Source of the DNA: Streptomyces showdoensis
GTDB taxonomy: Bacteria; Actinomycetota; Actinomycetes; Streptomycetales; Streptomycetaceae
NCBI RefSeq assembly: GCF_039535475.1
Contig: NZ_BAAAXG010000027.1
Span: forward strand, 204,001 to 268,000
Reading direction: 5' to 3'
DNA length: 64,000 bases
Of this stretch, positions 1 to 64,000 are shown piece after piece. The first letter of the stretch is position 1, and every line of letters starts with the position of its first letter. Under the pieces are notes generated by a model. That model had not been told where the DNA came from and ran no database searches. It saw nothing but the letters and a program-made list of their open reading frames with translations. A program made the translations under genes and the position numbers.

Positions 1-57
1 TCGTTAGGGTCCCTGCGTCCGGGAGTCATGCCCGGTGGACGACAGTGAGGTGGAAGC

Positions 58-360
<303 letters not shown>

Positions 361-373
361 GGGGGCACGGCCG

Positions 374-712
374 ATGATCCCCGGAGAGATCCTGTACGCG
401 GACGGCCCCGTGGTCCTCAACGAGGGCCGCCCGGTCAGCCGCCTCACCGTCCTCAACGCCGCCGACCGGCCCGTCCAGGTCGGCTCCCACTACCACTTCG
501 CCGAGGCCAATCCCGGTCTGGACTTCGACCGCGCCGCCGCGCGCGGGCTGCGGCTGAACATCGCCGCGGGCACCGCCGTCCGCTTCGAGCCCGGCATCCC
601 CGTCGAGGTCGAGCTGGTGCCGATCGCCGGCCGCCGGGTCGTACCGGGGCTGCGCGGCGAGACCGCCGGACCCCTGGACACCACCCGGCCGGAAGGAGGC
701 GACCGTGCCTGA
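374..712 (+). CDS. ureB: urease subunit beta
   Basis: Beta subunit of urease, 112 residues from the ATG at 374. The frame is open back to 344, but the ATG is preferred: it follows TGAGGGGG over the ureA stop at a proper distance, and the product begins [19 protein letters not shown], as UreB proteins do. [19 protein letters not shown] residues around 36-52 and the terminal barrel (RRVVPGLRG) are present. The gene lies 13 bases after ureA and overlaps ureC by eight bases, so translation is probably coupled. Confidence 0.96.
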
Positions 713-2426
713 GCTGCACCGCGCCGTGTACGCCGACCTGTTCGGCCCCACCACCGGCGACCGGATCCGGCTCGCCGACACCGATCTGCTCGTCGAGATC
801 GAGGAGGACCGCTCCGGCGGGCCCGGCCGGGCCGGCGAGGAGGCCGTGTTCGGCGGCGGCAAGGTCATCCGGGAGTCCATGGGCCAGTCCAGGACCACCC
901 GCGCCGAGGGTGCCCCCGACACGGTGATCACCGGCGTCGTGGTCATCGACCACTGGGGCATCGTCAAGGCCGACATCGGCATCCGCGACGGCCGGATCAC
1001 CGCCCTCGGCAAGGCCGGCAACCCCGACACGATGGACGGGGTCCACCCCGAGCTGGTCATCGGCCCCGAGACCGAGGTGATCGTCGGCAACGGGCGGATC
1101 CTCACCGCCGGCGCCGTCGACACCCATGTCCACTTCATCTCGCCGACCGTCGTCGAGCAGGCCCTCGCCACCGGCGTGACCACCCTCGTCGGCGGCGGCA
1201 CCGGCCCGGCCGAGGGCACCAAGGCCACCACGATCACCCCCGGCCCCTGGCACATGGCCCGGATGTTCGAGGCCCTGGACACCTTCCCCGTCAACATCGG
1301 TCTGCTCGGCAAGGGCAACACCATGTCCCGGGAGGCCATGCACTCCCAACTGCGCGGCGGCGCCCTCGGCTTCAAGATCCACGAGGACTGGGGGGCCACC
1401 CCGGCCGTCATCGACGCCTGTCTGAGCGTCTGCGAGGAGACCGGCGCCCAGCTGGCCATCCACACCGACACCCTCAACGAGGCGGGCTTCGTCGGCGACA
1501 CCCTCGCCGCCATCGGCGGCCGCACCATCCACGCGTACCACACCGAAGGCGCGGGCGGCGGGCACGCCCCGGACATCATCACCGTGGTCTCCGAGCCGCA
1601 CGTGCTGCCCAGTTCGACCAACCCCACCCGGCCGCACACCGTCAACACCATCGAGGAACACCTCGACATGCTGATGGTCTGCCACCACCTCAACCCGGCC
1701 GTCCCCGAGGACCTCGCCTTCGCCGAGTCACGGATCCGGCCCTCGACCATCGCGGCCGAGGACGTCCTGCACGACCTCGGGGCCATCTCGATCATCTCCT
1801 CCGACTCCCAGGCCATGGGACGGATCGGCGAGGTGATCATGCGGACCTGGCAGACCGCCCACGTGATGAAGAGGCGGCGCGGCGCCCTCCCCGGCGACGG
1901 GGACGCCGACAACCACCGGGCCCGGCGCTACGTCGCCAAGTACACGATCAACCCGGCCGTCGCGCAGGGCATGGGCCACCTCATCGGCTCGGTCGAACCC
2001 GGCAAGCTGGCCGACCTGGTGCTGTGGGAGCCGGCCTTCTTCGGGGTCAAGCCGCTCGTCGTGATCAAGGGCGGGCAGATCGCCTACGCGCAGATGGGCG
2101 ACGCCAACGCCTCCATCCCCACCCCCCAACCGGTGCTTCCCCGCCCGATGTTCGGCGCGCTGGGACGGGCGGCCGCGGCCGGCTCGGTCAACTTCGTCGC
2201 CGAGGCGGCGATCGAGGACGACCTGCCGCGGAAGCTCGGCCTGCACAAGGAGTTCACCGCGATCGGCTCCACCCGCCGGATCACCAAGGCCGACATGCGG
2301 GAGAACGACGCGCTGCCCCGGGTCGAGGTCGACGCCGACACCTTCTCGGTGAGCATCGACGGCGAAGCGGTCGAACCCGCTCCCGCCGTCGAACTGCCCA
2401 TGGCCCAGCGCTACTTCCTCTTCTGA
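705..2426 (+). CDS. ureC: urease subunit alpha (catalytic)
   Basis: Catalytic urease subunit, 573 residues, full length. Nickel and active-site residues are all visible: His141 and His143 (VDTHVHF), the lysine to be carbamylated Lys224 (GFKIHEDWG), His253 (AIHTDT), His279 ([13 protein letters not shown]), catalytic His327/328 (MVCHHLNP) and Asp367 (SSDSQAMGR). The GTG at 705 follows GGAAGGAGG inside the end of ureB. The C-terminal MAQRYFLF ending is canonical. By family knowledge the apo-enzyme needs UreD, UreF and UreG, encoded next, to insert two nickel ions. Confidence 0.98.
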
Positions 2427-2441
2427 CGGGCCCCGCACTCC

Positions 2442-3104
2442 ATGAGATCCGCACTCCTCGTGCTCGCCGACGGGCGTTTCCCCGCCGGCGGGCACGCCCA
2501 CTCGGGCGGCGCCGAGGCCGCCGTCAAGGCCGGCCGGCTCAAGGACGCCGCCGACCTGGAGGCCTTCTGCCGCGGCCGGCTGCACACCACCGGGCTCACC
2601 GCGGCGGCCCTCGCCGCCGCCGCGGCGCTCGGCGCCGATCCGTACGCACTCGACGCCGCCGCCGACGCCCGCACCCCCTCGCCCGCCCTGCGCGCCACCG
2701 CCCGCAGACTCGGCCGGCAGATGATGCGGGCCGCCCGCGCGGCCTGGCCGGGCCCCGAACTCGACCGGCTGTCCACCGCGTTCCCGCGCGGCGCCCACCA
2801 GCCGGTGGTCCTCGGCACCGCGGCCCGCGCCGCCGGGCTCGGCCCCGAGGACGCGGCGCACTGCGTCGGCTACGAGACGGTGAGCGGACCCGCCACCGCC
2901 GCCGTACGCCTGCTCGGCCTGGACCCCTTCCAGGCCACCGCGGTCCTCGCCCGGCTCGCCCCCGACCTCGACCACGTCGCCGCCCGGGCCGCGGCGGCGG
3001 CCCGCGAGGACGACGTGGACGCCCTGCCCGCCGCCTCCGCCCCGCTGCTCGACCTCACGGCCGAACAGCACGCGACCTGGCCGGTCCGCCTCTTCGCCTC
3101 CTGA
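2442..3104 (+). CDS. ureF: urease accessory protein UreF
   Basis: UreF-family urease chaperone, 220 residues, rich in Ala and Leu helices. It begins [22 protein letters not shown] and contains the family pattern of a GGxxHSGG start, a helical middle and an [14 protein letters not shown] segment near residue 125. UreF bridges UreD-urease with the GTPase UreG during nickel delivery. The start ATG at 2442 lies 15 bases after ureC. Between ureF and the next gene there is a 160-base gap carrying a low-complexity repeat, unusual for this tight operon. Confidence 0.92.
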
Positions 3105-3116
3105 ACCACGGCCTCG

Positions 3117-3190
3117 GCGCGCCGAGCACCCCGAGCACCCCGGCACCCCGAGCACCACGGCGCCCGAGCACCCCGGCACCCCGGCACCCG
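3117..3190 (+). repeat. low-complexity C-rich tandem repeat between ureF and ureG
   Basis: Degenerate tandem array of roughly ten-base units of the form CCCCGAGCAC or CCCCGGCAC in the ureF-ureG gap, where no gene is visible. It is likely a slippage-generated spacer. It is not a CRISPR array, since units are contiguous and too short. It could pair with itself little, so a terminator role is not supported. Confidence 0.7.
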
Positions 3191-3264
3191 AGGACGCCGC
3201 GGGGCGCCGCGTACGCGGTAGTCCCCCCGAGCGGCCCCCGCACCCCGACAACCCTGGAGCCCCC

Positions 3265-3942
3265 ATGCACCTCGACCACGGCCACGACCACATCCACGCC
3301 GTCTCCGCCGACGCCCGCCGCCCCGACGGCACCCGCCGCGCCCTGCGCATCGGACTCGGCGGCCCCGTCGGCTCCGGCAAGACCGCCACCGTCGCCGCCC
3401 TCTGCCGCGAGCTCCGCGACAGCTTCTCCCTCGCCGTCGTCACCAACGACATCTACACCCGGGAGGACGCCGAGTTCCTGCTCCGCGAGGCCGTGCTGCC
3501 GCCCGAGCGGATCCAGGCCGTCGAGACCGGCGCCTGCCCGCACACCGCGATCCGGGACGACATCTCCGCCAACCTCGAAGCCGTCGAGGACCTGGAGGAC
3601 TCGGTCGGCCCGCTCGACCTGGTCCTCGTCGAGTCCGGCGGCGACAACCTCACCGCCACCTTCTCCCGGGGCCTGGTCGACGCCCAGATCTTCGTCATCG
3701 ACGTCGCCGGCGGCGACGACATCCCGCGCAAGGGCGGCCCCGGCGTGACCACCGCCGACCTCCTCGTCGTCAACAAGACCGACCTCGCCCCCCACGTCGG
3801 CTCCGACCTGGACCGGATGGCCGGCGACGCCGCCGCCCAGCGCGGCGAGCTGCCGGTGGCCTTCCAGTCGCTCCGCTCCGCCGAGGGCGTCGCCCCGGTC
3901 GCCGACTGGGTCCGGGCCCGGCTCGCCGCGTGGACCGCATGA
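3265..3942 (+). CDS. ureG: urease accessory GTPase UreG
   Basis: SIMIBI-class GTPase that delivers nickel to urease, 225 residues. It shows the P-loop GPVGSGKT (33-40), the nickel-binding CPH motif (91-93), ESGGDN, and VNKTDLAP for guanine recognition. The N-terminus carries five histidines at residues 2, 5, 7, 9 and 11. This short His-rich tail may store or bind nickel, which fits the absence of ureE from the operon (inference). The ATG at 3265 follows a GGAGCCCCC ribosome site. The gene overlaps ureD by four bases (ATGA). Confidence 0.97.
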
Positions 3943-4700
3943 GCCTGCGCGCCACCGCCCGGATCGTCGCCGCGCCGGACGGTTCGCTCCCCGTCCTGGA
4001 GAGCGACGGGCCGCTCGCCCTGCGCCGCACCCGCGCCCCCGGCCCGTACACCCGGGTCACCGTCGTCGGCGCCATGAGCGCCCCGCTGGGCGGCGACCGG
4101 CTCCTCCTGGAGGCCGAGGTACGGGACGGGGCGCGGCTCCTGGTCGACTCCGCCGCGGCGACCGTCGCCCTGCCCGGCGTCGACTCGGCCCCCGCCACGT
4201 ACGACCTCCGGCTCACCGTGGGGGAGGGGGCGGAGCTCCGCTGGCTGCCCGAGCAGCTGGTCTCGGCGGAGGGTTCCGAGCTGCGGATGCGGACCACGGT
4301 CGAACTCGCCGAGGGCGCCCGGCTGGTGCTCCGGGAGGAGCAGATCCTCGGCCGGCACGGCGAACGGCCCGGCACCCTCGCCACCCGGCTCACCGTGCGG
4401 CGCGCCGGCCGTCCCCTGCTCGACCAGGAGCTGGGGTACGGGCCGGGCGCCCCCGGCGGCTGGGACGGACCCGCCGTCCTCGGCGGTCACCGGGCCACCG
4501 GGCAACTCCTGGTGGTCGACCCGGCCTTCCTCGCAGAAGGGGGCGAGAGGGGCGAACCGGTCGAATCCCGGCTCCTCGGCGAGCATGCCGTGCTCGTGCC
4601 CCTCGCCGGTCCCGCGGCCCTGGTCACCGCCGTCGCGCCCGACGCGCTCGCGCTGCGCCGCGCCCTGGACGAGGGCCTGGAGCTGCTCGCTCCGAAGTGA
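3939..4700 (+). CDS. ureD: urease accessory protein UreD
   Basis: UreD (UreH) family protein, 253 residues, the urease chaperone that binds the apo-enzyme and recruits UreF-UreG. Start chosen at ATG 3939, which makes an ATGA overlap with the ureG stop; a GTG at 3930 is also in frame. Family features include [25 protein letters not shown] and LLVVDPAFL. It closes the urease operon. The 154 bases after it hold no hairpin I can support. Confidence 0.92.
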
Positions 4701-4854
4701 GTCCCGCTCAGCGGTACACCGCTCTCCGGTTATTGGTTCGGCAAAGAAACACGCGTACGCCCTTTTACCGGAGGCCCCAAGGACGAAAGGATCCCCCGGA
4801 CAGCCCACCACGGCGCTGCCACGGGGGCGGCGCCCACCGAGGGGGAGGAACCAC

Positions 4855-6432
4855 TTGAGACGTACAGCAGTGCTCGGCTCCGCCGGCACTCTGATGACGG
4901 CGACGCTCATAGTCGGCGCGCTGGCCGCACCGACGGCCGGCGCGCAGAGCCGCCACGACCGCGACGACGAGGCGCGCGGCGCGACCATCGCCGCCGCCCG
5001 CGCCGCGAAGGCCGGCATCGACTGGCAGGACTGTCCGGCCGACTGGGGGCTCGAGAAGCCCATCAAGTGCGGCTGGGTGACCGTTCCGGTCGACTACGCG
5101 CGGCCCAACGGCAAGACCATCAAGATCGCCGTGGACCGCATCGGCGCGACCGGCACCCCGGCCGAGAAGCAGGGCGCGCTGCTCTACAACCCGGGCGGCC
5201 CCGGCGGCTCCGGTCTGCGCTTCCCGCGCCGCGTCACCACGAACAACAAGATCTGGGCGAACGCCGCCAAGGCCTACGACTTCGTGGGCTTCGACCCGCG
5301 CGGCGTCGGCCACTCGGCGCCGATCTCCTGCGTCGACCCGACGGACTTCGTCAAGGGCCCGAAGCTGGACCCGGTCCCGGACAGCGAGGCGGACAAGCTG
5401 GCCCAGCGCAAGCTGGCCGCCGCGTACGCCAAGGGCTGCGCCGAGAAGAGCGGCGACATGCTGCCCTTCATGACCACCCGCAACACCGTCCGTGACCTGG
5501 ACGTCATCCGGGCGGCGCTCGGCGAGAAGAAGCTCAACTTCGTCGGCGTCTCCTACGGCACCTACCTCGGCGCCGTCTACGGCACGATGTACCCGGACCA
5601 CGTGCGCCGCATGGTCGTCGACAGCGTGGTCAACCCGGCGAAGAGCAACATCTGGTACCAGGCCAACCTGGAGCAGGACATCGCCTTCGAGGGCCGTCTC
5701 AAGGACTGGATGACCTGGGTCGCCCAGCACGACGACACCTTCCACCTCGGCAAGACCCTCGCCGAGGTGCAGCAGCAGTGGGTGACCCTGCGCGCCGCCG
5801 CCAAGAAGGCCCCCCTCGGGGGGAAGGTCGGCCCGGCCGAGCTCATCAACTTCTTCCAGAGCGCGCCGTACTACGACTCCTCGTGGATCCCGGTCGCCGA
5901 GGCCTGGAGCGCCTACGCCCAGGGTGACCCGCAGCCGCTCATCGACGGTGCCGCCCCGGATCTCACCGACACCGCCGGCAACATCGCCTCGGAGAACGGC
6001 AACGCGGTCTACACGGCCGTCGAGTGCGCCGACGCGCCGTGGCCGACCAGCTGGAAGAAGTGGGACCGGGACAACTCCCGCCTGCACGAGCAGAACCCGT
6101 TCATGACCTGGGCCAACGCCTGGATGAACCTGCCCTGCGCCACCTGGTCCGGGCCGCGCCAGCAGCCCACCCAGGTGAAGACGGGCAAGGGCCTGCCGCC
6201 GGTGCTCATCGTCCAGTCCGAGCGTGACGCGGCGACGCCGTACGCCGGCGCGGTCGAGCTGCACAAGCGGTTCAAGGGTTCGCGCCTGATCACCGAGAAG
6301 GGCGCCGGCTCGCACGGCGTCACCAACCTGGTGAACTCCTGCATCAACCCGAAGGTCGAGGCCTACCTGCTCACGGGCAAGGTCGACAGCCAGGACGTGA
6401 CGTGCGAGCCGCACGCCACGCCCAAGCCGTAA
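4855..6432 (+). CDS. secreted alpha/beta hydrolase, Tap-like tripeptidyl aminopeptidase (S33)
   Basis: Exported serine peptidase of the Streptomyces Tap/SlpD-like S33 family, 525 residues. The start is TTG at 4855, preceded by GGGGGAGG; the frame is open further upstream, but this start gives a clean signal peptide (RR, hydrophobic 10-25, APTAGA cleavage region near 28-30). The catalytic triad is visible: Ser233 in GVSYG, Asp458 in SERDAATP and His487 in GSHG. The oxyanion loop is NPGGPGGSG. These enzymes remove N-terminal tripeptides from secreted propeptides or peptides in the medium. Followed by a strong hairpin at 6448-6475. Confidence 0.9.
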   Translation: MRRTAVLGSAGTLMTATLIVGALAAPTAGAQSRHDRDDEARGATIAAARAAKAGIDWQDCPADWGLEKPIKCGWVTVPVDYARPNGKTIKIAVDRIGATGTPAEKQGALLYNPGGPGGSGLRFPRRVTTNNKIWANAAKAYDFVGFDPRGVGHSAPISCVDPTDFVKGPKLDPVPDSEADKLAQRKLAAAYAKGCAEKSGDMLPFMTTRNTVRDLDVIRAALGEKKLNFVGVSYGTYLGAVYGTMYPDHVRRMVVDSVVNPAKSNIWYQANLEQDIAFEGRLKDWMTWVAQHDDTFHLGKTLAEVQQQWVTLRAAAKKAPLGGKVGPAELINFFQSAPYYDSSWIPVAEAWSAYAQGDPQPLIDGAAPDLTDTAGNIASENGNAVYTAVECADAPWPTSWKKWDRDNSRLHEQNPFMTWANAWMNLPCATWSGPRQQPTQVKTGKGLPPVLIVQSERDAATPYAGAVELHKRFKGSRLITEKGAGSHGVTNLVNSCINPKVEAYLLTGKVDSQDVTCEPHATPKP

Positions 6433-6447
6433 CACCCGCACCACAGG

Positions 6448-6475
6448 GGGGCGGTCGCCGTACGGCGGCCGCCCC
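6448..6475. terminator. bidirectional hairpin terminator
   Basis: Thirteen-base GC stem (one G-T pair) with a very short loop lies between the convergent peptidase gene ending at 6432 and the reductase gene ending at 6484. It can serve both strands. No T-run follows, as is usual in streptomycetes. Confidence 0.65.
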
Positions 6476-6483
6476 TCCGCGTG

Positions 6484-7518
6484 TCAGCGCGCGGCCAGCC
6501 AGGCGTCCTCCGCCGCGTAGTCGAAGAAGTCCACGCCGTACTTCACCAGACCGGGGAAGGCCTCCCGCCAGTCCCGCTCCGCCACCGCGGCGGCCAGGTA
6601 CTCGATCGTGCCGGGCAGCGACTCCGCGTACCCCGTCACCGGCCGGTAGCCCAGCTCCCGCTCCGCCGCCGCCATGTCGCAGACCATCGGGCGGGGCGTC
6701 GTCCACGGCGTGTAGCCGACCATGTCCTTCCCGGGCGCCCCGTCGAACAGGACCGTCTCGCTGCTCACGCCCATCGCCGCGTCGATCGCCGCGCCGATCT
6801 CGGCCACCGAGGGCGCCTGCGGGTCGGCGGCGTTGAGCACCCGCGTCCCCGGCTGCGCGGCGGCCAGCCGGACCAGCTCCGCCAGGTTGTCCACGTGCAC
6901 CGGGTGGAAGACGGACCGCCCGCCCTCCGCCAGGATGCGCACCGGGCGCCCGTCCAGCGCCCGCTTGACGAACCACAGCTCGCGCGGCCCCGGGCTGTAC
7001 GGGCCGTGCACGGCCGCCGCCCGCAGCAGGGTGGCCGGCAGCCTCCCGGCCGCCGCCAGCAGCTCCCGCTCCAGCGCCACCTTCCGGGTGCTGTACGAGC
7101 TGTCGCCCGGCGCGACCGTGCCCAGGGTCTCCGGGACCGGCAGCGGGTAGTCCGGGAAGCCGTCCGGCTCGTCCTGCGTGTCGAAGTTGCGGCCCTGCGC
7201 GTCCTGGTAGACGGCGGCGCTGGAGATCACCACCGCCGATCCGATCCGCTCGGCGAGCCCCGTCAGCTGCCGCCCGTGCGCGGCGTCGAAGGCCACGACG
7301 TCCACCAGGACGTCGGTGCCCCCGCCGAGCGCCGTCGCGAGCGCCCCCTCCTCCGTGCGGTCCACCGCCACCGACCGGACCTCCGCCGGCCACCTCTCGT
7401 CCCGGCCGCCGCGGCGCGAGGCGGCCGTCACCTCCCAGCCGTCCTCGACGAGCGCCCGCACGGCCGCCCGCCCGATCTGTCCCGTCGCTCCCAGCACGAA
7501 CGCGTTTCCCTTGGTCAT
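6484..7518 (-). CDS. NAD(P)-dependent epimerase/dehydratase-type extended SDR
   Basis: Extended short-chain dehydrogenase/epimerase fold, 344 residues. The Rossmann motif GATGQIG lies at residues 10-16. Later it has VVISSAAVYQD and YSTRKVALER, the serine and YxxxK of the active site, and LRAAAVHGPY, which positions the sugar-epimerase-like substrate loop. The substrate cannot be told. The gene is monocistronic or leads its own unit; the next gene on the same strand starts about 780 bases away. Start ATG at 7518 follows no strong ribosome site. Confidence 0.85.
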   Translation of the reverse strand: MTKGNAFVLGATGQIGRAAVRALVEDGWEVTAASRRGGRDERWPAEVRSVAVDRTEEGALATALGGGTDVLVDVVAFDAAHGRQLTGLAERIGSAVVISSAAVYQDAQGRNFDTQDEPDGFPDYPLPVPETLGTVAPGDSSYSTRKVALERELLAAAGRLPATLLRAAAVHGPYSPGPRELWFVKRALDGRPVRILAEGGRSVFHPVHVDNLAELVRLAAAQPGTRVLNAADPQAPSVAEIGAAIDAAMGVSSETVLFDGAPGKDMVGYTPWTTPRPMVCDMAAAERELGYRPVTGYAESLPGTIEYLAAAVAERDWREAFPGLVKYGVDFFDYAAEDAWLAAR

Positions 7519-7588
7519 GCGGGGGACGCTACGGGCCGGGGGCCGCGCCGCCCAGGCCCTTTCGCCGTGCGCGGATCCGCTGTGGGCG

Positions 7589-8299
7589 TCAGGCCGGCGG
7601 GAACTTCCCCGGTCCCTCGTCCGTGCCGCCCGCCGCCTTCACGTCCGCCGCGTAGGCGTCCACGTACTCCTGCCCGGACAGCCCGAGGATCGCGTACATG
7701 ATCTCGTCCGTGACCGCCCGGACCACGGCCCGCTCGCCCTGCATCCCCGCGTGGCGGGAGAAGTCCAGCGGCTCCCCGAAGCGGATCGTGACCCGCCGGA
7801 TCCTCGGCAGCACCCGCCCGGGCGGCTGGATCTCGAAGGTCCCGACCATCGCGCAGGGCACCACCGGCACCCCCGCGGTCAGCGCCATCACGGCCACCCC
7901 GACCTTGCCCTTGTAGAGCCGCCCGTCGTGCGAGCGGGTCCCCTCCGGGTAGATGCCGAGCAGCTCGCCGCGGCCCAGCACCCCGAGCCCCTCCCGGATC
8001 GCCGCCCGGCCCGCCTCCTTGCCGGAGCGGTCCACCGGGATCTGCCCGACGCCGCGGAAGAACGCGGCCGTCAGCCGGCCCTTCAGGCCCGGGCCCGTGA
8101 AGTACTCCTGCTTGGCCAGGAAGGTGATCCTGCGGTCCAGCATCACCGGCATCAGGAAGTGGTCCGAGAAGGACAGGTGATTGCCGGCGACGATCGCCGC
8201 GCCCTCCTCCGGCACGTGTTCCAGGCCCTCCACACGGGGCCGGAACAGCAGCTTCAGGAGCGGACCGAAGAGCAGGTGCTTGAGGACGTGATAGATCAC
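7589..8299 (-). CDS. plsC: 1-acyl-sn-glycerol-3-phosphate acyltransferase family
   Basis: PlsC-type membrane-associated acyltransferase of phospholipid synthesis, 236 residues. The catalytic NHLSFSD (His41, Asp46) and the substrate motif YPEGTRS (117-123) are intact, as are FFRGVGQIPVDR and VPVVPCAMVGT. Start chosen at GTG 8299, which follows CGGGGG; a TTG at 8326 gives nine more residues and is possible. The C-terminal tail (GGTDEGPGKFPPA) is low complexity. The downstream neighbour on the same strand is unrelated. Confidence 0.9.
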   Translation of the reverse strand: MIYHVLKHLLFGPLLKLLFRPRVEGLEHVPEEGAAIVAGNHLSFSDHFLMPVMLDRRITFLAKQEYFTGPGLKGRLTAAFFRGVGQIPVDRSGKEAGRAAIREGLGVLGRGELLGIYPEGTRSHDGRLYKGKVGVAVMALTAGVPVVPCAMVGTFEIQPPGRVLPRIRRVTIRFGEPLDFSRHAGMQGERAVVRAVTDEIMYAILGLSGQEYVDAYAADVKAAGGTDEGPGKFPPA

Positions 8300-8342
8300 C
8301 GGCAACCCCCGTCGGACGTCGGACAAGCTGTGCGCGGCCCCG

Positions 8343-8549
8343 TCAGGGCTGGGGCTTCGGGCGTGGACGCGGGCGCCCGGCCCGTGGCTCGCCGCTGTCC
8401 GCGGCGGCCATCCCGATCGTGACCACGCCGAGAATCACCCAGCCGAACCAGAGCCAGCCGCTGCTGCCGAGCGCCACCGTGTACGCGGTGGTGAGCACCA
8501 GGGCGGCGGCGGTGACCGCCGCCATCGTCTTCGTGGGACCGGACATCAT
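8343..8549 (-). CDS. small membrane protein of unknown function
   Basis: Sixty-eight residues with two hydrophobic stretches (about 8-27 and 32-48) followed by a short basic, proline-rich tail (RPRPRPKPQP). A GAGGAGGG ribosome site lies about eight bases before ATG 8549. Start 8546 is an equal alternative. I do not recognise a domain. It sits between the ctaG-like gene and the plsC-like gene on the same strand and may share a transcript with them. Confidence 0.75.
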   Translation of the reverse strand: MMSGPTKTMAAVTAAALVLTTAYTVALGSSGWLWFGWVILGVVTIGMAAADSGEPRAGRPRPRPKPQP

Positions 8550-8647
8550 CGCTCAGCCCTCCTCGAAGCCATCGTGACTCCTGGGACGGGCCGGGCGCCA
8601 GCCCTGCGACGGCGGGGAAACCGTGCTAGGGGCGGAACCAGGGGGCG

Positions 8648-9601
8648 CTACTGCGAGGGACGCCCCTGGAGCGAGGCCAGGTACGCGTTGTACGCCTCCA
8701 GCTCCTTGTCGCCGTCCCGGTCCGCCTGCCGGTCCTTGCGGACCGCCTGGCGCTGCTCGGAGTGGTACCACTGGTAGACCAGGGCGATCAGCACCAGCAC
8801 CGACGGGATCTCGCTGAACGCCCAGGCGATGCCGCCCGCCGCGTTCTGGTCGGTCAGGGCGTCGATCCCGAGCGAGGCCGGCGGGTTCTTGTACACCTCG
8901 ACCAGCGGTTCGGTCGCCATCATCATCGCGATGCCGAAGAACGCGTGGAACGGCATGCCCGCGAAGAGCTCCAGCATCCGCATCACGTAGCCGGGGCGGT
9001 GCGGGCCCGGGTCGACGCCCATGATCGGCCAGAAGAAGACCAGGCCCACCATGAGGAAGTGGACCATCATCCCGATGTGGCCCGCCTTGGAGCCCATCAG
9101 CGTGTCGAACAGCGGGGTGAAGTACAGCCCGTACAGGCTCGCGATGAACATCGAGATCGTGAACGCCGGGTGCGTGATGATCCGCATGTACCGGCTGTGC
9201 AGCAGCTTCAGCAGCAGCTCGCGCGGACCCGTGGAGCCCCGCCCCGCCACCGGCAGCGCCCGCAGCGCCAGCGTCACCGGCGCGCCGAGCAGCAGCAGGA
9301 TCGGCGACAGCATGGAGATCACCATGTGCTGCACCATGTGCACGCTGAACATGACCATGCCGTAGTCGTTGAGCTTGGTGCACATCACCAGGGCGATGCT
9401 CAGCACGCCCACCGCGAAGAACACCGTCCGGCTCACCGGCCACGCGTCCCCGCGCTTCCGCAGCCGCGCCACGCCCCAGCCGTACAGCCCGAGCCCGGCG
9501 ACGCAGCCGATCAGGAAGAAGAGGTCGGGGGAGAACTCCAGGGCCCGCCCCAGCGTGAACGGCGGCAGATCCATGGTCATGCCGTGCCCGCTGTGATCCA
9601 T
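8648..9601 (-). CDS. ctaG: cytochrome c oxidase assembly protein, CtaG (caa3) family
   Basis: Polytopic membrane protein of the caa3-type CtaG family, 317 residues with seven or so hydrophobic segments. His-containing motifs typical of the family are present: MDHSGHGM at the N-terminus, VHMVQHMVISML near residue 90, and FFWPIMGVDPGPHRPG near 180. Its family is linked to CuA delivery to cytochrome oxidase, and the N-terminal His/Met cluster could bind copper (inference). The C-terminal 60 residues are charged and cytoplasmic. ATG at 9601. Confidence 0.9.
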   Translation of the reverse strand: MDHSGHGMTMDLPPFTLGRALEFSPDLFFLIGCVAGLGLYGWGVARLRKRGDAWPVSRTVFFAVGVLSIALVMCTKLNDYGMVMFSVHMVQHMVISMLSPILLLLGAPVTLALRALPVAGRGSTGPRELLLKLLHSRYMRIITHPAFTISMFIASLYGLYFTPLFDTLMGSKAGHIGMMVHFLMVGLVFFWPIMGVDPGPHRPGYVMRMLELFAGMPFHAFFGIAMMMATEPLVEVYKNPPASLGIDALTDQNAAGGIAWAFSEIPSVLVLIALVYQWYHSEQRQAVRKDRQADRDGDKELEAYNAYLASLQGRPSQ

Positions 9602-9649
9602 TTTTCTACTCCTGGAGCCCGATTCGCGCTTGTTGTCCGCACCAGACTA

Positions 9650-9687
9650 GAACCGCCCCCGGCCGCGACTGCGACCGGGGGCGGTTC
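9650..9687 (-). terminator. hairpin terminator of pfkA
   Basis: Perfect 13-base inverted repeat (arms 9650-9662 and 9675-9687, 12-base loop) directly after the leftward pfkA stop at 9706 and before the ctaG start. It should separate pfkA from ctaG transcription. Confidence 0.75.
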
Positions 9688-9705
9688 CTGGGGTGACGGG
9701 GTGCC

Positions 9706-10731
9706 TCAGAGCACGCACTCGGCCTCGGCGTAGCGCTCCGCCGGGACCGTCTTCAGGGTCTCCACGGCCTGCGCCAGCGGCACCAGCTCGATCTCCGTGC
9801 CGCGCAGCGCCGTCAGCATGCCGAAGTCGCCGCGGTGCGCCGCCTCCACCGCGTGCCAGCCGAAGCGGGTCGCGAGGACGCGGTCGTACGCGGTCGGGGT
9901 GCCGCCGCGCTGGACGTGGCCGAGGATGACCGGGCGGGCCTCCTTGCCGAGGCGCCGCTCCAGCTCGGCGGAGAGCTGGTTGGCCACGCCGGTGAAGCGC
10001 TCGTGGCCGTAGATGTCGGTGCCGGCGGTCTTGAACTCCATCGAGCCCTCGCGGGGCTTCGCGCCCTCGGCGACCACCACGATCGCGAAGCGCTTGCCGT
10101 CCTCGAAGCGGGCGCCGACCCGGGCGGTCAGCTCGTCGATGTCGAAGGGACGCTCGGGCACGACGATCGCGTGCGCGCCGGCGGCCATGCCGGAGTGCAG
10201 CGCGATCCAGCCGGTGTGCCGGCCCATGACCTCGACGATCAGCACGCGCTGGTGGGACTCGGCGGTGGTCTTCAGCCGGTCCAGGGCCTCGGTGGCCACC
10301 GTGACGGCGGTGTCGAAGCCGAAGGTGACGTCGGTCGAGGCGATGTCGTTGTCGATGGTCTTGGGCACGCCGACGATCGGGAGGCCCGCCTCGGAGAGCA
10401 GGTTGGCGGCCTTGAGGGTGCCCTCGCCGCCGATCGGGATGATCGCGTCGATCCCGAGGTCCGCGACGTGGCCCTTGGCGCGCTCGACGCCGTCGACCAG
10501 GTGCGCGGGCTGGACCCGGGAGGAACCGAGCATGGTGCCGCCGCGGGCGAGTATGCCCGCCACCGAGTCGAGGTCCAGCTTGCGGTAGTCGCACTCCAGG
10601 AGGCCCTTCCACCCGTCGTGGAAGCCGATGACCTCGTCACCGTGGTCGACGACGGCGCGGTGCACGACGGACCGGATGACGGCATTCAGACCGGGGCAGT
10701 CTCCGCCGGAGGTGAGCACACCAATGCGCAT
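9706..10731 (-). CDS. pfkA: 6-phosphofructokinase
   Basis: ATP-dependent phosphofructokinase of the actinobacterial type, 341 residues, which makes fructose 1,6-bisphosphate in glycolysis. It has TSGGDCPGLNAVIR at the N-terminus, IPIGGEGTLKAA (glycine at the position that separates ATP from PPi enzymes), PKTIDNDIASTD with the catalytic aspartate, MGRHTGWIAL and LGHVQRGG. ATG at 10731. Flanked by its own terminator on the left and the murT-gatD terminator on the right, so it is a single-gene unit. Confidence 0.96.
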   Translation of the reverse strand: MRIGVLTSGGDCPGLNAVIRSVVHRAVVDHGDEVIGFHDGWKGLLECDYRKLDLDSVAGILARGGTMLGSSRVQPAHLVDGVERAKGHVADLGIDAIIPIGGEGTLKAANLLSEAGLPIVGVPKTIDNDIASTDVTFGFDTAVTVATEALDRLKTTAESHQRVLIVEVMGRHTGWIALHSGMAAGAHAIVVPERPFDIDELTARVGARFEDGKRFAIVVVAEGAKPREGSMEFKTAGTDIYGHERFTGVANQLSAELERRLGKEARPVILGHVQRGGTPTAYDRVLATRFGWHAVEAAHRGDFGMLTALRGTEIELVPLAQAVETLKTVPAERYAEAECVL

Positions 10732-10787
10732 AGCCCAAAAACCTTTGCAACGTGGGCCGACTCCCGGACCACGTCGTCCGGCTGGAT

Positions 10788-10819
10788 CCCCGCCACCCTA
10801 TCGGTGCAGGGTGGCGGGG
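10788..10819 (-). terminator. hairpin terminator of murT-gatD
   Basis: Perfect 12-base inverted repeat with an eight-base loop lies 74 bases past the gatD stop on the minus strand and 57 bases upstream of the pfkA start. It probably ends the murT-gatD transcript. The pfkA promoter must then lie within 10732-10790. Confidence 0.7.
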
Positions 10820-10892
10820 CCGAACCGGATGTCCGCACAGTGGACAACGTACTTTCGTACGAGAGATGTACGGACCGGGGCGATACGGGCCG

Positions 10893-11621
10893 TCAGGCCG
10901 GCTGCGAGGCCGCCGCGATGCGCTCGGCGCGCAGCGCCTCGTACCACCGGTCGTCCGTCGGCGGCAGCGCGTTCACGTCCAGCGCCAGCTTCAGCATCAG
11001 GTCCGCGACCTGCGGGTTGCGGGCCATGACGGGGCCGTGCATGTACGTGCCGAAGACCGTGTCGTTGTACGCGCCCTCGGTGCCGTCGCCGGTGCCGTTG
11101 CCGTTGCCGAAGACGGTCCGGGCGAACGGGCGGGCGGTCGGGCCGAGGTGGGTGACGCCCTGGTGGTTCTCGAACCCGGTGAGCTGGGGCAGGCCCAGGT
11201 TCGGGTCGATGTCCGCGAGCACGTCGCCGACGCACCGGGCGCCCTCGCCGCGGACCGTCGTCACGTCGAGCAGGCCGAGGCCCGCCTGGCGCTCGCCGAC
11301 GTCGTTGACGAACTCGTGGCCCAGGATCTGGTAGCCGGCGCAGACCGAGAAGATGATCGCGCCGTTGGCCGCCGCCCGGCTCAGACCGCCGTCGCGGAGC
11401 AGCCGCTCGGCCGCGAGCCGCTGCGGCCGGTCCTCGCCGCCGCCGATGAGGTAGATGTCGCCGGAGGTCGGGACGGGCTGGTCGCTGCGCACGTCGACGC
11501 GCTCGACGCTGAGTCCGCGCTGGCGGGCGCGGCGCTCGACGACGAGGACGTTGCCCTGGTCGCCGTAGGTGCTGAGCAGGTCCGGGTAGACCCAGACCAG
11601 ACGCAGGCTGCTGTCAGTCAT
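10893..11621 (-). CDS. gatD: lipid II isoglutaminyl synthase, glutamine amidotransferase subunit GatD
   Basis: Class I (CobQ-like) glutaminase that feeds ammonia to MurT for amidation of D-Glu in lipid II. The 242-residue protein has the nucleophile Cys94 in FSVCAGYQ and His195 in GTYMHGP; both line up with the known GatD pair. The N-terminus (LVWVYPDLLSTYGDQGN) is typical. It lies 31 bases after murT on the same strand, as in other Gram-positive bacteria. Confidence 0.94.
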   Translation of the reverse strand: MTDSSLRLVWVYPDLLSTYGDQGNVLVVERRARQRGLSVERVDVRSDQPVPTSGDIYLIGGGEDRPQRLAAERLLRDGGLSRAAANGAIIFSVCAGYQILGHEFVNDVGERQAGLGLLDVTTVRGEGARCVGDVLADIDPNLGLPQLTGFENHQGVTHLGPTARPFARTVFGNGNGTGDGTEGAYNDTVFGTYMHGPVMARNPQVADLMLKLALDVNALPPTDDRWYEALRAERIAAASQPA

Positions 11622-11652
11622 GCTGCAAGTCCTTCTGCGGGGTCGTGTCGGG

Positions 11653-12894
11653 TCAGTTGCCGACGCGGCGGCGGACGTCCTGGAACGCGGTGTAGTTGCC
11701 GATCAGCTCGATCTGGCCGGGCGGTGCCACCGTCACGGCCTCGTCGATCGTCTCGCACACGCGGAAGTCCACGCCGGCGACCTCCAGCCGGACCGCGAGG
11801 TCCAGCTTGCGGTCGCCGATCACCATGATCGGGTGGCCGGCCAGGCGGCCGTAGTCCACGTCCCACAGCCAGGAGGTGTCCGTGCCGTCGGCGCCGCGGG
11901 CGTTGACCGCGAGGATGACCGGGGTCGGCGGCTGGTCGATGAGGGAAAACGTTTCGAGCCAGCCGGCCGGGTTCTTGGCCAGCAGGAGCCGCAGCTCGCG
12001 GCCCTGGAAGGAGACCACGTCGTAGCGGCCGGCGACGGCCTGCACCTGGTACATGCGCTCCAGCGCGACCTGCGGCGGCACCCCGAAGACCGCGGCGACC
12101 GCGGCGGAGGTGGCGGCGTTGGCCTTGTTGGCGCGGCCGGGCAGCTGCAGGTGGATCGGCCAGGCCGAGCCGTGCGGGTCGAGCACGTGGTCGCCGCTGA
12201 GCGCCCAGCTCGGCGCCGGACGGCGGAAGCCGCACTCGCCGCAGAACCAGTCGTCGCCGGGGCGCTGCATCACACCGCCGCAGGCGGGGCAGGACCAGGC
12301 GTCGTCCTTCCACTCCTGGCCCGCGGCCACCCACACCACGTTCGGCGAGGAGGAGGCGGCCCAGACGATCAGCGGGTCGTCGGCGTTGGCGATGACGACG
12401 GCCTTGGTGCCGTTGAGGCCCTCGCGCCACTTCTCCGCGAGCATGCGGGTCTCCGCGGCGCGGTCGAGCTGGTCGCGGGAGAGGTTGAGCAGCGCGATCG
12501 CCTTCGGGGTGGTGTCCCGGGCGACGCCCGCCAGGTACTTCTCGTCGACCTCGATGACGCCGTACTTGGCGTCCGAGCCGCCGGCCAGGGCCGAGGTGAT
12601 GCCCGCCGGCATGTTGGCGCCGAGGGCGTTCGAGACGACCGGGCCGCTGGCGCGCAGCGCCTCGGCGATCAGTCGCGTCGTGGTGGTCTTTCCGTTGGTC
12701 GCCGACACGAGGACGACGTCCAGGTGCTGCGCGAGCCGGCCCAGCAGATCAGGGTCCAGCTTGAGCGCGACCCGGCCGCCGATCACCGATCCGCTGCCGC
12801 GTCCCGCTGCCCGCGACACCGCGGCGGCGGCCTTGCCCGCCGTCACGGCCAGTTTCGCGCGCGGCGACAGCGGCTCCGAGTTGCTGCCTGACAT
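11653..12894 (-). CDS. murT: lipid II isoglutaminyl synthase, Mur-ligase-like subunit MurT
   Basis: Mur-ligase-fold ATPase, 413 residues, partner of GatD in peptidoglycan amidation. The P-loop TNGKTTTTR is at 66-74. An inserted Cys4 zinc ribbon is visible (Cys202, Cys205, Cys218, Cys221). The C-terminal DUF1727 part contains ANARGADGTDTSWLWDV and VIGDRKLDL. ATG at 12894. It is divergent from the deformylase gene, with 113 bases between start codons. Confidence 0.94.
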   Translation of the reverse strand: MSGSNSEPLSPRAKLAVTAGKAAAAVSRAAGRGSGSVIGGRVALKLDPDLLGRLAQHLDVVLVSATNGKTTTTRLIAEALRASGPVVSNALGANMPAGITSALAGGSDAKYGVIEVDEKYLAGVARDTTPKAIALLNLSRDQLDRAAETRMLAEKWREGLNGTKAVVIANADDPLIVWAASSSPNVVWVAAGQEWKDDAWSCPACGGVMQRPGDDWFCGECGFRRPAPSWALSGDHVLDPHGSAWPIHLQLPGRANKANAATSAAVAAVFGVPPQVALERMYQVQAVAGRYDVVSFQGRELRLLLAKNPAGWLETFSLIDQPPTPVILAVNARGADGTDTSWLWDVDYGRLAGHPIMVIGDRKLDLAVRLEVAGVDFRVCETIDEAVTVAPPGQIELIGNYTAFQDVRRRVGN

Positions 12895-13007
12895 CGTCCT
12901 TGTTCCTCCTTGCGTCGGTCCGGGCTCAGCCTATCGAGATCCGGCCAGCAGCCCGAACCGCGCCTCCGTGGCGCGGGTGGCTGCCCCCTGAACGTACCCT
13001 TGCGCCC

Positions 13008-13562
13008 ATGCGAAACCGCTTGATCCCCGGCAGTTCCGGCCATGTCCGAGCGATGACCCTGCTCGGCGACCCGGTGCTGCACACGCCCTGCGCGCCCGTC
13101 ACCGACTTCGGGCCGGAGCTCGCCCGGCTCGTCGAGGACATGTTCGCGACCATGTACGCGGCGAACGGCGTGGGCCTCGCCGCCAACCAGGTGGGCGTGG
13201 GGCTGCGGGTCTTCGTGTACGACTGCCCCGACGACGAGGACGTCCGGCACCTGGGCCATCTGGTCAACCCGCGCCTGGTCGAGGCCGACGGCGACGTGTA
13301 CCGCGGCCCCGAGGGCTGTCTGTCGCTGCCGGGCCTGGAGGCGCCGACGCCCCGCTTCGACCGTGCCGTGGTCGAGGGCGTCCGGGTGGACGGCACCCCG
13401 GTCCGGGTCGAGGGCACGGGCTTCTTCGCCCGCTGCCTCCAGCACGAGTCCGACCACCTGGAGGGCGGCGTCTACGCGGACCACGTGACCGGGTGGCGGC
13501 GGGGCAGGCTGCTGCGGCAGATCCGGAAGGAGCCGTGGGGGAGCGGGGCGGCGGCGCTGTAG
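13008..13562 (+). CDS. def: peptide deformylase
   Basis: Metallo-enzyme that removes the formyl group from nascent proteins, 184 residues from ATG 13008. All three family motifs are intact: GVGLAANQ (54-61), EGCLS (102-106) and HESDH (146-150), whose Cys and two His hold the metal. The frame stays open to 12900 but the ATG gives the normal length. No strong ribosome site is seen. Streptomycetes usually carry several def genes, so this may not be the only one. Confidence 0.95.
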   Translation: MRNRLIPGSSGHVRAMTLLGDPVLHTPCAPVTDFGPELARLVEDMFATMYAANGVGLAANQVGVGLRVFVYDCPDDEDVRHLGHLVNPRLVEADGDVYRGPEGCLSLPGLEAPTPRFDRAVVEGVRVDGTPVRVEGTGFFARCLQHESDHLEGGVYADHVTGWRRGRLLRQIRKEPWGSGAAAL

Positions 13563-13585
13563 CCGCCGCGGGTGCGGGCGCGGGC

Positions 13586-14236
13586 TCAGAACCCGGGCCC
13601 GTCCGGCCGGTCGCCGGCCGCCGCGAGGCGGCCCCACAGCAGGTCCGCCATGCTGCGGACCAACTGCTCCCGGGAGCAGGGGCGTTCGCCGAGCCACCAG
13701 TCCCCGGCGGCGTGCATCATGCCGACGATGCCGTGGCCCCAGATGCGGGCCTGGGCCTCGCCGTCGGGGCCGAGGTCGACCCGCTCGGCGATGACCTGGC
13801 CCAGCTCCTCGCCCATGCGCCGCAGCAGCGGCGCCGAGTGGCGTCCCACGTCGAAGCCCTGCTCGGACTGGTGGGACTCCTCGGCCGGGTGCATGAGGAA
13901 GCGGTAGACCTGGGGCATCGCCTCGATGGAGGCCAGGTAGGTGTCCAGGGTGGACTCGACCCGGCGGCGGCGGTCGGCGGGCGCGTCCAGCGCGGCCCGG
14001 AGCGCCGAGAGCAGGGCGTCGGTGTGGCGGGTGGCGAGGGCCCGGTAGAGGCCGCCCTTGTCGCCGAAGTGGCGGTAGAGGATCGGCTTGGTGATCCCGG
14101 CCTCGGCGGCGATCGCGTTCATCGAGGCCTTGGGGCCGTCCCGGAGCACCACGCGGTCCGCCGCCTCCAGCAGTTCGCGGCGCCGTTGGTCGGCCGGCTT
14201 CTGCTGCTCGGTGGTGGTCCGGTGTGTGGTGTCCAT
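13586..14236 (-). CDS. TetR-family transcriptional regulator
   Basis: TetR repressor, 216 residues from ATG 14236 (GGGGAGA upstream). The N-terminal helix-turn-helix reads AIAAEAGITKPILYRHFGDK around residues 41-60. The ligand domain has a C-terminal dimer segment and conserved W residues (GDWWLGERP), a pattern seen in TetR proteins beside fatty-acid genes. It is divergent from the acyl-CoA dehydrogenase, and palindromes lie between them, so it probably represses that gene and itself in response to an acyl-CoA (inference). The deformylase ends 24 bases from its stop. Confidence 0.9.
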   Translation of the reverse strand: MDTTHRTTTEQQKPADQRRRELLEAADRVVLRDGPKASMNAIAAEAGITKPILYRHFGDKGGLYRALATRHTDALLSALRAALDAPADRRRRVESTLDTYLASIEAMPQVYRFLMHPAEESHQSEQGFDVGRHSAPLLRRMGEELGQVIAERVDLGPDGEAQARIWGHGIVGMMHAAGDWWLGERPCSREQLVRSMADLLWGRLAAAGDRPDGPGF

Positions 14237-14351
14237 AAGCGTGTCTCCCCGCCCGTGCGAATTCCTGAGGCTGTCGCAACGTAACACCCTGACGGCACTC
14301 GGTGCCGATCGGGCGGAACCGCTCCGCTGCTGGTTGACAGCCTCTACCCGT

Positions 14352-14381
14352 CGGTAACAGACTGCTGTTACCGCAAGTAAC
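14352..14381. promoter_or_regulatory. candidate TetR operator
   Basis: Two overlapping inverted repeats between the divergent tetR and acyl-CoA dehydrogenase genes. CGGTAACAG and CTGTTACCG are perfect nine-base arms four bases apart (14352-14373). GTTAC and GTAAC form a second pair (14367-14381). The site ends 19 bases before the dehydrogenase ATG, so bound repressor would block it. A further GTAAC half site lies at 14281. Confidence 0.65.
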
Positions 14382-14399
14382 ATACCGCCGGGAGGGAAC

Positions 14400-15629
<1,230 letters not shown>

Positions 15630-15630
15630 C

Positions 15631-15664
<34 letters not shown>

Positions 15665-15686
15665 GGCCCGGAGGGGGCGGAGCGTG

Positions 15687-16154
15687 TCACACGACACAGA
15701 ACTCGTTGCCCTCCGGGTCCTGGAGCACCACCGCGTAGTACTCCATGCCCTCCGGCCGGTCCATCGTGTACAGCACCGAGGCGCCCAGGACGGTCAGCCG
15801 GGCGACCTCGGCGTCGACCCGCTCGCGGCGCAGGGCGAGCGGGACCGCCCGGCCGCCGCCGACCTTCAGGTCCAGGTGGAGCCGGTTCTTGACGGTCTTC
15901 GGCTCGGGGACCGCCTGGAACCAGACGCGCGGCCCGACGCCCTTCGGGTCGACGATGGACTCGGGCAGCTCGCCCGCGCCGTCCGCCAGCTCCTCCTCCG
16001 GGACGCCCAGCGCCCGCCAGTACGCCAGCCAGCTCACGTGGCCCTCCGGCGGCGGCTCCGGCTCGTAACGCAGGGCCTCCGCCCAGAAGGGCACCAGGCG
16101 CCGGGGGTCGACGCAGTCGATCGTGAGCTGCAGGGTCATCTCGGTCTCGTCCAT
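15687..16154 (-). CDS. VOC/glyoxalase-fold protein
   Basis: Vicinal-oxygen-chelate superfamily protein, 155 residues from ATG 16154 with GGGAGG upstream. It begins MTLQLTIDCVDPRRLVPFWA (split after the MDETE lead) and ends YYAVVLQDPEGNEFCVV, the usual second half-barrel ending. Between them is NRLHLDLKV, with a histidine at a common metal position. Members range from glyoxalases to antibiotic-binding proteins, so the substrate is not known. Divergent from the P450 gene. Confidence 0.85.
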   Translation of the reverse strand: MDETEMTLQLTIDCVDPRRLVPFWAEALRYEPEPPPEGHVSWLAYWRALGVPEEELADGAGELPESIVDPKGVGPRVWFQAVPEPKTVKNRLHLDLKVGGGRAVPLALRRERVDAEVARLTVLGASVLYTMDRPEGMEYYAVVLQDPEGNEFCVV

Positions 16155-16288
16155 CCCGGAAGCCTCCCAGACCCCACTGACAGCGGACCGGAACGACGAC
16201 TGCCGGAGCCCGCTCCCGTACGGCAGAATCGAACGCGCCGACGAACACCACGGGACGTCGGACGGAACGTCACACGGGGGGCCGCACG

Positions 16289-17689
16289 ATGACGACGACC
16301 ACCAGCGCCACCGCACGGCAGGTGCCCGAACTCACGGGCGTCCCGCTGCTCGGCTCGCTGCTCGACCTCAAGAACGACTCGCTCGGCACCTTCCTGAAGG
16401 CCCGCCGCGACCACGGCGACGTCGTCCGGATCACCGCAGGACCGCCCGGCGCCCGGGCCACCGTCCACTGCGTGTTCTCCGCCGAGGGCGCCCAGCAGGT
16501 GCTCGCCACCGACGCCGCCAACTTCCGCAAGGACAACGCCTTCTACCAGGAGATCCGGGAGTCCTTCGGCAACGGACTGCTGACCAGCCAGGACGGCGAC
16601 TACCTGCGCCAGCGCCGGCTCGTCCAGCCGCTCTTCACCCGCCGCAGCGTCGACGGCTACGCCGCCGCCGTCGCCACCGAGGTCACCCGGCTCACCGACG
16701 GCTGGCGCACGGCGGGCCACGGCTCCGTGGACGTCGTCCACGAGATGGCCGGGCTGGCCCTGCGCGCCGTCGCCCGCATCCTCTTCGGCACCGACGTCGA
16801 CGAGGCCGTCGGCATCGTCGAGCGCTGCTTCCCCGTCCTCGGGGACTACGTCTCGCGCCGCGGCTACGCGCCCCGCAAGCTCCCGCGCTCCTGGCCCACG
16901 CCCGTCAACCGGCGCGCCGCCACGGCCCACGAGGAGCTGTACGCGGTCTGCGACCGGATCATCGCCGAGCGGCGCGCGGCCGGCACCGACGGCGCCGACG
17001 GCGGGGGAGACGGCGAGGACCTGCTGAGCCGCCTGGTCGCCGCGAGCGACGGCGCCGACGGCTTCGACGCGGGCGAACTGCGCGAGCAGGTCCTGGTGTT
17101 CCTGCTCGCCGGCCACGAGACGACCGCCACCTCGATGGGCTTCGCCCTCCACCTGCTGGCCCGCCACCCCGAGGTGCAGCGGCGGGCCCACCAGGAGCTC
17201 GACGAGGTCCTGGGCGGCCGCACGCCGGGCGCCGCCGACCTCGACGCGCTGCCCTACCTCACCCGGGTCCTCAAGGAGGCCATGCGGCTCTTCCCGGCCG
17301 CCCCGGCCATCGGCCGGCGGGCCGTCGAGGCCACCGAGATCGGCGGGTACGCGATCCCCGCCGGGGCCGACGTGATCGTCGCCCCCTGGGTCACCCACCG
17401 CCACCCGCGCTACTGGGACGACCCGGAGCGCTTCGACCCCGAGCGCTTCACCCCGGAGCGGGAGGCCGAGCGCCCCCGCTACGCCTGGTTCCCCTTCGGC
17501 GGCGGCCCGCGCGCCTGCATCGGACAGCACTTCTCGATGCTGGAGTCGGTGATCGCCCTCGCGATGATCCTCCAGCGCCACGAGCTGGAGGCGATCGACA
17601 CCCACGTGCCGCTCGGCTCGGCGATCACCCTCCAGGCCCTCGGCCCGGCCCGCTGCCGGCTGAGGCCCCGCACCGCCCGGGAGGGCTAG
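16289..17689 (+). CDS. cytochrome P450
   Basis: Haem monooxygenase, 466 residues. It shows the I-helix oxygen-activation motif AGHETT (274-279), the ExxR pair Glu330/Arg333, DPERFDPERF, and the haem loop FPFGGGPRACIG with the Cys ligand at 410. The loop and the QHFSMLES segment look closer to class II-type (CYP4/CYP102-like) than to most small streptomycete P450s. No ferredoxin or reductase gene lies beside it, and there is no biosynthetic cluster around it. GTG-free ATG start at 16289 after GGGGGG. Confidence 0.93.
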   Translation: MTTTTSATARQVPELTGVPLLGSLLDLKNDSLGTFLKARRDHGDVVRITAGPPGARATVHCVFSAEGAQQVLATDAANFRKDNAFYQEIRESFGNGLLTSQDGDYLRQRRLVQPLFTRRSVDGYAAAVATEVTRLTDGWRTAGHGSVDVVHEMAGLALRAVARILFGTDVDEAVGIVERCFPVLGDYVSRRGYAPRKLPRSWPTPVNRRAATAHEELYAVCDRIIAERRAAGTDGADGGGDGEDLLSRLVAASDGADGFDAGELREQVLVFLLAGHETTATSMGFALHLLARHPEVQRRAHQELDEVLGGRTPGAADLDALPYLTRVLKEAMRLFPAAPAIGRRAVEATEIGGYAIPAGADVIVAPWVTHRHPRYWDDPERFDPERFTPEREAERPRYAWFPFGGGPRACIGQHFSMLESVIALAMILQRHELEAIDTHVPLGSAITLQALGPARCRLRPRTAREG

Positions 17690-17742
17690 GCCCGCAGGCC
17701 AGGCGGGACTTTCCGGACGCGACCGAGGCCCTGTCGTTCGGA

Positions 17743-18564
17743 TCAGGCCTGGCCGGCCCGCGGTGCCAGGCCGGATCCGGACACGAGCAAGGGCCGCGTC
17801 GCCACCAGCACCGTGGCGTACAGCTCCTCGTCCTCCAGGATCCGGGCCGACAGGCCGTGCGCGGTGACCGCCGCCACGGCCCGGTCGGCCTGGCGCTCGC
17901 TCGTCTCCACCAGCAGGTGGCCGCCCGGCGCCAGCCAGTCGGCCGCCTCGGCCGCGACCCGGCGCAGCACCTCCAGGCCGTCCGCGCCGCCGTCCAGCGC
18001 CACCAGCGGCTCGTGGTCGCGCGCCTCGGGCGGCAGCAGGGCCACGTCCTCGCTCGGCACGTACGGCACGTTGGCGACGAGGACCTCGATCCGGCCGCGC
18101 AGCGCCTCCGGCAGCGGCTCGAAGAGGTCGCCCTCGTAGACCCGGCCGCCGCGCGGCTCCAGGTTCCGCCGGGCGCAGCGCACCGCCGCCGGCTCGATGT
18201 CCGAGGCGTGCACCTCGGCGCCCGGCACGGAGGCGAGCAGCACCGCCCCCGCCGCTCCGGAGCCGCAGCACAGGTCGACGCAGACGGCGCCCGGCCGGGC
18301 CAGCGCCACCGCGCGGCCCATCAGGAACTCCGTGCGCCGGCGCGGGACGAACACGCCCGGGTCGACCTCGATCCGCAGCCCGGCGAACCCGGCCCAGCCC
18401 ACCACGTGCTCCAGCGGCAGGCCCGAGACCCGCCGCCGGACCATCGCGTCCAGTTCGGCGGGGCCCCGCGCCGCCGCGGTCAGCAGCTCCGCCTCCTCCT
18501 CGGCGAAGACGCAGCCCGCGGCCCGCAGCCGCTCCACCACGCCGGCGATCGCGAGCTCAGGCAA
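17743..18564 (-). CDS. PrmC/HemK-like class I methyltransferase with NVPY motif
   Basis: SAM-dependent methyltransferase, 273 residues, related to the release-factor glutamine methyltransferase. It has a small N-terminal helical part, VDLCCGSGAAG for SAM, and YVPSEDVALLPPEARDHEP after the catalytic motif. The usual NPPY is NVPY here. This subgroup is common in actinobacteria next to the standard prmC, so the substrate is uncertain. TTG start at 18564, overlapping the glutathione peroxidase stop by eight bases; translation is likely coupled. Confidence 0.85.
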   Translation of the reverse strand: MPELAIAGVVERLRAAGCVFAEEEAELLTAAARGPAELDAMVRRRVSGLPLEHVVGWAGFAGLRIEVDPGVFVPRRRTEFLMGRAVALARPGAVCVDLCCGSGAAGAVLLASVPGAEVHASDIEPAAVRCARRNLEPRGGRVYEGDLFEPLPEALRGRIEVLVANVPYVPSEDVALLPPEARDHEPLVALDGGADGLEVLRRVAAEAADWLAPGGHLLVETSERQADRAVAAVTAHGLSARILEDEELYATVLVATRPLLVSGSGLAPRAGQA

Positions 18565-19039
18565 GCTGGGCCTCGATCGCGGCCACGACCTCGGGGGCCT
18601 CCGGCTCGGTGCGCGGGCGGAAGCGGGTGACCACGCCGTCGCGGCCGATCAGGAACTTCTCGAAGTTCCACTGCACGTCCCCGGCCGCGCCCTCGGCGTC
18701 CGCGACCTTGGTCAGCTCCGCGTACAGCGGGTGCCGGCCGGCGCCGTTGACGTCCGTCTTCTCCAGGAGCGGGAAGGTCACGCCGTACGTCGCGGAGCAG
18801 AAGGTGCCGATCTCCTCCGCGCTGCCCGGCTCCTGGCCCGCGAACTGGTTGCAGGGCACACCGACCACGGTGAAGCCGCGGTCCCCGTACTCCTTCTGCA
18901 GCCGCTCCAGACCCGCGTACTGCGGGGTGAGGCCGCACTGCGAGGCCACGTTGACCACCAGGACGGCACGGTCACGGAAGTCGGCGAGGGAGATCGGGTC
19001 CCCGGTGAGGGTCTTCAGCGGGATCTCGTACAGGCTCAT
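18557..19039 (-). CDS. glutathione peroxidase-family thiol peroxidase
   Basis: Peroxidase of the GPx fold, 160 residues from ATG 19039. The active-site group is Cys35 (VASQCGLTPQY), Gln69, Trp124 and Asn125 (WNFEKFLI). It uses cysteine, not selenocysteine, and in actinobacteria such enzymes normally take electrons from thioredoxin rather than glutathione. The first gene of a pair with the PrmC-like methyltransferase. Confidence 0.93.
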   Translation of the reverse strand: MSLYEIPLKTLTGDPISLADFRDRAVLVVNVASQCGLTPQYAGLERLQKEYGDRGFTVVGVPCNQFAGQEPGSAEEIGTFCSATYGVTFPLLEKTDVNGAGRHPLYAELTKVADAEGAAGDVQWNFEKFLIGRDGVVTRFRPRTEPEAPEVVAAIEAQLA

Positions 19040-19075
19040 GGACAGCTCCTCGGTTGCATGGGGTTTGATCTCAAC

Positions 19076-19288
19076 ATGGGAGACGAACCACTGGCAATCG
19101 AGATCGATTCCGCCGCACAGCCGGCGCCGGGCCGCGTGTGGTGCCGGCTGTGCGGCCGCCCGCTGACCGGAGCCGAGTCCCGCCGCACCGGACTCGGCCC
19201 CTCCTGCGACGCCAAGCTGCACCCGCCGGGCCCGGACATCCGCACCCGCCGCCACGAGGTCGAGCAGGACACCCTGCCCGGCGTGTGA
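19076..19288 (+). CDS. small zinc-ribbon protein, DUF6011-like
   Basis: Seventy residues with a Cys4-type knuckle, CRLCGRPLTGAES then GPSCDAK, typical of DUF6011-like proteins that may be split zinc fingers. The start is uncertain: ATG 19076, or ATG 19058 in frame, which would add six residues and leave only 18 bases to the divergent peroxidase start. No good ribosome site precedes either. Its role is unknown. Confidence 0.7.
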   Translation: MGDEPLAIEIDSAAQPAPGRVWCRLCGRPLTGAESRRTGLGPSCDAKLHPPGPDIRTRRHEVEQDTLPGV

Positions 19289-19304
19289 GGCGCGAGGGGC
19301 CCCG

Positions 19305-20168
19305 CTAGAGCTTGCGGAACAGCCCTTCCTGCACCACCGACACCAGCAGCCGGCCCTCGCGGTCGTAGATCCGGCCGCGGGCCAGCCCGCGCCCGCCGTG
19401 CGCGATCGGCGACTCCTGGTCGTACAGGAACCACTCGTCGGCCCGGAACGGGCGGTGGAACCACATCGCGTGGTCGAGCGACGCCATGTCGAAGCCGCGC
19501 GGCCCCCACAGCGGCTCCACCGGGATGCGCACCGCGTCGAGCAGCGTCATGTCCGAGGCGTAGGTCAGCGCGCAGGTGTGCACCAGCGGGTCGTCGCCCA
19601 GCGGCCCCACCGCCCGCATCCACACCGCGCTGCGCGGGTCCGCGCCCTGGACCTCCTCCTTCGTCCAGCGCAGCCGGTCCACGTAGCGGATGTCGAAGGG
19701 CTGCCGCCGGGCCATCCGCTCCAGCGCCTCCGGCAGCGCCCCCAGGTGGTCGCGGATCTCGTCCGCCAGGTTCGGCAGGCTCTCCGGGTCGCCCAGGTGC
19801 CGGGGCGGCAGCTGGTGCTCGAAGGCCGACTCCTCCGGGCGGTGGAAGGAGGCCGTCAGATTGAAGATCGTCCGGCCCTCCTGGATCGCGGTGACCCGCC
19901 GGGTGGTGAACGAGCGCCCGTCGCGCACCCGCTCCACCTGGTAGACGATCGGCACGCCCGGCCGGCCCGGCCGCAGGAAGTAGGCGTGCAGCGAGTGCAC
20001 CGGGCGCTCGCCGTCCGTGGTGCGCCCGGCCGCCACCAGGGCCTGGCCGGCGACCTGCCCGCCGAAGACCCGTTGCAGCGACTCCTGCGGGCTGCGGCCG
20101 CGGAAGATGTTCACCTCGATCTGCTCCAGGTCGAGCAGGTCCACGAGTCTCTCGGCGGGGTTGGTCAC
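19305..20168 (-). CDS. tesB: acyl-CoA thioesterase II
   Basis: Double hot-dog thioesterase that cleaves acyl-CoA to fatty acid and CoA, 287 residues. Family features include RVFGGQVAGQALVAAGRT near 33-50, HSLHAYFLRPG, FNLTASFHRPE, and ASLDHAMWFHRPFRADEW near 228-245 with the Asp of the catalytic triad. ATG at 20168. It is the next gene after the helicase on the same strand, 85 bases downstream; the gap holds a tandem repeat. Confidence 0.95.
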   Translation of the reverse strand: MTNPAERLVDLLDLEQIEVNIFRGRSPQESLQRVFGGQVAGQALVAAGRTTDGERPVHSLHAYFLRPGRPGVPIVYQVERVRDGRSFTTRRVTAIQEGRTIFNLTASFHRPEESAFEHQLPPRHLGDPESLPNLADEIRDHLGALPEALERMARRQPFDIRYVDRLRWTKEEVQGADPRSAVWMRAVGPLGDDPLVHTCALTYASDMTLLDAVRIPVEPLWGPRGFDMASLDHAMWFHRPFRADEWFLYDQESPIAHGGRGLARGRIYDREGRLLVSVVQEGLFRKL

Positions 20169-20196
20169 CTCATGCTCCTTCGGATGTCTCCACGGG

Positions 20197-20249
20197 GATG
20201 CCCCCAGGCGATGCCCACGAGGGGTGCCTGCGAGCGATGCCTACGAGGG
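20197..20249 (+). repeat. two-unit tandem repeat between helicase and tesB
   Basis: Two imperfect copies, about 26 bases each, of a unit containing GATGCC(C/T)ACGAGGGGTGCCT, lie between the helicase stop (20254) and the tesB start (20168). A further GATGCC lies at 20190. Probably recent duplication; function not evident. Confidence 0.7.
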
Positions 20250-20253
20250 GTGC

Positions 20254-22767
20254 CTACAGCTGTCCGACCGAGGTCACCCGCACGACCGCCCGGCCCTCCT
20301 CGTCCGAGGCCGCCAGGTCCACCTCCGCGCTGATGCCCCAGTCATGGTCACCGTTCGGGTCGGCGAAGGTCTGCCGGACGCGCCAGAGCCCGTGCTCCGC
20401 GTCCTCCTCGATGGCGAGCAGCTTCGGGCCCCGGGCGTCCGGACCGGTGCCCAGGTCCTCGTACTCGTCCCAGTACCCGTCCATCGCCTCGCCCCACGCG
20501 TCGGCGTCCCAGCCGGACTCCCCGTCCAGCTCGCCGAGCGCGTCCACGTTGTCCAGCGCCGCCAGCTCCACCCGGCGGAACATCGCGTTGCGCACCAGGA
20601 CCCGGAAGGCGCGGGCGTTCGCCGTGACCGGCTTGACCTGGTCGGCCTTCTCCTGGGCCTCCTCGGCCGTCTGGACCTCCGGGTTCGCCAGCTGCTCCCA
20701 CTCGTCGAGCAGCGAGGAGTCCACCTGGCGCACCATCTCGCCCAGCCACTCGATCAGGTCCTGGAGGTCCTCGGTCTTCAGGTCGTCCGGGATCGTGTGG
20801 TCCAGCGCCTTGTACGCGCTCGCCAGGTAGCGCAGCACGATGCCCTCGGTCCGCGCCAGCTCGTACCAGGAGGTGAACTCCGTGAAGGACAGCGCCCGTT
20901 CGTACATGTCACGGATGACGGACTTCGGCGAGACCGGGTGGTCGCCGACCCACGGGTGCGACTTCCGGTAGACGTTGTACGCGTGCCAGAGCAGCTCCTC
21001 CAGCGGCTTCGGGTACGAGATCTCCTGGAGCCGCTCCATGCGCTCCTCGTACTCGACGCCGTCCGCCTTCATCTGGCCGACCGCCTCGCCGCGCGCCTTG
21101 TTCTGCATGGCGGCGAGGATCTGGCGGGGGTCGTCGAGGGTCGACTCGACCACCGAGACCATGTCCAGGGCGTAGGAGGGGGACTCCGGGTCCAGCAGGT
21201 CGAACGCGGCCAGCGCGAAGGTGGACAGCGGCTGGTTCAGCGCGAAGTCCTGCTGGAGGTCGACCGTGAGCCGGATCGTGCGGCCCTCGGCGTCCGGGGT
21301 GTCCAGCTGCTCCACCACGCCGCCGTCCAGCAGCGAGCGGTAGATCGCGATGGCCCGGCGGATGTGCCGCAGCTGGTTGCGGCGCGGCTCGTGGTTGTCC
21401 TCCAGGAGCTTGCGCATCGCCTCGAAGGCGTTCCCCGGCCGGGCGATCACGGACAGCAGCATGATGTTCGTGACCTTGAAGCGCGAGGTCAGCGGCTCCG
21501 GCTCGGAGTCGATCAGCTTCTCGAAGGTGGTGTCGCTCCAGGCGACGAAGCCCTCGGGGGCCTTCTTGCGGACCACCTTGCGGCGCTTCTTCGGGTCGTC
21601 GCCGGCCTTGGCGAGCGCCTTCTCGTTCTCGATGACGTGCTCGGGCGCCTGCGCGACCACGAAGCCCGCGGTGTCGAAGCCGGCCCGGCCGGCCCGGCCC
21701 GCGATCTGGTGGAACTCCCGCGCCCGGAGCGTCCGCACCCGGTTGCCGTCGTACTTGGTCAGCGCCGTGAACAGCACCGTGCGGATGGGCACGTTGACGC
21801 CCACGCCGAGGGTGTCCGTCCCGCAGATCACCTTCAGCAGACCCGCCTGCGCCAGCTTCTCGACCAGCCGCCGGTACTTGGGCAGCATGCCGGCGTGGTG
21901 CACGCCGATGCCGTGCCGCACGTAGCGCGAGAGGTTCTGGCCGAACTTGGTGGTGAACCGGAAGTTGCCGATCAGCTCGGCGATCTTGTCCTTCTCCTCG
22001 CGCGAGCACATGTTGATGCTCATCAGCGACTGCGCCCGCTCCACGGCCTGCGCCTGGGTGAAGTGGACGATGTAGACCGGTGCCTGCCGGGTCTCCAGGA
22101 GCTCGGTGATGGTGTCGGTGATCGGCGTGAGCCGGTACTCGTAGGAGAGCGGCACGGGCCGCGTCGCCGAGCGGACCACCGAGGTCGGCCGCCCGGTCCG
22201 CCGGGTCAGGTCCTTCTCGAACATCGACACGTCGCCGAGGGTGGCCGACATCAGGATGAACTGGGCCTGCGGCAGTTCGAGGATCGGGATCTGCCAGGCC
22301 CAGCCGCGGTCCTGCTCCGCGTAGAAGTGGAACTCGTCCATCACGACCTGGCCGATGTCGGCGTCCTTGCCGTCCCGCAGCGCGATCGAGGCGAGCACCT
22401 CGGCGGTGCAGCAGATGACGGGGGCGTCCGCGTTCACCGAGGCGTCGCCGGTGAGCATGCCGACGTTCTCGGTGCCGAAGATCTTGCACAGGTCGAAGAA
22501 CTTCTCCGACACCAGCGCCTTGATCGGCGCCGTGTAGAAGGTCACCTGGTCATTGGCCAGGGCCGTGAAGTGCGCCCCCGCCGCGACCAGCGACTTTCCC
22601 GAGCCGGTCGGGGTGGAGAGGATCACGTTCGCCCCGGAGACCACCTCGATCAGCGCCTCCTCCTGAGCCGGGTAGAGCGTGATGCCCTGGTCCTCCGCCC
22701 ATGAGGAGAAAGCCTCGAAAAGGGCGTCGGGGTCGGCGGTCGGCGGGAGCTGATCGATAAGGGTCAC
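20254..22767 (-). CDS. DEAD/DEAH-box RNA helicase with DUF3516
   Basis: Large Ski2-like superfamily II helicase, 837 residues. Start is GTG 22767 (VTLIDQLPP), the only start with a plausible ribosome site; the open frame beyond it is spurious. Walker A TPTGSGKS (52-59), DEFH (144-147), SAT (174-176) and QIAGRAGR (354-361) are all intact. The C-terminal half (about 400-837) is a DUF3516 region. Related actinobacterial proteins are thought to act on RNA, but the role is not settled. Upstream of tesB on the same strand. Confidence 0.92.
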   Translation of the reverse strand: MTLIDQLPPTADPDALFEAFSSWAEDQGITLYPAQEEALIEVVSGANVILSTPTGSGKSLVAAGAHFTALANDQVTFYTAPIKALVSEKFFDLCKIFGTENVGMLTGDASVNADAPVICCTAEVLASIALRDGKDADIGQVVMDEFHFYAEQDRGWAWQIPILELPQAQFILMSATLGDVSMFEKDLTRRTGRPTSVVRSATRPVPLSYEYRLTPITDTITELLETRQAPVYIVHFTQAQAVERAQSLMSINMCSREEKDKIAELIGNFRFTTKFGQNLSRYVRHGIGVHHAGMLPKYRRLVEKLAQAGLLKVICGTDTLGVGVNVPIRTVLFTALTKYDGNRVRTLRAREFHQIAGRAGRAGFDTAGFVVAQAPEHVIENEKALAKAGDDPKKRRKVVRKKAPEGFVAWSDTTFEKLIDSEPEPLTSRFKVTNIMLLSVIARPGNAFEAMRKLLEDNHEPRRNQLRHIRRAIAIYRSLLDGGVVEQLDTPDAEGRTIRLTVDLQQDFALNQPLSTFALAAFDLLDPESPSYALDMVSVVESTLDDPRQILAAMQNKARGEAVGQMKADGVEYEERMERLQEISYPKPLEELLWHAYNVYRKSHPWVGDHPVSPKSVIRDMYERALSFTEFTSWYELARTEGIVLRYLASAYKALDHTIPDDLKTEDLQDLIEWLGEMVRQVDSSLLDEWEQLANPEVQTAEEAQEKADQVKPVTANARAFRVLVRNAMFRRVELAALDNVDALGELDGESGWDADAWGEAMDGYWDEYEDLGTGPDARGPKLLAIEEDAEHGLWRVRQTFADPNGDHDWGISAEVDLAASDEEGRAVVRVTSVGQL

Positions 22768-22923
22768 GCCCCCATCTTGCCTGGATTCCGTTCGGATGAG
22801 GGAACCGGCCACCGGAAGGAAGATCACGGAGGATAGGCTGGCCCGTCGACCGGTCGCGCGACCGGTCGGCCGACCGTGCGTCAACTGGGCGCCGGCGTAC
22901 GAGGAAACGGGGCGGGCACGACC

Positions 22924-23715
22924 ATGATGGGACCGGCGCACTCGCTGTCCGGCGCAGCGGCCTGGCTGGGTGTCGGGGCGGCCGCGGCGGCGCTCGACCA
23001 CCCGATGCCGTGGCCGGTTCTGGTCGTCGGCGCGCTCATCTGCGCGGGCGCTGCCCTCGCCCCCGACCTCGACCACAAGTCGGCCACCATCTCGCGCGCC
23101 TTCGGACCCGTCTCCCGCGGCCTGTGCGAGGTCGTCGACAAGCTCTCGTACGCCGTCTACAAGGCCACCCGCTCCTCCGCCGACCCGCGCAGGTCCGGCG
23201 GCCACCGCACCCTCACCCACACCTGGCTGTGGGCGGTCCTGATCGGCGCCGGCTGCTCCGTGGCCGCGGTCACCGGCGGCCGCTGGGCGGTCCTGGCGAT
23301 CCTCTTCGTGCACCTGGTCCTCGCGGTGGAGGGCCTGCTGTGGCGGGCCGCCCGGATGTCCAGCGACATCCTGGTGTGGCTGCTCGGCGCCACCAGCGCC
23401 TGGATCCTCGCCGGGGTCCTCGACCAGCCCGGCAACGGCGCGGCGTGGCTGTTCACCGAGCCCGGCCAGGAGTACCTGTGGCTCGGCCTGCCGATCGTGC
23501 TGGGCGCCCTCGTCCACGACATCGGCGACGCCCTGACCGTCTCCGGCTGCCCGATCCTGTGGCCCATCCCGGTGGGCCGCAAGCGCTGGTACCCGATCGG
23601 CCCGCCGAAGGCCCTGCGCTTCCGCGCCGGCAGCTGGGTCGAGCTGAAGGTCCTGATGCCGGTCTTCATGCTGCTCGGCGGGGTGGGCGGGGCCTCGGCC
23701 CTCGGCTTCCTGTAG
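22924..23715 (+). CDS. YdjM-type membrane-bound metal-dependent hydrolase (DUF457)
   Basis: Integral membrane protein, 263 residues with about five hydrophobic segments. It carries the family pattern HSLSGAAAWLG near the N-terminus, LDHKSATISRAFGPVSR near 40-57 and HRTLTHTWLWAV near 92-103; the histidines and aspartates resemble metal ligands. Family members have been called LexA-regulated YdjM proteins, and the hydrolase activity is inferred. ATG at 22924 (22927 also possible). A very strong bidirectional terminator follows. Confidence 0.85.
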   Translation: MMGPAHSLSGAAAWLGVGAAAAALDHPMPWPVLVVGALICAGAALAPDLDHKSATISRAFGPVSRGLCEVVDKLSYAVYKATRSSADPRRSGGHRTLTHTWLWAVLIGAGCSVAAVTGGRWAVLAILFVHLVLAVEGLLWRAARMSSDILVWLLGATSAWILAGVLDQPGNGAAWLFTEPGQEYLWLGLPIVLGALVHDIGDALTVSGCPILWPIPVGRKRWYPIGPPKALRFRAGSWVELKVLMPVFMLLGGVGGASALGFL

Positions 23716-23755
23716 CGGTTCCGTCAGCCGTTCCGCCCCTGGGCCGAGGTACGCG

Positions 23756-23792
23756 GAAGGGGCCGCCCCGGTTCGACCGGGGCGGCCCCTTC
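23756..23792. terminator. strong bidirectional hairpin terminator
   Basis: Perfect 17-base stem with a three-base TCG loop (arms 23756-23772 and 23776-23792), between the YdjM-type gene and the convergent ABC exporter. The stem is flanked by AAGG and CCTT, so each strand ends the stem in a short T-rich side. It is the strongest hairpin in the window. Confidence 0.9.
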
Positions 23793-23834
23793 GCGCTGTG
23801 CACGCCGAGCGGGCCCGGCGCGCCCGGCGTGCGC

Positions 23835-25616
23835 CTATCCGTGCCAGGAGCGCCACAGGGCCGCGTACGCCCCGTCCGCCGTCACCAGCTCGTCGTGGCT
23901 GCCCAGCTCGCTGATCCGGCCGCCCTCGACCACCGCGATCAGGTCGGCGTCGTGCGCCGTGTGCAGCCGGTGCGCGATGGCGATCACCGTGCGGCCGTCC
24001 AGCACCCGGGCCAGCGAGCGCTCCAGGTGGCGGGCCGCCCGCGGGTCCAGCAGCGAGGTCGCCTCGTCCAGGACCAGCGTGTGCGGGTCGGCCAGGACGA
24101 GCCGGGCGAGCGCGACCTGCTGGGCCTGGGCCGGGGTGAGGGCCAGGCCGCCCGAGCCGACCTCGGTGTCGAGGCCCGCGTCGAGGGCCCGCGCCCAGCC
24201 GTCGGCGTCGACCGCGCCGAGCGCCTCCCACAGCTCCGCCTCCTCGGCGCCCGGCCGCGCCAGCCGCAGGTTGTCGCGGAGCGAGCCGACGAAGACGTGG
24301 TGCTCCTGGTTGACCAGGGCCACGTGCTCGCGGACCCGCTCGGCGGGCATCCGGGCCAGCTCCGCGGAGCCGAGGGTGACGCTCCCGGAACGCGGCGCGT
24401 AGATGCCCGCGAGCAGCCGGCCGAGCGTCGACTTGCCGGCCCCCGAGGGACCGACCAGGGCGAGCCGGGTGCCCGGGGCGACGTCCATCGACACCCGGTG
24501 CAGCACGTCCACGCCCTCGCGGTAGCCGAAGCGCACCTCGTCGGCGCGGACCGCCCGCCCCTCCGGGCGCACCGTCCCGTCCCCGGCCTCCGGCTCGATC
24601 TCCCGGACGCCCACGAGCCGGCCCAGCGACACCTGGGCGACCTGGAGCTCGTCGTACCAGCGCAGGACGATGCCGATCGGGTCGACCAGCATCTGCGCCA
24701 GCAGCGCGCCCGTGGTCAGCTGCCCCACGTCCATCCAGCCCTGGAAGACGAACACCCCGCCGACCAGCAGTACGGACGCGATCACGATCGTGTGCGTGAG
24801 GTCGACGACCGGGAAGAGCACCGAGCGCAGGTAGAGCGTGTAGCGCTCCCAGCGCGTCCACTCCCGGATCCGCTGGTCCGAGAGGTCGATCCGGCGCTTG
24901 CCGAGGCGGTGCGCCTCGATCGTGCGGCCCGCGTCCACGGTCTCCGCGAGGGCCGCGGCCACGGCCGCGTACCCGGCGGCCTCCGAGCGGTACGCCGAGG
25001 GCGCCCGGCGGAAGTACCAGCGGCAGCCGACGATCAGCAGCGGCGCCGCGCACACCAGCGCGAGCGCCAGCGGCGGGGCGGTCACCGCGAGACCGCCGAT
25101 CAGCAGTCCCGCCCACACCACACCGACGACGAGCTGCGGCACGGCCTCGCGCATCGCGTTGGCGAGCCGGTCGATGTCGGTGGTGATCCGGGACAGCAGG
25201 TCGCCGGTCCCGGCCCGCTCCAGGACACCCGGCGGCAGGGCCACCGAGCGCACGAGGAAGTCCTCGCGCAGATCGGCCAGCATCTCCTCGCCGAGCATCG
25301 CGCCGCGCAGCCGCACCAGCCGGGTGAAGACCGTCTGGATCAGCAGCGCGACCGCGAACAGGGCCGCCGTGCGCTCCAGGTGCAGCTCGCGGGCGCCGTC
25401 CGTCAGCCGCTCGACGACCGAGCCGAGCAGATAGGGACCGGCCATCGAGGCGATCACCGCGATCGCGTTGACCCCGACGAGCAGGGCGAACGCCCCGCGA
25501 TGGCGGCGCAGCAGGTCCCGGACGTACGTCCGCACCGTCGCCGAGCCGCCCACCGGCAGCGTCGTCGCCGACTGGGGTGCCGCCGGGTCGTACTCCGGGG
25601 GCGCCAGGCCGATCAT
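23835..25616 (-). CDS. ABC exporter, fused permease/ATPase, second subunit
   Basis: ABC half-transporter, 593 residues: six-TM permease (about 35-310) then a nucleotide-binding domain with Walker A GPSGAGKS, Walker B LVLDEATS and an intact H-loop (IAIAHRLHT). The signature is degenerate: LTPAQAQQ in place of LSGGQ. ATG at 25616 makes an ATGA overlap with the upstream subunit. The two subunits have complementary defects, so they should form a heterodimer with a single active ATP site. Substrate not known. Confidence 0.9.
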   Translation of the reverse strand: MIGLAPPEYDPAAPQSATTLPVGGSATVRTYVRDLLRRHRGAFALLVGVNAIAVIASMAGPYLLGSVVERLTDGARELHLERTAALFAVALLIQTVFTRLVRLRGAMLGEEMLADLREDFLVRSVALPPGVLERAGTGDLLSRITTDIDRLANAMREAVPQLVVGVVWAGLLIGGLAVTAPPLALALVCAAPLLIVGCRWYFRRAPSAYRSEAAGYAAVAAALAETVDAGRTIEAHRLGKRRIDLSDQRIREWTRWERYTLYLRSVLFPVVDLTHTIVIASVLLVGGVFVFQGWMDVGQLTTGALLAQMLVDPIGIVLRWYDELQVAQVSLGRLVGVREIEPEAGDGTVRPEGRAVRADEVRFGYREGVDVLHRVSMDVAPGTRLALVGPSGAGKSTLGRLLAGIYAPRSGSVTLGSAELARMPAERVREHVALVNQEHHVFVGSLRDNLRLARPGAEEAELWEALGAVDADGWARALDAGLDTEVGSGGLALTPAQAQQVALARLVLADPHTLVLDEATSLLDPRAARHLERSLARVLDGRTVIAIAHRLHTAHDADLIAVVEGGRISELGSHDELVTADGAYAALWRSWHG

Positions 25617-27476
25617 GCCGACTCTCCTTCCAGCTCTTCTTCCAGCTTTTCCGCCAGCACGTCGTCGAGGTCCCCGAGCCGCCGCGGCCCGCCGTCGAGG
25701 GCGTGCCCGGCAGGCTCGTCGCGCTCGTCGTCCGTCTCGCGGGTCACGACGGCCCGGTAGCGGGGCTCGTCGGCCAGCAGTTCGCGGTGGGTGCCGACCG
25801 CGACCGCCGCGCCCTCGTGGACCAGGACCACCCGGTCGGCGAGGTCCAGCAGCAGCGGCGAGGAGGCCAGCACCACGGTCGTGCGGCCCGCGCGCAGCCG
25901 CTTGATCCCGTCGGCCACCCGGGACTCGGTGTGGGAGTCCACCGCCGAGGTCGGCTCGTCCAGGACCAGCACCTCCGGGTCGGTGACCAGGGAGCGGGCC
26001 AGGGCGAGCCGCTGCCGCTGTCCGCCGGAGAGCGACCGGCCGCGCTCGGTGATCCGGGTGCGCATCGGGTCGCCGCCGGTGTCGACGGAGGCCTGGGCCA
26101 GGGCGTCCAGGACGTCCCCGCACTGGGCCGCCTCCAGGGCCGCCCGCGCCGCGACCGCCCCCGAGGACGGCACGTCCAGCAGCTCCCGCAGCGTGCCCGA
26201 GAGCAGCACCGGGTCCTTGTCCTGGACCAGGACCGCCGTGCGGGCCGCGTCGAGCGTCAGCTCGTCGAGGGCGACCCCGCCGAGCAGCACCGAGGCGTGG
26301 TCCTCGCCCGGCTCCGGCGGATGACCGCCGAAGCGGTCCGCGAGCCGTCCCGCCAGGTCCGGGTCCCCCGCACACCACCGCGGTGAACCGGCCCGCCGGG
26401 GCGAGCACCCCGGTGACCGGGTCGTACAGGTCGCCCGCGGGCAGCTCCTCGGCGTCCCGCGCGGGGGCGGGGGCCGTCGTGGTGCGCGACAGGGCGAGCA
26501 CCCGGGCGGCGCGCTTCGCGGACGGGCGCGAGAAGGAGTACGCCATCGCGATCTCCTCGAAGGTGCGCAGCGCGTGATGGGTGAGCGCCACCGCCCCGTA
26601 GACGGTGACCAGTTCGCCCACCGAGATCCGCCCGTCCAGTGCCAGCCGCGCGCCGTACACCACGACCGTGAGCATCAGCAGTCCGGGCAGCAGCACCTGG
26701 ACGGCCGCGATGACCGCCCACATCCGGGCGCTGTGCACGGCGGCCTCGCGCACCTCCTGGGAGGCGGCCCGGTAGCGGCCGAGGAACAGCTCCTCGCCGC
26801 CGATGCCGCGCAGCACGCGCAGCCCGGCCACGGTGTCGGAGGCCAGCTCGGTGGCCCGGCCCGCCTTCTCGCGCTGCACGTCGGCCCGGCGGGTGGCGCG
26901 GGGGAGCAGGGGCAGCGCGGCGAGCGCGAGGACCGGGACGCCCAGCGCGACGACCACGCCGAGGTCCGGCTGGTAGAGCACGAGCCCGACGCAGACGACG
27001 ACCAGGCTGACGGCCGCCGCGGCGAACCGGGAGGCGGCCTCCACGAACCAGCCGATCTTCTCGACGTCGCCGGTCGACACGGCCACGACCTCGCCCGCCG
27101 CGACCCGCCGGGTCAGCAGCGAGCCGAGTTCGGCGGTCTTGCGGGAGAGCAGCTGCTGGACCCGGGCGGCGGCCGTGATCCAGTTGGTCACGGCGACCCG
27201 GTGGGCCATCGTGTCGCCGGCCGCGATCGCGCAGCCGAGCAGGGCGAGCAGCCCCACGCCCAGCGCCAGCCGGCCGCCGTCGCGGTCCACGACCGCCTGG
27301 ACGGCGAGGCCGACGCCGATCGGCAGCCCGGCGATGCCCAGTTGGAACAGCAGGCCCCAGAGCAGGCACTTCACCTGCCCGCCGAGCTGCTGACGGCCGA
27401 GCCAGAGGAGGAACCTGCCGCCCGACCGGACGTCCGGGACCCCTGGGTCGGCATACGGTAGATCGCGAATCTGCAT
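25613..27476 (-). pseudogene. ABC exporter, first subunit, frameshifted as sequenced
   Basis: Permease/ATPase half of the heterodimeric exporter; about 620 residues when one base is removed. The N-terminal part (MQIRDLPYADPGVPD, six TM segments) is in frame from ATG 27476. At the five-C run 26365-26369 one extra base breaks the frame, and the ATPase part continues in another frame to the stop at 25613. That part has LSGGQRQRLALARSL and LVLDEPTSAVD, but the Walker A loop reads CGDPDLAGRLAD and the H-loop histidine is replaced (VLASSPLLL). Unrepaired, the N-terminal frame runs on into the second subunit, mimicking a 1213-residue fusion. Probably a sequence error. Confidence 0.85.
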
Positions 27477-27495
27477 GATGTCCCAAGCGCCTTCG

Positions 27496-27542
27496 ACCGG
27501 TGTCTCTCACCGGTCCTGTCCGGTGACTCCCACCGGTCCTGT
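27496..27542. repeat. repeated ACCGGT motif upstream of the ABC exporter
   Basis: Three copies of ACCGGT (27496, 27509, 27532); two lie in a 12-base direct repeat, CACCGGTCCTGT, 23 bases apart. They sit 20-66 bases before the exporter start and far from the divergent PNGase A-like gene. Repeats this close to a start codon may bind a regulator, but none is evident here. Confidence 0.55.
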
Positions 27543-27712
27543 GGTGTCCCGCATCCTGTGATGTCCCGAACCCACCAAGGCTCGCTCCACGGCCCACCGC
27601 TCGGCAATCGGTTTTCCTGCGCACCGCTTTCGGCACCTTCGAGACAGAACCCGCCAAGCCCGGCCCACGCCCTCTGGACCGGGCGCCGGAACCCGCGCTT
27701 CACTCCGGTCCC

Positions 27713-29317
27713 ATGAGACAACGGAAGATCATGAGCATGATCGGCGGCCTCACCCTCGCCGCGGGTCTGCTGCTCGCCGCCCCGGCGGCGCACGCGGCGG
27801 ACGACCCCGCCACCCCGCCTGCCGAGTTCACCACCGACTGGCACGATCCCGTGACCGCCGCCCCGCCCGTCACCACCCCCGGCACCCCCAGCTGCCAGGT
27901 GACCCTCGCCGAGGCGCAGTTCCGCGACTTCACCCCGTACCGCGGGAGTTACACCCCGCCCAGGGAGTGCGGCACCCGCTGGAACAAGGTCGTCCTGCGC
28001 CTGGAAGGGAAGGTGAAGGGGCGTCAGTACGACCGCCTCGGGCACCTCTCCGTCGGCGGCGTGGAGATCTTCCGCACCTCCACCCCGCAGCCCTCGCCCG
28101 ACGGCATCGCCTGGTCGGTCGAGAAGGACGTGACCCGCTACCGCGAGGTCCTCAGCCGCCCCCAGCCCGTCGAGATGCTCATCGGCAACGTCGTCAACGA
28201 CACGTACACCGGGGTCTTCGACGTCCGCGTCACCCTCACCTTCCACACCGCCGAGGGCCCGGTGAAGCCCGCCGCCGGCACCCCCGACCGGATCCTGCCG
28301 CTGACCGGCGCGACCCTCACCACCCCGCGCAACACCGAGCGCGTCCTCGCCGAGGTGTACGCCACGGGCTCGGGCGGCGGCTGCGAGGAGTACTGGTACC
28401 TCACCGTCCCCGACGCCGCGCCCTACTCCTGCAAGGCCGCCGACGGCCCGTACCGCGAGGTGCGGATCGCCGTCGACGGACGGCTCGCCGGCATCGCCGC
28501 GCCGTTCCCGACCGTCTGGACCGGAGGCTGGTCCAACCCCTTCCTCTGGTACGTCACCCCCGCCCCGCGCGCCTTCGACATCCAGCCGGTCGTCTACGAC
28601 CTCACCCCCTTCGCCGCGCTCCTCAACGACGGCCGCCCGCACCGGGTGGAGGTCTCCGTGGCGGGCGTCCCCGCCGGGCAGACCGGCTGGGGCACGCCCG
28701 CCAACCTGCTGCTGTGGCAGGACGAGGGCAGCGCCGTCGTCACCGGAGGCCTCGACCGGCACGAGGAGGGCGCCCCGCGCGGCTCCGCCGTGTACACGGC
28801 CGGCGCACCGGCCCGGCTGGACACCACCGGCGGGCACACCCTCACCGTCGCCGGCCACCTGAACACCTCGCACGGCCGGGTCTCCACCACTGTCGCCCGC
28901 ACCCTCGACCACCGCTCCGCCCACCGCTGGGGCGCGGACGAGAACCCCGACGCGCTCACCGCGTACTGGACCGACGACGAGACGGTGACCGTCGGCCGGA
29001 CCGTCACCCGCACCCACCGCACGTACACCATGGACGGCGAGACCACCGTCGGCGCCGGCGACCGGCTGCGGACCGTGCTCACCCTCGGCGACCGGGCGGC
29101 CGTCACCGTCGAGCGGAACGGGAAGCGGCTGTCCTGGTCCCGCCTCGACGACACGTACACCGGCGACGCCACCTACACCACCGGCGTCCCCCGCGACCAG
29201 CGGCACGCGGTCGGCACCAGCGCCGAGCGCTACCGCCTGTACGGCTCCGACGGCTGCCACGACCGCTCGCTCAGGACCGTCCAGGGCACCCTCGTGGAGG
29301 ACCTGCGGCGTTGCTGA
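27713..29317 (+). CDS. secreted PNGase A-like protein (peptide-N4-asparagine amidase A family)
   Basis: Exported protein of 534 residues resembling peptide-N4-(N-acetylglucosaminyl)asparagine amidase A. Signal peptide: RQRK, a hydrophobic run (about 8-22) and AHA cleavage site near 28. Family-like stretches include WNKVVLRLEGKVKGRQYDRLGHLSVGGVEIFRT (split around 93-125), VEKDVTRY, and WSNPFLWYVTPAP. These enzymes deglycosylate glycoproteins in plants and fungi; the bacterial substrate is probably environmental glycoprotein (inference). ATG at 27713, weak ribosome site. Confidence 0.85.
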   Translation: MRQRKIMSMIGGLTLAAGLLLAAPAAHAADDPATPPAEFTTDWHDPVTAAPPVTTPGTPSCQVTLAEAQFRDFTPYRGSYTPPRECGTRWNKVVLRLEGKVKGRQYDRLGHLSVGGVEIFRTSTPQPSPDGIAWSVEKDVTRYREVLSRPQPVEMLIGNVVNDTYTGVFDVRVTLTFHTAEGPVKPAAGTPDRILPLTGATLTTPRNTERVLAEVYATGSGGGCEEYWYLTVPDAAPYSCKAADGPYREVRIAVDGRLAGIAAPFPTVWTGGWSNPFLWYVTPAPRAFDIQPVVYDLTPFAALLNDGRPHRVEVSVAGVPAGQTGWGTPANLLLWQDEGSAVVTGGLDRHEEGAPRGSAVYTAGAPARLDTTGGHTLTVAGHLNTSHGRVSTTVARTLDHRSAHRWGADENPDALTAYWTDDETVTVGRTVTRTHRTYTMDGETTVGAGDRLRTVLTLGDRAAVTVERNGKRLSWSRLDDTYTGDATYTTGVPRDQRHAVGTSAERYRLYGSDGCHDRSLRTVQGTLVEDLRRC

Positions 29318-29382
29318 GCGGATGCGGTCCGGCGCCCGACCGGTGATCCTGGACGGGAGCACAGCCCGCCAAGGAGGCTCGG

Positions 29383-29574
29383 ATGAGCGTGATGGACAAG
29401 CTCAAGCAGATGCTGAAGGGTCACGAGGACAAGGCCGGTCAGGGCATCGACAAGGCCGGTGACTTCGTCGACGAGAAGACCCAGGGCAAGTACAGCGGCC
29501 ACGTCGACACCGCCCAGGAGAGGCTGAAGGACCAACTGGGCACCGACCGGCCCCAGGACCCGCCGCCGCAGTAG
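29383..29574 (+). CDS. small hydrophilic protein, CsbD/MT0933-type antitoxin
   Basis: Sixty-three residues, charged and helical, beginning MSVMDKLKQMLKGHEDKA and ending proline-rich. This resembles the MT0933-type antitoxin family and CsbD-like stress proteins. A strong AAGGAGG lies seven bases before ATG 29383. No toxin-like gene is next to it, so the antitoxin name may not describe its work. Confidence 0.85.
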   Translation: MSVMDKLKQMLKGHEDKAGQGIDKAGDFVDEKTQGKYSGHVDTAQERLKDQLGTDRPQDPPPQ

Positions 29575-29600
29575 CCCCCGGCAGGCACGTGCGGCGGAGT

Positions 29601-29644
29601 CCGTGCGCCGCGGGGACGGGAGGACCCGCCCCCGCGGCGCACGG
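29601..29644. terminator. bidirectional hairpin terminator
   Basis: Perfect 15-base inverted repeat (29601-29615 and 29630-29644) with a 14-base loop, between the small antitoxin-like gene (plus) and the convergent FAD/Fe-S oxidoreductase (minus). Confidence 0.8.
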
Positions 29645-29652
29645 CGTCCCGG

Positions 29653-32577
29653 TCACGGGCGGGTGGCCCGCTCCAGCTCCATGAGGGCGGAGTGGTAGCT
29701 GCGGCCCGTGGCGCGGTCCATGCCGATCTCGCACATCCGGTTCGCCGACAGGTGCGCGTCGAACGGCCGGGCCGTCACCTCGGCCGCCTCCCGGGCCGTC
29801 GCCGACGCGGTGAGCTCCGGGTGCAGCATGCCCCGGTCGCCCGCGAAGGCGCAGCAGCCGGCGTCCTGCGGCACGACCACCTCCTCCGCGCACGCCCCGG
29901 CGAGCACCGACAGCCGGTCCTCGTCGCCCAGGTGCCGCATGGAACAGGTCGGGTGCACGACCGCCGACCCGACCCGGCGGCGCACGTCCAGCCGGGGCAG
30001 CAGCTCGTCCGCCGCCCACACCAGCGAGTCGAGGAAGGTCAGTTCGGCGTGCAGCTGCCGGTTGTCGTCGGTCAGGTACGGCACCACCTCGTGGGCGATG
30101 CCGAGCGTGCACGACGAGGCGTCCACCACCAGCGGAAGGCGCCCGCCCGCCGTCCAGCCCCAGGCCGCCTCCACGATCCGGTTGGCCATCACCTCGTTGC
30201 CCCGCTCGTATCCCTTGGAGTGCCAGATCGTCGCGCAGCAGGTCCCGGCGACGTCCTCGGGGATCCACACCGGGCGCCCGGCCCGCGCCGAGAGCGCCAC
30301 CACGGCCTCCGGCAGCGACGGGCCCCGGTAGCCGTCCGGATTGCCGAAGATCCGGTTCACGCACGCCGGGTAGTAGACCGCGACCGCCGCCGGCCGGTGC
30401 GTGCGCGGGAGCCGGCGCGGAGCCGCGCCCGGGATCTCCGGCAGCCACTCCGGTACGAGGTCGGGCCGCACCGCCTTGCGCGCGAGCCCCGTCACGGAGC
30501 CGAGCAGCCGGTCGCCGATCCGCTCGGCGGCCCCCACCGAGAGCCGGGCCGCGGCCTCCACGGCGCGGAAGTGCTCCGCGGCGAGCGCGGCGATCCGCTC
30601 CTCGCGCGGCGAGTGCCGCTCGTGCCGGAACTCCTTCATCAGCGCGCCCGTGTCGATCCCGACGGGGCAGGCCAGCTTGCAGGTGGAGTCGCCCGCGCAG
30701 GTGTCGACGGCGTCGTACCCGTACGACTCCAGGAGACTCGTCTCGACCGGGGCGCCGTCCGCCTGCCGCATCATCTCCCGCCGGAGCACGATCCGCTGGC
30801 GCGGAGTGGTCGTCAGGTCGTGGCTCGGGCAGGTGGGTTCGCAGAAGCCGCACTCGATGCACGGGTCGGCGATCGGCTCCACCGTCGGGATGGTCTTGAG
30901 GCCGCGCAGGTGGGCCTGCGGGTCGCGGTCGAGGACGATCCGGGGGGCGAGCACCCCGTCCGGGTCGATGACCTCCTTGGTCCGCCACATCAGCTCCGTC
31001 GCCCTGGGCCCCCACTCCAGCTCCAGGAAGGGCGCGATGTTGCGGCCGGTGGCGTGCTCGGCCTTCAGCGAGCCGTCGAAGCGCTCCACGGTCAGCTTGC
31101 AGAAGTCGTCCATGAAGGCCGCGTAGCGCTCGACGTCGGCGGGGTCGCCGGCGTCGAAGGCGAGCAGGAAGTGCAGGTTGCCGTGGGCGGCGTGACCGGC
31201 GACGGCCGCGTCGAAGCCGTGCCGCGACTGGAGTTCGAGGAGCTCGGCGCAGGCCTCGGCGAGCCGGGCCGGCGGCACCGCGAAGTCCTCGGTGATCAGC
31301 GTCGTCCCGGAGGGGCGCGAGCCGCCGACCGCGGTCACGAAGGCCTTGCGGGCCTTCCAGTAGCCGGAGATCGTCCCGGCGTCCCGGGTGAAGGCGTTGG
31401 TCACGGAGCCGACCGGGGCGACCAGGTCGAGCCCGGCCAGCACCCCGGCCGCCGCTTCCTCGTACGCCAACTGCCCGGCCTCGTCCGGCGCGCGGAACTC
31501 GACGAGCAGCGCGGCCGTCTCCTTGGGCAGCTCCGCCCAGTCGGCGGGCACCCCGGGCACCTTCACCGAGGCCCGCAGGGTGTTGCCGTCCATCAGCTCG
31601 ACGGCCAGTGCCCCCGCGTCGTTGAAGAGGGGCACGGCCGCCGCGGCGGCCGGCAGGGACGGGAAGAAGAGCAGTGCCGTGCTGACCTTCCGGTCCAGCG
31701 GCAGGGTGTCGAAGACGACCTCGGAGATGAAGCCGAACGTGCCCTCGGAGCCCACCATCAGGCCGCGCAGGATCCCGACCGGGGTGTCCGCGTCGAGGAA
31801 GGCGTCCAGGCGGTAGCCGTTGGTGTTCTTGATGGCGTACTTGGCGCGGATCCGGGCCGTCAGCTCCGGGTCCGCCTCGATGTCCGCCTTCAGTCCGAGC
31901 AGCCCGGCGCACAGCCGAGGCTCGGCCCGGGCCAGCTCCTCGTCGGCGGCCGGGTCGGCGGTGTCGACGACGGTGCCGCTCGGCAGGACGAAGGTGAGGG
32001 AGGCGACCGTGCGGTACGAGTTCCGGGTCGTTCCCGCGGTCATCCCGGAGGCGTTGTTGGCGACGACGCCGCCGATCGTGCAGGCGATCGCGCTCGCCGG
32101 GTCGGGGCCGAGCACCCGCCCGTACGGCGCCAGGGCCGCGTTGGCCCGGACGACCGTGGTCCCGGGCAGGATCCGGGCCCGGGCGCCGCCGTCCAGGACC
32201 TCGACGCCCGCCCAGTGGCGGCGCACGTCGACCAGGATGTCCTCGCCCTGCGCCTGCCCGTTGAGGCTGGTCCCGGCCGCCCGGAACACCACCTCGCGGC
32301 CCTTGCCGTGCGCGTACGAGAGGACGGCGGACACGTCGTCGATGTCCTCGGCGACCACCACGACCTGCGGCACGAAACGGTAGGGGCTCGCGTCGGAGGC
32401 GTACCGCACCAGGTCCGAGATCTTCGAGAGCACCTTGCCGGGGCCGAGGACGGCGGTCAGCTCCTCCCGCAGGTGCTTCGGCGTGCCACGGGCCTGGAGG
32501 TCCGGCACCCGGTCGGGCGCCGCCCGCCGAGGCGTTCCGGCTCGCAGGGCCTGCGGGTTCGGCTCCAGTACGGGCAT
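29653..32577 (-). CDS. FAD-linked oxidase/4Fe-4S oxidoreductase, D-lactate dehydrogenase-like
   Basis: Single-chain fusion of GlcD-like and GlcF-like parts, 974 residues. The FAD-binding type 4 domain (about 65-300) has VVFRAAGTSLNGQAQG and IGGVVANNASGM. Two [4Fe-4S] sites follow: CIECGFCEPTCP (Cys573, 576, 579, 583) and CAGDSTCKLACP (Cys627, 633, 637). Two CCG-type domains hold GTCCATIWHSKGY and GCCAFAGDRGM. Such enzymes oxidise D-lactate or related 2-hydroxy acids and pass electrons to the quinone pool. ATG at 32577. Next to a MarR gene 38 bases upstream, probably not its only regulator. Confidence 0.9.
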   Translation of the reverse strand: MPVLEPNPQALRAGTPRRAAPDRVPDLQARGTPKHLREELTAVLGPGKVLSKISDLVRYASDASPYRFVPQVVVVAEDIDDVSAVLSYAHGKGREVVFRAAGTSLNGQAQGEDILVDVRRHWAGVEVLDGGARARILPGTTVVRANAALAPYGRVLGPDPASAIACTIGGVVANNASGMTAGTTRNSYRTVASLTFVLPSGTVVDTADPAADEELARAEPRLCAGLLGLKADIEADPELTARIRAKYAIKNTNGYRLDAFLDADTPVGILRGLMVGSEGTFGFISEVVFDTLPLDRKVSTALLFFPSLPAAAAAVPLFNDAGALAVELMDGNTLRASVKVPGVPADWAELPKETAALLVEFRAPDEAGQLAYEEAAAGVLAGLDLVAPVGSVTNAFTRDAGTISGYWKARKAFVTAVGGSRPSGTTLITEDFAVPPARLAEACAELLELQSRHGFDAAVAGHAAHGNLHFLLAFDAGDPADVERYAAFMDDFCKLTVERFDGSLKAEHATGRNIAPFLELEWGPRATELMWRTKEVIDPDGVLAPRIVLDRDPQAHLRGLKTIPTVEPIADPCIECGFCEPTCPSHDLTTTPRQRIVLRREMMRQADGAPVETSLLESYGYDAVDTCAGDSTCKLACPVGIDTGALMKEFRHERHSPREERIAALAAEHFRAVEAAARLSVGAAERIGDRLLGSVTGLARKAVRPDLVPEWLPEIPGAAPRRLPRTHRPAAVAVYYPACVNRIFGNPDGYRGPSLPEAVVALSARAGRPVWIPEDVAGTCCATIWHSKGYERGNEVMANRIVEAAWGWTAGGRLPLVVDASSCTLGIAHEVVPYLTDDNRQLHAELTFLDSLVWAADELLPRLDVRRRVGSAVVHPTCSMRHLGDEDRLSVLAGACAEEVVVPQDAGCCAFAGDRGMLHPELTASATAREAAEVTARPFDAHLSANRMCEIGMDRATGRSYHSALMELERATRP

Positions 32578-32614
32578 GGCCAGGGCTCCCCTCCGGCGCG
32601 GCCGGGCCCCGGTC

Positions 32615-33070
32615 TCAGCAGGCGCGCCCCGGACCGCGGTCGACCAGGGCGGACAGCAGACCTCCGAGCACCTCGCGCTGTTCGACGGTCAGTGGGGCCA
32701 GCATGTCCTCTGCGGCGGCGCGGCGCGCGCTGCGCAGCTCCCTCAGCGTGTCGCGGCCGGTGTCGGTGAGCTCGATCCGCACCACCCGGCGATTGCTCGG
32801 ATCGGGCACCCTGCGCACCCGCCCGGCCGCCTCCAGGCCGTCGACGAGGCTGGTCACGGCCCTGGGCACGACTTCGAGCCGGGCCGCGAGGTCCGCCATC
32901 CGGGGCGGCTCCTCGTAGTGCGCGACGGTCCGCAGCAGGCGGAACTGGGCGGGCGTGATGCCGACCGGCTCCATGTACCCCTTGTGCGCCCGCTGCAGCC
33001 GGCGGGTCAGGCGGAGCAGCTGCTCCGCGAGGAGGCCGTCGGGGTCGGGGGCGCGGTCCGGGGTGCTCAT
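32615..33070 (-). CDS. MarR-family transcriptional regulator
   Basis: Winged-helix regulator of 151 residues. The DNA-binding part reads RMADLAARLEVVPRAVTSLVDGLEAAGRVRR with the wing DPSNRRVVRIELT, near residues 57-103. It is divergent from an ABC exporter gene, and a palindrome at 33095-33119 lies just upstream of its start. Likely represses itself and the exporter until a toxic ligand binds (inference from MarR-exporter pairs). ATG at 33070. Confidence 0.92.
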   Translation of the reverse strand: MSTPDRAPDPDGLLAEQLLRLTRRLQRAHKGYMEPVGITPAQFRLLRTVAHYEEPPRMADLAARLEVVPRAVTSLVDGLEAAGRVRRVPDPSNRRVVRIELTDTGRDTLRELRSARRAAAEDMLAPLTVEQREVLGGLLSALVDRGPGRAC

Positions 33071-33094
33071 GCGGGAATGATATCAGGAGAAAGT

Positions 33095-33119
33095 TCATTG
33101 TGAGTATAGGTAACAATGA
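33095..33119. promoter_or_regulatory. candidate MarR operator
   Basis: Seven-base inverted repeat TCATTGT and ACAATGA separated by 11 bases, in an unusually AT-rich patch of a very GC-rich region, between the divergent marR and ABC exporter genes. It lies 25 bases before the marR ATG and 137 before the exporter ATG, where both promoters would start. Confidence 0.65.
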
Positions 33120-33255
33120 GCTATGCTCCGCATGTGGTCGACTGGAGTCGACTGAGCCCGTCCCCGTCCCCGTCCCCTCACTTTCCTGTCCCCCCGCTTC
33201 CCCGCCCCTCCCCGCACCGGCACCCGCCGCCGCACCCGAATCCTCGTAGGAGCCC

Positions 33256-35091
33256 ATGCATCCGCACGACGAGTCCACCTGGACGCCTCCCTCCCGTGAA
33301 CCCGGCCGCCCCGAGGAGCCCGCGCAGCTGCGGCGCATCCTGCGGCTCTTCCGCCCCTACCGGGGCCGTCTCGCCGTCGTCGGCCTGCTGGTCGGCGCGT
33401 CGTCCCTCGTCTCCATCGCCTCGCCCTTCCTCCTGAAGGAGATCCTGGACACCGCGATCCCGCAGGGGCGCACCGGGCTGCTCAGCCTGCTCGCGCTCGG
33501 CATGATCGTCACCGCCGTGACCTCGGGCGTCTTCGGCGTGCTCCAGACCCTGATCTCCACCACCGTCGGCCAGCGCGTCATGCACGACCTGCGCACCGCG
33601 GTCTACGCCCAGCTCCAGCGAATGCCGCTGGCCTTCTTCACCCGCACCCGCACCGGTGAGGTCCAGTCCCGGATCGCCAACGACATCGGCGGCATGCAGG
33701 CGACGGTCACCTCGACCGCCACCTCCCTGGTCTCCAACCTCACCGCCGTCGTCGCCACCGTCGTCGCCATGCTGGCGCTCGACTGGCGGCTCACCCTCGT
33801 CTCCCTGCTCCTGCTCCCGGTCTTCGTCTGGGTCAGCCGCCGGGTCGGGCGCGAGCGCAAGCGGATCACCACCCAGCGGCAGAAGCAGATGGCCGCCATG
33901 GCGGCGACCGTCACCGAATCCCTCTCCGTCAGCGGCATCCTGCTCGGCCGCACCATGGGCCGCGCCGACTCGCTGACGCGGTCCTTCGCCGCGGAGTCCG
34001 AGCGCCTCGTCGACCTCGAAGTGCGCTCCTCCATGGCCGGCCGCTGGCGGATGTCCGTCATCGGCATCGTCATGGCCGCCATGCCCGCCCTCATCTACTG
34101 GGCCGCGGGCCTCGCCCTCCAGGCCGGCGGCCCCGCCGTCTCCCTCGGCACCCTCGTCGCCTTCGTCTCCCTCCAGCAGGGCCTGTTCCGGCCCGCCGTG
34201 AGCCTGCTGTCGACCGGCGTGCAGATCCAGACCTCGCTCGCCCTGTTCCAGCGCATCTTCGAGTACCTCGACCTGCCGGTCGAGATCACCGAGCCCGCCG
34301 AGCCCGTCCGCCCGGCGAAGATCGCCGGCGAGGTGGTCTTCGAGAAGGTCGGCTTCCGCTACGACCCCGAGGGCGAGGGCCGCCCCACCCTCGACTCCAT
34401 CGACCTCACCGTCCCCGCCGGCGGCAGCCTCGCCGTGGTCGGCCCCACCGGCTCCGGCAAGTCCACCCTCAGCTACCTGGTGCCCCGCCTGTACGACGTG
34501 ACCGAGGGCCGCGTCACCCTCGACGGCACCGACGTGCGCGACCTCGGCTTCGACACCCTCGCCGAGGCCGTCGGCGTGGTCTCCCAGGAGACCCACCTCT
34601 TCCACGCCTCCGTCGCGGACAACCTGCGCTTCGCCAAGCCCGACGCCACCGACGCGGAGATCGAGGCCGCCGCGCGCGCCGCCCAGATCCACGACCACAT
34701 CGCCTCGCTGCCCGAGGGGTACGAGACCCTCGTCGGCGAGCGCGGCTACCGCTTCTCCGGCGGCGAGAAGCAGCGCCTGGCCATCGCCCGCACCATCCTG
34801 CGCGACCCGCCGGTGCTCATCCTCGACGAGGCGACCAGCGCCCTCGACACCCGTACCGAGCACGCGGTCCAGCAGGCCATCGACGCGCTCTCCGCGGGCC
34901 GCACCACCATCACCATCGCCCACCGGCTCTCCACCGTCCGCGACGCCGACCAGATCGTCGTCCTGGAGGACGGGCGGATCGCCGAGCGCGGCACCCATGA
35001 CGAACTCCTCGCCCGGGACGGGCGGTACGCGGCACTGGTCCGTCGGGACGAACACGCGAACGTGGGAGCGGTTGTTCCCCAGAACGTGTGA
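33256..35091 (+). CDS. ABC exporter, fused permease/ATPase
   Basis: ABC half-transporter of 611 residues, likely a homodimeric drug or lipid exporter. Permease domain about 35-335; ATPase domain with Walker A GPTGSGKS, signature FSGGEKQRLAIAR, Walker B LILDEATSALD and H-loop IAHRLST, all intact. ATG at 33256 follows GTAGGAG. Controlled presumably by the divergent MarR. A separate short peptide gene follows 122 bases after its stop. Confidence 0.93.
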   Translation: MHPHDESTWTPPSREPGRPEEPAQLRRILRLFRPYRGRLAVVGLLVGASSLVSIASPFLLKEILDTAIPQGRTGLLSLLALGMIVTAVTSGVFGVLQTLISTTVGQRVMHDLRTAVYAQLQRMPLAFFTRTRTGEVQSRIANDIGGMQATVTSTATSLVSNLTAVVATVVAMLALDWRLTLVSLLLLPVFVWVSRRVGRERKRITTQRQKQMAAMAATVTESLSVSGILLGRTMGRADSLTRSFAAESERLVDLEVRSSMAGRWRMSVIGIVMAAMPALIYWAAGLALQAGGPAVSLGTLVAFVSLQQGLFRPAVSLLSTGVQIQTSLALFQRIFEYLDLPVEITEPAEPVRPAKIAGEVVFEKVGFRYDPEGEGRPTLDSIDLTVPAGGSLAVVGPTGSGKSTLSYLVPRLYDVTEGRVTLDGTDVRDLGFDTLAEAVGVVSQETHLFHASVADNLRFAKPDATDAEIEAAARAAQIHDHIASLPEGYETLVGERGYRFSGGEKQRLAIARTILRDPPVLILDEATSALDTRTEHAVQQAIDALSAGRTTITIAHRLSTVRDADQIVVLEDGRIAERGTHDELLARDGRYAALVRRDEHANVGAVVPQNV

Positions 35092-35106
35092 TCGTGCTGC
35101 TTTTCG

Positions 35107-35136
35107 TTGCCCAACTCCCGTACGGCGTCGGATGAT
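35107..35136 (+). promoter_or_regulatory. candidate promoter for the 19-residue peptide gene
   Basis: TTGCCC and GATGAT spaced by 18 bases fit a streptomycete housekeeping promoter. A start near 35143 would give a leader of about 70 bases before the peptide ATG. No hairpin terminator is evident between the ABC gene and here, so readthrough is also possible. Confidence 0.45.
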
Positions 35137-35213
35137 TACGGAGCGCGAACGGCGGGCTGCAGACCGCGACCGCGCAGTCCCACAGAAAGCTCTGTACGAG
35201 GAGAAGCACCACC

Positions 35214-35273
35214 ATGAACGTCATCACCCACCTGCTCGCCGGCGTCCTCCACTTCCTGGGCTGGCTCGTCTGA
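35214..35273 (+). CDS. 19-residue hydrophobic peptide
   Basis: Short gene too small for normal calling: MNVITHLLAGVLHFLGWLV, ATG 35214 to TGA 35273, with GAGGAG nine bases upstream. The peptide is a single hydrophobic helix with two histidines and one tryptophan, suggesting membrane insertion. A perfect-class terminator follows 22 bases later and a promoter-like pair lies upstream, so a transcript of about 200 bases is expected. Function unknown; a type I toxin-like or signalling peptide is possible but not shown. Confidence 0.6.
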   Translation: MNVITHLLAGVLHFLGWLV

Positions 35274-35295
35274 CCCTCACGCCCGGCAGGAAAGC

Positions 35296-35334
35296 GGCGC
35301 CGTCGGTCCCCCGTCCCAGGGGACCGGCGGCGCC
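35296..35334 (+). terminator. hairpin terminator after the 19-residue peptide gene
   Basis: Sixteen-base stem with one G-T pair and a seven-base loop (arms 35296-35311 and 35319-35334). It ends the short peptide transcript before the mltG gene begins at 35389. Confidence 0.8.
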
Positions 35335-35388
35335 GCCGTGTGTCCGGCGCTCCCCGGATTCGCGCGCGCACCGGGTTAGCGTGCGCCC

Positions 35389-36252
35389 ATGACGTACCGG
35401 TCCTGGCAGCCCGAGCGCCGTCGCCGCCGCCGCACCCGCCTGACCCGGCGCGGCCGCCTCGCGCTGCTCCTCGGCGCCGTCCTCGCCGTCGCCGCCGCGA
35501 TCACCGTGCCCCTGCTGCTGGGCGGGGAGGAGCGGCCCGCGCCCGAGAAGCGGCGCACCCTGCTCATCCCGGAGGGCTGGCGGGCCGGAGAGGTGTACGC
35601 GGCCGTCGACCGCTCCCTCGGCCTGCCGCAGGGCACGACCCGCGCGGCCGCCGGGGCCCGGGCCACCGGGCTGGCCCTGCCGCCCGCGGCGGCGGGCAAT
35701 CCGGAGGGCTATCTCTTCCCCGCCACGTATCCGGTGGTGAAGGCCACGACCCCGCAGGGCCTGCTCCGCTACATGGTCGACACGGCGGGCAGGCGCTTCG
35801 CCGGCGAGCGCATCACCGAGGGCGCCCGGCGGCACGGCATGAGCGTCCACCAGACCGTGATCATCGCGAGCATCGTGCAGGCGGAGGCCGACAGCGCGGC
35901 GGACATGGGCAGGGTGGCGCGGGTCGTCTACAACCGGCTCGGCCGGGGCATGGCGCTCCAGATGGACTCCACGATCAACTACGCCCTGGGGCGGGACACC
36001 GTGGACACCACCCACCAGGACACCCGCATCGACAGCCCCTTCAACACCTACGAGCGCCGGGGCCTGCCCCCGTCGCCCATCGGGAACCCGGGCGACGCGG
36101 CGATGACGGCGGCGATCGACCCGGCCGACGGCGACTGGCTCTACTTCGTGACCGTGAAGCCGGGCGACACCCGCTTCACCGCGAACTACGCCGAACACCA
36201 GGCGAACGTCGCCGAGTTCAACGCGCAGCGACGGGCCGCGGGGCGTTCCTGA
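35389..36252 (+). CDS. mltG: endolytic murein transglycosylase, MltG-like
   Basis: YceG/MltG family protein that cuts glycan strands during peptidoglycan synthesis, 287 residues. A cytoplasmic Arg-rich start is followed by one TM segment (about 24-44) and the extracytoplasmic domain. Markers are EGYLFPATY, ASIVQAEA with the likely catalytic Glu166, LQMDSTINYAL, SPFNTY and GLPPSPIGNPG. It lacks the long N-terminal extension of the main streptomycete MltG, so it is probably a second copy. Its 3' end overlaps the convergent monooxygenase gene by 35 bases. Confidence 0.9.
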   Translation: MTYRSWQPERRRRRRTRLTRRGRLALLLGAVLAVAAAITVPLLLGGEERPAPEKRRTLLIPEGWRAGEVYAAVDRSLGLPQGTTRAAAGARATGLALPPAAAGNPEGYLFPATYPVVKATTPQGLLRYMVDTAGRRFAGERITEGARRHGMSVHQTVIIASIVQAEADSAADMGRVARVVYNRLGRGMALQMDSTINYALGRDTVDTTHQDTRIDSPFNTYERRGLPPSPIGNPGDAAMTAAIDPADGDWLYFVTVKPGDTRFTANYAEHQANVAEFNAQRRAAGRS

Positions 36253-37309
36253 GGAGCCGGCCGATCTCGGAGACGGCCGCCCGCCCGGCGCGGTTGGCGC
36301 CGATCGTCGAGGCCGAGGGGCCGTAGCCGACCAGGTGGACGCGCTCGTCGCGGACCGCCCTGGTGCCCTCGACCCGGATGCCGCCGCCCGCCTCGCGCAG
36401 CCGCAGCGGCGCCAGGTGGTCGATCGCGGCCCGGAAGCCGGTCGCCCACAGGAGCACGTCCGCCTCGACCGTCCGCCCGTCGTCCCAGGCCACCCCGGAC
36501 GGGGTGATCCGGTCGAACATGGGCAGCCGGTCCAGGATCCCGCGCTCGCGGGCCGAGCGGACGGCGTCGTTGAGCGGGAGTCCGGTGACCGACACGACGC
36601 TCTGCGGGGGCAGTCCGCGGCGCACCCGGTCCTCGACCAGGGCGACCGCGGCCCGGCCCTCGACCTCGCCGAAGGGGCCCTCGCGGTAGACGGGCTCGCG
36701 CCGTGTGACCCAGGTGGTCTCCGCCGCGACCTCGGCGATCTCCATCAGGTGCTGGGTGCCCGAGGCGCCACCGCCGACGACGATCACCCGCTGCCCGGCG
36801 AAGGCCTCGGGACCGGGGTACTGCGCCGTGTGCAGCTGGCGGCCCCGGAAGGTCTCCTGTCCCGGGTAGCGCGGCCAGAACGGGCGGTCCCAGGTGCCGG
36901 TGGCGTTGATCAGCGCGCGCGTGGAGTACACGCCCTCGGAGGTCTCGACGCGCAGCCGCCCGCCCTCGCCCTCGCGCACCGCCGACACCTCGACCGGGCG
37001 GTGCACCCGCAGGCCGAAGCTCTCCTCGTAGTCGGCGAAGTAGGCGCCGATCACCTCGGCGGAGGGACGGGCGGGATCGGCCCCGGTCAGCTCCTTGCCG
37101 GGCAGGGCGTGCATCCCGTGGACCTTGCCGTAGGTGAGCGAGGGCCAGCGGAACTGCCAGGCGCCGCCCGGGCGCGGGGCGTGGTCGAGGACCACGAAGT
37201 CCCGGTCGGGCTCGAACCCCGAGCGCCGCAGGTGGTAGGCGGCGGACAGGCCCGCCTGCCCGGCGCCGACGACGACCACGTCCACTGCGTGTACCCCGAA
37301 ATCGTTCAC
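36218..37309 (-). CDS. flavin-containing monooxygenase-type FAD/NAD(P) oxidoreductase
   Basis: FMO-like flavoprotein, 363 residues from GTG 37309 (GGTGG upstream; the frame stays open to 37438). FAD motif GAGQAGLSAAYHL near 14-26, GGGASGTQHL near 160-170 for NADPH, and ATGFRAAIDHL near 300. Last gene of a leftward run leader-ssuB'-ssuD-this gene, so it may oxidise an organosulfur compound (inference from position). Its stop lies inside the convergent mltG gene. Confidence 0.85.
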   Translation of the reverse strand: MNDFGVHAVDVVVVGAGQAGLSAAYHLRRSGFEPDRDFVVLDHAPRPGGAWQFRWPSLTYGKVHGMHALPGKELTGADPARPSAEVIGAYFADYEESFGLRVHRPVEVSAVREGEGGRLRVETSEGVYSTRALINATGTWDRPFWPRYPGQETFRGRQLHTAQYPGPEAFAGQRVIVVGGGASGTQHLMEIAEVAAETTWVTRREPVYREGPFGEVEGRAAVALVEDRVRRGLPPQSVVSVTGLPLNDAVRSARERGILDRLPMFDRITPSGVAWDDGRTVEADVLLWATGFRAAIDHLAPLRLREAGGGIRVEGTRAVRDERVHLVGYGPSASTIGANRAGRAAVSEIGRLLRNAPRPVAAR

Positions 37310-37361
37310 GGTTCCACCAACCGTGGGCGGGTCCGGCTTCTTCCCGCCCCACCCACGGGGA

Positions 37362-37405
37362 CGGCACGGAGCTGCCCGCACCGGCGGCACGGAGCTGCCC
37401 GCACC
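37362..37405. repeat. 21-base direct repeat between ssuD and the monooxygenase
   Basis: Two identical 21-base copies (37362-37382 and 37385-37405), each holding GGAGCTGCCCGCACC, separated by two bases. A small seven-base hairpin follows at 37406-37422, just past the ssuD stop on the minus strand; it may be a weak terminator or processing site. Confidence 0.7.
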
Positions 37406-37424
37406 CCGCACCGACGGTGCGGAA

Positions 37425-38642
37425 CTACCGCCCGCCACCGCCCGTCACGAGCAGCGGCGCCCCGCCCGGCGCGGAGGCGGGGCGGCCGTTCGCCGCCGGG
37501 ACGCCCCGCAGCGGCGAGTCGGGGACCGTCGGCAGCAGGCCGCGGGCCGCCAGCTCCGGGGTCACGCCCTCGCCGAACCAGTACGCCTCCTCCAGGTGCG
37601 GATAGCCCGACAGCACGAAGTGCTCGACGCCCAGGTCGTGGTACTCCTCGATCCGGTCGGCCACGTCCCTGTGGCTGCCCACCAGCGCCGTCCCGGCCCC
37701 GCCCCGTACCAGGCCCACGCCCGCCCACAGGTTCGGCGCGATCTCCAGCCGGTCCCGGTCGAGCGTGCCGCCGCCGTGCAGCGCCAGCATCCGCTGCTGG
37801 CCCACCGACTCGCTGCGGCCCAGCGCCGCCTGGGCCGTTGCCACCGTTTCCGGATCGAGGTCGGCGAGCAGCCGCTCGGCCGTCGCCCACGCCTCGCGCG
37901 AGGAGTCGCGGGAGATGGTGTGCAGCCGGATGCCGAAACGCACCTCGCGGCCCCGCGCCTCCGCGAGCCGCCGGATCCAGTCGATCTTCTCCTTCACCTG
38001 CCACGGCGGCTCGCCCCAGGTCAGATAGACGTCCGCGTGCTCGGCGGCGACCGGCCCGGCCGCCGCCGAGGAGCCGCCGAAGAAGATCTCCGGCAGCGGC
38101 TCCGGCGGCAGCGCGGTCAGCCCGCCCTCCACCTGGTAGTGGCCGCCCTCGAAGTCGTACGGCCGCCCGCCCCACACCCCGCGCACCACCCGCAGGAACT
38201 CGGCGGTCCGCTCGTAGCGCAGGTCGTGGTCGAGGAAGTCGCCGAAGCGCCGCTGCTCGGCCGAGTCGCCGCCGGTCACCACGTTGAGCAGCAGCCGGCC
38301 ACGGGTGATCCGCTGGTACGTGGCGGCCATCTGGGCGGCGAGCACGGGGGAGATCGCCCCCGGCCGGAACGCCACCAGGAACTTGAGGCGTTCGGTGTGC
38401 TGGGCGAGGGCGACGGTGGTCAGCCAGGCGTCCTCGCACCAGGTCCCGGTCGGCGTGAGGACCGCCTCGAAGCCCAGCCGCTCGGCCGCCTTGGCGATCT
38501 GCGCCAGATACTCGATGTCCGGGGCCCGCACCCCGCTCGCGGCGCGCGTGCGGCCGATGCCGCCGTCGCCGTACACGTGCCGGTCGACGAGGGTGCGGCC
38601 GTCGCCGCCGGTCGGCAGGAACCAGTGGAGGTGGACGGTCAT
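37425..38642 (-). CDS. ssuD: LLM-class FMNH2-dependent alkanesulfonate monooxygenase
   Basis: Luciferase-like monooxygenase that releases sulfite from alkanesulfonates, 405 residues. It has the family start HWFLPTGGDGR, TGTWCEDAW, RPGAISPVLAAQMAATYQ, NVVTGGDSAEQRRFGDFLDHDLRY (split around 117-140) and FVLSGYPHLEEAYWFGEGV near the C-terminus. A flavin reductase (SsuE-type) is not in the window. Part of a leftward operon behind a cysteine-containing leader peptide, so it is expected to rise in sulfur limitation. Confidence 0.93.
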   Translation of the reverse strand: MTVHLHWFLPTGGDGRTLVDRHVYGDGGIGRTRAASGVRAPDIEYLAQIAKAAERLGFEAVLTPTGTWCEDAWLTTVALAQHTERLKFLVAFRPGAISPVLAAQMAATYQRITRGRLLLNVVTGGDSAEQRRFGDFLDHDLRYERTAEFLRVVRGVWGGRPYDFEGGHYQVEGGLTALPPEPLPEIFFGGSSAAAGPVAAEHADVYLTWGEPPWQVKEKIDWIRRLAEARGREVRFGIRLHTISRDSSREAWATAERLLADLDPETVATAQAALGRSESVGQQRMLALHGGGTLDRDRLEIAPNLWAGVGLVRGGAGTALVGSHRDVADRIEEYHDLGVEHFVLSGYPHLEEAYWFGEGVTPELAARGLLPTVPDSPLRGVPAANGRPASAPGGAPLLVTGGGGR

Positions 38643-38766
38643 CGGGAGCTGCCCTTTCGGTAGCCGCGCCGGGTCGGCGGACGGCGGCGGGTGGTCGTCG
38701 AAGCGGGTGCCGACACGGTCGGCGAAGCGGTGGGGCAGCGGTCCGGAGGAACCGGCCGCTGCGCGG

Positions 38767-39387
38767 TCAGGCGGCCTGGGGTACGGGCACGCCCGCCCGC
38801 TCGCCGAGCTCGGCGAGCAGCCGGGTGCGCAGGGCGGCGAGCGCCGGGTCGGCGGGGGAGCGGGGCCGGCCGAGGGCGACCGGCACGTCGTACCCGATGC
38901 CGCCGTCCCGCATCACCAGCACCCGGTCGGCGAGGAGCAGCGCCTCGTCGACCTCGGAGGCGGCCAGGAGCACGGTGCGGCCGCGCCGCCGCGACGCCTC
39001 GCCCACCAGGCGCAGGGCCTTGACCCGGGCCGGAGCGTCGAGCCCCGCGAACGGCTCGTCGAGCAGCAGCAGATCGGACTCCCGCTCCACCGCCCCGGCC
39101 AGCGCGGCGCGTCGGGCGGGCCCCCGCCACACCCTCCGCCACGGCGCCGGGCGCGGCGCCTGGAGGACGACGGCGCGGCGCCGGGGTACGAGCACGGTGC
39201 CGCTGATCTCGCGGTCGAGCCCGGCGAGCGCCCGCAGCAGCGTCGACTTGCCGCAGCCGCTCCGCCCCACCAGTGCGGTGAACTCACCGGCCGGCAGGCT
39301 CAGATCGAGCCCGTCGAGCACGGTGCGCCCGTCGAAGGAGCGGGTCAGACCGCGGACGGTCACGGCCCGGGGAAGGTCGGTCGCCAT
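38767..39387 (-). pseudogene. ssuB: SsuB-like ABC ATPase remnant lacking the signature motif
   Basis: Sulfonate-importer ATPase with an internal loss, 206 residues where about 245 is normal. Walker [10 protein letters not shown] and Walker [13 protein letters not shown] are kept. After [15 protein letters not shown] the sequence jumps to [19 protein letters not shown], so some 35-40 residues including LSGGQ are missing. The H-loop histidine is also gone ([10 protein letters not shown]). The frame is open, so this is an in-frame deletion. No ssuA or ssuC is present nearby; the transporter is probably dead. Confidence 0.8.
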
Positions 39388-39466
39388 GGGCGGCAGCCTT
39401 TCGAAGGTGCGAACGCCGACCCCGCACCACCGGCGGAGGGAAGACGTCGGGAAGACGCGCCGCCGC

Positions 39467-39502
39467 CCGCGGACGCGCACCGCGCAGGCGCCACGTCCGC
39501 GG
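39467..39502 (-). promoter_or_regulatory. stem-loop between leader peptide and ssuB remnant
   Basis: Perfect nine-base inverted repeat CCGCGGACG and CGTCCGCGG with an 18-base loop in the 168-base leader between the cysteine peptide and the ssuB remnant. In attenuator-controlled operons such structures couple to ribosome stalling, but the alternative pairings were not computed here. Confidence 0.4.
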
Positions 39503-39555
39503 CCGTCACCGCGTCGGAAAGGCCCGAGGGGCCGCAGAAAGAGAAGGGGAGGGCG

Positions 39556-39639
39556 TCAGCGGCCGCGACAACACGCGGCGGAGGCCACCCGCAGCAGGTC
39601 GATGTGACCGCGCGTGGTGAGCAGGGCTGTACGCAACAT
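39556..39639 (-). CDS. cysteine-containing leader peptide upstream of the ssu operon
   Basis: Twenty-seven-residue peptide, start ATG 39639 and stop at 39556. It has the form seen upstream of actinobacterial sulfur genes: LLTTRGHIDLLRVASAACC, with a Cys-Cys pair five residues from the end. The ATG lies six bases after a good -10 box, so it is probably leaderless. Starved of cysteine, ribosomes would stall at Cys23-Cys24 and raise expression of the genes behind it (established for mycobacterial polycysteine leaders; inferred here). Confidence 0.85.
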   Translation of the reverse strand: MLRTALLTTRGHIDLLRVASAACCRGR

Positions 39640-39645
39640 GGCGCG

Positions 39646-39675
39646 AACGTAGCGAGCCGTCCCGTACCGGGTCAA
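39646..39675 (-). promoter_or_regulatory. promoter of the leader peptide-ssu operon
   Basis: On the minus strand TTGACC (39675-39670) and TACGTT (39651-39646) are spaced by 18 bases, close to consensus. Transcription would start about at the leader ATG, 39639-39640. Confidence 0.7.
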
Positions 39676-39730
39676 CGGTGTCTCGGAGCGTGGACGCGCG
39701 ATCCCGGCCCGTGAACGGCAGGATGACCCC

Positions 39731-40148
39731 ATGCCCTTCAGCACCACGGTCCTCAGCCTCACCACCGGCTCCACGGAGACCGTCACCGACCTCACCCGCC
39801 ACTGCGAGGACTTCCTCGCCCGCACCGCGCAGGGAGCCGACGGCCTCCTCAACCTCTTCGTCCCCCACGCGACCGCGGGCCTCGCCATCCTGGAGACCGG
39901 TGCCGGCAGCGACCACGACCTCCTCACCGCCCTCCACCACCTGCTCCCCGCCGACGACCGCTGGCAGCACCGCCACGGCTCCCCGGGCCACGGCCGCGAC
40001 CACGTCCTCCCCGCCCTGGTCCCCCCCGCACGCGACCGTGCCGGTCCTCGGCGGCCGCCTGGAGCTCGGCACCTGGCAGTCGATCTGCCTGGTGGACACC
40101 AACCGGGACAATCCCCAGCGGGAGGTCCGGCTGTCGTTCCTCGGGTAG
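39731..40148 (+). pseudogene. YjbQ/UPF0047 family protein, frameshifted as sequenced
   Basis: Secondary thiamine-phosphate synthase-like family (YjbQ, UPF0047), about 138 residues when one base is removed. From ATG 39731 the frame reads MPFSTTVLSL to LPALVPP. At the seven-C run 40021-40027 one extra C shifts it, and the expected end, LELGTWQSICLVDTNRDNP then VRLSFLG, lies in another frame stopping at 40148. Both halves match the family, including PHATAGLAILE and the H-rich RHGSPGHGRDH. Probably a sequence error. Confidence 0.8.
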
Positions 40149-40181
40149 CCGGCCGGCCTCGGACAGCCCGGCATCGGGCTC

Positions 40182-42551
40182 TCACCCGGCCGGGGTGATG
40201 GTCACCTTCACGTGCTTCATGATCGGCTGGTCGCTCTGGGTGCTGTAGTCGTCCAGCGCGCACAGCACGTTCATCTCGGGCATGTAGCCGGCCGCGCAGC
40301 CGCGCGGGATGTCGTACGGGATGGCGAGATAGCCCTTGAGGTAGCGCTCGCTCCCGTCCCGGGCGGTGCTGGTGATGTCGACCGGGCCGAGGTCGGCGAT
40401 GCCGCGCTCGCGCATGTCCGCCCGGTTCATGAAGACCAGCGTGCGCAGGTTCCTGATGCCGCGGTACCGGTCGTTGCCGGAGTAGATCGTGGTGTTCCAC
40501 TGGTCGTGCGAGCGCATCGTGCCCAGCGCCAGGGTGCCGGGGGCGGGCACCACGTCCGGCAGGGCGGCGGCGGAGAACTCGGCGCGTCCGGAAGGGGTCA
40601 GGAAGACCAGCTCGCGGGCGGGCTGCCGGATGCGGAAGCCGAGCGGCAGCCGCACCCGCCGGTTGAAGTCCTCGAAGCCGTCGAGCGCGCGGGCCATCGT
40701 GTCCCGGATGCGGTCGTAGTCCTCGACGTACCACTCCCACGGGGTGGCGCTGTCGGGGAGCGCGGCGCGGGCCATGCCGGCGATGATGGCCGGTTCGGAG
40801 AGCAGGTGCGGCGACGCGGGCTTCTTCATGCCGATCGAGAGGTGCACCATGCTCATCGAGTCCTCGACCGAGGTGGACTGGACGCCCTTGCGCTGGTGGT
40901 CCTTCTCGGTCCGGCCGAGGCAGGGCAGGATCAACGCCCGCCGCCCGTGCACGACATGGCTGCGGTTCAGCTTGGTGCTCACCTGCACGGTGAGCTCGCA
41001 GGCCCGCAAGGCCTCGTACGTGTACGGGGTGTCGGGCGCGGCCAGGGCGAAGTTGCCGCCCATGCCGACGAAGACCCGCACGTCGCCGCGGTGCATCGCC
41101 TTGATGGTGCGCACGGTGTCCAGGCCGTGGTCCCGGGGCGGGTCGATCGCGCAGGCCTCGGCGAGCCGGTCCAGGAACTCCTCGCTCGGACGGTGGTCGA
41201 TGCCGCAGGTGCGGTTGCCCTGCACGTTGCTGTGCCCGCGCACGGGGGAGGGGCCCGCGCCCTCCCGGCCGAGGTTGCCGCGGAGCAGCAGCAGGTTGAC
41301 GATCTCCCGCACCGTGTCGACGCCGTGCTCGTGCTGGGTGACGCCGAGGCACCAGCTGACGATGGAGCGGTCGGCCTCGCCGTACACCCTGGCGGCCTTC
41401 AGGATGTCGGCCCGGCTCAGACCGGACTGGGTCTCCAGCTCCTCCCAGGGCGTGGCCTCGCACAGCGCGCGGTACTCCTCGAAGCCGGCGGTGTACCGCT
41501 CGATGAACTCCCGGTCCAGGGCCTTCGGGTCCGTGACCGACTGCTCCAGGACCGCCTTCGCCATGCCGCGCAGGAGCGCCATGTCGCCGCCGATGCGCGG
41601 CTGGAGGTCGAGGGTGCCGGTCCGGGTCGAGCGGAAGGTGGCCATGTCCTTGAAGTCGTGCGGGATGATCGTCCGCGTCGCGGCCGCCTCGACGAGCGGG
41701 TTGACGTGCACGATCTGCGCGCCCCGGTGGTACGCCTCGGCGAGGGCGGTCAGCATCCGGGGCGCGTTGGAGGCCGCGTTGACCCCCAGGATGAACAGCG
41801 CGTCGGCGCTCTCCCAGTCCTTCAGGTCGACGGTGCCCTTGCCGGTGCCCAGGGAGGCCTGCAGCGCCCGGCCGCTGGCCTCGTGGCACATGTTCGAGCA
41901 GTCGGGCAGGTTGTTCGTGCCGAGCTCGCGGGCCATCAGCTGGTAGAGGAAGGTGGCCTCGTTGCCGAGCCGGCCCGAGGTGTAGAAGGAGGCCCGGTTC
42001 GGGTCGTCGAGCGCGCGCAGGGCACCGCCGACGAGCGCGAAGGCGTCCTTCCAGGTGATGGGGACGTAGTGGTCCGACTCCGGGTCGTAGACCATCGGCT
42101 CGGTCAGCCGGCCCTGGTTCTCCAGGTCGTAGTCGGTCCATCCGGCCAGCTCGGTCACCGTGTGGGCGGCGAAGAACGCGCGGTCCACCCGCTTCCGGGT
42201 CATCTCCCAGGTGACGTGCTTGATGCCGTTCTCGCAGATGTCGAGGTGCAGCCCCTTGGTGTCGTCCGGCCAGGCGCAGCCCGGGCAGTCGAAGCCGGTG
42301 TTCTCGTGGTTCATCTTCATGATCGCCCGGGGCCCGTCCAAGGGGAGGGCTCCCTCGCGCACCATGAACCGGGTCACGCTGTCCGCCGCGCCCCAGCCCG
42401 CGGCGGGGTGGTGGTAGGGGCGGAACTCCGGCTTCCCCTCGGGGACGGGTCCCACGCGGGGTTCGAGGGACTCCCGCGCTTCCGGGGATCGCTTCGATGC
42501 GGGGGATCCCTCGGGTTCCGGGGATCGCCGCTCGCCCTTGTCGACGCTCAT
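40182..42551 (-). CDS. FdhF/YdeP-family molybdopterin oxidoreductase
   Basis: Mo-bis-MGD enzyme of the YdeP group, 789 residues from ATG 42551. N-terminal cysteines Cys89 and Cys92 (CPGCAWPD) and Cys106 (DICENG) recall the family's cluster site. It has GRLGNEATFL, NMCHEASGRAL with the likely metal-ligand Cys, GANAAS-like LGVNAASNAP and a C-terminal MopB domain. Related proteins are linked to formate or acid resistance, but substrates are not proven. No fdhD is visible nearby. A low-complexity, charge-repeat N-terminus (SPEPEGSPASKRSPEARES) precedes the domain. Confidence 0.88.
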   Translation of the reverse strand: MSVDKGERRSPEPEGSPASKRSPEARESLEPRVGPVPEGKPEFRPYHHPAAGWGAADSVTRFMVREGALPLDGPRAIMKMNHENTGFDCPGCAWPDDTKGLHLDICENGIKHVTWEMTRKRVDRAFFAAHTVTELAGWTDYDLENQGRLTEPMVYDPESDHYVPITWKDAFALVGGALRALDDPNRASFYTSGRLGNEATFLYQLMARELGTNNLPDCSNMCHEASGRALQASLGTGKGTVDLKDWESADALFILGVNAASNAPRMLTALAEAYHRGAQIVHVNPLVEAAATRTIIPHDFKDMATFRSTRTGTLDLQPRIGGDMALLRGMAKAVLEQSVTDPKALDREFIERYTAGFEEYRALCEATPWEELETQSGLSRADILKAARVYGEADRSIVSWCLGVTQHEHGVDTVREIVNLLLLRGNLGREGAGPSPVRGHSNVQGNRTCGIDHRPSEEFLDRLAEACAIDPPRDHGLDTVRTIKAMHRGDVRVFVGMGGNFALAAPDTPYTYEALRACELTVQVSTKLNRSHVVHGRRALILPCLGRTEKDHQRKGVQSTSVEDSMSMVHLSIGMKKPASPHLLSEPAIIAGMARAALPDSATPWEWYVEDYDRIRDTMARALDGFEDFNRRVRLPLGFRIRQPARELVFLTPSGRAEFSAAALPDVVPAPGTLALGTMRSHDQWNTTIYSGNDRYRGIRNLRTLVFMNRADMRERGIADLGPVDITSTARDGSERYLKGYLAIPYDIPRGCAAGYMPEMNVLCALDDYSTQSDQPIMKHVKVTITPAG

Positions 42552-42677
42552 GACTCTCACCCTTACCGGGGCAGCGGGGGACGCGACTGCGCTCTCGGGC
42601 AGGCTATGTCCGCTCGGGTACCGCCGCCATCCGAGTCCCGCACGGCGGCGGACCCACCCGGGGGGCGCCTCGTCGCC

Positions 42678-42705
42678 TCCCGTCCGGCCTGGCCAGGCCG
42701 GACGG
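42678..42705. promoter_or_regulatory. 28-base perfect palindrome upstream of corA
   Basis: Two 14-base arms, CCCGTCCGGCCTGG and its exact complement, meet without a loop. It lies between the divergent fdhF-like and corA genes (42 bases before the corA GTG). Such a contiguous palindrome is a plausible operator; as an RNA hairpin its zero loop is poor. Confidence 0.55.
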
Positions 42706-42747
42706 GCCGCTGACAGACTGGCCGGCGATCTGCCGAAGGAGCACCTC

Positions 42748-43836
42748 GTGTCGATGATCCACCGTCTGCGCAGCGCGGTCCGCCGGACGTACCGGCGTGC
42801 CGTGGACCTCAGCCACCCGGCGCGCTCGCCGCTCGGCAGCGCGGTCGTCAACTGCGTGGTCTACCGGGACGGGGTGCGGCAGCCCGCCGTCCGGTCGGCC
42901 GAGGAGGCCGTGCGGCGCGTCCGCAGGGCGGACGACGGGTTCGTGTGGATCGGGCTGCACGAGCCGGAGGAGAAGGAGTTCGCGGGGCTGGCCGAGCTGT
43001 TCGGGCTGCATCCGCTCGCGGTGGAGGACGCCGTCCACGCCCACCAGCGGCCGAAGCTGGAGCAGTACGACGACGTGCTGTTCGCCGTCTTCAAGACGGT
43101 GCGGTACGTGGAGCACGACGAGCTCACCGCGACCAGCGAGGTGGTGGACACCGGCGAGCTGATGGCCTTCATAGGGCCCGGCTTCGTCATCACCATCCGC
43201 CACGGGGGACACGGCTCGCTCGGCCCGCTCCGCGAGGTGCTGGAGTCGGTGCCCGAGCAGCTCGCGAAGGGGCCCTCGGCCGTCCTGCACGCCATCGCGG
43301 ACCACGTCGTCGACGACTACCTCGCCGTCGTCGAAGCCGTGCAGGACGACCTGGACGCGATCGAGACGGCGGTCTTCTCCGAGCAGGGGCACCGCGGCGA
43401 CGTCGGCCGCATCTACCAGCTCAAGCGCGAGCTCCTGGAGCTCAAGCGGGCCGTGACGCCGCTGGGCAGGCCGCTGCAGCGGCTGGCGACCGAGCCGGTG
43501 CCGGTCGTCGCGCCCGAGATCCGCGCGTACTTCCGCGACGTCGCCGACCACCTGGCGCGGGTCACCGAACAGGTCGCCTCGTACGACGCCCTGCTCGACT
43601 CGATCCTCCAGGCCCACCTCGCGCAGGTGACCGTCGCCCAGAACGAGGACATGCGCAAGATCACCGCCTGGGCCGCGATCATCGCGGTCCCGACGATGGT
43701 CTGCGGCGTCTACGGGATGAACTTCGACCACATGCCCGAGCTGCGCTGGACCTACGGCTATCCCGTGGTCCTCGGCGTCATGGCCGTCGCCTGCTTCGTC
43801 ATCCACCGGGGCTTCCGCCGCAACGGCTGGCTCTGA
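42748..43836 (+). CDS. corA: CorA-family magnesium/divalent cation transporter
   Basis: CorA-type channel, 362 residues from GTG 42748 (AAGGAG upstream; open frame further back). The large cytoplasmic alpha-beta part is followed by two TM helices near 300-322 and 336-356, separated by the pore loop GMN (323-325) and MPEL. The signature YGMNFDHMPEL is intact. It imports Mg2+ or other divalent metals. Its neighbour is divergent and unrelated. Confidence 0.95.
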   Translation: MSMIHRLRSAVRRTYRRAVDLSHPARSPLGSAVVNCVVYRDGVRQPAVRSAEEAVRRVRRADDGFVWIGLHEPEEKEFAGLAELFGLHPLAVEDAVHAHQRPKLEQYDDVLFAVFKTVRYVEHDELTATSEVVDTGELMAFIGPGFVITIRHGGHGSLGPLREVLESVPEQLAKGPSAVLHAIADHVVDDYLAVVEAVQDDLDAIETAVFSEQGHRGDVGRIYQLKRELLELKRAVTPLGRPLQRLATEPVPVVAPEIRAYFRDVADHLARVTEQVASYDALLDSILQAHLAQVTVAQNEDMRKITAWAAIIAVPTMVCGVYGMNFDHMPELRWTYGYPVVLGVMAVACFVIHRGFRRNGWL

Positions 43837-44008
43837 CCCTCCGCCGGACCGGCCGCACACCTGGGGGCACGGGCGGGACCACGTCCCTTCGGGGCATCCG
43901 GCACCCGTTCTCCGCGTGGCGCCGGACCCTTTCGCCGGGCTTCGGGATAGGAGTGGTCGCCGTCGGCGGTCGGCGGTGATCGCCCTGCTTCGGAAAGGCG
44001 GGAGTCCG

Positions 44009-44494
44009 GTGGCCGTCAAGCCCGTTCCCGAGGGACGTCCGCGCGTCACGCCGTACCTCTGCGTCGACGGAGCCGCCGCGGCGATCGACTTCTACGTCGC
44101 CGTGCTCGGCGCGACCGAGCGGACGCGGATGCCGGCGCCCGACGGCAGGATCGGCCACGCCGAGCTGGAGCTCGGCGACTCGGTCCTCATGCTCGCCGAC
44201 GAGTACCCCGAGATGGGCTTCCGCTCGCCGAAGGCGGTGGGCGGGACGCCCATCACCCTCCACGTGTACGTCGAGGACGTCGACCAGGTCTTCGCCCGGG
44301 CCCTGGCCCGGGGCGCGAAGGAGCTGTCGCCGGTCAAGGACGAGTTCTACGGCGACCGCACCGGGCAGCTGGAGGACCCGTTCGGCCACCGCTGGAACCT
44401 CGCCACGCACGTCGAGGACGTCCCGGAGGAGGAGATGGAGAAGCGGGCCCAGGCGGCCCTGCGCTCCATGGAGCCCGCCCCCGACGGCGACTGA
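44009..44494 (+). CDS. VOC/glyoxalase-fold (PhnB-like) protein
   Basis: Glyoxalase-superfamily protein, 161 residues from GTG 44009 (GGCGGGAG upstream). It begins VTPYLCVDGAAAAIDFYVAVLGATER, has GHAELELGDSVLMLADEYPEMG, and ends in YGDRTGQLEDPFGHRWNLATHVEDV with the conserved Asp-Pro-Phe-Gly. This matches the PhnB-like group; enzymatic role unknown. The 44495-44618 gap holds nothing I can name. Confidence 0.9.
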   Translation: MAVKPVPEGRPRVTPYLCVDGAAAAIDFYVAVLGATERTRMPAPDGRIGHAELELGDSVLMLADEYPEMGFRSPKAVGGTPITLHVYVEDVDQVFARALARGAKELSPVKDEFYGDRTGQLEDPFGHRWNLATHVEDVPEEEMEKRAQAALRSMEPAPDGD

Positions 44495-44618
44495 AGCCCG
44501 CCGCCGGCCGCTCCCCGCATCCGCGGACCCGCTCCGCGCCGAACCATCGGCACAAGGGCGTGCGCGGCCCGGACCCGGCCGCGACCACGCCACGAACCCC
44601 GGTGGAACGGATCAGCGC

Positions 44619-46232
44619 ATGGACACTCCCAACCCCTCCGAGGGCGCCCTCTGCCTGGTCACCGGCGCGAGCGGGTACATCGGCGGGCGGCTCGTGCCGG
44701 AGCTGCTCGACCGGGGGTACCGGGTGCGGTGCGTCGCCCGGCATCCGGAGAAGCTGCGGGACTTCCCCTGGGCCGGGCGGGTGGAGATCGTACGCGGGGA
44801 CGTCACCGACGCCGTGAGCCTGCGGGCGGCCCTCGACGGCGTCGAGATCGGCTACTACCTCGTCCACTCGATGGCCTCGACGGCGCGCTTCGAGGAAGCC
44901 GACCGGCTCGCCGCCCGCACCTTCGCCACCGAGGCCCGGGCGGCCGGCCTGCGCCGCATCGTCTACCTGGGCGGCCTCGCCCCGCGCGGCGTACCGGACG
45001 CGTCCCTCTCGCCGCACATGCGGTCCCGCACCGAGGTCGGGCGCATCCTGCTCGCCTCGGGCGTCCCCACCACGGTCCTGCGGGCCGCCGTCGTCATCGG
45101 CTCCGGCTCGGCCTCCTTCGAGATGCTGCGCTACCTGACCGAACGGCTGCCCGTCATGGTCACGCCGAGCTGGGTCGGCAGCCGCGTACAGCCCATCGCG
45201 GTCCGCGACGTGCTCCGCTACCTCGCGGGCAGCGCCGCCATGCCCCCGGACGTCAGCAGGACCTTCGACATCGCGGGCCCCGACGTGCTCACCTACCGGG
45301 AGATGATGGTGCGGTACGCGCAGGTCGCCGGACTGCGCAAGCGCCTCATCGTCTCCGTGCCGATGCTCACGCCCCGGCTCTCCAGCCACTGGATCGGACT
45401 GGTCACCCCGGTCCCCGCCGCCCTGGCCCGGCCGCTCGCCGAATCGCTCCGGCACGAGGTCGTCCGCACCGAGGACGACATCACCCGCTACGTCCCCGAC
45501 GGCCCGGGGGAGCCCCGCACCTTCGACGAGTCGCTGCGGCTCGCCCTGCGCCGGGTCCGGGACGCCCGGGTCACCACCCGCTGGTCCTCCGCCGCCACGC
45601 CCGGCGCGCCGAGCGACCCGCTGCCGACCGACCCCGACTGGGCCGGCGGCAGCCTGTACACCGACGAACGCTCGCGCGCCGTCGACGCGAGCCCGGAGGC
45701 GCTGTGGCGGGTCATCGAGGGCGTCGGCGGCGAGAACGGCTGGTACTCGTTCCCCCTCGCCTGGGCGGTCCGGGGCTGGGCCGACCGGCTCGTCGGGGGC
45801 GTGGGACTGCGCCGGGGCCGCCGGGACGCCGAACGGCTCCGGGCGGGTGACGCGCTGGACTTCTGGCGGGTGGAGGAGATCGACCGCGGCCGCCTGCTCC
45901 GCCTCCGCGCCGAGATGCGCCTGCCCGGTCTCGCCTGGCTGGAAATGGGCGTCGACCGCGACGAACGGGGCCGCACCGCGTACCGCCAGCGGGCGCTCTT
46001 CCACCCCCGGGGCCTCGCCGGGCAGGCGTACTGGTGGAGCGTGGCCCCCTTCCACGCCGTGGTCTTCGGCGGCATGGCCCGGAACATCGCCCGGACCGCC
46101 GAGGCGGAGGCCGTCGCCCGGACCGCCGAGGGCGGGGCCGAGGGCGGGGCCGAGGGCGGGGCCGAGGGCGGGCGAGGGTCCGGGGAAGGGAACGGCACCC
46201 CGGACCCGCGCCCGCCGGACCCGCGCCCGTGA
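44619..46232 (+). CDS. SDR-fold NAD(P)-binding protein fused to DUF2867
   Basis: NAD(P)-binding Rossmann protein with a C-terminal DUF2867 domain, 537 residues. GASGYIGG is at 17-24; the domain ends near 300. DUF2867 (about 345-505) contains WRVIEGVGGENGWYS and HPRGLAGQAYWWSVAPFHAVVF. The last 35 residues are a repeated EGGA tract from a 12-base DNA repeat, then prolines. Members are probably small-molecule oxidoreductases, but substrates are unknown. The convergent STAND gene ends four bases away. Confidence 0.85.
   Translation: MDTPNPSEGALCLVTGASGYIGGRLVPELLDRGYRVRCVARHPEKLRDFPWAGRVEIVRGDVTDAVSLRAALDGVEIGYYLVHSMASTARFEEADRLAARTFATEARAAGLRRIVYLGGLAPRGVPDASLSPHMRSRTEVGRILLASGVPTTVLRAAVVIGSGSASFEMLRYLTERLPVMVTPSWVGSRVQPIAVRDVLRYLAGSAAMPPDVSRTFDIAGPDVLTYREMMVRYAQVAGLRKRLIVSVPMLTPRLSSHWIGLVTPVPAALARPLAESLRHEVVRTEDDITRYVPDGPGEPRTFDESLRLALRRVRDARVTTRWSSAATPGAPSDPLPTDPDWAGGSLYTDERSRAVDASPEALWRVIEGVGGENGWYSFPLAWAVRGWADRLVGGVGLRRGRRDAERLRAGDALDFWRVEEIDRGRLLRLRAEMRLPGLAWLEMGVDRDERGRTAYRQRALFHPRGLAGQAYWWSVAPFHAVVFGGMARNIARTAEAEAVARTAEGGAEGGAEGGAEGGRGSGEGNGTPDPRPPDPRP
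46128..46172 (+). repeat. 12-base in-frame tandem repeat
   Basis: Three full units of GAGGGCGGGGCC and most of a fourth lie at the 3' end of the DUF2867 gene and encode EGGA repeats in its tail. Copy number can change by slippage without shifting the frame. Confidence 0.85.
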
Positions 46233-46236
46233 CCGC

Positions 46237-48243
46237 TCATCCGGCCAGCATCGTCTCCAGGGTCGTGAACGGGTCGGCGAGCCGGGCCAGTTCGTACGCC
46301 TCCTCGTACGCCCCGTCGCCTATCTGGAGCCGCGCCGCCCGCTCCGCGTCCTGCCGCAGCGGCTTCAACTCCGGGGTGCCGCGCTGGGGATGACCGACCA
46401 TCTCCCAGAACACCTGGCCCGCGCCGTACGCGACCGCCGCCTCCTCGCCCCGCTCCAGCGCCGCCAGCGCGACCGCCAGCAGATCCAGGCCCAGGCCCAG
46501 GCCGAAGGCGTCGCCGATCAGACGCTTGTCGCGCAGCATGGCCCGGGAGTGCGCGGCGGCGTCCGAGGCGCGCTCCTCGAACAGCGCTATCACCGCCAGC
46601 TGGTACTCGGTGTAGGAACGCGTCCAGTGCTCGCCCGCCGCGACCGAGTCGTCCCGCAGCGCCTCCGCCGCGGCCCGGGCCCTGCGCAGGGCCCCGGAGG
46701 CCGTCAGCGCGAAGACCCGCACCAGCCGGCACCGCGCCGCCGCGGCCGCGCCGGCCACCGGCCCGGTCAGCGCGCGGTCGGCGACGGCCAGCGCGTTCAG
46801 GGGCTCGCCCCGCAGCAGCATCACCAGGCCGCGCAGGTACGCCGCGTCCGCGAGCAGCGTCGCGTCCCCCGCCCGGACCGCCTCCTCGTCCGCCCGGCCG
46901 GCCAGCCGGGCCGCCGTGTCGTACTCGCCCCGCAGACAGCGCACCACCCCGAGCGCCCAGCACACCCGCGCCATCACGGCCGGGGGCCCGGAGACCAGTT
47001 GCAGGCACTCCTCCAGGTAGTGCGAGGCCTCGTGCAGGTGCCCCGAGCACGCCCAGAAGAAGCCCACGGCCCCGGCCAGTTCGGCGGCCCCCCGCGGGTC
47101 GGTCGCCAGCAGGTGCTCCAGCGCCGCGCACAGGTCGCCGTAGCAGGCGGACAGCCGCGTGGCCGCCTCCGCCTGCCCCGGACCCCACCAGGAGTCCTCG
47201 GCGGTCCGGGCGAGTTCGTGGAAGCGCCGGGCGTGCCGGGTGGTCGTCGCCCGGGTCTCGCCGAGCTCCGCGAGCCACAGCGCCCCGTACTCGCGCACCG
47301 TGTCGTACAGGTGGACCCGGCCGCCGGACAGCGTGACCACGCTCTTGCGGACCAGCCCGTCGAGCGCCCCGGCCAGCACGTCCTCGGTCAGCGGTCCGCC
47401 CCGGCAGACCCGGGTCACGTCCTCGATCGTGGCGCCGGACCGGAACACCGAGAGGCGCGCCCACAGCAGGCGTTCCTGCGGCTCGCACAGTTCGTGGCTC
47501 CACCCGATCGTCGTCCGCAGCGCCCGGTGACGGGCCGGCTGGACCCGGCTGTCCGGGGCCTCGGCGAGGGCGAGCCTGCCGCGCAGCAGCCGGGCCATCT
47601 CCCGCACCGGCCGCTTCCGCAGGTGCCCGGCGGCGAGTTCCAGGGCCAGCGGCACCCCCTCCAGCCAGCGGCACACGTCGGCCGCGGCGACGTACTCCTC
47701 CGGCCGGGTCCACCGGACGCCGACGGCCTCCGCGCGCGCGGCGAAGAGCTCCATGGCCTCGGTGTCGGGGTCCAGCGGGCCGACGCGGAACCGGGTCTCC
47801 CCCGGGAGGCCGAGCGGCTCGCGGCTGGTCGCGAGCACCACCAGCCCGGGGCAGCGCGCGAGGAGGACGCGGACCAGCGCGGCGCAGGCGGCGAGGACGT
47901 GCTCGCAGGAGTCCAGGACCAGCAGCACGCGGCGGCCGCCGATCCACTCGGCCAGGCCGTCCACCGGATCGCCGGCCGAGTGGTCCGACAGGCCGCAGGC
48001 GTCGGCGACCAGCGAGGTGACCAGCGACGGGCCGCTCAGCGACCAGAGCGGGACCCAGTGCACGGCGGCGAACGCCTCCGGCCCGCACTCCCCGGCCACC
48101 CGCGCGGCGAGCCGGGACTTGCCGATGCCGCCCATGCCCACCAGCGTCACGAGCGACCGCCCGGACACCAGCGCGCCCAGCTCCCGGACGGCCCCTTCCC
48201 GCCCGACGAACGGCCCGCTCTCTGGTGGATTCCAACTGTCCAT
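46237..48243 (-). CDS. STAND-type NB-ARC ATPase with helical repeats
   Basis: AAA-like signalling ATPase, 668 residues from ATG 48243 (48252 is also in frame). Walker A GMGGIGKS (36-43), Walker B LLVLD (107-111), sensor ATSRE (138-142) and GVPLALELAAG (resolved later) define the core; the second half (about 330-650) is helical TPR-like. Neither end holds a helix-turn-helix or enzyme domain, although relatives such as LuxR and AfsR proteins normally carry one. It may work with a partner. Divergent from phr. Confidence 0.82.
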   Translation of the reverse strand: MDSWNPPESGPFVGREGAVRELGALVSGRSLVTLVGMGGIGKSRLAARVAGECGPEAFAAVHWVPLWSLSGPSLVTSLVADACGLSDHSAGDPVDGLAEWIGGRRVLLVLDSCEHVLAACAALVRVLLARCPGLVVLATSREPLGLPGETRFRVGPLDPDTEAMELFAARAEAVGVRWTRPEEYVAAADVCRWLEGVPLALELAAGHLRKRPVREMARLLRGRLALAEAPDSRVQPARHRALRTTIGWSHELCEPQERLLWARLSVFRSGATIEDVTRVCRGGPLTEDVLAGALDGLVRKSVVTLSGGRVHLYDTVREYGALWLAELGETRATTTRHARRFHELARTAEDSWWGPGQAEAATRLSACYGDLCAALEHLLATDPRGAAELAGAVGFFWACSGHLHEASHYLEECLQLVSGPPAVMARVCWALGVVRCLRGEYDTAARLAGRADEEAVRAGDATLLADAAYLRGLVMLLRGEPLNALAVADRALTGPVAGAAAAARCRLVRVFALTASGALRRARAAAEALRDDSVAAGEHWTRSYTEYQLAVIALFEERASDAAAHSRAMLRDKRLIGDAFGLGLGLDLLAVALAALERGEEAAVAYGAGQVFWEMVGHPQRGTPELKPLRQDAERAARLQIGDGAYEEAYELARLADPFTTLETMLAG

Positions 48244-48433
48244 GCCCCGCATTCTCGGGCAGAACCCGGCCGTTCCCGACCACGGGAGCCGGGCGACCGC
48301 GTTCTTCGGCCGTTTCCGCATCAGGTGCATCCGGACGGCCTCCCGGGCCGGAAACCCGGGGTGCAGGAGTCTGCGACCAGTACGTACGCCGCCGGCGCGG
48401 GTTCGCGGACGGCGGCCCAGCAGGGAGGGCGCG

Positions 48434-49807
48434 ATGACCGTCTCCGTCGTTCTGTACACCTCGGACCTCAGGGTGCACGACCATCCGCCGCTCAGGGCCG
48501 CGCTCGAAGGGGCCGAGGAGGTGGTCCCCGTGTTCGTCCGCGACCCGGCCGTGGACCGTGCGGGCTTCGCCGCTCCCAACCGGCTCGCCTTCCTCGCCGA
48601 CTGCCTCGCCGACCTCGACCGGGGCCTCGCGGAGCGCGGCGGCCGCCTCGTGGTGCGGGAGGGCGACACCGTCTCCGAGGTGCTGGACCTGGTGCGGCGG
48701 ACCGAGGCCGACGAGGTGCACATGGCGGCGGGGGTCACGGCCTTCGCCGCCGCGCGGGAGGCCCGGCTGCGCAAGGCGCTCGAGAACGACGGCCGGCGGC
48801 TCTACGTGCACGACGGCGTCGTCACCGTCGTCCCGCCCGGCGACGTCCTCCCGCAGGGCTCGGACCACTTCGCCGTGTTCACCCCGTACCACCGGCGCTG
48901 GGCCGCCGAGCCGATCCGGACCCCCCTGGCCGCCCCGCGGGCGGTCCGCGTGCCCGCCGGGGTGCGGTCCGCGCCGCTCCCGCGGCGGGCCGCCGTCGCG
49001 GACGTCTCGCCCGCGCTCGCCGTCGGGGGCGAGAGCGAGGGGCGCGCACGGCTGGGCGCGTGGCTCGCGGCCCACGCCGACGCGTACGAGGAGCGCCACG
49101 ACGACCTGGCCGGCGACGTCACCTCCCGCCTCTCGCCCTACCTCCACTTCGGCGCCGTCTCCGCGACCGAGGCGGTGCACCGGGCGAACCGGCGGGGCGG
49201 CGCGGGGGCCGCCGCGTTCGTGCGGCAGCTGTGCTGGCGCGACTTCCACCACCAGGTCCTGGCCGCGCGCCCCTCGGCGGCGGGCGCCGACTACCGTCCA
49301 CGGCACGACCGTTGGCGCCGGGGCGCCGACGCCGAGGCGGACCTCGCCGCCTGGCGGGAGGGACGGACCGGCTACCCGGTCGTGGACGCCGCCATGCGCC
49401 AGCTCGCCCACGAAGGGTGGATGCACAACCGGGGCCGGCTGCTCACCGCCTCCTTCCTGACGAAGACGCTCCGCATCGACTGGCGCGAGGGGGCCCGCCA
49501 CTTCCTCGGCCTGCTGGTGGACGGCGACGTCGCGAACAACCAGCTCAACTGGCAGTGGGCGGCGGGCACCGGCACGGACACCCGGCCCAACCGCGTCCTC
49601 AACCCGGTGCGGCAGGCCAGGCGCTACGACCCGGACGGCGCCTACGTCCGGCGCTGGGTCCCGGAGCTCGCCGGCCTCGACGGTCCGGCCGTCCACGAGC
49701 CCTGGCGGCTGGTCGGGCTCGACCGGGCGTCCCTGGACTACCCGGAGCCGCTGGTCGACCTCGCGGAGGCCCTGGAGCGCTTCCGGGCGGACCGGGGCGG
49801 GGCCTGA
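48434..49807 (+). CDS. phr: deoxyribodipyrimidine photolyase
   Basis: CPD photolyase of the two-chromophore type, 457 residues. N-terminal Rossmann-like antenna domain (1-130), then the FAD domain with RLSPYLHFGAVS, FVRQLCWRDFHHQVL, GRTGYPVVDAAMRQL, HNRGRLLTASFLTK and LDGDVANNQLNWQWAAGTGTD (VDGDVANN here). It repairs UV dimers using light. ATG at 48434 follows GGGAGGG. Next to a B12-binding MerR-like regulator, so it may be light-induced. Confidence 0.95.
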   Translation: MTVSVVLYTSDLRVHDHPPLRAALEGAEEVVPVFVRDPAVDRAGFAAPNRLAFLADCLADLDRGLAERGGRLVVREGDTVSEVLDLVRRTEADEVHMAAGVTAFAAAREARLRKALENDGRRLYVHDGVVTVVPPGDVLPQGSDHFAVFTPYHRRWAAEPIRTPLAAPRAVRVPAGVRSAPLPRRAAVADVSPALAVGGESEGRARLGAWLAAHADAYEERHDDLAGDVTSRLSPYLHFGAVSATEAVHRANRRGGAGAAAFVRQLCWRDFHHQVLAARPSAAGADYRPRHDRWRRGADAEADLAAWREGRTGYPVVDAAMRQLAHEGWMHNRGRLLTASFLTKTLRIDWREGARHFLGLLVDGDVANNQLNWQWAAGTGTDTRPNRVLNPVRQARRYDPDGAYVRRWVPELAGLDGPAVHEPWRLVGLDRASLDYPEPLVDLAEALERFRADRGGA

Positions 49808-49886
49808 CCCCGGGCTCCCGTACGGCAGCGTCCCGAACGACCGAGCGCACGCGGACCGTCCTCCCGCCCTCCCGGGCTACGCGGAC

Positions 49887-49935
49887 TGCCGGGCCCGCAC
49901 GGGCGGCTCCGTCCCCCGGCCGGCGGGGCCCGGCA
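49887..49935. terminator. candidate terminator between phr and the MerR-like gene
   Basis: Imperfect inverted repeat with 12-13-base arms (49887-49898 and 49923-49935, one bulged base) between the convergent genes. Other GC hairpins lie nearby, so this is the best of several. Confidence 0.45.
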
Positions 49936-49975
49936 ACGGCGGGCCGCCCCCGGGCGCGAGCGGGCGGTCGCGGGG

Positions 49976-50998
49976 TCAGGCCGTGACGCCGCCCGCGGGC
50001 TCCCCGTACAGCCGGGAGATCACGGCGATCGCCTCGCGCAGTCCGGTCGGCCGCGCCGTGCCGGGGGCGGGCGTCCGGCCGAGCCAGCCGGGGCCCGCGA
50101 GCAGGACCAGGGGAGCGGTGCGCGCTCCCCGCACCCCGAACGAGGTGCCCGCGAGGTGCCGGGCCAGGGCGTGGTGCGCGGTGGAGCGCGCCTGTGACCA
50201 GAGCACGACGGCGGCGGGCCCCGACCGACGCACCGCCGCGTCGATGGCCTCCGCGGGCACGGCCGCGCCGAACATCCGGGTCGGCAGGCCCTGTTCGGCC
50301 AGTCCGGCGGCGAGCGCCTCCAGGGGCAGCGTGTGCTGCTCGCCGGGGACGCAGGCCAGCACGACGGGGGCGAGCGGGGAGGCGGGTCCGGCGACGGCGC
50401 CCCGCCGCAGCGCGGTGGAGACGTGCCAGGACAGCAGGTGCTCCACCTCGACGTAACGGTCCCCGGAGGACTCCCACTTCCGGCCCACCGCGTGCAGCGT
50501 CGGGGCCATGATCTCCTCCCACGCGGTGACCAGCCCGTGCTCCGCCAGCACCTGCCGCAGCAGCACCTCCATGGCCGGACCGTCGAGGCGCACGGCCGCG
50601 CGGGCGAGCCCCCGGCACTCCTGCCGTACGTCGCCCAGCGGCAGCCCGCCGCCGGGCCCCGCCCGGCGGGGGGCCGTCTCCCGGGGTTCCTCCGGAGGCG
50701 CGGCGCCGGGGAGCACCGCCTGGGCGGCCCTGGCGGCCCGGGCCGCCTCGGCGGGCGGGACGCCGGAGGCCGTGAGGCGGCACATCTCCTCCAGCATCGC
50801 GACGTCCGCGGGGCTCCACCGGCGGTGCCGTCCGTCCGCGCGGACGGCGGGTCCGATGCCGTACCGCTGGTCCCAGGAGCGCACCGTGGTGGGGGAGACG
50901 CCCAGGCGCCGCGCGACGGCGCCCGTCGTGATCCCGTGAGACGGGCCGGACGGGCCGGACGGGCCGGACGGGCCGGATGGGCCGGATGGGTCGGGCAT
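49976..50998 (-). CDS. MerR-type regulator with cobalamin-binding domain, LitR/CarH-like
   Basis: Predicted B12-dependent photoreceptor-type regulator, 340 residues from ATG 50998 (51010 also in frame). HTH reads TTGAVARRLGVSPTTVRSWDQRYG, near 22-45. The C-terminal B12 region has the helix bundle residue pattern W, then VEHLLSWH, and the B12-ligand stretch CVPGEQHTLPLE with E-x-H. The helix spacing W-to-EH is ten residues, not the nine of Thermus CarH. A Ser-Gly-Pro tract follows the start. Convergent to phr; probably controls light-responsive genes. Confidence 0.85.
   Translation of the reverse strand: MPDPSGPSGPSGPSGPSGPSHGITTGAVARRLGVSPTTVRSWDQRYGIGPAVRADGRHRRWSPADVAMLEEMCRLTASGVPPAEAARAARAAQAVLPGAAPPEEPRETAPRRAGPGGGLPLGDVRQECRGLARAAVRLDGPAMEVLLRQVLAEHGLVTAWEEIMAPTLHAVGRKWESSGDRYVEVEHLLSWHVSTALRRGAVAGPASPLAPVVLACVPGEQHTLPLEALAAGLAEQGLPTRMFGAAVPAEAIDAAVRRSGPAAVVLWSQARSTAHHALARHLAGTSFGVRGARTAPLVLLAGPGWLGRTPAPGTARPTGLREAIAVISRLYGEPAGGVTA
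50941..50994 (-). repeat. nine-base tandem repeat at the 5' end of the MerR-like gene
   Basis: Four perfect ACGGGCCGG units and two variants encode SGP repeats directly after the start of the LitR/CarH-like protein. In-frame, so copy change alters only tail length. Confidence 0.9.
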
Positions 50999-51040
50999 AC
51001 CACCCACCATACGATGCGGAAACGCTGCGACGGCGGCCCA

Positions 51041-51089
51041 GCTGGGCAGCTGCCCAGCAGCTCAGCAGCTCAGCAGCTCAGCAGCTCAG
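51041..51089. promoter_or_regulatory. 18-base palindrome with four 8-base repeats upstream of the MerR-like gene
   Basis: GCTGGGCAGCTGCCCAGC (51041-51058) is a perfect palindrome, and CAGCTCAG then repeats four times (51058-51089), running into the SDR stop. The MerR-like gene starts at about 50998-51010 on the minus strand, so the palindrome sits 31 bases upstream and is a plausible self-operator. Confidence 0.55.
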
Positions 51090-51904
51090 TCGCGAGCCTC
51101 CCGCGGCTCGACGCGGAAGTCGAAGGCCAGGGTGCCCGGGTCCAGGGCGGTCGTGCCGCCGTCGACCGTGAGGGTCGCGCCGTTCACGAAGGAGGCGGCG
51201 GGGGACAGCAGCCAGGCGACGGCCTCGGCGACCTCGCGGGGCTCGGCGGGCCGCCCGGCGGGCAGCGGCCGGGTGACCTCCTCGTACGCCGCGTCGACCC
51301 CGCCCGCCCCGAGTCCCGCCTCCTCCGCGAAGCGGCTCATGCGGCGGTCCGCCATGTCGGTGCGCACCCAGCTCGGGCACACCGTGTTGGCGCGCAGCCC
51401 CGCGCCCGCGTAGTCGACCGCGAGCGAGCGGCAGAGCTGGAGGAGCGCCGCCTTGGAGGTGGCGTAGGCGGCGTTGCCGACGCCGTTGCGCAGGGCGGAG
51501 ACCGAGGCGACCGCGACCACCGCGCCGCGGGCTTCGAGGAGGTGCGGGAGCGCGGCCCGCAGCAGGTGGAAGGGGCCGGTGAGGTTGGTCAGCATGACCG
51601 ACTCCCAGTCCTCCAGCGTCACCGAGCCCACGCTTCCGCCGCGCCCGATCCCGGCGTTGAGCACCAGCCCGTCGAGGCGGCCGTAGGCGGTGACGGCCGT
51701 CTCGACGAGGGCGCGCACGTCCGCCGGCTCGGTGATGTCCGACGGGACGGGCAGCGCCCCGGTCTCCGCCGCCACGAGCCGCAGGGGTTCGGGGCGGCGG
51801 CCGGAGACCACCACGTGGTGACCCGCCCCGCGCAGCAGCCGCGCGGTGGCGGCGCCGATGCCCGTCCCGCCGCCGGTCACCAGGTACACCCGCTGGTCCG
51901 CCAT
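51086..51904 (-). CDS. short-chain dehydrogenase/reductase
   Basis: Classical SDR, 272 residues. GGGTGIG (11-17) binds NAD(P); NAGIGRGG and YATSKAALLQL supply the Tyr-x3-Lys site, with Ser in VASVSAL. NTVCPSWVRTDM and a C-terminal VNGATLTVDGG are typical. Substrate unknown. ATG at 51904. Unrelated to neighbours, though transcribed toward the MerR-like gene. Confidence 0.92.
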   Translation of the reverse strand: MADQRVYLVTGGGTGIGAATARLLRGAGHHVVVSGRRPEPLRLVAAETGALPVPSDITEPADVRALVETAVTAYGRLDGLVLNAGIGRGGSVGSVTLEDWESVMLTNLTGPFHLLRAALPHLLEARGAVVAVASVSALRNGVGNAAYATSKAALLQLCRSLAVDYAGAGLRANTVCPSWVRTDMADRRMSRFAEEAGLGAGGVDAAYEEVTRPLPAGRPAEPREVAEAVAWLLSPAASFVNGATLTVDGGTTALDPGTLAFDFRVEPREARD

Positions 51905-51987
51905 GGTCGTGGCCCTCCGTCGACTTCTTCGCCTGCTCCGGCAGAGGACCTGATCCTATGGGGGCGGGTGGGGAGGGTGACCGGCCG

Positions 51988-54756
51988 TCAGGCGCCTCCG
52001 GCCAGTCCGGCCAGCCGGCGCCGGTCGAGCGGGGAGGCGCGGCGGTCGAGGCGCTGTTCCAGGAGGTCGCGTGCGGTGTCGGCGTGGCCCGCCTCCACCA
52101 GCGCGTACAGCAGCGTCTCCTCGACGACCTCGCGCTGGGCCGCGCTGCCGCCCACCCGGCGCAGTGAGGGCAGCAGCTCGCGCAGCCCCCGGACCGCCGT
52201 GTTCCACTCCTCCTCCAGGACGGCCTCCAGCGCGCTGCACAGCGGGACGACCACCTCGCGCTGCACCGGGTCCGCGCCCGCCGCGTGGGTCCGCAGCCGG
52301 CGCAGCGCGGGCAGGTCGCCGGCGGCGGTGAGGGCGACGGCGCCGTGCAGCGCGGTGAAGGCGGACGCGGGGCGTTCGACCAGCTCGCGGGCGCAGGCGT
52401 CGAGCACGCCGTCGACCGGTACCCGGCCGGTCCAGTTCTGCGCCATCCGGGCACGCCACAGGAGCGAGCCCGAGTCGACCAGCGCCCGCACGCCGTTCAC
52501 CTGCCCGGGGGCGAGCTGCGCGTACCAGCGGCGGCGCACCGCCGCGGCGTCGTCGAGGGCGAGCTCGTGCAGCGCCACGTGCCAGGAGAAGTGCGCCCGG
52601 TGCACGGCGCCGCGCCCCTGGGAGCCGATCCAGCCGTCGAGCCAGTCCCGGCCGGCCTGGTGGTCGCCCGACTCGTAGTGGACGTGGGCGAGGGCGTGCA
52701 CGGCGTGGCCGGAGGCGGGCTCCGCCGCGAGGGCCGTCCGCGCGAGCTCGCCCGCCTCGTCGATCCGGCCCTGTTCCTGCCGCACGAAGGACAGCAGCGA
52801 GGTGTGGAACCAGTGGCCCTCGTAGGCGTGCGCGGTGCCCTCCACCAGGCGCCGCGCCAGCGAACCGTCGATGTCCCCGACCCCGGAGAAGGCGATGGTG
52901 GGGACCGCGACGGCGAGCGCGAAGGCGTCACCGGGGAAGCGGTCCAGGTGGGCGATGAGGGCCCGGTCGCCGGCGCCCGGGCCGTCGGGGCCGTCCGGTC
53001 CGCCGGGTCCGGCACCGTGGGTCTCGACCCGCCGGGTGACCATCTCCACGAACGAGCGCTCCCGTTCGTCCCCCCGCTCCCGCACGCTGCGCTGCGCGTC
53101 CGCGAGCGCCCGGGCCACGTCGACCTCGGCCCCGCACTCGTGCCCCAGCAAGGCCAGTGCGGCGTGCCCGAGAGCGAACCCGGGGTCCAGCTCCGTCGCC
53201 CGCGCGAAGGCCTCCGCCGCCTTCGCCCGGACGGTGATCACCCGGCCGAGCCCGCCGCGGAACGAGGCCGCCGCGGCGGCGTGGGTGGACAACGGAAGCC
53301 CGAACTGGTCGGTGGGCCTGCGGCGGACCGGCCGCGGGGCGCCGCCGAACGGGGCGAGGACGGCCTCGGCGATCTCCTTGGCCTGACCGCGGATCTCGGG
53401 GATCGCGGTGGTCTCCCACAGCTCGCCGCGCCGGGGCGCGCCCAGCGTGAACAGCGGGCGCTCCGCGCGCCCGGCGGCGTCGAGGAGCCGGCCCGCGTCG
53501 GTGGCCACGCCGATGCCGAGCGGCCCGGGAACGGCGAGGCCGTCGCCGAGCAGGCCGGTCCACAGGGGGTCGCCGCCCGCGTCGGCCCGCAGCCCGGGCC
53601 CCGTGCAGTCCACCACCCAGGCCACCCGCAGCGTGCCGCCGTCGGCGAGGGAGACGGTGAGGCCGCCGTCCTCGCGGGGCGCGGCGGAGGCGATCCGGCC
53701 GGAGTGGATCCGCAGTCTGCGGGCCGCCCGCGCCCGGGCGACGGTCTCGGCGGTGGACGGGGCCATCCGGTGCCGGTGCACGTTCCAGGGGGTGGCGTCG
53801 CGGCCCAGGAACTCGGCCCGCTCGTCGTCGGTGAGCCCCTGCCAGAGCTGCCCGATCCAGGGGCGCAGGCCGTCGAACGCGGGCCGCCAGTCGCCGTGCG
53901 TGCGGCGGGTCTCGGCGACGTACCGCAGCACCTCGCGGCGGAGCCGGGCGAAGGGGAGCACCGCCAGGTCCCGGGGCGGCAGCACGGCCTGGAGCGGGGC
54001 GAGCGCGTGCGGCTGGGGCAGCAGGCCGGTGCGGGAGACGGCGTGCACCGTGCGTCCGGGCCGGTCGAGGACGAGCGCGAGGTCGACGGCGGTCAGCCCG
54101 GTGCCGACGAGCAGCACGTCGTCGGAGTCGGCCACGGCGTCCAGCGCGCCCGGCGTCCACGGGCGGGCGATGAAGCGCTCGGAGCCGCGCAGTTCCTCCG
54201 GGGCCCAGTCCGAGCGGCCGGCCGCCGGGCCGGTGGCGAGGACCACGCTGTCCGCCGTCACCGTGCCGCCGTCCGCGAGCCGCAGCTCGACCCGCCCGCC
54301 GGCGGCCTCGGCGCAGCCGGTGGCCCGGGTGCGCAGCCGGCGTACGGAGACGGTGCCGTGCGCCGTGATGATGGCGCGGCCGAGGGTGTCGGCGAGGTAG
54401 GAGCCGTAGCGGTAGCGGGAGGCGAAGTCCGCGGCGGTGACGGTGGGTTCGCCGTGGCGGCAGAGCCAGCGGCGGAAGTGGCCGGGGTCGTCCGGGTAGC
54501 AGCTCATGCCGCCGACCGGGACGTTGAGGCGGTGCTCGGGCACCTCCGTGGAGTACGCGACGCCCCGTCCCGCCTCCGCCGCCGGGTCGATGAGGACCAG
54601 GTCGAGGGGGGTGCGCCGACGGGCGGCCGCCTCGCACAGCTGGACGGCGACGAGCGCACCGGCCGCGCCCGCGCCGACGACCGCGACGGTGGGGCGCGGG
54701 CGCCCGGGAGCGGGGGCCGCGGGTGAATCGGGCGAGGGAGCGGACACCACGGACAC
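51988..54756 (-). CDS. FAD/NAD(P)-binding protein fused to a TTC38-like TPR domain
   Basis: Unusual two-part protein of 922 residues. Residues 25-480 form an FAD/NAD(P)-binding oxidoreductase (GAGAAG 28-33; ETTAIPEIRGQAKEIAEAVL ends the domain). At about residue 482 it changes to a TPR domain like TTC38, beginning DQFGLPLSTHAA. The junction has no stop codon in any frame close by, so it is not a simple base error. Start chosen at GTG 54756, eight bases after GGAGG; GTG 54789 is in frame. Divergent from an Rrf2 regulator. Enzyme substrate unknown. Confidence 0.8.
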   Translation of the reverse strand: MSVVSAPSPDSPAAPAPGRPRPTVAVVGAGAAGALVAVQLCEAAARRRTPLDLVLIDPAAEAGRGVAYSTEVPEHRLNVPVGGMSCYPDDPGHFRRWLCRHGEPTVTAADFASRYRYGSYLADTLGRAIITAHGTVSVRRLRTRATGCAEAAGGRVELRLADGGTVTADSVVLATGPAAGRSDWAPEELRGSERFIARPWTPGALDAVADSDDVLLVGTGLTAVDLALVLDRPGRTVHAVSRTGLLPQPHALAPLQAVLPPRDLAVLPFARLRREVLRYVAETRRTHGDWRPAFDGLRPWIGQLWQGLTDDERAEFLGRDATPWNVHRHRMAPSTAETVARARAARRLRIHSGRIASAAPREDGGLTVSLADGGTLRVAWVVDCTGPGLRADAGGDPLWTGLLGDGLAVPGPLGIGVATDAGRLLDAAGRAERPLFTLGAPRRGELWETTAIPEIRGQAKEIAEAVLAPFGGAPRPVRRRPTDQFGLPLSTHAAAAASFRGGLGRVITVRAKAAEAFARATELDPGFALGHAALALLGHECGAEVDVARALADAQRSVRERGDERERSFVEMVTRRVETHGAGPGGPDGPDGPGAGDRALIAHLDRFPGDAFALAVAVPTIAFSGVGDIDGSLARRLVEGTAHAYEGHWFHTSLLSFVRQEQGRIDEAGELARTALAAEPASGHAVHALAHVHYESGDHQAGRDWLDGWIGSQGRGAVHRAHFSWHVALHELALDDAAAVRRRWYAQLAPGQVNGVRALVDSGSLLWRARMAQNWTGRVPVDGVLDACARELVERPASAFTALHGAVALTAAGDLPALRRLRTHAAGADPVQREVVVPLCSALEAVLEEEWNTAVRGLRELLPSLRRVGGSAAQREVVEETLLYALVEAGHADTARDLLEQRLDRRASPLDRRRLAGLAGGA

Positions 54757-54796
54757 GTCGGACACCTCCGGGTCGGGCGGACACTGCACGAATGAA

Positions 54797-54815
54797 GTTC
54801 ACTATGTCGATGAAC
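54797..54815. promoter_or_regulatory. candidate Rrf2-type operator
   Basis: GTTCA and TGAAC arms separated by nine bases, within an AT-rich patch (54788-54820) between the FAD-TPR gene and the divergent rrf2 gene. Rrf2 proteins often bind such AT-rich inverted repeats. Confidence 0.5.
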
Positions 54816-54926
54816 AAAGTGGAGTCGCAATGCGGCTTCCGGACAACCAGGTCACGTGGGCGTGTCGTTGACGGATCCGCACCCCGGCGGAGGCCACCCG
54901 CCGACCGGGCGTGAGACATTGAACGG

Positions 54927-55388
54927 GTGAGGATCTCAGCACGAACGGACTACGCCATCCGCGCCATGGCGGAACTGGCCGGCGAGCAGGACCGGCCGCT
55001 GAAGGCGGAGGACATCGCCGGACGCCAGGACATCCCGGTCCGCTTTCTCTTCGTCGTGCTCAGCGACCTGCGCCAGGCCCGGCTGGTCTCCAGCGTGCGG
55101 GGCCCCGACGGCGGTTACGCGCTGACCAGACCGCCCGGGGAGATCACCGTCGCCGACGTCATCCGGGCCATGGACGGCCCGCTCGTCAGCGTCCGCGACC
55201 TCAAGCTGACGGGCCTGGAGTACCAGGGCGCCGCCGCCCCCATGCCGGACGTGTGGCGTGCCGTACGGGCGAGCCTGCGGCAGGTCCTGGAGGGCACGAC
55301 CCTCGCGGACCTGGCCCGGGGGACGCTGCCCGAGCTCGTACGGGAGCGGGCCCGCGAGTACACCGACGACGTGCGGACCTATCCGTAG
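54927..55388 (+). CDS. Rrf2-family regulator without iron-sulfur cysteines
   Basis: Winged-helix Rrf2 protein, 153 residues from GTG 54927. HTH reads AEDIAGRQDIPVRFLFVVLSDL near 47-68 and the wing VRGPDGGYALTRPP follows. It has no cysteine at all, unlike IscR or NsrR, so it resembles the CymR type that senses metabolites rather than a cluster. Divergent from the FAD-TPR gene and probably controls it. Confidence 0.9.
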   Translation: MRISARTDYAIRAMAELAGEQDRPLKAEDIAGRQDIPVRFLFVVLSDLRQARLVSSVRGPDGGYALTRPPGEITVADVIRAMDGPLVSVRDLKLTGLEYQGAAAPMPDVWRAVRASLRQVLEGTTLADLARGTLPELVRERAREYTDDVRTYP

Positions 55389-55404
55389 CGGAGGGCGGGC
55401 CCGC

Positions 55405-56442
55405 TCACCCCGTCGCGCGCGGCGGGGCCTGGGCCTCGGAGAGCAGGAGCCGCGGCGTGCCCGTCCCGTCGGCCGGTACGGTCCAGGTGTCCTCGACGCC
55501 GGTCCGGCCCTCGGTGGCGGGCAGCGCGTAGGCGAGGGTCCGGTCGTCGAGCCAGACGGCCTGGTCGTCGACGCTGCGGCGCTCGGCGAGCGCGGTCGAC
55601 TTCAGGGTGCGCAGGTCCATGACGTGCTCGCGCCACAGCGCCGCCGTGCCGAGCACCCGCTTCTTGTACGCGACCCGCGTCCCGTCCGGGGAGAGCGAGG
55701 GGCACTCCACGTTCTCCGCCAGGCCGGTGACGCTGCGCCCGGCGAGCGAGCCGCGTACGAGGTACGTCTTCTCGCGCGTGCTCAGGGTGGCGTAGAAGGT
55801 GTCGTCGTCGCCCGTGAAGGTCACGCCCCAGAAGTTGACGTCCGCGTTGCGGTAGGGCGCGCCGTTCAGGGTGATCGCGAACTCCTCCAGGTTCGGCGAC
55901 AGTTTCCAGCCACGGGTGTCCAGGACGGACGTCCGGGTGGAGAAGAACGCCGTTCCGTACGACTCGCCCTTCACGAACACCGTCCACGCGGCCAGCCGGC
56001 CGCTGGGGGAGACCCGGGCACGGCTCGGGATGCCCGCGACGGGATAGGTCCGCAGGGTGCGCAGGCCGGAGTCGAGGATCCGCGCCCGGTACGAGGGCCG
56101 GCCGAGCGTGGTGGTCGCCTGCAGGCACACACCGGTGCCGGCGGCGGCGTGGAAGCGCAGGCAGGAGACGTCCGAGGCGGTGCGGGTCGCCCCGGCGGGG
56201 GAGCCGGCCGGGACGGAGACGAGCCGGTCGCGCTGCGGGCCCGCGGCCATGTTGCGGAAGACCAGCCGGCCCGGATCCTTCAGGTTCACCCTCCCCTCCG
56301 CGAACGCGGGCCCGCCCGCCCGCGGCGTGTTCTCCTCGGCGGCCCGGTCGGCGGCCGAGAGCACCGACCAGGCGCCGACCCCGGTGAGGAGCAGCACCCC
56401 GGCGGCGAGGACGAGCAGGCGGCGCAGCGGGGTGAGGGTCAT
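55405..56442 (-). CDS. TolB-like beta-propeller protein with N-terminal anchor
   Basis: Exported protein of 345 residues: TM anchor at about 8-28 (LLVLAAGVLLLTGVGAW), then propeller-like repeats (SPSGRLAAWTVF, SLSPDGTRVAYKKRV, WLDDRTLAYAL). Function unknown; similar proteins are often annotated TolB-like. Its ATG 56442 overlaps the stop of the upstream MFS gene by four bases, so the two are translated together. Convergent with rrf2. Confidence 0.85.
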   Translation of the reverse strand: MTLTPLRRLLVLAAGVLLLTGVGAWSVLSAADRAAEENTPRAGGPAFAEGRVNLKDPGRLVFRNMAAGPQRDRLVSVPAGSPAGATRTASDVSCLRFHAAAGTGVCLQATTTLGRPSYRARILDSGLRTLRTYPVAGIPSRARVSPSGRLAAWTVFVKGESYGTAFFSTRTSVLDTRGWKLSPNLEEFAITLNGAPYRNADVNFWGVTFTGDDDTFYATLSTREKTYLVRGSLAGRSVTGLAENVECPSLSPDGTRVAYKKRVLGTAALWREHVMDLRTLKSTALAERRSVDDQAVWLDDRTLAYALPATEGRTGVEDTWTVPADGTGTPRLLLSEAQAPPRATG

Positions 56443-57731
56443 CGAGGATCTCCCGTCGGGCGCAGCGCGACACCGGCGACGGCCGCGCAGCAGGCGAGGC
56501 CGGCGGCCGCCGCGGCGAGCGCGGGGCCGTCGCCCCACGCGGCCCAGGCGGCTCCGAAGGCCAGGGAACAGCAGAAGCGGGCCAGCGCCTGGCCGGTGCC
56601 GACCAGGGCGATGCCGCTGGCCCGCAGCCGCTCCGGCACCACCGCGGCGACGGCCGCGGGCAGCACGCCGTCGGTGGCCGCGTAGAACGCGCCGTGCAGG
56701 GCGAGCACCAGGTACGGCAGCGCCGGGAGGTCCGGCGCCCACAGCAGCAGCCCGTAGCCGAGGAGCAGGGACGCGTGCCCGGCCAGGAACACCGTCCGCC
56801 GCCCGATCCGGTCCGCCAGCCGCCCGGCCGGCAGGGCGAGCAGCAGGAAGACGGCGGCGGTCCCGAGCGGGAGCAGCGGGAAGAACTGCTCCGCCACGCC
56901 CGTACGGCGTTGCAGCAGCAGGTAGAGGAACGCGTCGCTCACGGTGGTCAGGCCCAGCAGCACGGCACAGCCGAACAGCGCCCGCAGCCGCCGGCCCCGC
57001 AGCAGGCCGAACGCGGCCCGCAGGTCGGCCCGTTCCCCGGGGACGTCGGCCGCCGATGCCGATGCCGATGCCGATGCCGATGGCGCCGGTGCCGGGGATT
57101 TCTTTCCGCTCGGAACGAAAAGAAGCAGGACCAGCACCCCGAGCGCCGCCACGCAGCCGCTCACCGCGAACACCGCGTCGTAACCGCCCGCCGCCACGCC
57201 CAGGATCAGGAACGCGGCGATCGGGCCCAGCAGCGCCCCCGTGGTGTCCATCGCCCGGTGCAGGCCGAAGGCCCGGCCCTGCCGCTCCGGCGGCACGGAG
57301 AGCGAGATCAACGCGTCCCGCGGCGCCGTGCGCAGCCCCTTGCCGGTGCGGTCCAGGGCCAGGGCCACGCCCAGCGCGCCCAGGTGGTGGACCAGCAGCA
57401 GCGGCTTCACCAGCGCCGACAGGCCGTAGCCGATCCCCGCGATCAGCTTGTGGTTGCGCACCCGGTCGGCCAGGTGGCCGCCGGTCAGCTGGACCAGGGC
57501 GCTCACCCCGTTCTGGACCCCGTCGAGCATGCCGAAGCCGAGCGGACTGAGCCCGAGCCCCATCACGAGGTAGAGCGGCAGCACCGCCGTGACCATCTCC
57601 GTGGACACGTCGGTGACCAGGCTGACCGTGCCGAGCGCCAGCACGGTCGGGGAGACCGCCCGGGCCGTGCCCCGCAGGCGGTCCTGCGCGGAGGTCGCCC
57701 CCTGCGGTGTGGAACGGTCGGCAAGATACAC
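56439..57731 (-). CDS. MFS transporter
   Basis: Twelve-TM major facilitator, 430 residues. It has DGVQNGVSALVQLTGGHLADRVRNH near 76-100, the A-loop signature RTGKGLRTAPRDAL near 139, and the second-half GRLADRIGRR. A Ser-Ala repeat (from six-base units at 57055-57084) sits in the loop between halves. Likely an exporter; substrate unknown. Co-translated with the TolB-like gene. Confidence 0.9.
   Translation of the reverse strand: MYLADRSTPQGATSAQDRLRGTARAVSPTVLALGTVSLVTDVSTEMVTAVLPLYLVMGLGLSPLGFGMLDGVQNGVSALVQLTGGHLADRVRNHKLIAGIGYGLSALVKPLLLVHHLGALGVALALDRTGKGLRTAPRDALISLSVPPERQGRAFGLHRAMDTTGALLGPIAAFLILGVAAGGYDAVFAVSGCVAALGVLVLLLFVPSGKKSPAPAPSASASASASAADVPGERADLRAAFGLLRGRRLRALFGCAVLLGLTTVSDAFLYLLLQRRTGVAEQFFPLLPLGTAAVFLLLALPAGRLADRIGRRTVFLAGHASLLLGYGLLLWAPDLPALPYLVLALHGAFYAATDGVLPAAVAAVVPERLRASGIALVGTGQALARFCCSLAFGAAWAAWGDGPALAAAAAGLACCAAVAGVALRPTGDPR
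57055..57084 (-). repeat. hexanucleotide repeat in the MFS gene
   Basis: Four GATGCC units and one GATGGC in tandem encode a Ser-Ala tract in the central cytoplasmic loop. In-frame and so tolerant of copy change. Confidence 0.85.
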
Positions 57732-58272
57732 AGTGCAAGGACCCCAACTGCCGTGAGAATGCGGTACGCGGGTGATCGCGCGCCCACTGTAGCCGCTGCA
57801 CGTCCGTGAGTTAGGCGGGATCGGGGCGGCTTAGCGACTGCTTGCCACCAATTCCTCGAAAGCCCTCATCGACACCGTGTTGTAGGCCTATCTTCCCGTT
57901 GTACGCTGCGAGTTGAGCACAACGTTCGCGCTGTGCGCTGGGGGTGTCCGTGGGGGGTTCCACCGGCAGGAGGCCGAAGCGCCGTCGCTTCGGGCCCGCC
58001 TGTCCGTGCTGTTTCCGCTGTTCTCATCGCTGTTTCCGCTGTTCTCATCGTCATGTTCAACGCGGCTGGGGAGCCGCCGAGTAGAAGCCACCCGCGCCGA
58101 CGCGCGACTGCGGCATCCCTCCAGGGTGCCGCGAATCCGTCGTGCGCGTGCGCCGGGCGCCCACGCCACCACCGACCCGCAACGCCCGCAACGCCCGCAA
58201 TTCCGCACGTGCGCCAACAGCCAGCCGATCCGGATCAGCGCCCTGATCCGAACCGACCCGAGGGGGGTGGGT
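57732..58272. other. 540-base intergenic region upstream of the surface-polysaccharide operon
   Basis: No gene is supported, although a frame stays open by chance. It holds the MFS start-side leader, a possible promoter (TTGTAG at 57880 and TACGCT at 57902, 16 apart), a perfect 21-base tandem repeat (58009-58050) and three CGCAACGCC-like units near 58180. The transcript leader of the polysaccharide operon would be about 360 bases, long enough for regulation. Confidence 0.6.
58009..58050 (+). repeat. perfect 21-base tandem repeat
   Basis: Two adjacent identical 21-base copies, each containing CTGTTTCCGCTGTTC, in the leader of the polysaccharide operon. The T-rich content stands out against the surroundings. 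Could bind a regulator or be a duplication. Confidence 0.85.
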
Positions 58273-59469
58273 GTGTCAGATCGTCCTGCCAACACACCCG
58301 ACAGTCCAAGCAGTTCACGGATGACGGAGCTCGCCCGAGCGGACCGGCCGCTCCACGACCTCGCCACCCGCCTGCTCGCGGTGGCCGAGCGGGGACTCCC
58401 CGCCATGCTCCTGCCGGAGGGGAACGGCTTCGTCTTCACCCGCGCCGGCCACCGCGCCGACGACGGCACCGTCCGCCTGGAGCAGCGCGGCACCAGCATC
58501 CGCTACGCCGCGATCACCGTGCTCGGCGCCCGCTTCCTCCCCCTCGACCGGCAGCGCGCTGTCCTCGGCGGCCACACCGCCGAGGAGTTCGCCGGAGAGC
58601 TGATCGAGCGGCTGCCCGGGGTGCGCAACCTCGGCGACGCGGCACTGATCGCCTGGGCCGCCGCCGAGACCGGCCACCCCAAGCTGTCCGACGCCCTCGA
58701 CCGGGTCACCGCCCTGGACGAGCCCGGCCGCCCCCAGTACACCGTCGAGGCCGCCTGGGTGCTCTCCGCGCTCGCCGCCGCCCGCGCCACGCTCGACGTC
58801 GAGGACCGGCTGAAGAGCGCCCGCGACCGCCTGCTGCGCGCCCGGATCGGCACCAGCCCGCTCTTCCCGCACGCCACCGGACCCGGCCTCAACCCCTGGT
58901 ACCGCGCCCACATCGGCTGCTTCGCCGACCAGACCTACCCGCTGCAGGCCCTCGCCCGCGCCCACGCGAGCGGCGACGACCCGGAGGCGCTCGCCGCCGC
59001 CGACGCCTGCGCCACCCGCATCTGCGCCCTCCAGGGCGACGGCGGCCAGTGGTGGTGGCACTACGACGCCCGCCGGGGCACCGTCGTGGAGGGGTACCCG
59101 GTCTACAGCGTCCACCAGCACGCCATGGCCCCGACCGCCCTCCTCGACCTGACCGAGGCCGGCGGCACCGACTTCGGCGAGCCGATCCGCAAGGGCCTGC
59201 GCTGGATGACCGACGTGCCCGAACTCACCGCCGCCGGCCTGAGCGAGCCGATGATCCTGGACGAGCTCGGCGTCACCTGGCGCAAGGTGTACCGCGGCGA
59301 CCCCAAGAAGGCCGTGCGCGCCGCCCGCGGCCTGACCACCCGCGTCGCCCCCGGGCTCCGGCTCGGCCCGCTGGACGGGGTGTTCCGGCCGACCGCGGTC
59401 GACCGCGAGTGCCGCCCGTACGAGTTCGGCTGGATGCTCCACGCCTGGCTGGGAGGGATCGCGAGATGA
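58273..59469 (+). CDS. uncharacterised toroid-like protein of the polysaccharide operon
   Basis: Unrecognised 398-residue protein, start GTG 58273 (GAGGGGGG upstream); ATG 58321 is the alternative. Its middle and C-terminal part has repeated helical segments with GGQWWWHYD (about 255-264) and EGYPVYSVHQHAMAP (about 272-286), which suggest an alpha/alpha-toroid such as heparinase or terpenoid-cyclase folds (inference). No signal peptide. Overlaps the next gene by four bases (ATGA), so it is part of the polysaccharide operon. Confidence 0.75.
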   Translation: MSDRPANTPDSPSSSRMTELARADRPLHDLATRLLAVAERGLPAMLLPEGNGFVFTRAGHRADDGTVRLEQRGTSIRYAAITVLGARFLPLDRQRAVLGGHTAEEFAGELIERLPGVRNLGDAALIAWAAAETGHPKLSDALDRVTALDEPGRPQYTVEAAWVLSALAAARATLDVEDRLKSARDRLLRARIGTSPLFPHATGPGLNPWYRAHIGCFADQTYPLQALARAHASGDDPEALAAADACATRICALQGDGGQWWWHYDARRGTVVEGYPVYSVHQHAMAPTALLDLTEAGGTDFGEPIRKGLRWMTDVPELTAAGLSEPMILDELGVTWRKVYRGDPKKAVRAARGLTTRVAPGLRLGPLDGVFRPTAVDRECRPYEFGWMLHAWLGGIAR

Positions 59470-60273
59470 CCCCCGACCCCCGCACCGGGCACCCGGCGAA
59501 GCGGCAGACCCTGTTCGGCGTGCGGCTCGACGCGCTCACCATGGACGAGACCGTCGCCCGCTGCCTCTCCGCCGTACGCGCCGGGGAGCGCCTGGAGATA
59601 GGCGTCGTCAACGCGGCCAAACTGGTCAACATGCGACGCGATCCCGCCCTCGCCCGGGCGGTCTCCGGCTGCGACCTCGTGCTCGCCGACGGGCAGGCCG
59701 TCGTCTGGGCGGGCCGCCTGCTGCGCCGCCCGCTGCCCGAACGCGTCGCCGGCATCGACCTGTTCACCCGGCTGCTCGGCGAGGCCGAGAGGGCCGGACT
59801 CTCCGTCTACTTCCTCGGCGCCAAGCAGCCCGTCCTGGACGAGATGCTCCGCCGGGTCGCCGTCCGCTTCCCCGGCCTGCGGGTCGCCGGCAGCCGGCAC
59901 GGCTACTTCGAGGACGCCGACCAGCCCGCCATCGCCGACGCGATCGCCGAGAGCGGCGCCCACATGCTGTTCCTCGGCATGACCTCCCCCAAGAAGGAGA
60001 TCTTCACCGCCGGTTACGGCGAGCGCAGCAAGGTGGCGCTCGTGCACGGCGTCGGCGGCTCCTTCGACGTCCTCGCCGGCGTCACCCGCCGCGCCCCCCG
60101 AACGCTGGCAGCGGCTCGGCTTCGAGTGGCTCTACCGGGCGCTCCAGGAGCCGCGCCGGCTCGGCCGCCGCTACCTCACCACCAACGTCTCCTTCGCCCT
60201 CATGACGGGCCGGGAGCTGTTGCGCCCCACCCCGTCCGTCACCCCGGTCAGCACCGCCAGCAGGGAGTCATGA
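59466..60273 (+). pseudogene. WecG/TagA/CpsF glycosyltransferase, frameshifted as sequenced
   Basis: UDP-ManNAc(A) transferase family, about 268 residues when repaired. From ATG 59466 the frame has FGVRLDALTMDETVA, DGQAVVWAGRLL and GVGGSFDVLAG. The run 60094-60099 has six C where five are expected. After it the expected QRLGFEWLYRALQEPRRLGR lies in another frame stopping at 60273, overlapping the next ATG. WecG/TagA enzymes add ManNAc(A) to lipid-linked GlcNAc at the membrane. Probably a sequence error. Confidence 0.85.
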
Positions 60274-61530
60274 TGCGCGTCGTCGTGGTTGGACAGGGCT
60301 ATGTCGGCCTGCCGCTCGCCATCCGGGCCGCCGAGACCGGTCACGAGGTGATCGGGTACGACGTGGACACCGAGCGGGTCAAGAGCCTCGCCGCGGGCGA
60401 GTCGTACGTCGAGGACGTCTCCTCCGAGCGGCTGCGCGCCGCCCTGGAGGCCGGCAGCTACCGGGCGAGCGACGCCGTGCGCGACTGCGGCGGCTTCGAC
60501 GTCGCCGTCGTCACCGTGCCCACCCCGCTGCACGAGGGCACCCCCCGACCTCCGCTACATCGAGGAGTCGGCCCGGGACCTCGCCCGCTACCTGCGCCCC
60601 GGCGCGACCGTCATCCTGGAGTCGACCACCTACCCCGGCACCACCCAGGAGCTGTTCGGGCCGCTCCTCGAAGAGGGCTCCGGGCTGGTCGCCGGAGCCG
60701 ACTTCCACCTGGGCTACAGCCCGGAGCGGATCGACCCCGGCAACCCGGTCTGGGGCTTCGAGCAGACCCCCAAGGTGGTCTCCGGAGTGGACAAGGCCTC
60801 CCTCAAGGCGGTCCGGAAGTTCTACGACGGACTCGTCGAGACCACGGTGCCGGTGAGCTCGCCCAAGGAGGCCGAGCTCGCCAAGCTCCTGGAGAACACC
60901 TTCCGGCACGTCAACATCGCCCTCGTCAACGAGATCGCGATGTTCGCCCGCCACCTCGACATCGACGTGTGGCAGGCCATCGACGCCGCCTCCAGCAAGC
61001 CCTTCGGCTTCATGCGCTTCACCCCGGGGCCCGGCGTCGGCGGCCACTGCCTGCCCATCGACCCCTCGTACCTCTCCTGGCACGTTCAGCGCGAACTCGG
61101 CACCAGCTTCCGCTTCGTCGAACTCGCCAACGACATCAACAACCACATGCCGGACTTCGTGACCCGGCGCCTGGTCAACGCCTTCAACGCCCGCAAGCGG
61201 TCGGTCAACGGCTCCCGCGTCCTGCTGCTCGGCCTCGCCTACAAGAAGAACACCGGCGACGCCCGCGAGTCGCCCGCGCTGCGCATCTCCCAGCTCCTGC
61301 TCGACATGGGCGCCGAGGTCCGTGCCGCCGACCCGCACGTCGTCGAGGGCCACCGCGTCGACAACCGGCTCGTCCGGGTCGACCTCACCAAGGAGGAGCT
61401 GGAGGCCGCCGACGCCGTCGTGCTCATCACCGACCACGACGCCTTCGACTACGAGCTCGTCGAGGCCCACGCCGACTACGTGCTCGACTGCCGGCGCCGG
61501 CTGAGCGGACCCCGGATCGAGGTGCTCTGA
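60270..61530 (+). pseudogene. UDP-ManNAc/nucleotide-sugar dehydrogenase, frameshifted as sequenced
   Basis: WecC/WbpA-type enzyme that would oxidise UDP-ManNAc to UDP-ManNAcA, about 419 residues when repaired. NAD motif GQGYVGLPLA near 8-17, then HEGT is cut at run 60541-60546 (six C, five expected). The rest follows in another frame: PDLRYIEES, GYSPERIDPG, and the catalytic GVGGHCLPIDP with the nucleophile Cys. Ends at 61530. Starts by ATGA overlap with wecG. Probably a sequence error. Confidence 0.88.
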
Positions 61531-61535
61531 GCCGC

Positions 61536-62738
61536 ATGTCCGGACCGGACGACACGAACGACACGCACGACACGAACGGGACGCAGGGAACGCAGGGAAT
61601 GCACGGAACGCAGGACACGCACGGAACGCACGTCAAGAGGGTCGTCTGCGTCGCCGGCGCGCGCCCCAACTACATGAAGATCAAGCCGGTGATGGACGCC
61701 CTGGAGGCCAGGGGCGCCGAGGTGTTCCTCGTCCACACCGGGCAGCACTACGACCCGGCCATGAACGACGTCTTCTTCCGCGACCTCGGCCTGCGCCCGC
61801 CCGACCGCTTCCTCGGCGTCGGCTCCGGCAGCCACGCCGTGCAGACCGGGCGGGTCATGGCCGAGTTCGAACCGCTCGTGGCGGACCTCGCCCCGGACCT
61901 CGTCGTCGTGGTCGGCGACGTCAACTCCACGCTGGCCTGCGCCCTGGTCACCGCCAAGGCCGGGCCGCTGCTCGCCCACGTCGAGGCCGGGCTGCGCAGC
62001 CGCGACTGGTCGATGCCCGAGGAGGTCAACCGGGTCGCCACCGACCGGATCAGCGACTACCTCCTCGCCCCCTCGGAGGACGCGGCCGAGAACCTGCGGG
62101 CCGAGGGCTACCGCGAGGACCAGATCCACGTCGTCGGCAACGTCATGATCGACACCCTGTTCGCCAACCGCGAGCGGGCCCTCGCCGGCGACGCCCTCGC
62201 ACGCCACGGCGTCGCCCCCGGGGAGTACGGCCTGGTCACCCTGCACCGGCCCGCCAACGTGGACGACCCCGAGGTGCTCGCCGGACTGCTCAAGGCGCTC
62301 GGCGAGGTCGCCGCGCACTGCCCCCTCGTGCTGCCCGTCCACCCCAGGGCCGCCGAGAAGCTGAACGCGCTCGGCGTGCCCGGCGGCATCCGGCTCGTCC
62401 CGCCGGCCGGATACCTCGACTTCATCGCCCTCCAGGCCGGCGCCCGGATCGTCCTGACCGATTCCGGTGGGGTCCAGGAGGAGACCACCGCGCTCGGCGT
62501 GCCCTGTGTGACCCTGCGGGACAACACCGAGCGCCCGATCACGGTCGACGAGGGCACCAACGTCCTCGCCGGCCGCGATCCACAGCGGATTCTGGCCACC
62601 GCCGTACGACTCCTGTCGGACCCGCCGCCACCGCGCCGCCCCGCACTGTGGGACGGGCACGCGGGGGACCGGATCGCCCGGGTCCTGCTGGAAGGGGGGA
62701 CCGCGGGCGACCGCCCGCGGCCCACCGACCCCCGTTGA
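61536..62738 (+). CDS. wecB: UDP-N-acetylglucosamine 2-epimerase
   Basis: Non-hydrolysing epimerase that makes UDP-ManNAc, 400 residues. Markers are VAGARPNYMKIKPV, VHTGQHYDPAMNDVF, HVEAGLRSRDWSMPEEVNR, TLHRPANVDD and LTDSGGVQEETTALGVP. The first 30 residues are a Thr-rich, Asp/Asn/Gln/His low-complexity tail from six- and nine-base DNA repeats, absent in typical WecB, so translation may really begin later. ATG 61536 is six bases after the dehydrogenase stop. Confidence 0.93.
   Translation: MSGPDDTNDTHDTNGTQGTQGMHGTQDTHGTHVKRVVCVAGARPNYMKIKPVMDALEARGAEVFLVHTGQHYDPAMNDVFFRDLGLRPPDRFLGVGSGSHAVQTGRVMAEFEPLVADLAPDLVVVVGDVNSTLACALVTAKAGPLLAHVEAGLRSRDWSMPEEVNRVATDRISDYLLAPSEDAAENLRAEGYREDQIHVVGNVMIDTLFANRERALAGDALARHGVAPGEYGLVTLHRPANVDDPEVLAGLLKALGEVAAHCPLVLPVHPRAAEKLNALGVPGGIRLVPPAGYLDFIALQAGARIVLTDSGGVQEETTALGVPCVTLRDNTERPITVDEGTNVLAGRDPQRILATAVRLLSDPPPPRRPALWDGHAGDRIARVLLEGGTAGDRPRPTDPR
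61548..61632 (+). repeat. degenerate tandem repeats in the wecB 5' end
   Basis: Six- to nine-base units such as GACACGAAC, GACACGCAC and GGAACGCAG repeat over about 85 bases and encode a Thr-rich N-terminal tail. Reading frame is kept by units of three. Confidence 0.7.
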
Positions 62739-62849
62739 TCGCAGACGTGGTGATCGCGAAGGGCTCACAACCTGACGCGATCCCACCTATCCTCTTCAGC
62801 GGTACGGCAGTTGAGCAGCCGCCACATCGGGGGCGCAGGGGGGAACGCC

Positions 62850-63680
62850 ATGGACCTCGCAGAAATCTTCCGGGTCATGTGCCGGCGGTGGTACGTCCTC
62901 GTGCCCGGGCTGCTGCTGACGGCCGGCCTGACCGTCGGGGCGTGGTTGCTCGTCCCCACCGCGTACGAGTCGCAGAGCACCGTCGCGCTGCTCAACTCCC
63001 GCAAGGGGGCGGCGGCCGACGGCAACCCCTTCCTCAGCATGGAGCCCTCGCTGACGGGCATGGCCGACAGCCTCGCCCGCAACGTCAACTCCGACGTGTC
63101 GGTCGCGGAGCTCAAGGACAAGGGGCTGACCGAGAAGTACGAGGCGAAGATCGCGGACAACGCCCAGGGGCCGCTGCTCTGGCTCACCGTGACCGGTGAC
63201 GACCCGGACGCGGTGCTGAAGGCCAACAAGACGCTCATGGAGTACACCGCGCAGCGGCTGAAGGACCTGCAGGCGGACCAGAAGGTCGAGGCGGACTCCA
63301 TGATCCGGCTCACCACCATCGTTCCGCCCCAGGACCCCCAGGCCCAGATGAAGTCCAAGGTCCAGTACCTGATCATGGCCGCCGGACTCGGCTTCGTGCT
63401 CAGCCTCGTGGCCACCTTCTTCGTGGAGGCCCGCCGGCGCCACGACGCCCCGGCGAAGCACCGTCAGACCTCGCCCGCGGCGGAGACGGCGGACGCGGCG
63501 GACTCCGCGGATCCCGCGGGGGAGGCGGTCCCGGCCGCGCCCGGCCCGCTTGTCGACCCCGAGGTCTCGGCCGAGCCGTCCGCCGCCCAGCCGCTCGACC
63601 AGCCCACCGTCCAACTGCCCGTGCTGCCCGCCGCCGCCGAGCGCCGCCCGGCCAAGCGCCCACCGTCCTGGGTGAAGTGA
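62850..63680 (+). CDS. Wzz-type polysaccharide chain-length/co-polymerase protein
   Basis: Polysaccharide co-polymerase with a Wzz domain, 276 residues from ATG 62850 (GGGGGGAA upstream). TM1 about 15-36, periplasm-facing helical part, TM2 about 172-192, then a cytoplasmic Pro/Ala-rich tail. No tyrosine-kinase domain or tyrosine cluster follows. Sets or assists polymer length. TTG 62811 is in frame but has a poorer context. Confidence 0.85.
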   Translation: MDLAEIFRVMCRRWYVLVPGLLLTAGLTVGAWLLVPTAYESQSTVALLNSRKGAAADGNPFLSMEPSLTGMADSLARNVNSDVSVAELKDKGLTEKYEAKIADNAQGPLLWLTVTGDDPDAVLKANKTLMEYTAQRLKDLQADQKVEADSMIRLTTIVPPQDPQAQMKSKVQYLIMAAGLGFVLSLVATFFVEARRRHDAPAKHRQTSPAAETADAADSADPAGEAVPAAPGPLVDPEVSAEPSAAQPLDQPTVQLPVLPAAAERRPAKRPPSWVK

Positions 63681-63696
63681 CGAGGAGCCCTCTCCG

Positions 63697-64000
63697 ATGG
63701 AAACAGCGCCCGCCGGGCCCGCCGCGCCCGCCGCCCCCGGTGACCAGGCGTCCCTGGGGACCAAGGTCCGCTCGGCGACCCGGTGGAGCCTCATCAACAC
63801 GATGGTGATGCGGCTCGGCAACTTCGCCACCGGCATCGTGCTCGTCCGCTACGTCCTCGACCCCGCCGCCTGGGGCGTGTACGGGGTCGCCCAGACCGTC
63901 CTCATGGTCCTGCTCTCCGCCAACGAGCTCGGCGTCTCGCTGGCCATCGTCCGCTGGGAGGGGGACGTACGCCGGTTCGCGCCGACCGTCCTCACCCTCA
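63697..64000 (+). CDS. flippase, Wzx/oligosaccharide transporter type, truncated by window end
   Basis: First 101 residues of a polytopic membrane protein. After a Pro/Ala-rich start, GTKVRSATRWSLINTMVMRL, NFATGIVLVRYVLDPAAWGVYGVAQ and the ELGVSLAIVRWEG segment match the N-terminus of Wzx-like polysaccharide flippases. ATG 63697 follows GAGGAG. The remainder lies beyond the window. Confidence 0.85.
   Translation, partial: METAPAGPAAPAAPGDQASLGTKVRSATRWSLINTMVMRLGNFATGIVLVRYVLDPAAWGVYGVAQTVLMVLLSANELGVSLAIVRWEGDVRRFAPTVLTL

Follow-up and report, generated by a model that had tools for sequence, protein, structure and literature searches.

A putative cysteine-responsive leader peptide with a conserved UGU codon upstream of an ssu operon in Streptomyces showdoensis

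Organization of the locus

The window analysed here is a stretch of 64,000 nt from Streptomyces showdoensis (contig NZ_BAAAXG010000027.1, positions 204,001 to 268,000). On its minus strand, a short ORF preceded by a putative promoter is followed by an untranslated spacer and by three genes related to the use of organic sulfur compounds (Table 1).

Table 1. Features of the leader and of the operon behind it, in positions of the window
Feature	Position	Strand	Remarks
GAGAC just upstream of the -35 hexamer	39680..39684	-	GAGA[CT] in 55/58 ssu leaders, at -60 to -31 relative to the ATG
-35 hexamer TTGACC	39670..39675	-	TTGAC in 57/58 ssu-locus leaders, 17–18 nt spacer
-10 hexamer TACGTT (TAnnnT)	39646..39651	-	6 nt before ATG; TAnnnT 6–7 nt before ATG in 58/58
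Leader peptide ORF	39556..39639	-	27 codons plus TGA; encodes MLRTALLTTRGHIDLLRVASAACCRGR; above the NF042934 cut-off; leader in 57/60 orthologous loci
Conserved 14-residue motif RGHIDLLRVASAAC	39571..39612	-	Peptide residues R10–C23
Cys codon TGT (C23), candidate sensor codon	39571..39573	-	Kept across the family
Second Cys codon TGT (C24)	39568..39570	-	Not conserved; Cys there in 14/58 ssu leaders
Untranslated spacer	39388..39555	-	168 nt; first 40 nt C 21, U 12, G 7, A 0
9-bp inverted repeat	39467..39502	-	Hairpin of the sequence-only reading; probably chance
Shine-Dalgarno GAAAGG of ssuB'	39397..39402	-	9 nt before ATG
ssuB', SsuB-type ATPase	38767..39387	-	Start by Shine-Dalgarno and orthologues; aligned with four orthologues
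ssuD, alkanesulfonate monooxygenase family	37425..38642	-	NF001939 464.8 bits (cut-off 510); Bac_luciferase PF00296
FMO/ArsO-like flavoprotein, start uncertain	36218..37306	-	NF040505 325 bits (cut-off 425); Pyr_redox_3

An earlier sequence-only reading of the locus had placed ssuB', ssuD and an FMO gene downstream of the leader, and this assignment was confirmed: the genes encode an SsuB-type ATPase, SsuD and an FMO-type flavoprotein, all on the same strand. The prime on ssuB was deserved as well. Alignment with the four orthologues revealed an in-frame internal gap of 37 residues, with the signature motif gone and the H-loop His replaced, and no permease or binding-protein gene neighbours ssuB' in the window. 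It appears to be what is left of a decayed sulfonate transporter in an operon that has otherwise been kept.

Because ssuB' carries this deletion, a search for orthologues based on it (E 1e-45, 295 genomes) returned the window alone, and orthologues were found by an SsuD search instead. Sixty orthologous ssuD loci, all with 81–91 % identity, were hand-picked among the matches listed. Only three are without the leader; L126 ends at a contig edge, and L128 and L167 are also without ssuB. In L113, L114 and L116, for example, the leader is followed by genes for a permease, an ATPase and a binding protein, then by ssuD and usually an FMO gene. In L144, L148 and L155 ssuB was not found, and the leader is located directly before ssuD at distances of 122, 139 and 71 nt, respectively. 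The leader would thus seem to outlive the genes formerly beside it, and its persistence after the loss of these neighbours argues for an action in cis on whatever follows.

The window peptide matches the NCBIfam family NF042934, ‘putative leader peptide’ (cis_reg_atten), with 30.8 bits against a cut-off of 27. It scores below the cut-off of 45 for both Cys-rich leader families, NF042936 (Ms4527A; 21.3 bits) and NF042933 (Ms5788A; 13.9 bits), and the leader locus is without an Rfam match at gathering scores. The 27-residue ORF had been correctly recognized, but its C-terminus had been given as ASAACC, whereas the peptide ends in ASAACCRGR. The designation ‘polycysteine’ had to be given up. The window peptide has no run of Cys codons, only two adjacent ones; among the 58 ssu-locus leaders (the 57 orthologues and the window) just 14 have an adjacent second Cys, and another count of 14 applies to those with a single Cys codon. 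To judge from the sequences, what is conserved in the ssu-locus leaders is the 14-residue peptide motif and one UGU codon.

Beside the leader lies a divergent YjbQ/UPF0047-type gene, seemingly split over two frames (39731–40198 and 39678–40148, both on the plus strand). Its Pfam match covers 1–79 of 117 residues, and a plausible remainder is found in another frame near a C run; the gene seems to be either a pseudogene or the product of a sequencing error. Elsewhere in the window, positions 865–1156 of the minus strand match Rfam RF02514 (5_ureB_sRNA) with 58.2 bits (gathering score 40).

Promoter and leaderless geometry

The putative promoter of the window consists of TTGACC, an 18 nt spacer and TACGTT, followed by 6 nt to the leader ATG. 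The full set of TTGAC, a 17–18 nt spacer, TAnnnT and 6–7 nt to the ATG recurs in 57 of the 58 ssu-locus leaders. Across the family, TAnnnT is located 5–8 nt before some in-frame ATG or GTG in 76/148 members, several candidate starts being allowed per leader, compared with 143 of the 22,892 start codons taken singly in these loci. The promoter had been called ‘near-consensus’, which is true of the actinobacterial TAnnnT form but not of the E. coli sigma-70 consensus, a scan for which found no promoter between 38600 and 39900. Promoters of S. lividans have the form nTGACn/TAnnnT, and 17 % of its transcripts are leaderless, according to the available part of PMC8079986. The predicted geometry of the window promoter fits both.

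Family distribution and genomic context

Twelve members of the NF042934 family were counted in the host genome at E 0.01, of which 11 precede same-strand genes with known or plausible roles in sulfur metabolism. Apart from the ssuB'/ssuD/FMO locus of the window, members are located before a cysteine synthase (TIGR01136, above cut-off) with a sulfur carrier; a sulfite/nitrite-type reductase with a PAPS-reductase-family protein; a sulfurtransferase; a cysteine dioxygenase with a rhodanese; a sulfatase; a transporter comprising NMT1-type binding proteins, a BPD permease and an ABC ATPase; an LLM monooxygenase; a flavin reductase; a 2OG-Fe(II) oxygenase; and a peptide/glutathione-type binding protein. 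These gene names are approximate, as many of the NCBIfam matches are below the curated cut-offs. The twelfth member, L002 (G000:C10:67712-67771), is without the final Cys and has no same-strand gene within 4.6 kb that passes the ORF filter; it is probably a degenerate member of the family.

The leader family is present in all 61 genomes sampled from the genus, with 4 to 16 loci per genome, and is absent from the 14 control genomes. Within the class it was found in 197/296 genomes and 72/105 genera. In an even sample of the phylum, 19 of 246 genomes had a match; 18 of these belong to the same class, and the remaining match (L190) is not a leader. The leaders analysed below are the best-scoring loci together with 60 hand-picked places outside the genus, and are thus a non-random set with shared ancestry. 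The central claim of the sequence-only reading, a leaderless cysteine leader peptide before an organosulfur operon, is well supported: the peptide belongs to the family, the promoter has the expected geometry, the leader is conserved, and sulfur-related genes follow its paralogues.

Conservation of the UGU codon

The conserved Cys (C13 of the motif, C23 of the window peptide) is encoded by TGT in 173 of the 176 family members having Cys there, a count inflated by near relatives; of the 80 distinct 14-residue motifs, 79 have TGT throughout. The total is made up of 147/148 leaders found by pattern, 25/25 further leaders found via NF042936, and 1/3 that the pattern missed. The leaders derived from NF042936 numbered 27, two of them without this Cys, and include one duplicate sequence that is still within the 176. 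Left out of the count were L007, L010 and L190, none of which is a leader, as well as identical sequences and three leaders without the conserved Cys (L002, L300 and L312). Among the ssu leaders, TGT is found at C23 in 57/58; the remaining one, in L115, has TAT (Tyr) at this place, and its operon is still kept.

TGT is otherwise the less used codon. It accounts for 157/961 (16 %) of the Cys codons in long, codon-biased ORFs from these loci, and the Cys codons counted in the orthologues' ssuD are TGC in all 62 cases. Other Cys codons in the same peptides are TGT in 16/142 before the conserved place and in 38/95 after it. TGC is found at the conserved place in L252, L187 and L189. In L187 and L189, which have Cys runs, a TGT is located two codons earlier, possibly a shift of the sensor codon.

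An isoacceptor effect was rejected as a cause of the UGU preference. The host genome has 69 tRNA places, of which ARAGORN assigns 68 (a weak place, C26:1471511, is without assignment); the sole Cys anticodon among these 68 is GCA, carried by two genes. UGU and UGC therefore share one anticodon, UGU being read by wobble. In local folds, the third base of the conserved codon is not consistently paired, and not consistently open either. UGU may be kept for slower, or more charging-sensitive, decoding.

Selection on the peptide

Across the family the motif R-x-[HA]-[VI]-D-L-x-R-x(5)-C keeps its residues, and most of its codons are variable. In the 148 leaders with a final Cys, R0 and R7 are Arg throughout, the search pattern having allowed Arg, Lys or Gln at these places, and place 5 (L5) is occupied by Leu in 147. 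The third residue is either His or Ala, and the Cys follows at a constant distance. Asp at place 4 was required by the pattern, and the three real leaders that the pattern missed also carry Asp at 4 and residues of the Arg/Lys/Gln type at 0 and 7. The motif Arg codons (CGC, CGG, CGT, AGG, CGA) are used near background, as are those of His at the third place (CAC/CAT 85/15, the same as background). There are exceptions to this freedom: Ser10 is AGC in 80/94 family leaders against a background of 24 %, and Ala2 is GCA in 21/48 against 5 %. Since no single synonymous step leads from AGC to TCN, the bias at Ser10 may be due to descent. On the whole, selection appears to act on residues.

RNA structure inside the leader ORF was dropped as a candidate. 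RNAalifold on 42 distinct 84 nt leaders found almost no covariation, and folding energies of the leaders match those of synonymous recodings (mean z -0.14, n=42, with codon weights approximated). The near-fixed synonymous codons of the ssu leaders are therefore explained by neither covariation nor folding.

Four-fold sites in the ssu leaders are nevertheless far more fixed than those of ssuD (the major base has a mean share of 0.917 over 12 columns in the leaders vs 0.693 over 185 columns), and together with the family-wide codon bias in a few motif columns this is what would be expected of a conserved DNA operator or RNA element in which coding is incidental; the GAGA[CT] element and the near-fixed synonymous sites could each mark a candidate regulator-binding site. 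Such an element is an improbable account of the leader as a whole, as residues are constant across operons while most codons vary, and there is hardly any covariation and no excess folding. A functionless chance ORF, of the kind in which GC-rich DNA abounds, deserves practically no credence, being contradicted by conservation: the family match, a leader in 57/60 orthologous loci and a fixed promoter distance. A rival of more weight is pure codon counting: the leader would be a cysteine attenuator of the classical type that depends on its Cys codon alone, the remaining peptide having been inherited by descent. The regulatory logic would then be the same as in known attenuators, and further Cys codons are indeed common in members, the later ones being enriched in TGT as well (38/95). 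However, members from different operons and genera have R0, L5 and R7 in common but encode them with varying codons, which argues for selection on the peptide itself, and codon counting alone is held to be a substantial minority possibility. In a ribosome whose A site holds the Cys codon, the stretch R0–R7 would occupy the upper exit tunnel, as in arrest peptides.

Spacer and output step

The sequence-only reading had also pointed to a nine-base hairpin between leader and ssuB'. The repeat exists, but a regulatory role for it is unlikely, and it is probably due to chance: a 9-bp repeat arises in 158/2000 dinucleotide shuffles of the spacer, and just 3/42 orthologous spacers have one. Leader plus spacer is scarcely more stable in its fold than shuffled sequence (z -0.81, with 44/200 shuffles equally good), and a search of the window for intrinsic terminator-like sites found 0. 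Spacers are 71–404 nt long in the 43/58 loci with the first gene placed. Because the spacer varies in both length and sequence between loci, neither of which is conserved, no defined terminator or anti-structure was found.

The composition of the spacer is more constant. In the 80 nt after the leader stop, C exceeds G in 142/148 family members and 53/58 ssu leaders. The mean post-stop difference C-G is 0.157 in the family vs 0.028 in random windows; in the ssu loci it is 0.20 vs 0.076 upstream of other genes in the same loci (n=58), where a mild excess of C over G is thus also seen. The first 40 nt of the window spacer may serve as a Rho-loading stretch. The C-rich spacer makes Rho-dependent termination a likelier output than Shine-Dalgarno release; we give a Rho-type output an even chance, as against a more tentative one for control at the Shine-Dalgarno sequence.

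The specific form of such control reported for Mycobacterium smegmatis, in which a ribosome at the Cys codon blocks a structure that hides the Shine-Dalgarno sequence of the first gene, is rather unlikely here. For relatives in M. smegmatis, translation attenuation has been reported as the mode of regulation (PMC13236596, as far as its available part goes), and Shine-Dalgarno sequences behind the leaders are indeed less open in the models (mean unpaired 0.123, n=43) than those of controls (0.374, n=42, unmatched for Shine-Dalgarno type). This occlusion is, however, mostly a matter of composition (0.136 observed, 0.193 shuffled, p 0.003), with no common pairing partner. In thermodynamic models a ribosome stalled at C23 changes the exposure of the Shine-Dalgarno sequence by >0.2 in 0/43 loci, so that folding lends no support to its release by a stalled ribosome; exposure of the start codon moves both ways (means 0.453 and 0.443), and spacers reach 404 nt. 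Thermodynamic folding alone is insufficient to decide between Rho and translation attenuation.

Proposed mechanism

From features that are directly seen (the ORF, the promoter geometry, the conserved peptide, a near-invariant UGU, association with sulfur genes and a C-rich spacer) we infer a cis-acting leader-peptide attenuator of the NF042934 family. In this probable scheme, cysteine-responsive stalling at UGU would act through the C-rich spacer, most likely via Rho, on the ssu operon. Taken by itself, cysteine-responsive stalling is very likely; that the stalling is assisted by the peptide is an evenly balanced proposition.

The predicted 5' end lies at or next to the AUG, and the leader would be translated from a leaderless mRNA. 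Having made the peptide stretch RGHIDLLRVASAA, the ribosome would meet the UGU Cys codon. When Cys-tRNA is plentiful the ribosome would pass UGU and terminate at UGA, leaving the C-rich spacer free, and the operon would be turned off, most likely via loading of Rho. When Cys-tRNA is scarce the predicted response is of the opposite sign: the ribosome would halt at UGU, with both the nascent chain in the exit tunnel and slow G-U wobble decoding contributing. The halted ribosome would shield the spacer from Rho, allowing ssuB', ssuD and the FMO gene to be transcribed and sulfonate sulfur to be mobilised.

A bolder generalization, offered tentatively, is that these leaders are throughout the class nascent-chain-assisted arrest peptides and not counters of Cys codons. 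A UGU-locked Cys would be held at a fixed distance from R-x-[HA]-[VI]-D-L-x-R, wobble reading (G-U) by the GCA tRNA would make a more sensitive reporter of charging, and the 4 to 16 loci of a genome would be coordinated. If the proposed attenuator is real, a single synonymous position (UGU/UGC) could be employed to test codon choice as the sole setter of sensitivity, as one anticodon reads both codons, and a single Arg-to-Ala change would test the help of the peptide. The genus would gain a cysteine regulon defined by the ribosome, together with a rule for finding its members in genomes.

Comparison with known systems

The window peptide is above the curated cut-off of NF042934, which provides a family name alone and states neither a mechanism nor a codon rule. 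Polycysteine leaderless short ORFs of mycobacteria have reportedly been described by Canestrari et al. 2020, and we take NF042933 and NF042936 to be the families of these ORFs. The leader is a member of the named family NF042934 and a variant of the mycobacterial polycysteine attenuators. It has a predicted leaderless geometry and cysteine codons in common with them, as far as these can be compared from partial sources, and the Cys-run leaders found here bear the same R-x-[HA]-[VI]-D-L-x-R-x(5)-C motif. The mycobacterial leaders have Cys runs, whereas here one Cys is conserved at a fixed place; the ribosome-dependent Shine-Dalgarno release of the former likewise has no sign in the models of the latter (0/43).

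Cys leaders have also been described from Mycobacterium, Propionibacterium and Bifidobacterium. These short ORFs have runs of Cys codons close to the stop and are not accompanied by a conserved terminator hairpin; pyrimidine-rich motifs were suggested, weakly, for Rho in mycobacteria (Seliverstov 2005, PMC1262725, available part). The window leader shares with them Cys codons near the stop, the lack of a terminator hairpin and a pyrimidine-rich stretch. It differs from their Cys runs, and the available part of PMC1262725 gives no Streptomyces cys leader, peptide motif or codon rule. The uORFC-8-2 motif before cysS in Rhodobacterales is likewise predicted to act in cysteine attenuation by a short ORF; in the available part of PMC8632094 it has two tandem Cys codons, mostly UGC, and an intrinsic terminator, whereas the window family has one conserved Cys, UGU, and no terminator was found in the window.

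An intrinsic terminator between leader and gene, the mark of the classical terminator/antiterminator attenuator, was not found in the window. Ribosome arrest peptides are alike in having conserved residues (here R0, L5 and R7) at a fixed distance from the critical codon (C13). Their freedom at synonymous sites is shared overall, with the qualification that some columns are codon-biased and that D4 is imposed by the pattern. In TnaC of E. coli, peptide-dependent stalling masks a Rho site after the leader stop in response to free tryptophan. The likeness to TnaC consists of a putative stalling peptide and a C-rich, G-poor stretch after the stop; here the sensor would be a Cys codon, and Rho the presumed output.

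Neither the UGU rule nor a Streptomyces member of the Cys leader family was found reported in the parts of open-licence papers that were consulted. The locus thus represents a known kind of attenuator, and its new part, as far as the open-licence papers go, is the near-invariant UGU together with the peptide motif.
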